16,281 bases of DNA, taken from NCBI GenBank assembly GCA_027604685.1, contig JADHYX010000441.1:1-16281 (forward strand). The letters are read 5' to 3'. The notes below the pieces were generated by a model. That model was not told where the DNA came from. It did no database searches and saw only the letters and a program-made list of their open reading frames with translations. Every line of letters starts with the position of its first letter. Position 1 is the stretch's first letter. Shown in pieces: positions 1 to 16,281 of the stretch. This DNA is from Lobulomyces angularis (taxonomy: Eukaryota > Chytridiomycota > Chytridiomycetes > Lobulomycetales > Lobulomycetaceae). A program made the position numbers and the translations under genes.

Positions 1-294
1 GAAAATTATTTAAGCAAGAATACATAATTTTTTAATCATTTTTTTAAGTTTTTAAAAATAACTCTATACATTCGCAGATTCCCGATTTACACAACAATTT
101 TATTAGAAGCAAAAAACGTGGAGTTCATTGTTTTTAATTTTATTTTTTTTTTCATTGTTCATCTTAAAAGCCCTAAAACCCTATTCTTAAAAAGTTTCTA
201 CAAAATATTATTTCAAAATTTTTATTGGGAGTTCAATGAAAGGAAAATGATTAATTTATAAATATTAATTTAGGACAATAAATATTTTTTTTTT
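1..294. other. Left edge, no confident gene
   Basis: This stretch lies downstream of the Ap4A phosphorylase stop codon. A stop-free + frame runs from 28 to about 258, but much of it is T-rich and no start, splice sites or family resemblance are visible, so I do not call it a gene. Two CCCTA-type motifs sit at about 171-183 (AGCCCTAA and AAACCCTA). They resemble fungal telobox/Tbf1 sites and could belong to the promoter of a gene beyond the window; this is weak. Confidence 0.4.
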
Positions 295-1360
295 TTAATA
301 AGTTAATTCTTCTAACAATTTAAAAATACTTTTTTCAAATATTAAATTTAATTCTACTGTGCTTTTACATAATATTAAACCGGAAAATCCAATGCTATTC
401 ACACTAAAAAAAATGTCATTATCCAATAAAATCTTTTCTTTTTTTCTTGGAATTATCAAAATCCAATCTTTAGTAAATAAGAGATTATAACTAAAATTTA
501 TTGGTTGTGTGTCTTTATTAATAATGATTCCCTTTTGTTTTAATTTTTGTAAACAAATTTCATAAATAATCTTAAAATATTTTAAGACAGTCTCCCCATT
601 AACAGATTTACCAAAAGGAAATTTAACGATTGAATGGATAAAGTTAAAATTTGGGATTTCAGACGGAACTCCTAAAAAAAAAAAAAATTTTTTTGGTTTT
701 ATGATAACTTTTTAAGATTTTTTTTCAGATGAAATTTTTAAAATGCATAAAAAAAAAAAAAAAAAAAGAGAAAAAATCTTACCCACAGTTATAGAAACAC
801 ATGTAGTTTAGTACTGCAGAATCGGTTTCTGATTGACTTAAAAAATCCCACGCAGTTTGAAAATCATTGATGTCTGGATTTTCTAACTGAGACTGAAATT
901 CTAATTGCCAAAAAAAAAATAAGAACTTCTTTTTGTTTTCAAAAAAAAAAAGGTACCTTTTGTAGTAATTAAGACGTGGTAGGGAGATATTGAAAATTTG
1001 TTAAGTAAAAAGTTATGATGTGCATTCTCAGCAATAAAAAGATTCTTATCAAATGGTAAAAATGGATTTGGTTTCTTTCCATCTAAAGAGCGATTTAAAC
1101 CGTCAGAAGGTTTTTTAAATAGTGAAACTGCTAATCTAATGTGAAACTATTTTACAAAGTTAAAAAAAAAAATTAAAAAAAAAAAAAAAAACTTTTTAAA
1201 CATAACCACTTTTTTTTTTTAAAAAAAATATTTACATAAGATTGTGTTTAAAATTTACCTTTACTGAATCCTCTTCCTTAATGTGTAAAACAGTTGGTGT
1301 AAAAATTAAACTTTTATTACTTTTTGCACTTTCAAAAGTTTTTTTTGTTAAATGAAACAT
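295..1360 (-). CDS. APA2: Ap4A phosphorylase (ATP adenylyltransferase), catalytic segment missing
   Basis: Apa1/Apa2 enzymes split diadenosine tetraphosphate with phosphate into ADP and ATP, using a HIT-like HxHxQ histidine. Exons (minus strand): 1259-1360, 957-1146, 783-900 and 295-671. Family landmarks appear in order: start MFHLTKKTFE, then LIFTPTVLHIK, FHIRLAVSLFKKP, NPFLPFDKNLFIAE, LLNKFSISPYHVLITTKEF, the run AVLNYMCFYNCG, and the C-terminal domain SYNLLFTKDWILIIPR and SVNSIGFSGLILCK, ending LLEELTY and a TAA stop. The first two introns (1147-1258 and 901-956) splice cleanly. Between FYNCG and VPSEIPNF the expected SGASQPHKHLQ-like motif is absent, and the exon phases do not match: the upstream exon ends in phase 2 while the downstream one needs phase 1. 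About 50 residues are missing compared with the usual ~320. The cause is either sequence lost in the poly(T) stretch or a decayed gene. The family call is firm; activity is doubtful. Confidence 0.85.
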
Positions 1361-1983
1361 CAAATATTAAAATAAAAAAAAAAAATTTTTTTTCTAATAA
1401 AAAAAATATATCAGTTTAGATCATACACCATAAAGTAATATAGTGCTCCTCTCTTAAATCAAGTAGCTTTTAGAATCTGCAATACTATACCTCAATTTTA
1501 ACTCAAACTTAGTAACAATGAATGGGAGTTGCCAAGAAATCCATCAGTGCAGTTTAATTTACACATCAAATTCTCATTTTTCAAAAAAATTGGCAAGCTG
1601 AATGTTTAAAGGAAAAATATATGTTGTATTTACTTTATGAAAAGTTAATGACTATTTTTAGTAAAACTTGCTCATAAAAATTCTATGATGTTTAAAAAAT
1701 TAAAATTTTGGATATATTCATGTTTGCTTTAAAAAAATTATGATAGTTGCTTAGTTTATTATTTACTTTTTATGAAGTAAAAAAAAAATGGTTGAGATTT
1801 TACGTGTTGGGTAAAAACTGAAAATTATAAAACTAGTTATTGAACTGATTTTTTTTTTTTTGAAAGAAGATTTTCACACAATATTGTATAATTGAATATT
1901 AAAATATACATATAAGAAAAATGTACATCTAATATTAAAAATTTTAAAAAAAATAAAAAAAAAAAAATATTTTTTTTTTACAA
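1361..1983. other. Intergenic, with a less AT-rich island at 1430-1640
   Basis: This region separates the 5' end of the Ap4A phosphorylase gene from the 3' end of the RdRP-helicase gene. Most is A/T homopolymer, but about 1430-1640 is visibly more complex and richer in G and C. It holds an inverted repeat (TTGCCAA at 1529-1535, TTGGCAA at 1590-1596). Short open frames of 22-36 codons occur on both strands, none recognisable. A small structured RNA, an unannotated exon or a promoter element are all possible. Confidence 0.35.
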
Positions 1984-4412
1984 TTAATAGTTTAAAAATA
2001 ATTCTTCAAACATTTTTCTAAATCTTTCTGGCAATCCATACGTTCCTGCTGACAAAAAAATACTAGGTATATGCTCTAAACCAGAGACTATCAACTTGTT
2101 GGATATGCAGGTAATGTTTGTAAAACAATAAAACACATATCTACCAGTTATATAGTCGGTACTTTCCTCTTCCACTAAATAAATTCAAATATGGTATTAA
2201 ATAAATAAGATTTTTGAACAAGAAAATTATTATTTGTTACCATAATCATGAAAAGGTTTTTTAAAATTAAAAAAGCTCTCCTCGCTTTTTGCAATAACAG
2301 CATATTTAAAGTTTTTTCGCTTAAACATTAATGTAACGACAAGATCATTCCTGCTATGAGATTCATCATAATTAAAAACGCAGAGATTTTTGTAAAATCC
2401 TGTAAAAAAACAATATCTAAAAAAAGAAAAGAAAATAAAATTACTTCCAAGTTCTTTTACAAACCTTAGCCTTTCTAACATTGGAGAAGCAGCGTTCACT
2501 GGCTTAAATTTAAGATTGTTAAGATTAAACTCTAATTGTTTTTTTTCTTCATTTAAAACTAAAATTTTTTTTACTTTTTGTTCAAAATCTATAGTTTTTA
2601 AAACCTTTTTACATTTATTTTTTATTTTGGATATATATTTCATTGCATTATAGCAAAGGTTGTTGTCCGTACAAAATTTTTTCTTTTGTTCTGAATTGAT
2701 GTTTGTTAAATATTCATGATAGTCGTGTGAAATACACAATAACATACTACTAGAATATTTAACAAATGGATTGGGAATCAGTAAAATTTCCTCTTCCTCT
2801 TCATCGTAAGTCAAATCAACAATCAAATTCCTATCTATTTCATGAACGCAATTAAAAACTTGATCGTTAGCATCTCTGAGTTTAAATGGCTTTTGGTATA
2901 TTAAAAAAGACAAAATTGTTAAGCATTCGTCAAAGCAGTTTAAATCAATGGAATATATTAGCATCAAGAGATGCTTCGCCTCGAAACCTAAGCAAGCAGT
3001 TTCTAATAAAATTTCACCAAACAATGTACAGCTAAAAATATCATTCCTTTTTTCCAACATATCTAGATCCAACAACTGTTCTACGGTATGAGAAATTTCT
3101 TTTTCAGTTGGAGTTTTATACCACTGAAAATTATAAAAATCAATGTGGCATTTTACCATTCGTAGGATAGTTATTTCTAAATTTTCAAACTCTGGGTCAT
3201 ATTCTTTTTTAAAATTATCTAAATCATCTTTACTATACAAACAAAACATTGTACCAGCATGTGTTCTTCCTACTCTTCCCTTTCTTTGCAGATGCGAAGA
3301 TTGGGATATATTTACCACATTTCTATTTTTAATTCCAGTAACCAAACATTCTTTAACTTGAAACTGTAGCCCAGAATCCACAATATATCCCAAATTTGAA
3401 AAAGTAATGGAAGTTTCTGCAATATTTGTTGCAAAAATTACCCTTCTATAATTTCTATTCACTGAATTAGAAATAACAGACTTTTTAATTTCTTCTGGTA
3501 GCGATGAATAAAATGGTAAAATCGCCAAGTTTTCCAATTTTAATTTTCGCATTTGAGAACATGCTGTTTCAATGTCTCTAGATGTTGGAAGAAAAACTAA
3601 AATATCTTCGTACATTGTTGAAGGTAATTTCGATGTCTTAGTCTTATGTAAATTTGATGCTACATCAACACATGCATCGACAATATTTGTGTTAAAAGGG
3701 CGATCCATAAATACTGTTTCCACAGGATAGCCTTTTTTTTATTAACATTTAATTTAAGTTTTGTTTTTACAATAAAAAAATACCCCTTTTATTCCTGCAT
3801 TTGATAACATTGCATTCACCAAAAAAGTCAACTAATGATCTCTCCTTTAAAGAGGCTGACATCAAAACAACTCTTAGTTCCTTATTGAATACAAGGGCTC
3901 TTTTTAAGTAGCTTAATAATAGAAAAAGTTGAGAACTAAAAAAAATTAATATTAATAACATAAATTAAATTTTTAATATTTACCTTAATTCGTGACATTC
4001 GTCAACAAAAATTACTGAATATTGCGAAAACGAGGAATTGGAAGTGCATTGCCCTAATAAGATTCCATGTGTAACGTAGATAAGTTGAGTGACTAACTTG
4101 TTCGCAACTGTCCTCTCTCCTCCTAAATTATATCCAACTTCCTCTCCTAATTTTGTATTTCTAAACTCTTTGCTGTAGTTTGCAAGTGAGGCTGCCGCGT
4201 TTCTCATTGGTTGCGCAACTATAATAGGTTTCATAGAAGTATTTTCAGAGGTTATAATTTTTTCGTTTAAAAGTATCTAAATTTTTTAATTATTTATATT
4301 AAAGTTGGAAAATTACCTGTGGAATACAATGCGATTTTCCACTTCCAGTATCGGAGATTAAAATAGTTAAATTAAATTTTTTAATAGATTCGACAATATC
4401 TCTTCCATAATC
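1984..4412 (-). other. DEAH/RHA-type helicase module with HA2 and OB-fold regions
   Basis: Motifs in order: LAIYDYGRDIVESI before motif I; SDTGSGKS (motif I, 4332-4352); PIIVAQPMRNAAAS (Ia); LGEEVGYNLGGE; YVTHGILLGQ (Ic-like); VDECHEL (II); VVLMSASL (III); DILVFLPTSRDIE (IV); RRVIFATNIAETSIT with YIVDSGL (V); QRKGRVGRTHAG (VI). HA2 follows (EQLLDLDMLE, CFDECLTILSFL, IPNPF), then an OB-like tail (FRYCFFTGFYKNLC to the TAA stop). The DILVFLP, TNIAETS and HA2 features place it in the DEAH/RHA group of 3'-5' SF2 RNA helicases rather than the Dicer/RIG-I group. Confidence 0.92.
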
Positions 4413-7400
4413 ATAGATCGCCAGTGTTGTTGATGCCCTTTTGATAAGTTCGACTTCAACATCTACAACTCTGCCAACTTCATGAATGCTAGAATGTGCC
4501 AACCTTTTTTCATCACAGTGTAGAATATTATTTAAAAATTTTAAAAAATTAGCTTCCCTTTTTAATAGACATTCAATATATCTTTCAGATTCCTCTAACT
4601 GAGATATATTGGAAATTGTAGAAGAGCTACTATAAGATGTTATGTCAGTACTCTTCCATGATATACAGCCTAATTTTTTTTCATTTTTACTAAACATCTT
4701 TCCTTTAACAGCATCATTTTTGTATGCAAGTATGAAACTTTTAAAATTTTTTTCCAACTGAACCATTCGATCTGTGGTGAAAGTTTCTTTAACATTGCAG
4801 TTGTTGATACCATTGCAAACACCAAAGCTCTTCATTTTTACAAAAATTTTCTCAAAGATGATTTCTTGAAAAACTTGCTGAATATTAAAAAGCCTCTGAG
4901 CTCCAAATTTTAATTTGATTTCATAAAATAGCCGTTGATGGAGATTGTTGAAATTACAAGAAGAAATGTCAAAATCAAATTCTACCTTTTTCCTAAAATT
5001 TTGAATTTTTTCCATTTCTATAATATGTAATGACTTTACTTCGGATTCGAATTCTCTTTTGAACGGTAAGTTATCTAATATATTTGTTTTTTCTTTAAAC
5101 TTCAACCTAAGCTTTACAACGCTTTGCTTAAAGGTTTCCCAAAATAGATCTGTTAAATGAAATAATTCAAATCTTTCCTCAAATATTCGTTTGCAAGACT
5201 TCAATTCTTTTAAAAACCAATTTTCTAGTTCTCCAAATGTGGAGAGCTTTGATGATGACTTCAAATTTATTTCTCTCTCTAAGACGGACAATAACGTATC
5301 AATCTCAGGTATCCCCTCTTCATCATCAACGCCTAGATTAAATATTGTATTTAATAACATTAGCGTTTCATCACTTTCCGCTTCACTTTCAGCTTGCAAA
5401 GATAACTGATATTTTCGGATGAGTGAGTCAATTTTTCCAACTCGCTCGAAAGGTTTTGAGGAAATGAAAAAATCAACATCTGTTTCACACGGTTTTGTAG
5501 GTATAACGGGTATATTTCTTCGTTTAAACGCATTATAAATAGTGTTTCTCATTACTGTTGTATTGTAATCAAATGATTTTACAGAAGTTTTTGGAATGAA
5601 ATTTTGGTCCCAAATAACAAAAAATTTATCTCCATCTAAATCACCACCACTTGCTTGATAAGCATGAGGAACTGGTCCTTGAGTTGGAAAAATGATGACA
5701 TCTGAAATGTGAGAAAATTCCGGAACGTTGACTGTAAAAATAACAATTTATTTTTTTTAGTTAAAAATTAAGTTTTTAAATCAGACCTGCATCTAGAATT
5801 ATGATATCCCCTGGATGATAACATGGGTTACGAAGTATAGCAACTTTCCCTAAATATATAAGGTTTATTTTGCCAAAAAAAAAGGCAAAATTACCTAAAA
5901 TAACTACATTTTCTCCATCTCTCATAATATTTACAAAGCATTGATTGTAAGATAATTTTTTTCCATCTGTTAAAGGTGGTTCGGCAGTGCCAAACAATAA
6001 GCTGGACGCTACAGGTATTCTCACTCTTAAACTTTGATGGTCTGCAGCATTGAAGTCGTTGTTAAATTCTTTGAAGTTAGTAGCAGGTTTACTCCAGGAA
6101 CATATATCAGAGAACTGTGAGTTCAAAATATTTCTCCACATTCGTTTCAAATCTCTCAAATTAACTGACTTTTTCAAAATACACACTGCAATTTCATCTA
6201 ACTCAGACTTTCTCCCTATATATTAAATGATGCTTTTAATTACGAACAAATTTAGTTTAATTAACTATAGATACCAGTCAAATGTAGATAGTTCAAGCAG
6301 TGTTCAATGTCAAGAAATGCCCCTTGCAAGGAGTTTAAATATATTAAAGAATGGTTATGTATAAACTCCGTTGATACTCCTCTTTTAATCAACAAATATA
6401 GCGCTTGCGAGTTTAAAAAATGATTTGATATAAATGGTTTACTGGTGCTAATCACATAATATGGCAGTGTAGGAAAAAAATTTGGATTTGTTGGAGATTT
6501 TACAAATCTTAACAGATTAATTTTGATCATTGATTTTCTAAATAAAAATTAGTTGATGATAGGTATTACGATATTGACTATTTAATTAAAACCTAATGTG
6601 GATTGTACGCAATGGTAAGTATTTATTAATTAGTAACACTCCTTTTACGCCAGGTAGCCGTACTTGAAATAAAGATGGGAAATTCTTCAAATTGGAGTTT
6701 TTTTTTCTTAAAGAATTTTTAAAAAATTCAGCAGCCAAATCCAAACTGATAAAGCCACAGCCCTCAGTAAAGTTAAAATTATTTATCTTTATATCTTCGA
6801 TTAGAATTATATTGACTGAATTCGAAACAACAATGTTGTCAAATTCATTCAACAAGAATCCTAAAATTTTTGATTTTTTACTTGGACTTAAACCGTTCAA
6901 TTTAAAAGTGCTATTAAAATATTCAAAAGAATTACGTTTAACGAGAAAGCAACTTTTTGACTCCATTTGAGATTTTGTTGCACCAAAAAAAACAAACTCA
7001 GTGTTGTTGAACTTTAGAGGATTTTTTAATCTTTCGTAATAATTATTTAAATCATTTAGATTGTTTAAGGAGAATTTTATAAAACAATCCTTGCATTCAA
7101 AATTTTTTGCACTCAACAAATGGGTCAGGAAGCAAAATTTATTTGACACAAAATGCAAGTTTTGAAATTTACTCTTTTTTATAAATATCGCTGAAGAAAA
7201 TCTAAAGGATTCCATTACATCAAACTTAAGATTTTCTACGAATATAAAAAAAAAAAAATTTAGTTATACTTTTTCGAGAAAAATATTTTTACTGCAAGTT
7301 AGGTCTCCTTCCTTAATTAAATGATCTTTTGCAGTTTCTTTTAAAAACGCTGACAATGACAAGTCATTAGCGGCAGCGCCAACTTCTTGTGCTTAAAAAA

Positions 7401-8180
7401 TTTTATACATTTAGTTTTCAAATGGAAAAGAAAAAATACCAAATGTTCCTACACTCTCGGAAATGCCAGAGATTTTGTCTTTTTCTAAATAAAATTAATT
7501 AGTCTCGGCTATGTAAAATACCAAGTAATGGCAAGGACGTAACAACAGAGTTCTCTTTTTTTATTTTGATTTTAATTAACGCGAAGAAATAATGCTTACC
7601 TTTTATTATAATAACCCCAAAATCCTTTGACCCTTTTAGTTCTTTTTTATCATTAAGATATTTATAATTACAATTTTTTGTTGAATTTACGTTTAATTTT
7701 TCAACTAAAAAAAGAAGTTGGAACTTTAATAAAAACTGGCTTACCTACGCTGGAAATATTGAATTTTTTCTGTGAAAGAATGGAAACATCATCGTCACTC
7801 TCATCGATAATAATAACGTTATCTGAGAGAACTTCAGATTTTACTGTTTTTTCCTTCACATTTTTAATATTAAAAATTTCACCAGGTATAACTTCTATAT
7901 ATTTTTGTGTTTTGTCAATTTTTTCGATTCCATCAACCAGAAACTTATAGTAAATGTTTGAGCTTATATCACACAGAATGGATGCTTCCCAGATCTTTTT
8001 CGAAAAATCAGAGTTTCTCATAATGTGTCCACGAGTGAAGTTATCAACACTTAAAAAAATTATAATTGATGTATTTTTTTCAGTGGAAGTGTAGTAAAAT
8101 TTTTCTGTCTTTGCACTTCTCAATTTAACTTTTTTGTTAAAATCTCTTTTATATTCAACATTTAACTTCTTTCTTTTCAT
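1984..8180 (-). CDS. RNA-dependent RNA polymerase fused to a C-terminal DEAH/RHA-type RNA helicase, with an N-terminal CBM48-like domain
   Basis: Exons (minus strand, 5' to 3'): 7745-8180, 7600-7704, 7522-7554, 7440-7484, 7293-7391, 6593-7235, 6275-6537, 5895-6215, 5787-5849, 4317-5731, 3984-4276, 3784-3935, 2241-3731, 1984-2174. They sum to 5,550 nt, or 1,849 residues, and all thirteen GT-AG introns (37-66 nt) keep the frame. Order of parts: basic N-terminus, E-set/CBM48-like domain (about 36-97), SUMO-interaction-like motif (122-131), RdRP (about 240-729, DLDGD at 700-704), a linker without a recognised domain (about 730-1110), then helicase (Walker A 1130-1136, DECH 1233-1236, SAS 1265-1267, QRKGRVGR 1438-1445) with HA2 and OB-fold regions to the end. 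The start at 8180 has an in-frame TAA 24 nt upstream. The likely role is making and remodelling dsRNA in RNA silencing. RdRP and helicase calls are near certain; the single-protein model rests on phase and needs transcript support, and the tiny exons at 7440-7704 are its weakest part. Confidence 0.88.
4413..5552 (-). other. Linker of about 380 residues between polymerase and helicase
   Basis: Residues about 730-1109 match no domain I recognise. They are rich in Lys, Glu, Phe and Leu with predicted helical character, an acidic patch QAESEAESDE (near 5387-5416) and a serine-rich stretch (near 4605-4650). The usual RDR region after the catalytic loop, with its HSxAVDFPKTG-type motif, is not visible. 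The linker may replace or be a highly diverged version of it. Confidence 0.6.
5553..7235 (-). other. RdRP catalytic module (RDR/QDE-1 family)
   Basis: Conserved RDR stretches occur in order across exons 6-10: FFGATKSQM (322-330), FTEGCGFISLDLA (395-407; family F-S/T-DGxGxIS, here with E for D), SLFQVRLPGVKGVL, IRKSMIKI, FLNSQALYLLIKRGV, RIPVASSLLFG, NQCFV, GKVAILRNPCYHPGDIIILDA, then VIIFPTQGPVPH and SGGDLDGDKFFVIWD. The metal-binding aspartates D700, D702 and D704 are at 5628-5642. This is the double-psi beta-barrel cellular enzyme, not a right-hand viral RdRP. Confidence 0.95.
7890..8075 (-). other. CBM48/AMPK-beta-like E-set domain, N-terminus of the RdRP-helicase
   Basis: Residues about 36-97 follow the AMPK-beta glycogen-binding pattern: a hydrophobic strand then VDNF at 45-48 (family: WDNW), a tryptophan at 64 in IWEAS, then YYKFLVDG at 77-84 (family: YxYKFxVDG), and a closing DKTQKYIEV. 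The aromatic after VDG that stacks on sugar in true binders is not obvious, so carbohydrate binding is uncertain; the fold could serve protein or RNA contacts. The call is by pattern only. Confidence 0.6.
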
Positions 8181-8600
8181 TACACCCTTTTTAGTGAATT
8201 TAATTTGGGGTATAGCCAGTTTGTGTGAAACTTTTAATTATTAAAATGTAAAAGAAACTGAAATTTTGCTTCTGTTTACAATGAAATCGCTATTTTTAAG
8301 AAGAAAATTAAAATATGATAAGATATTCACAACTTTGTGGTAAATGTATATAAATATTGAATAAAAAAATATTTTAAAAAAAAAAAAAAATTTCCAAACA
8401 AAATGCTTACTTGGATTATTTGAAAAGTAAAAACTATTATTATTTAATAAATTGATGAATTAAAACATTCAGTTATTATTAATTTAAGCAACTAATTAAA
8501 ACATTTAATAATTAACAATCATTTGAAAAAAATTTTAAGTACCAATATGTTGGTTTCTACTAAGGGCGAATGAAAAGAAAAAGGTTTAGGCAAACGATAC
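8181..8600. other. Intergenic, no gene seen
   Basis: This 420-bp A/T-rich stretch lies between the start of the RdRP-helicase gene and the stop of the PheRS beta gene, so it should hold the RdRP promoter and the PheRS terminator. A TATA-like CTATACC lies about 35 nt upstream of the RdRP start codon on the minus strand. A 20-codon + frame at 8281 has no recognisable continuation. Confidence 0.5.
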
Positions 8601-11149
8601 TCATAAGAACGGTTCAATATTTAATTCTAGACAACTGGTTGGATAACTAATTTCAAACTTTCGTAACACTGAAGGATGAACTACACCAAAGACACCTACA
8701 ACTTTATTGTTATAGTAAATGTCGGCTTTTCGACCTTGAAAATAAGTTGGATCTACAACCAAATTAAAAAACGAAAGATATCAGGTAAAAAATCTTACGT
8801 TTACTTTCTTTAATGTAGTAACCATTATCTTCACCAACTTTTACATGTTTGACACCAAGTTTTATCATCAATGCATCCAAAACTCCATGGATTGGCCCGA
8901 ATCCACTGTGTGTATCACAATGAGCAACACAAATGTTTCTTTGATTTCTTGCTCTCCTTTCCAGTGAGTCATCTTTGAAAACGACATCAGAAACTTCAAA
9001 AAGTTTCAGTGGTAATCCGTGCTTTCTTGATTCCTTTAAAGTTTTTAAAATTCCAGGCATTAAAGATGTTCGCACCACCTTTCAAATAGTTTTAGCCTTT
9101 TATCGAATTATATTTTAAAAAAAATTCATACCTGATATTCAAAAGTTTTTGGATTTGCTAACTTAACTGCTTCAGACAAATCATCCATTTTCTGTAAAAA
9201 AGCAAAGTTTTCATCATGAGAGCACTATCATTCAATAAAACTTTATTATCAAACAGTGACAATAATCTCTTTACCAATATTAAAGGGAGAACTTCAGTGT
9301 AACCACATAATGCTATTTCATATCTAATTTGATCACTGAATTTATTTAAATTGAAAGGTGCAGATACAGTATTACAGTTTGGTATACTTTCAGGAATATT
9401 ATTAAACCCATAAGCAACTGCCACATCTTCCATTATATCACATGGATGCAAGATATCACTCCTAGTAGGAGGAACTTGCACTATAATCTTTTCACCTTCA
9501 TTTTTAGCCTCCACGGACATTTTTTTTAGTAAGGAAACAATTTTTTGAGGGGTTAAAATGTTTTTAGAAACTCCAATACAGCTAGAAATAAAATCTGTGG
9601 TTGTTTCTACAATTCTCGAGCTTAAGTCTGGATATAGAACCTTAGATTTATCAGCATTGATGACTTCTACTGCTTCAACACTATTATAGATTGAAAAATA
9701 TGAGTAAAAAAATTATAAATTCAAAATATGAAATATAAAGATAAAAAAGAAAGTAGTTCATTTAATTATTGCATTCAAAACTTACGTGAATTTTTCCTTG
9801 CAATATTCTGAAAACATTAATACAACATCATTTAACACAATTTTGGCTTTGGTCAAGTCCGTTGCAGTGCATTCAATAAAAACATTTTTTGTAGTTAATT
9901 TAATTTTTGAGTGTTCACTATTGATAATTGGTGGCAAACTCAGTACAATACCATTTCTATCTTTAATAACAGGAAACACAGGTGAATCTTCAATGATATG
10001 CAAATATTTCTTTAATTTATTAGTTTTTTCAGTTCGATAATATTCGAATAATGTTTCTCCGTTGAATTGAGAAGTTTGACTTAATGGAATAAAATTAATA
10101 TCTTTTGGAGGTAAAGCTTCATAGAAAAAAGGACCTTCAATGGTATCTAAATCGTGGGTTCCAATAGCCACTAATTTCCTATTTCGGCAAATGTTACCAT
10201 GAAGTTTTTCTTGTAAATCAATGAAGTTATTGTAAGATTCTTGGGTAAAAGTAATATCTCTTAGAATTGCAGCCACTGCGTATGGTCTAATTTGCCCAGT
10301 CTTGAATTATTAATATCTATTTTTTAATCTTAAAAACAGTTTGAATTTACCTCAGCTTTCACCAACAGCTGTTGCGGCTTTTTGGGACATACTACTTTAT
10401 ACTTTGGAATATCAAATCCTCCTAAATAAACTTTTAAAGCTCTAGTCAATCCTTCTGGGCATAAAAGATCAATCCTTAAAAAATAAATTTTTTAGTTTTT
10501 ATTAACAAAAATTTTACAATTTCGAAAATAAATAAAAATAACAGCAATAATTAAAGAGAAAAAATTCATCTCTCATAATTAATACCTATTTGCAGGAATA
10601 TCAATACGATAAATGGGTCTCGTAGATAATTCTTTTTTTGCAATTTTCACATCTTCTACAGCTTTATTTTCAGTTACTACTTCTTTAGCCTTTTTGCTTT
10701 TCGCTGCATTATCCACTGTAACTGCACCCACTTCTTTCATAGCCATTTCCTTTTCTGAGGTCTACATAATAATAAAAAATAATTAAGTAAATAAATTTTG
10801 AAACAGAAAAAAAAAGAAATGTTTCTTGAATTAAGATAATCATATAATAAAAATAATACCTCTTCTTCTAGTTCTGAAAAATTCAAAAAAATGATAAAAA
10901 GTTAGAAAAAACACAATGAAAATTTTATTTTTGTCAGAAATAAAAAAAAAAAAATTTCTAAAATTAAATCATACCTATGCCAAATTCGAAGCATAGTTCC
11001 TCAAAATCTTCTTTGGCTAAATAAAAAAAAAAAAAAAAAAAGGTAAAGAAAAAAATCAATAAAATTTTTTGTCAAAATAATAAATAATTACAAAATTTTT
11101 TTTCTAATGCAATTTCTAAATATTCTTTATCAACTGAAACTGTTGGCAT
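8601..11149 (-). CDS. FRS1: Phenylalanyl-tRNA synthetase beta subunit, cytosolic
   Basis: With the alpha subunit, this protein charges tRNA-Phe in the cytosol; the beta chain holds the B3/B4 editing site and the B5 domain. Exons (minus strand): 11092-11149, 10975-11016, 10860-10873, 10586-10761, 10351-10474, 9786-10300, 9275-9680, 9132-9224, 8799-9078, 8601-8752. They sum to 1,860 nt, or 619 residues, close to the ~595 of yeast Frs1. Landmarks: start [26 protein letters not shown] across three exons, [120 protein letters not shown] and the end [11 protein letters not shown] with a TGA stop. All nine introns (46-111 nt) keep phase. One exon is only 14 nt, and its joins restore the family sequence exactly. 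The 5' end faces the SnoaL-like gene across about 180 bp. Confidence 0.97.
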
Positions 11150-11328
11150 ATTTTTTTTTTTTTGATTTAACAAAATCTTCTTTTTTTTAATTTTTTTTTT
11201 TTTTTTTTTGTTTAATTTATTTTTTTTTGACAATAACAAGTAAAAAAAACTTTACTTAAATAATAACATAAAAAGTTACTCATTTTTTATTAAAATTATT
11301 TTTTTTTGTTTCTTTTTTTGAATCTTAG
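11150..11328. promoter_or_regulatory. Head-to-head intergenic region, PheRS beta / SnoaL-like gene
   Basis: This short region between two genes read in opposite directions presumably carries both promoters. It is mostly T-runs. On the + strand no ATG occurs anywhere in it, which leaves the start of the SnoaL-like gene unexplained. The acceptor TTAG at 11325-11328 marks the first exon of that gene that I can place. Confidence 0.4.
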
Positions 11329-11803
11329 GTTTATAACATTTACAATCTAATAAATAGCTTTTTTCATTACGTCGACGATTTTTCTCTCGATGTTACTACA
11401 TCTGAAAAATTTTCTGACTTGTTTGATGAAAATGCTACTTTTTCCTTTCCAAAAAGAAACTTGGAAAAAAAAGGAAGGGAGGAAATAAAACAACTTTGTG
11501 AATCTATGGGCACGATGGTAATATAATATAAATATAAAGCAACAAAAGTTAGAATATTTTATCAAGTTCAGAGGTTACAGCCACTTGGAATACAATATTG
11601 TAGTAAAGGTTGAAGAAGATTCCAAAACTGCTACTTCTAGATCTTACTGGAGCGCTCATAATACCTTTGGAGAACTTACAGCAATTGGTAAACATGGCGA
11701 TAAATTTATCTTTGATGAAACTAAAGGTTGGTTATTTGCTGAAAGAGTTGTCGAATTGAGATGGACTAAGGAAGAAGGAAGTTTGGTACCATTAATTCTT
11801 TAA
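11329..11803 (+). CDS. SnoaL/NTF2-like small protein, 5' end unresolved
   Basis: Exons 11329-11517 and 11567-11803 (TAA stop) give 141 residues, joined across a 49-nt intron; a start exon is missing. The sequence fits the cone-shaped SnoaL_4/NTF2-like fold: INSFFHYVDDFS (N-terminal helix), FSDLFDENATFSFP (the common 'LF-x-DATF' step), GREEIKQLCESM (helix 3), then strands SHLEYNIVVKVEEDSKTATS, RSYWSAHN, IGKHGDKFIFDE and GWLFAERVVELRW. Members of this superfamily are dehydratases, isomerases or non-catalytic binding proteins; no catalytic set identifies a substrate here. No in-frame ATG precedes the conserved part within exon 11329-11517. The fold call is good, the function unknown. Confidence 0.75.
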
Positions 11804-11862
11804 CTATTTTTTATTAGTATTTGAGTTTTATATTTTCTTGGAAATGTGTATAGATTGTATTC

Positions 11863-11868
11863 AATAAA
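11863..11868 (+). terminator. Poly(A) signal AATAAA
   Basis: A canonical AATAAA lies about 60 nt after the stop codon of the SnoaL-like gene, in the convergent gap before the stop of the dsRBD gene. It is a plausible cleavage/polyadenylation signal, although AATAAA is common by chance in such AT-rich DNA. Confidence 0.5.
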
Positions 11869-11974
11869 AAATATATATATTACAAAATTTGAAAAAAAAA
11901 AAAAAAAAATGATAATATATCGCTACTGAATTTAAAATCCTTTAATTCGCTAAACATGTTCCAGTGCATAAAAC

Positions 11975-14454
11975 TTAACGTGTAAAATATTTTAAAGCAT
12001 CACCTGCTAAATCTTCTTTGCCTTCTTCGAAGGATTTATAAATTTTTTTTCCATCAAATTTTTTGTACCCAAACTCCAAAATGACTTTAAAACCGTATAC
12101 TTGCTCTTTATTGATATCCAATTGCTTTATTAATACTTTTTTGAAATCAAACTGTGGCTCATTAAATTTAAGTTCTAAATTTAGATTAGCAAGTAATTCC
12201 AAGTAAGATTCAAATTTGTAGACTTCCATATCTGAGTTTGGTGATTGCGGCAAATTTAAACTTCGGTGTTTTTCAACACAAATGGTTAAATCTGATGTCA
12301 TATCTTCATCGTTATTACAAGAACCAATTTCAAAAGGAGATAAATCCGATAACATTTCCTCATCTTTATTACAATTAATTTCATAATTCACCTCATTCTT
12401 CATATTTTGATTTTTGGTCTCTACAAATTCAGTCAATAAATCGCGATCTTTAGTCTCTACAACTTCATTCATTGCATTTCGATCCTCAGTCATGACATCT
12501 TCATTAAAATTAACTGACTTTAATTTTTTTGAAGATCTTAAAGGACAAATATTGGTGTCAACATCTTTCACATGCCAGTTCTTTCCATATAAATCCTCCA
12601 TTTCAGTAATTTCTACGGTAATATTATCTTCAGCTACTTCTTTTACAGTTTCTTCAACTACAAATAAAATTTTTTTTTTATATTTGGTGTCTTAAGTTCT
12701 TTTTTTTTTATTATTACCCTCCATGGCTTTATTTAATTCCTCATTTAATACTTGGGAATTATTTGCTTCATAGACTTCATATAATTTAGGTAAGCCTTCC
12801 TTTGCTAAGTTCTCCATCAAATCAAATTTGCTTGAAAGTTCGGTTTTTGATACCAACTCAAACTCTCCCACAATTAGTTGGCAAATAAATTTATTTTCAC
12901 TAGTTTCACGAAAATTAAAAATGTTTATAATGTTATGTTTTTCAACAAACGCTTCCTGTGGTAAAAAAAAAAAAAAAAGAAAAGAAAAACCAGTTAAGAC
13001 TACAACCAAAAAAAAAAAATAGTAACACTTACTAGTGCTTTCAAAAAAATACCTTTTTTTTTTGAAACGGGGGTCAAGATATTAAATGCGCTCTGAAGCT
13101 TAAGTGAATTGGGAATTTGGTTATTTTGAGTATTGTTGTGAATTCCATTAATATTTAAAAAAGGAAGTTGTGAGTCAAAGTTACTAGCTCCAGCAAATTC
13201 ATTATATGGTGAACTATGATGATCCAAAATCACTGCCACGCCTTGTAACGGCAAGTTAGAATGTAGATTAGGGTTATTAAACGAAGCAGATTGTGAAGGA
13301 AATTGCTGTTGAAGTTGATTTTGTGTGTGCATATGATGGTTGTTGTAAATATTTGCTGAGGGTCCAAAATTTGGAGGTCTAAAAGTTGGCGGTCCAAAAT
13401 GCAGAGGTACATCAACAGGAAGTTGATGCTGTGGTAAATAGGGTGTGTCATTATTTTTAATTTGATTTATCCTTTCTTTGCTGTTGTAGTTGCTAAAAAA
13501 TTTTATATTGGTTTTTGGCTCCACCATGCCGTCGACTTTCGTTTTTTTTGAAGGGCTTAACACACCGGTGTCATCATCAAACTTTATATGAGTGGAAGCT
13601 GTAAAAAAGTTTTAATTTTTTTAACTGATTTTAACTTATAACTTTACATTGAAACTCAGTTTCAGCTATTAATAATCCTTCACGACGTCTAGTATAATCT
13701 TTTTTGAATGCAACAAACGCTTCTTTTGCACATGATTCGATTGCCTTTTTTTTGGTAGAAAAATAATCTTCACTCTAAAAAAAAAAAAAAGATAGAAAAA
13801 ATTAGCTATTTACAACAAATTTATTTTCTTACATAGAATTCAGAATCACAAAACCACAAAGACATCATAAAATTTCCTTTATTTTGTGAATGAATTATAT
13901 AACGTGGTGGAGGTAATCTTAATTCTAATGCAAAAAAAAGTAATTGATGCATATTTTTAAAAAAAAAAGGAAAGGAAAAACTTTTACTTTTAGCTATTTC
14001 GGCAACCATGACGGTATAATGAGATTTGGAAGTTTCATTTATTTCAGGTGCATTGATTTTTTTTAACTCATCCTTTTTTAAATATAAATTTTTTTTGAAA
14101 ATTTAAAAAAATTGCATTGCATACATAAACTCTGGGGGCAAGTAATTTTTTTCCTAAACTTTTGGTATCTGCTTCAATAGAGAAATTTTTTCCTGCTATA
14201 AAAAGCGAAACAATGTTAGCTGATGTCGCCCCATTGTTTTTTCGACTAAATTCCAAAAAAAAGAATAAATTTTAATGTTTATTAGAGAATTAAAGAAAAA
14301 ATTAGAAAATGACCTACATAACTTCACAAGTATAATTTAAAACCGGCAGCTTCAATTTAGCTTGCCTCTCCGCTAATAATTGAACGCACGCAGTACCTTC
14401 AATTTCCAGCAAAATGTTTTCCAGTTCAAAATCCGCGATATTCGGAATTCCCAT
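11975..14454 (-). CDS. Four-dsRBD double-stranded RNA-binding protein
   Basis: Exons (minus strand): 14318-14454, 14125-14245, 13988-14072, 13833-13924, 13648-13774, 13033-13598, 12718-12955, 11975-12657. They sum to 2,049 nt, or 682 residues, and all introns (49-77 nt) keep phase. The domains look like dsRBDs: (1) residues about 17-85, VQLLAERQAKLKLPVLNYTC through AGKNFSIEADTKSLGKKLLA; (2) about 105-175, MVAEIAKKLRLPPPRYIIHS then FSTKKKAIESCAKEAFVAF; (3) about 365-440, ALEAFVEKHNIINIFNF then FICQLIVGEFE and KFDLMENLAKEGL; (4) about 600-682, SYLELLANLNLELKFNEPQF then GFKVILEFGYKKFDG and EEGKEDLAGDALKYF. A Pro/Gln/Asn/His-rich disordered linker lies between domains 2 and 3, and an acidic one between 3 and 4. 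No RNase III, helicase or deaminase domain is seen, so it is a binding or adaptor protein in the manner of Staufen or Dicer partners. The exon 2 end is uncertain (donor at 14124 chosen over 14131). Confidence 0.85.
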
Positions 14455-15383
14455 TCTATAACAACTTTATTTTTTTAATTAACAAAAAAAAATTAAAAAA
14501 ATAAAAAAAGTATGTTTTTAATTTTTTGTAAATATTTAATTTGATATCGATTTTAAATAAATTTTTGACATTAATTTTAAAAAAAAAAAAAAAAAAAACA
14601 AACTGAAAGTGCATTTTTTTTTTTTTTTTTTTAAAATTTTAAATTTTTTTTTTTTTTTTTTTTAAGGCAAAAAAGAATTTTTTTTTGTGAGTGCCTCTAA
14701 GAAAGAAAAAAAAAAAATTACTTTAAAAAGTAAAAATAAAAAAGTTGATTTAAAAAGTAAAAAATTTAAATATCAAATTAAATGTTGCAAATGACTTGAA
14801 AAAAAGAAACAAAAAAACTTCAGCGTGAATGATTAAATTTTTTTTTTTTTTTTCAACTAATTTATTTTAAAATTAAATAATTTCAATTTTTAAGTCAAAA
14901 AAGGAAAATTTTCAATTCAATTTGACAATTTTTTAATTTTTTTTTATTTTTTGTTTCTGAATGAAGTAAATTGTCTTGCCTTCAAACAAAAAACGCTTAT
15001 TGTTTCTAAAATTGAAATTAAAATAGCAGGAACTTGAAAAAAAGTGGTTTGCAAGTGTATTTTTGAATAAGTAGTTTCAACAAAACATTATTAAAACAAA
15101 ATACATTTCATCCAAAAAAAAAAATGAAACAAATCATAAAAAAAAATAAAATAAAAAATAAAATAAAAAATAAAAAAATAAGTTTTTTTAAACAAAATCC
15201 ATTAAAAATCCTGCAGAAATTATTACTTCTTTAAAAAGATAAAAATACTATCAAATTTTTGCTCAAATTTTTAAAATTTAGCCTCGTTACACAATCCTCC
15301 ATTTATTTTTAAAGTTTTTAATTTAAAGAATTACTCTAAAAGATATTTTTTTAATATTAAAGATAATATTTTATCTTTAAAAT
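14455..15383. other. Divergent intergenic region, low complexity, no gene seen
   Basis: These 929 bp separate the dsRBD gene (-) from the MAPKK gene (+), which are read away from each other. It is dominated by A and T runs of up to about 20. A short direct repeat TTTAAAAAGTAAAAA occurs at about 14723-14765 and an (AAAATA)n-like tract at about 15138-15180. I found no open frame with recognisable content on either strand. Both promoters should lie here. Confidence 0.6.
15357..15380. promoter_or_regulatory. Perfect palindrome with paired GATA motifs at the MAPKK start
   Basis: TTAAAGATAA and TTATCTTTAA form a perfect 10-bp inverted repeat with a 4-nt spacer, ending three bases before the MAPKK ATG. 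Each arm carries an AGATAA site, the core of fungal GATA-factor sites, and another AGATAA occurs near 15236-15241. It could be a DNA site or, if transcribed, a hairpin in the leader. Confidence 0.45.
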
Positions 15384-16060
15384 ATGTCAAAGCTATCTTT
15401 ACGATTAGGAAAAAACTCCATGATGAGTTTGACCAACTTGGGTGCTTCCAATGGAAGCACCTTTTCTACTTTTTCCAAATACATGTAAAGCACTTTTTAA
15501 AAATAAAAATATATATATCTATATATATATGTAAATTTAATGTTATTGTTTAGAGACATGAGTGGAAAACTTAACTTTACTGGAAAAGCAATTTTATCTG
15601 CTGAAGGAGTAGATTTTAGTAACGGAAGTAGTTACCACATTAAAAAGGATGAATTTGAAATCATTGAAGAAATTGGTAAAGGGCAATATGGCATTGTTCA
15701 AAAAGTACATCATAAACCAACAAATGTTATCATGGGTAAATATTTCCCAAGAAAATATTTAAAAAACAAAATAAACTTTGGAAAAAATAATTTTTTGAAA
15801 AAAAAAAAAATTAATAATAATAATTATTGTAAGCAATGAAGGAAATAAAATTAGAATTAACGCAGACTAAACTGAATCAAATTTTAATGGAATTAGACGT
15901 TTTGCACAAATCCGTTTCCCCTTACATTGTTGAATTTTATGGTGCCTTTTTTATTGAAAGCTCTGTTTTTTACTGTATGGAATATATGGATGCTGGATCT
16001 ATTGACAAACTATATGAAGGTGGTATTGAAGAACCTGTATTGGCAAAAATTACATTATCG
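15384..16060 (+). CDS. PBS2: MAP kinase kinase, Pbs2/Wis1 type (5' part)
   Basis: A dual-specificity kinase of the stress (Hog1/Sty1-type) MAPK pathway in fungi. Exons 15384-15484, 15554-15735 and 15834-16060 join in frame across introns of 69 and 98 nt, giving the first 170 residues. Evidence: MSKLSLRLGKNSMMSLTNLG, STFSKYIDMSGKLNFTGKAI and GVDFSNGSSYHIKKDEFE are the stretch before the kinase domain typical of Pbs2/Wis1; then the glycine loop EIGKGQYGIVQKV, MAMKEIKLEL with the ATP-binding lysine at 97, LDVLHKSVSPYIVEFYGAFF and CMEYMDAGSIDKLYEGG, ending at VLAKITLS. A TAA in frame at 15378-15380 supports this start, so the N-terminus is much shorter than the several-hundred-residue one of yeast Pbs2, unless earlier exons exist. 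The next exon (HRD loop) is not found before the window ends. Confidence 0.9.
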
Positions 16061-16281
16061 GTATATATTTTTATTTGGTTTTTTCTTTTTTAGACAGCAA
16101 CATTTTTAATTTTATTTTTCCAAAAAAAAAAAAAAAAAAAAGTCTGTGTTATTGCAAAAATTGCTGATGCAGTTTCTAAAAATTAACTTACTTTCCATTC
16201 AAGAGAGAATTATACGGATCATCTCTCTTTTTTCACTGTCATTTACACACTGACACTTTTTTTAATTTTTTTTTTTTTTTT
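16061..16281. other. Right edge: start of a MAPKK intron and unassigned sequence
   Basis: A GTATAT donor follows exon 3 of the MAPKK gene. An acceptor-like TTTTTTAG at 16087-16094 leads only to T-rich sequence without kinase similarity. From 16142 to 16257 the DNA is more complex and holds small inverted repeats (AGAGAGA 16202-16208 with TCTCTCT 16222-16228; TGTCA 16237-16241 with TGACA 16251-16255), each followed by a T-run. I cannot assign it. Confidence 0.4.

What the first reader, a model, noticed from the sequence alone, without database searches (positions are those of the whole stretch)
1984..8180. RNA-silencing polymerase fused in frame to a C-terminal DEAH/RHA helicase
Seen: complete RDR-family motifs including DLDGD (5628-5642) lead without a stop, through a 1,415-nt exon, into Walker A (4332-4352) in the same exon. 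The fusion junction therefore does not depend on any splice prediction. The helicase then continues over three introns that all keep frame. Known: fusions with an N-terminal helicase occur in Dictyostelium Rrp proteins and oomycete RDRs, and those helicases are Dicer-like or DEAD-type. Inference: a helicase behind the polymerase, of the DEAH/RHA class with HA2 and OB regions, is a different architecture. It could unwind the template or the dsRNA product in the same molecule, replacing a separate silencing helicase.
Basis: partly seen in the sequence, partly recalled or inferred. Interest (0 to 1): 0.88.

Follow-up and report, generated by a model that had tools for sequence, protein, structure and literature searches.

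The report
RNA-copying enzyme with built-in helicase
A chytrid fungus gene makes one protein that joins an RNA-silencing RNA polymerase to an RNA-unwinding motor, an arrangement that also turns up in other chytrids, water moulds, a dinoflagellate and a marine worm and that I did not find described.

Summary
Confirmed. Minus strand 8180-1984 encodes one 1,841-aa protein (1,825 if a 48-nt in-frame intron is removed): RdRP (PF05183), then an SF2 DEAH/RHA-type helicase. GGDLDGD and Walker A lie in one stop-free exon. The organism is Clydaea vesicula or very near it (1,437 of 1,449 aligned residues). It is not unique: of 304 proteins scanned (302 listed by three searches, two capped, plus two of this genome), 28 carry both modules, 28 of 28 with the RdRP first: seven named chytrid genera, Aphanomyces, the acoel Convolutriloba, the dinoflagellate Prorocentrum. 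Fused helicases form one clade beside DEAH11/12-type helicases; fused RdRPs form one beside RdRPs with a C-terminal SF1 helicase. One fusion is favoured, two not excluded (AU p 0.04-0.11). C-terminal SF1 helicases on RdRPs are in print (Fusarium Fgrdrp5); ten literature searches gave no DEAH version. HA2 is below cut-off and OB undetected in this copy. Likely role: a 3'-5' motor clearing template for the polymerase; that is inference. The genome also has an Argonaute match, two Dicer loci and a second RdRP with an SF1 helicase in front.

The parts
1984..8180 (-). whole gene, ATG 8180 to TAA 1984, 13 exons in my model, 1,841 aa (1,825 aa if 2464-2417 is spliced)
   Evidence: hand splice model without stops; motif coordinates
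7293..8180 (-). N-terminal extension (aa 1-228), exons 1-4; weak resemblance to the AMPK glycogen-binding domain at aa 64-112 (7991-7845)
   Evidence: AMPK1_CBM 19.5 bits against cut-off 26.8 on exon 1 alone; among the 304 proteins held only P0001 matches this part
5358..7047 (-). RdRP domain PF05183, aa 292-786, E 6.7e-65 (place includes introns)
5628..5648 (-). GGDLDGD catalytic loop, aa 690-696
   Evidence: present in 28 of 28 fused proteins
4317..5731 (-). junction exon 9 (aa 662-1133), carries GGDLDGD and Walker A without a stop
4434..5231 (-). linker, aa 829-1094
   Evidence: bounds from the profiles; no linker homology found between chytrid/oomycete and acoel types
4326..4355 (-). helicase motif I, SDTGSGKSHC, aa 1121-1130
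3833..4391 (-). RecA-1 (PF00270, aa 1109-1265, E 4.5e-11; place includes two introns)
3989..4006 (-). motif II, VDECHE
3262..3612 (-). RecA-2 (PF00271, aa 1322-1438, E 7e-11) with TNIAETSIT (3429-3403) and QRKGRVGR (3288-3265)
2878..2964 (-). HA2_C-like stretch, aa 1538-1566, below the Pfam cut-off
   Evidence: 18.7 bits of 21.3; 20.4 on exon 12 alone
2417..2464 (-). probable 48-nt in-frame intron inside exon 12; P0001 lacks the 16 residues
1984..2478 (-). C-terminal region (aa 1700-1841) where an OB fold would lie; supported by the family profile only
   Evidence: profile of 15 chytrid/oomycete-type proteins 94.9% to the DEAH11 set; window with P0001 alone 1.2% to the DHX8 set

Best explanation
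The gene encodes one polypeptide: an RNA-silencing RNA polymerase with its own SF2 DEAH/RHA-type motor behind it. Shown: both modules, their order and their catalytic motifs in one reading frame, and the same order in 27 other proteins. Inferred: it works in the RNAi pathway with the genome's Argonaute and Dicers; the motor moves 3' to 5' on RNA, as DEAH/RHA helicases do (recalled knowledge), which is also the direction in which a polymerase reads its template, so the motor clears structure and bound protein from the template, or feeds it, and dsRNA is made in one processive act. It would be an RNA-directed RNA polymerase complex in one chain, comparable with Rdp1 plus Hrr1 in fission yeast (recalled). 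Inferred from trees: probably one old joining of an RdRP to a DEAH11/12-like helicase, later inherited or transferred as a unit.
For: Open 1,841-aa model; RdRP, DEAD and Helicase_C above cut-off; junction inside one exon; 28 of 28 proteins with both modules have the same order; GGDLDGD in 28 of 28, GSGK[ST] in 28 of 28; helicase clade 100/98 and RdRP clades 99/94 and 97/89; module distances correlate across 24 of the 28 (Pearson 0.94, 0 of 2000 permutations as high); one Argonaute match and two Dicer loci; Fgrdrp5, which I take for a member of the neighbouring SF1 group by its domain positions, is reported with a part in ascospore discharge, with a suggested link to exonic siRNAs (PMC11237814, passages).
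Against: No transcript or protein evidence. The window copy departs from relatives: QPMRN where PRR is invariant in the 23 proteins of alignment A3, GKSH for GKST, DECH, weak HA2, no detectable OB. Linkers show no homology between the chytrid/oomycete and acoel types. Two separate fusions are only weakly disfavoured (AU p 0.044 for the helicase; 0.106 and 0.051 for the RdRP). The DEAH11/12 group beside the fused helicases is itself weak (80/43) and the tree holds no DHX9, DHX36 or Spindle-E rows. The correlation of module distances is what any two genes inherited together would give; it speaks against reshuffling, not for one origin.
Confidence: 0.5

Rival explanations
1. The helicase acts on the product: it unwinds or remodels the new duplex, to release single-stranded copies for Argonaute, recycle the template, or hand ends to Dicer.
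For: Same anatomy; DEAH motors load on a 3' single-stranded end, which a product end could offer (recalled knowledge).
Against: Dicer needs duplex, and two Dicer loci are in the genome, so unwinding the product would work against it; no direct test.
Confidence: 0.25
2. The helicase part is mainly an RNA-binding or recruiting platform, with weak or no unwinding.
For: Window copy has QPMRN, GKSH, DECH, a weak HA2 and no detectable OB; long end branch, 1.06.
Against: Motifs I, II, III, V and VI are all recognisable in the window; relatives keep PRR (invariant in 12 of 12 in A1 and 23 of 23 in A3).
Confidence: 0.15
3. Not an RNAi factor but an RNA surveillance or antiviral enzyme that uses both activities outside the Dicer/Argonaute pathway.
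For: A role unrelated to RNAi was speculated for Branchiostoma RdRPs (PMC6396948, passages).
Against: The genome holds Argonaute and Dicer matches.
Confidence: 0.1
4. Two adjacent genes, or an annotation artefact, that only look fused.
For: P0082 is listed with helicase domains only, P0210 (Obelidium) and P0212 (Chytriomyces) with RdRP only; no transcript was seen.
Against: Single open exon across the junction; 28 of 28 with the same order; P0082 begins with what reads as a piece of the region that follows the RdRP, so it is probably a truncated fusion (my reading).
Confidence: 0.04

Closest known systems
Fusarium Fgrdrp5 type: RdRP with C-terminal SF1 (DEXDc/AAA_12) helicase
   Same: The RdRPs with a C-terminal SF1 helicase are the nearest RdRP group; helicase behind the polymerase. 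Fgrdrp5 itself was not in my set; I place it here by the domain positions in PMC11237814 (passages)
   Different: SF1 NAM7/UPF1-like helicase; a stretch of about 620-830 aa before the helicase in 17 proteins; no linker homology beyond the RdRP edge
Oomycete, Dictyostelium, Hydra and Nematostella RDRs with N-terminal DEAD helicase
   Same: RdRP plus SF2 helicase in one chain
   Different: Helicase in front; the paper reports that this coincides with Dicers lacking the helicase (PMC4791657, passages), whereas both Dicer loci here show a helicase motif VI by eye
DEAH11/12 helicases (KH, RING/IBR tail)
   Same: Nearest helicases in the tree (union with the fused clade 98/93; the DEAH11/12 group itself 80/43); five acoel-type fusions match them over the OB region and the KH/RING/IBR tail by profile
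   Different: No RdRP listed in them; no such tail found in the window
Fission yeast RDRC (Rdp1, Hrr1, Cid12), recalled
   Same: Polymerase and helicase work together
   Different: Separate subunits and an SF1 helicase

Membership tests
Eukaryotic RNA-silencing RdRP (PF05183) | RdRP domain above cut-off | tested here: met
   220.3 bits against 23.8; among solved chains RDR2 7eu0 4.8e-27, 2j7n 1.7e-10, and 5fsw, named QDE-1, 6.4e-10
Eukaryotic RNA-silencing RdRP (PF05183) | DbDGD catalytic loop | tested here: met
   GGDLDGD at aa 690-696
Eukaryotic RNA-silencing RdRP (PF05183) | RNA synthesis and a role in RNAi | not testable with these tools
   needs biochemistry and mutants
SF2 DEAH/RHA helicase | motifs I, II, III, V, VI | tested here: met
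   TGSGKS, DECH, SAS, TNIAETSIT, QRKGRVGR; best solved relative DHX8 6hys 2.3e-51
SF2 DEAH/RHA helicase | HA2 domain | tested here: inconclusive
   18.7 and 20.4 bits against 21.3; family profile matches the region
SF2 DEAH/RHA helicase | OB fold (PF07717) | tested here: inconclusive
   not found in the window by Pfam; profile of 15 chytrid/oomycete-type proteins 94.9% to the DEAH11 set, window with P0001 alone 1.2% to the DHX8 set
DEAH11/12 | KH and RING/IBR tail | tested here: not met
   no such domain in the window at E up to 1; in acoel-type relatives by profile only, not by Pfam in the three scanned
N-terminal helicase RDR | helicase in front of the RdRP | tested here: not met
   order RdRP then helicase
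Fgrdrp5-type RDR | SF1 AAA_11/AAA_12 helicase | tested here: not met
   window helicase is PF00270/PF00271
RDR-DEAH fusion group defined here | falls in both fused clades | tested here: met

The most novel reading that the evidence does not exclude
RDR-DEAH proteins are an old, separate class of silencing polymerase, formed once when a DEAH11/12-like helicase was joined behind an RdRP and kept as a unit in fungi, oomycetes, dinoflagellates and acoels; the acoel-type members may carry polymerase, helicase, KH and RING/IBR (E3 ligase-like) regions in one chain, and this chytrid runs two silencing polymerases, each with its own helicase of a different superfamily on opposite sides.
Probability: 0.5. 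Interest if true: 0.75.

Novelty: new variant of a known kind. Interest (0 to 1): 0.62.

Why it matters
It offers a one-chain system in which the question of what helicases do for RNAi polymerases could be asked with a single change in one protein. It may also explain why such polymerases are overlooked: P0001, P0003, P0024 and P0031 are named after other RNA helicases (dhr2, dhx15, prp43; [quoted passage not shown]

Tried and rejected
Two genes read as one: rejected on the open junction exon and the 28 proteins. Recruitment of a recent in-genome paralogue: outside the gene itself the own genome gave matches on eight contigs, at 37% identity or less (only the best candidates are scored there); four of the eight were put in the tree and fall elsewhere, one of them (own_C84) filling only 32% of columns. 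A helicase swap on a shared scaffold: linkers of SF1- and DEAH-bearing RdRPs match only over 43 columns at the RdRP edge; chytrid/oomycete and acoel types do not match; even the two chytrid/oomycete subsets match only over 60 columns at the helicase edge. So it stays open. A viral source: one scan of viral contigs, limited to two short motifs, gave three loci, all matching the helicase part only. The glycogen-binding look of the N terminus stays below the cut-off. Splice attempts that failed first: intron 4 of the window gene and two splice sites of the second RdRP gene. The front half of that gene's helicase was not joined (its P-loop exons would not join in frame by my reading), and Pfam finds no AAA_11 in the two exons scanned.

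Literature: ten searches (only for the organism name) of the held open-access library gave me no description of an RdRP followed by a DEAH helicase; most subscription papers and all preprints are missing there. Of the papers, I saw listings or passages, none in full. Genus-to-group assignments other than Clydaea, Convolutriloba and Prorocentrum are recalled.
Full report
Observation. The window is one whole contig (C437, 16,281 bases) of a 20.76-Mb, 533-contig assembly. On the minus strand a hand-made splice model from ATG 8180 to TAA 1984 has 13 exons, 12 GT-AG introns of 40 to 115 nt, and an open frame of 1,841 aa. Pfam gives RdRP at aa 292-786 (E 6.7e-65), DEAD at 1109-1265 (4.5e-11) and Helicase_C at 1322-1438 (7e-11), all above cut-off, and HA2_C below it. 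GGDLDGD (5648-5628) and SDTGSGKSHC (4355-4326) lie in one 1,415-nt exon with 0 stops in one frame and 32 and 53 in the others; 426 codons lie between DLDGD and TGSGK, and they would stay open by chance with p about 1e-17 from base composition. Motif II reads DECH. A 48-nt in-frame stretch (2464-2417) looks like a further intron, because P0001 lacks exactly those 16 residues.

Organism. P0001, from Clydaea vesicula (Chytridiomycota, Lobulomycetales), matches at 1,437 of 1,449 aligned residues, 12 substitutions. Its NCBI model, named dhr2, skips stretches that include part of the RdRP. In the own-genome searches the other helicase matches are 37% identical or less and RdRP matches lie at this locus and at C129 only.

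How common it is. Three protein searches were made: the RdRP part (80 hits among 7,172 candidates, all listed), the helicase part (1,407 hits, 120 listed) and an alignment of 12 fusions (256 hits, 120 listed). With profiles built here, 304 proteins were scanned (the 302 listed, the window's and the second RdRP): 28 carry both modules, and in 28 of 28 the RdRP comes first. They are not 28 independent cases: one is P0001, essentially the same gene, and several genera have more than one. GGDLDGD is in 28 of 28; within the stretch matched by the helicase profile, a DExHE motif is found in 27 of 28 and QRxGRxGR in 23 of 28, three of the five misses (P0002, P0109, P0199) being named partial. Apart from the window these are database proteins; I saw no transcript evidence for any.

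Trees. RdRP tree of 48 rows chosen from 84 with a long enough match: the 14 RdRPs with a DEAH helicase form one clade (99/94), beside 13 RdRPs with a C-terminal SF1 helicase (89/52), together 100/98. A second tree of 55 rows, with more SF1-bearing and helicase-less RdRPs, gives 97/89 for 16 fused rows plus one helicase-less Obelidium protein of 709 aa, P0210; the SF1-bearing rows there share their side (94/96) with 12 helicase-less rows. Helicase tree of 59 rows (23 of the 28 fused, P0001, P0012, P0200, P0203 and P0209 left out; 32 other listed proteins; 4 own paralogues): the fused rows plus P0082 form one clade (100/98); with 14 DEAH11/12-like rows, themselves weak as a group (80/43), they make a clade of 98/93. 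The other rows came from hits to the query, so DHX9, DHX36 and Spindle-E are not in the tree. P0082 has no RdRP hit but starts with what reads as a piece of the region that follows the RdRP (my reading), so I take it for a truncated fusion. Distances in the two modules correlate across 24 of the 28 proteins (Pearson 0.94, Spearman 0.92, 0 of 2000 permutations as high; quick trees); this speaks against reshuffling of the modules but would be expected of any two genes inherited together. Against one origin: holding acoel-type fusions with the neighbouring unfused helicases is rejected only weakly (AU p 0.044), holding their RdRPs with the SF1 side is not clearly rejected (0.106; 0.051), and the linkers show no homology between the two types. 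I put one fusion at about 0.7. Aphanomyces falls within the chytrid side, next to the unnamed P0004, which may mean transfer but cannot be settled here.

Tail of the helicase. By profile comparison the region behind the RecA core of 15 chytrid/oomycete-type proteins matches that of 9 DEAH11-type proteins (94.9%, 146 columns), but the window with P0001 alone does not match the DHX8 set (1.2%); five acoel-type proteins match the DEAH11 set over the OB region (98.6%, 228 columns) and, further on, over its KH/RING/IBR tail (96.9%, 262 columns). Pfam finds no KH, RING or IBR in P0038, P0207 or P0208 and only a sub-threshold OB in P0207 (15.5 bits of 29.5), so that tail is a profile-level statement.

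Setting in the genome. One Piwi match. RNase III matches lie on C415 (two), C111 and C27, Dicer-dimer matches on C111 and C415; I take C415 and C111 for Dicers, and both show a QSRGRAR helicase motif VI by eye, while C415 is cut by the contig end. A second RdRP gene on C129 (minus, about 37402-29447) reads from an SF1 helicase C-terminal half (AAA_12, 4.8e-42) into an RdRP (8.7e-163), with the join inside one exon, 34102-33764. Thus both RdRP loci found carry a helicase, of different superfamilies and on opposite sides.

Mechanism. Shown: the motifs of two enzymes in one frame, a conserved order, co-divergence. From established knowledge (recalled): DEAH/RHA helicases move 3' to 5', and an RdRP reads its template 3' to 5', so both run the same way on the template. 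Inference: the motor clears or feeds the template, making dsRNA synthesis processive. Rivals are product remodelling, a binding platform and a role outside RNAi. The window copy's QPMRN (PRR is invariant in the 23 proteins of A3), GKSH and weak HA2 caution against assuming full helicase activity.

What is known. N-terminal helicase RDRs are described (PMC4791657, passages). An RdRP with DEXDc/AAA_12 at its C-terminal end is described in Fusarium (Fgrdrp5; PMC11237814, passages) and one with AAA_12 in Branchiostoma (PMC6396948, passages). Ten literature searches gave me no RdRP-DEAH protein described. So this is a new variant of a known kind, spread over several lineages rather than unique. [quoted passage not shown]

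Noticed in passing
L008/L009, G000 C129:37402-29447 (-): Second RdRP gene of the same genome: SF1 helicase in front, RdRP behind, join inside exon 34102-33764; its nearest RdRP in the trees is from Suillus. The mirror arrangement to the window gene.
   Followed up: partly
P0034, P0038, P0046, P0207, P0208: Acoel- and dinoflagellate-type fusions: profile comparison suggests a DEAH11-like KH/RING/IBR tail behind the helicase, not seen by Pfam in the three scanned: possibly polymerase, helicase and E3 ligase in one chain.
   Followed up: partly
   Followed up: no
window 7845-7991 (-): N-terminal exon resembles the AMPK glycogen-binding domain below the cut-off (19.5 bits of 26.8); among the proteins held only Clydaea P0001 matches it.
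   Followed up: partly
window 8764-10306 (-) and 295-1146 (-): Neighbours are a phenylalanyl-tRNA synthetase beta gene (B3/4, B5 and CLM domains) and an Ap4A phosphorylase-like gene.
   Followed up: yes
L041, L042, L043: Three viral-collection contigs encode helicases matching the fusion's helicase part at 24-26% identity; no match to the RdRP part was listed.
   Followed up: no
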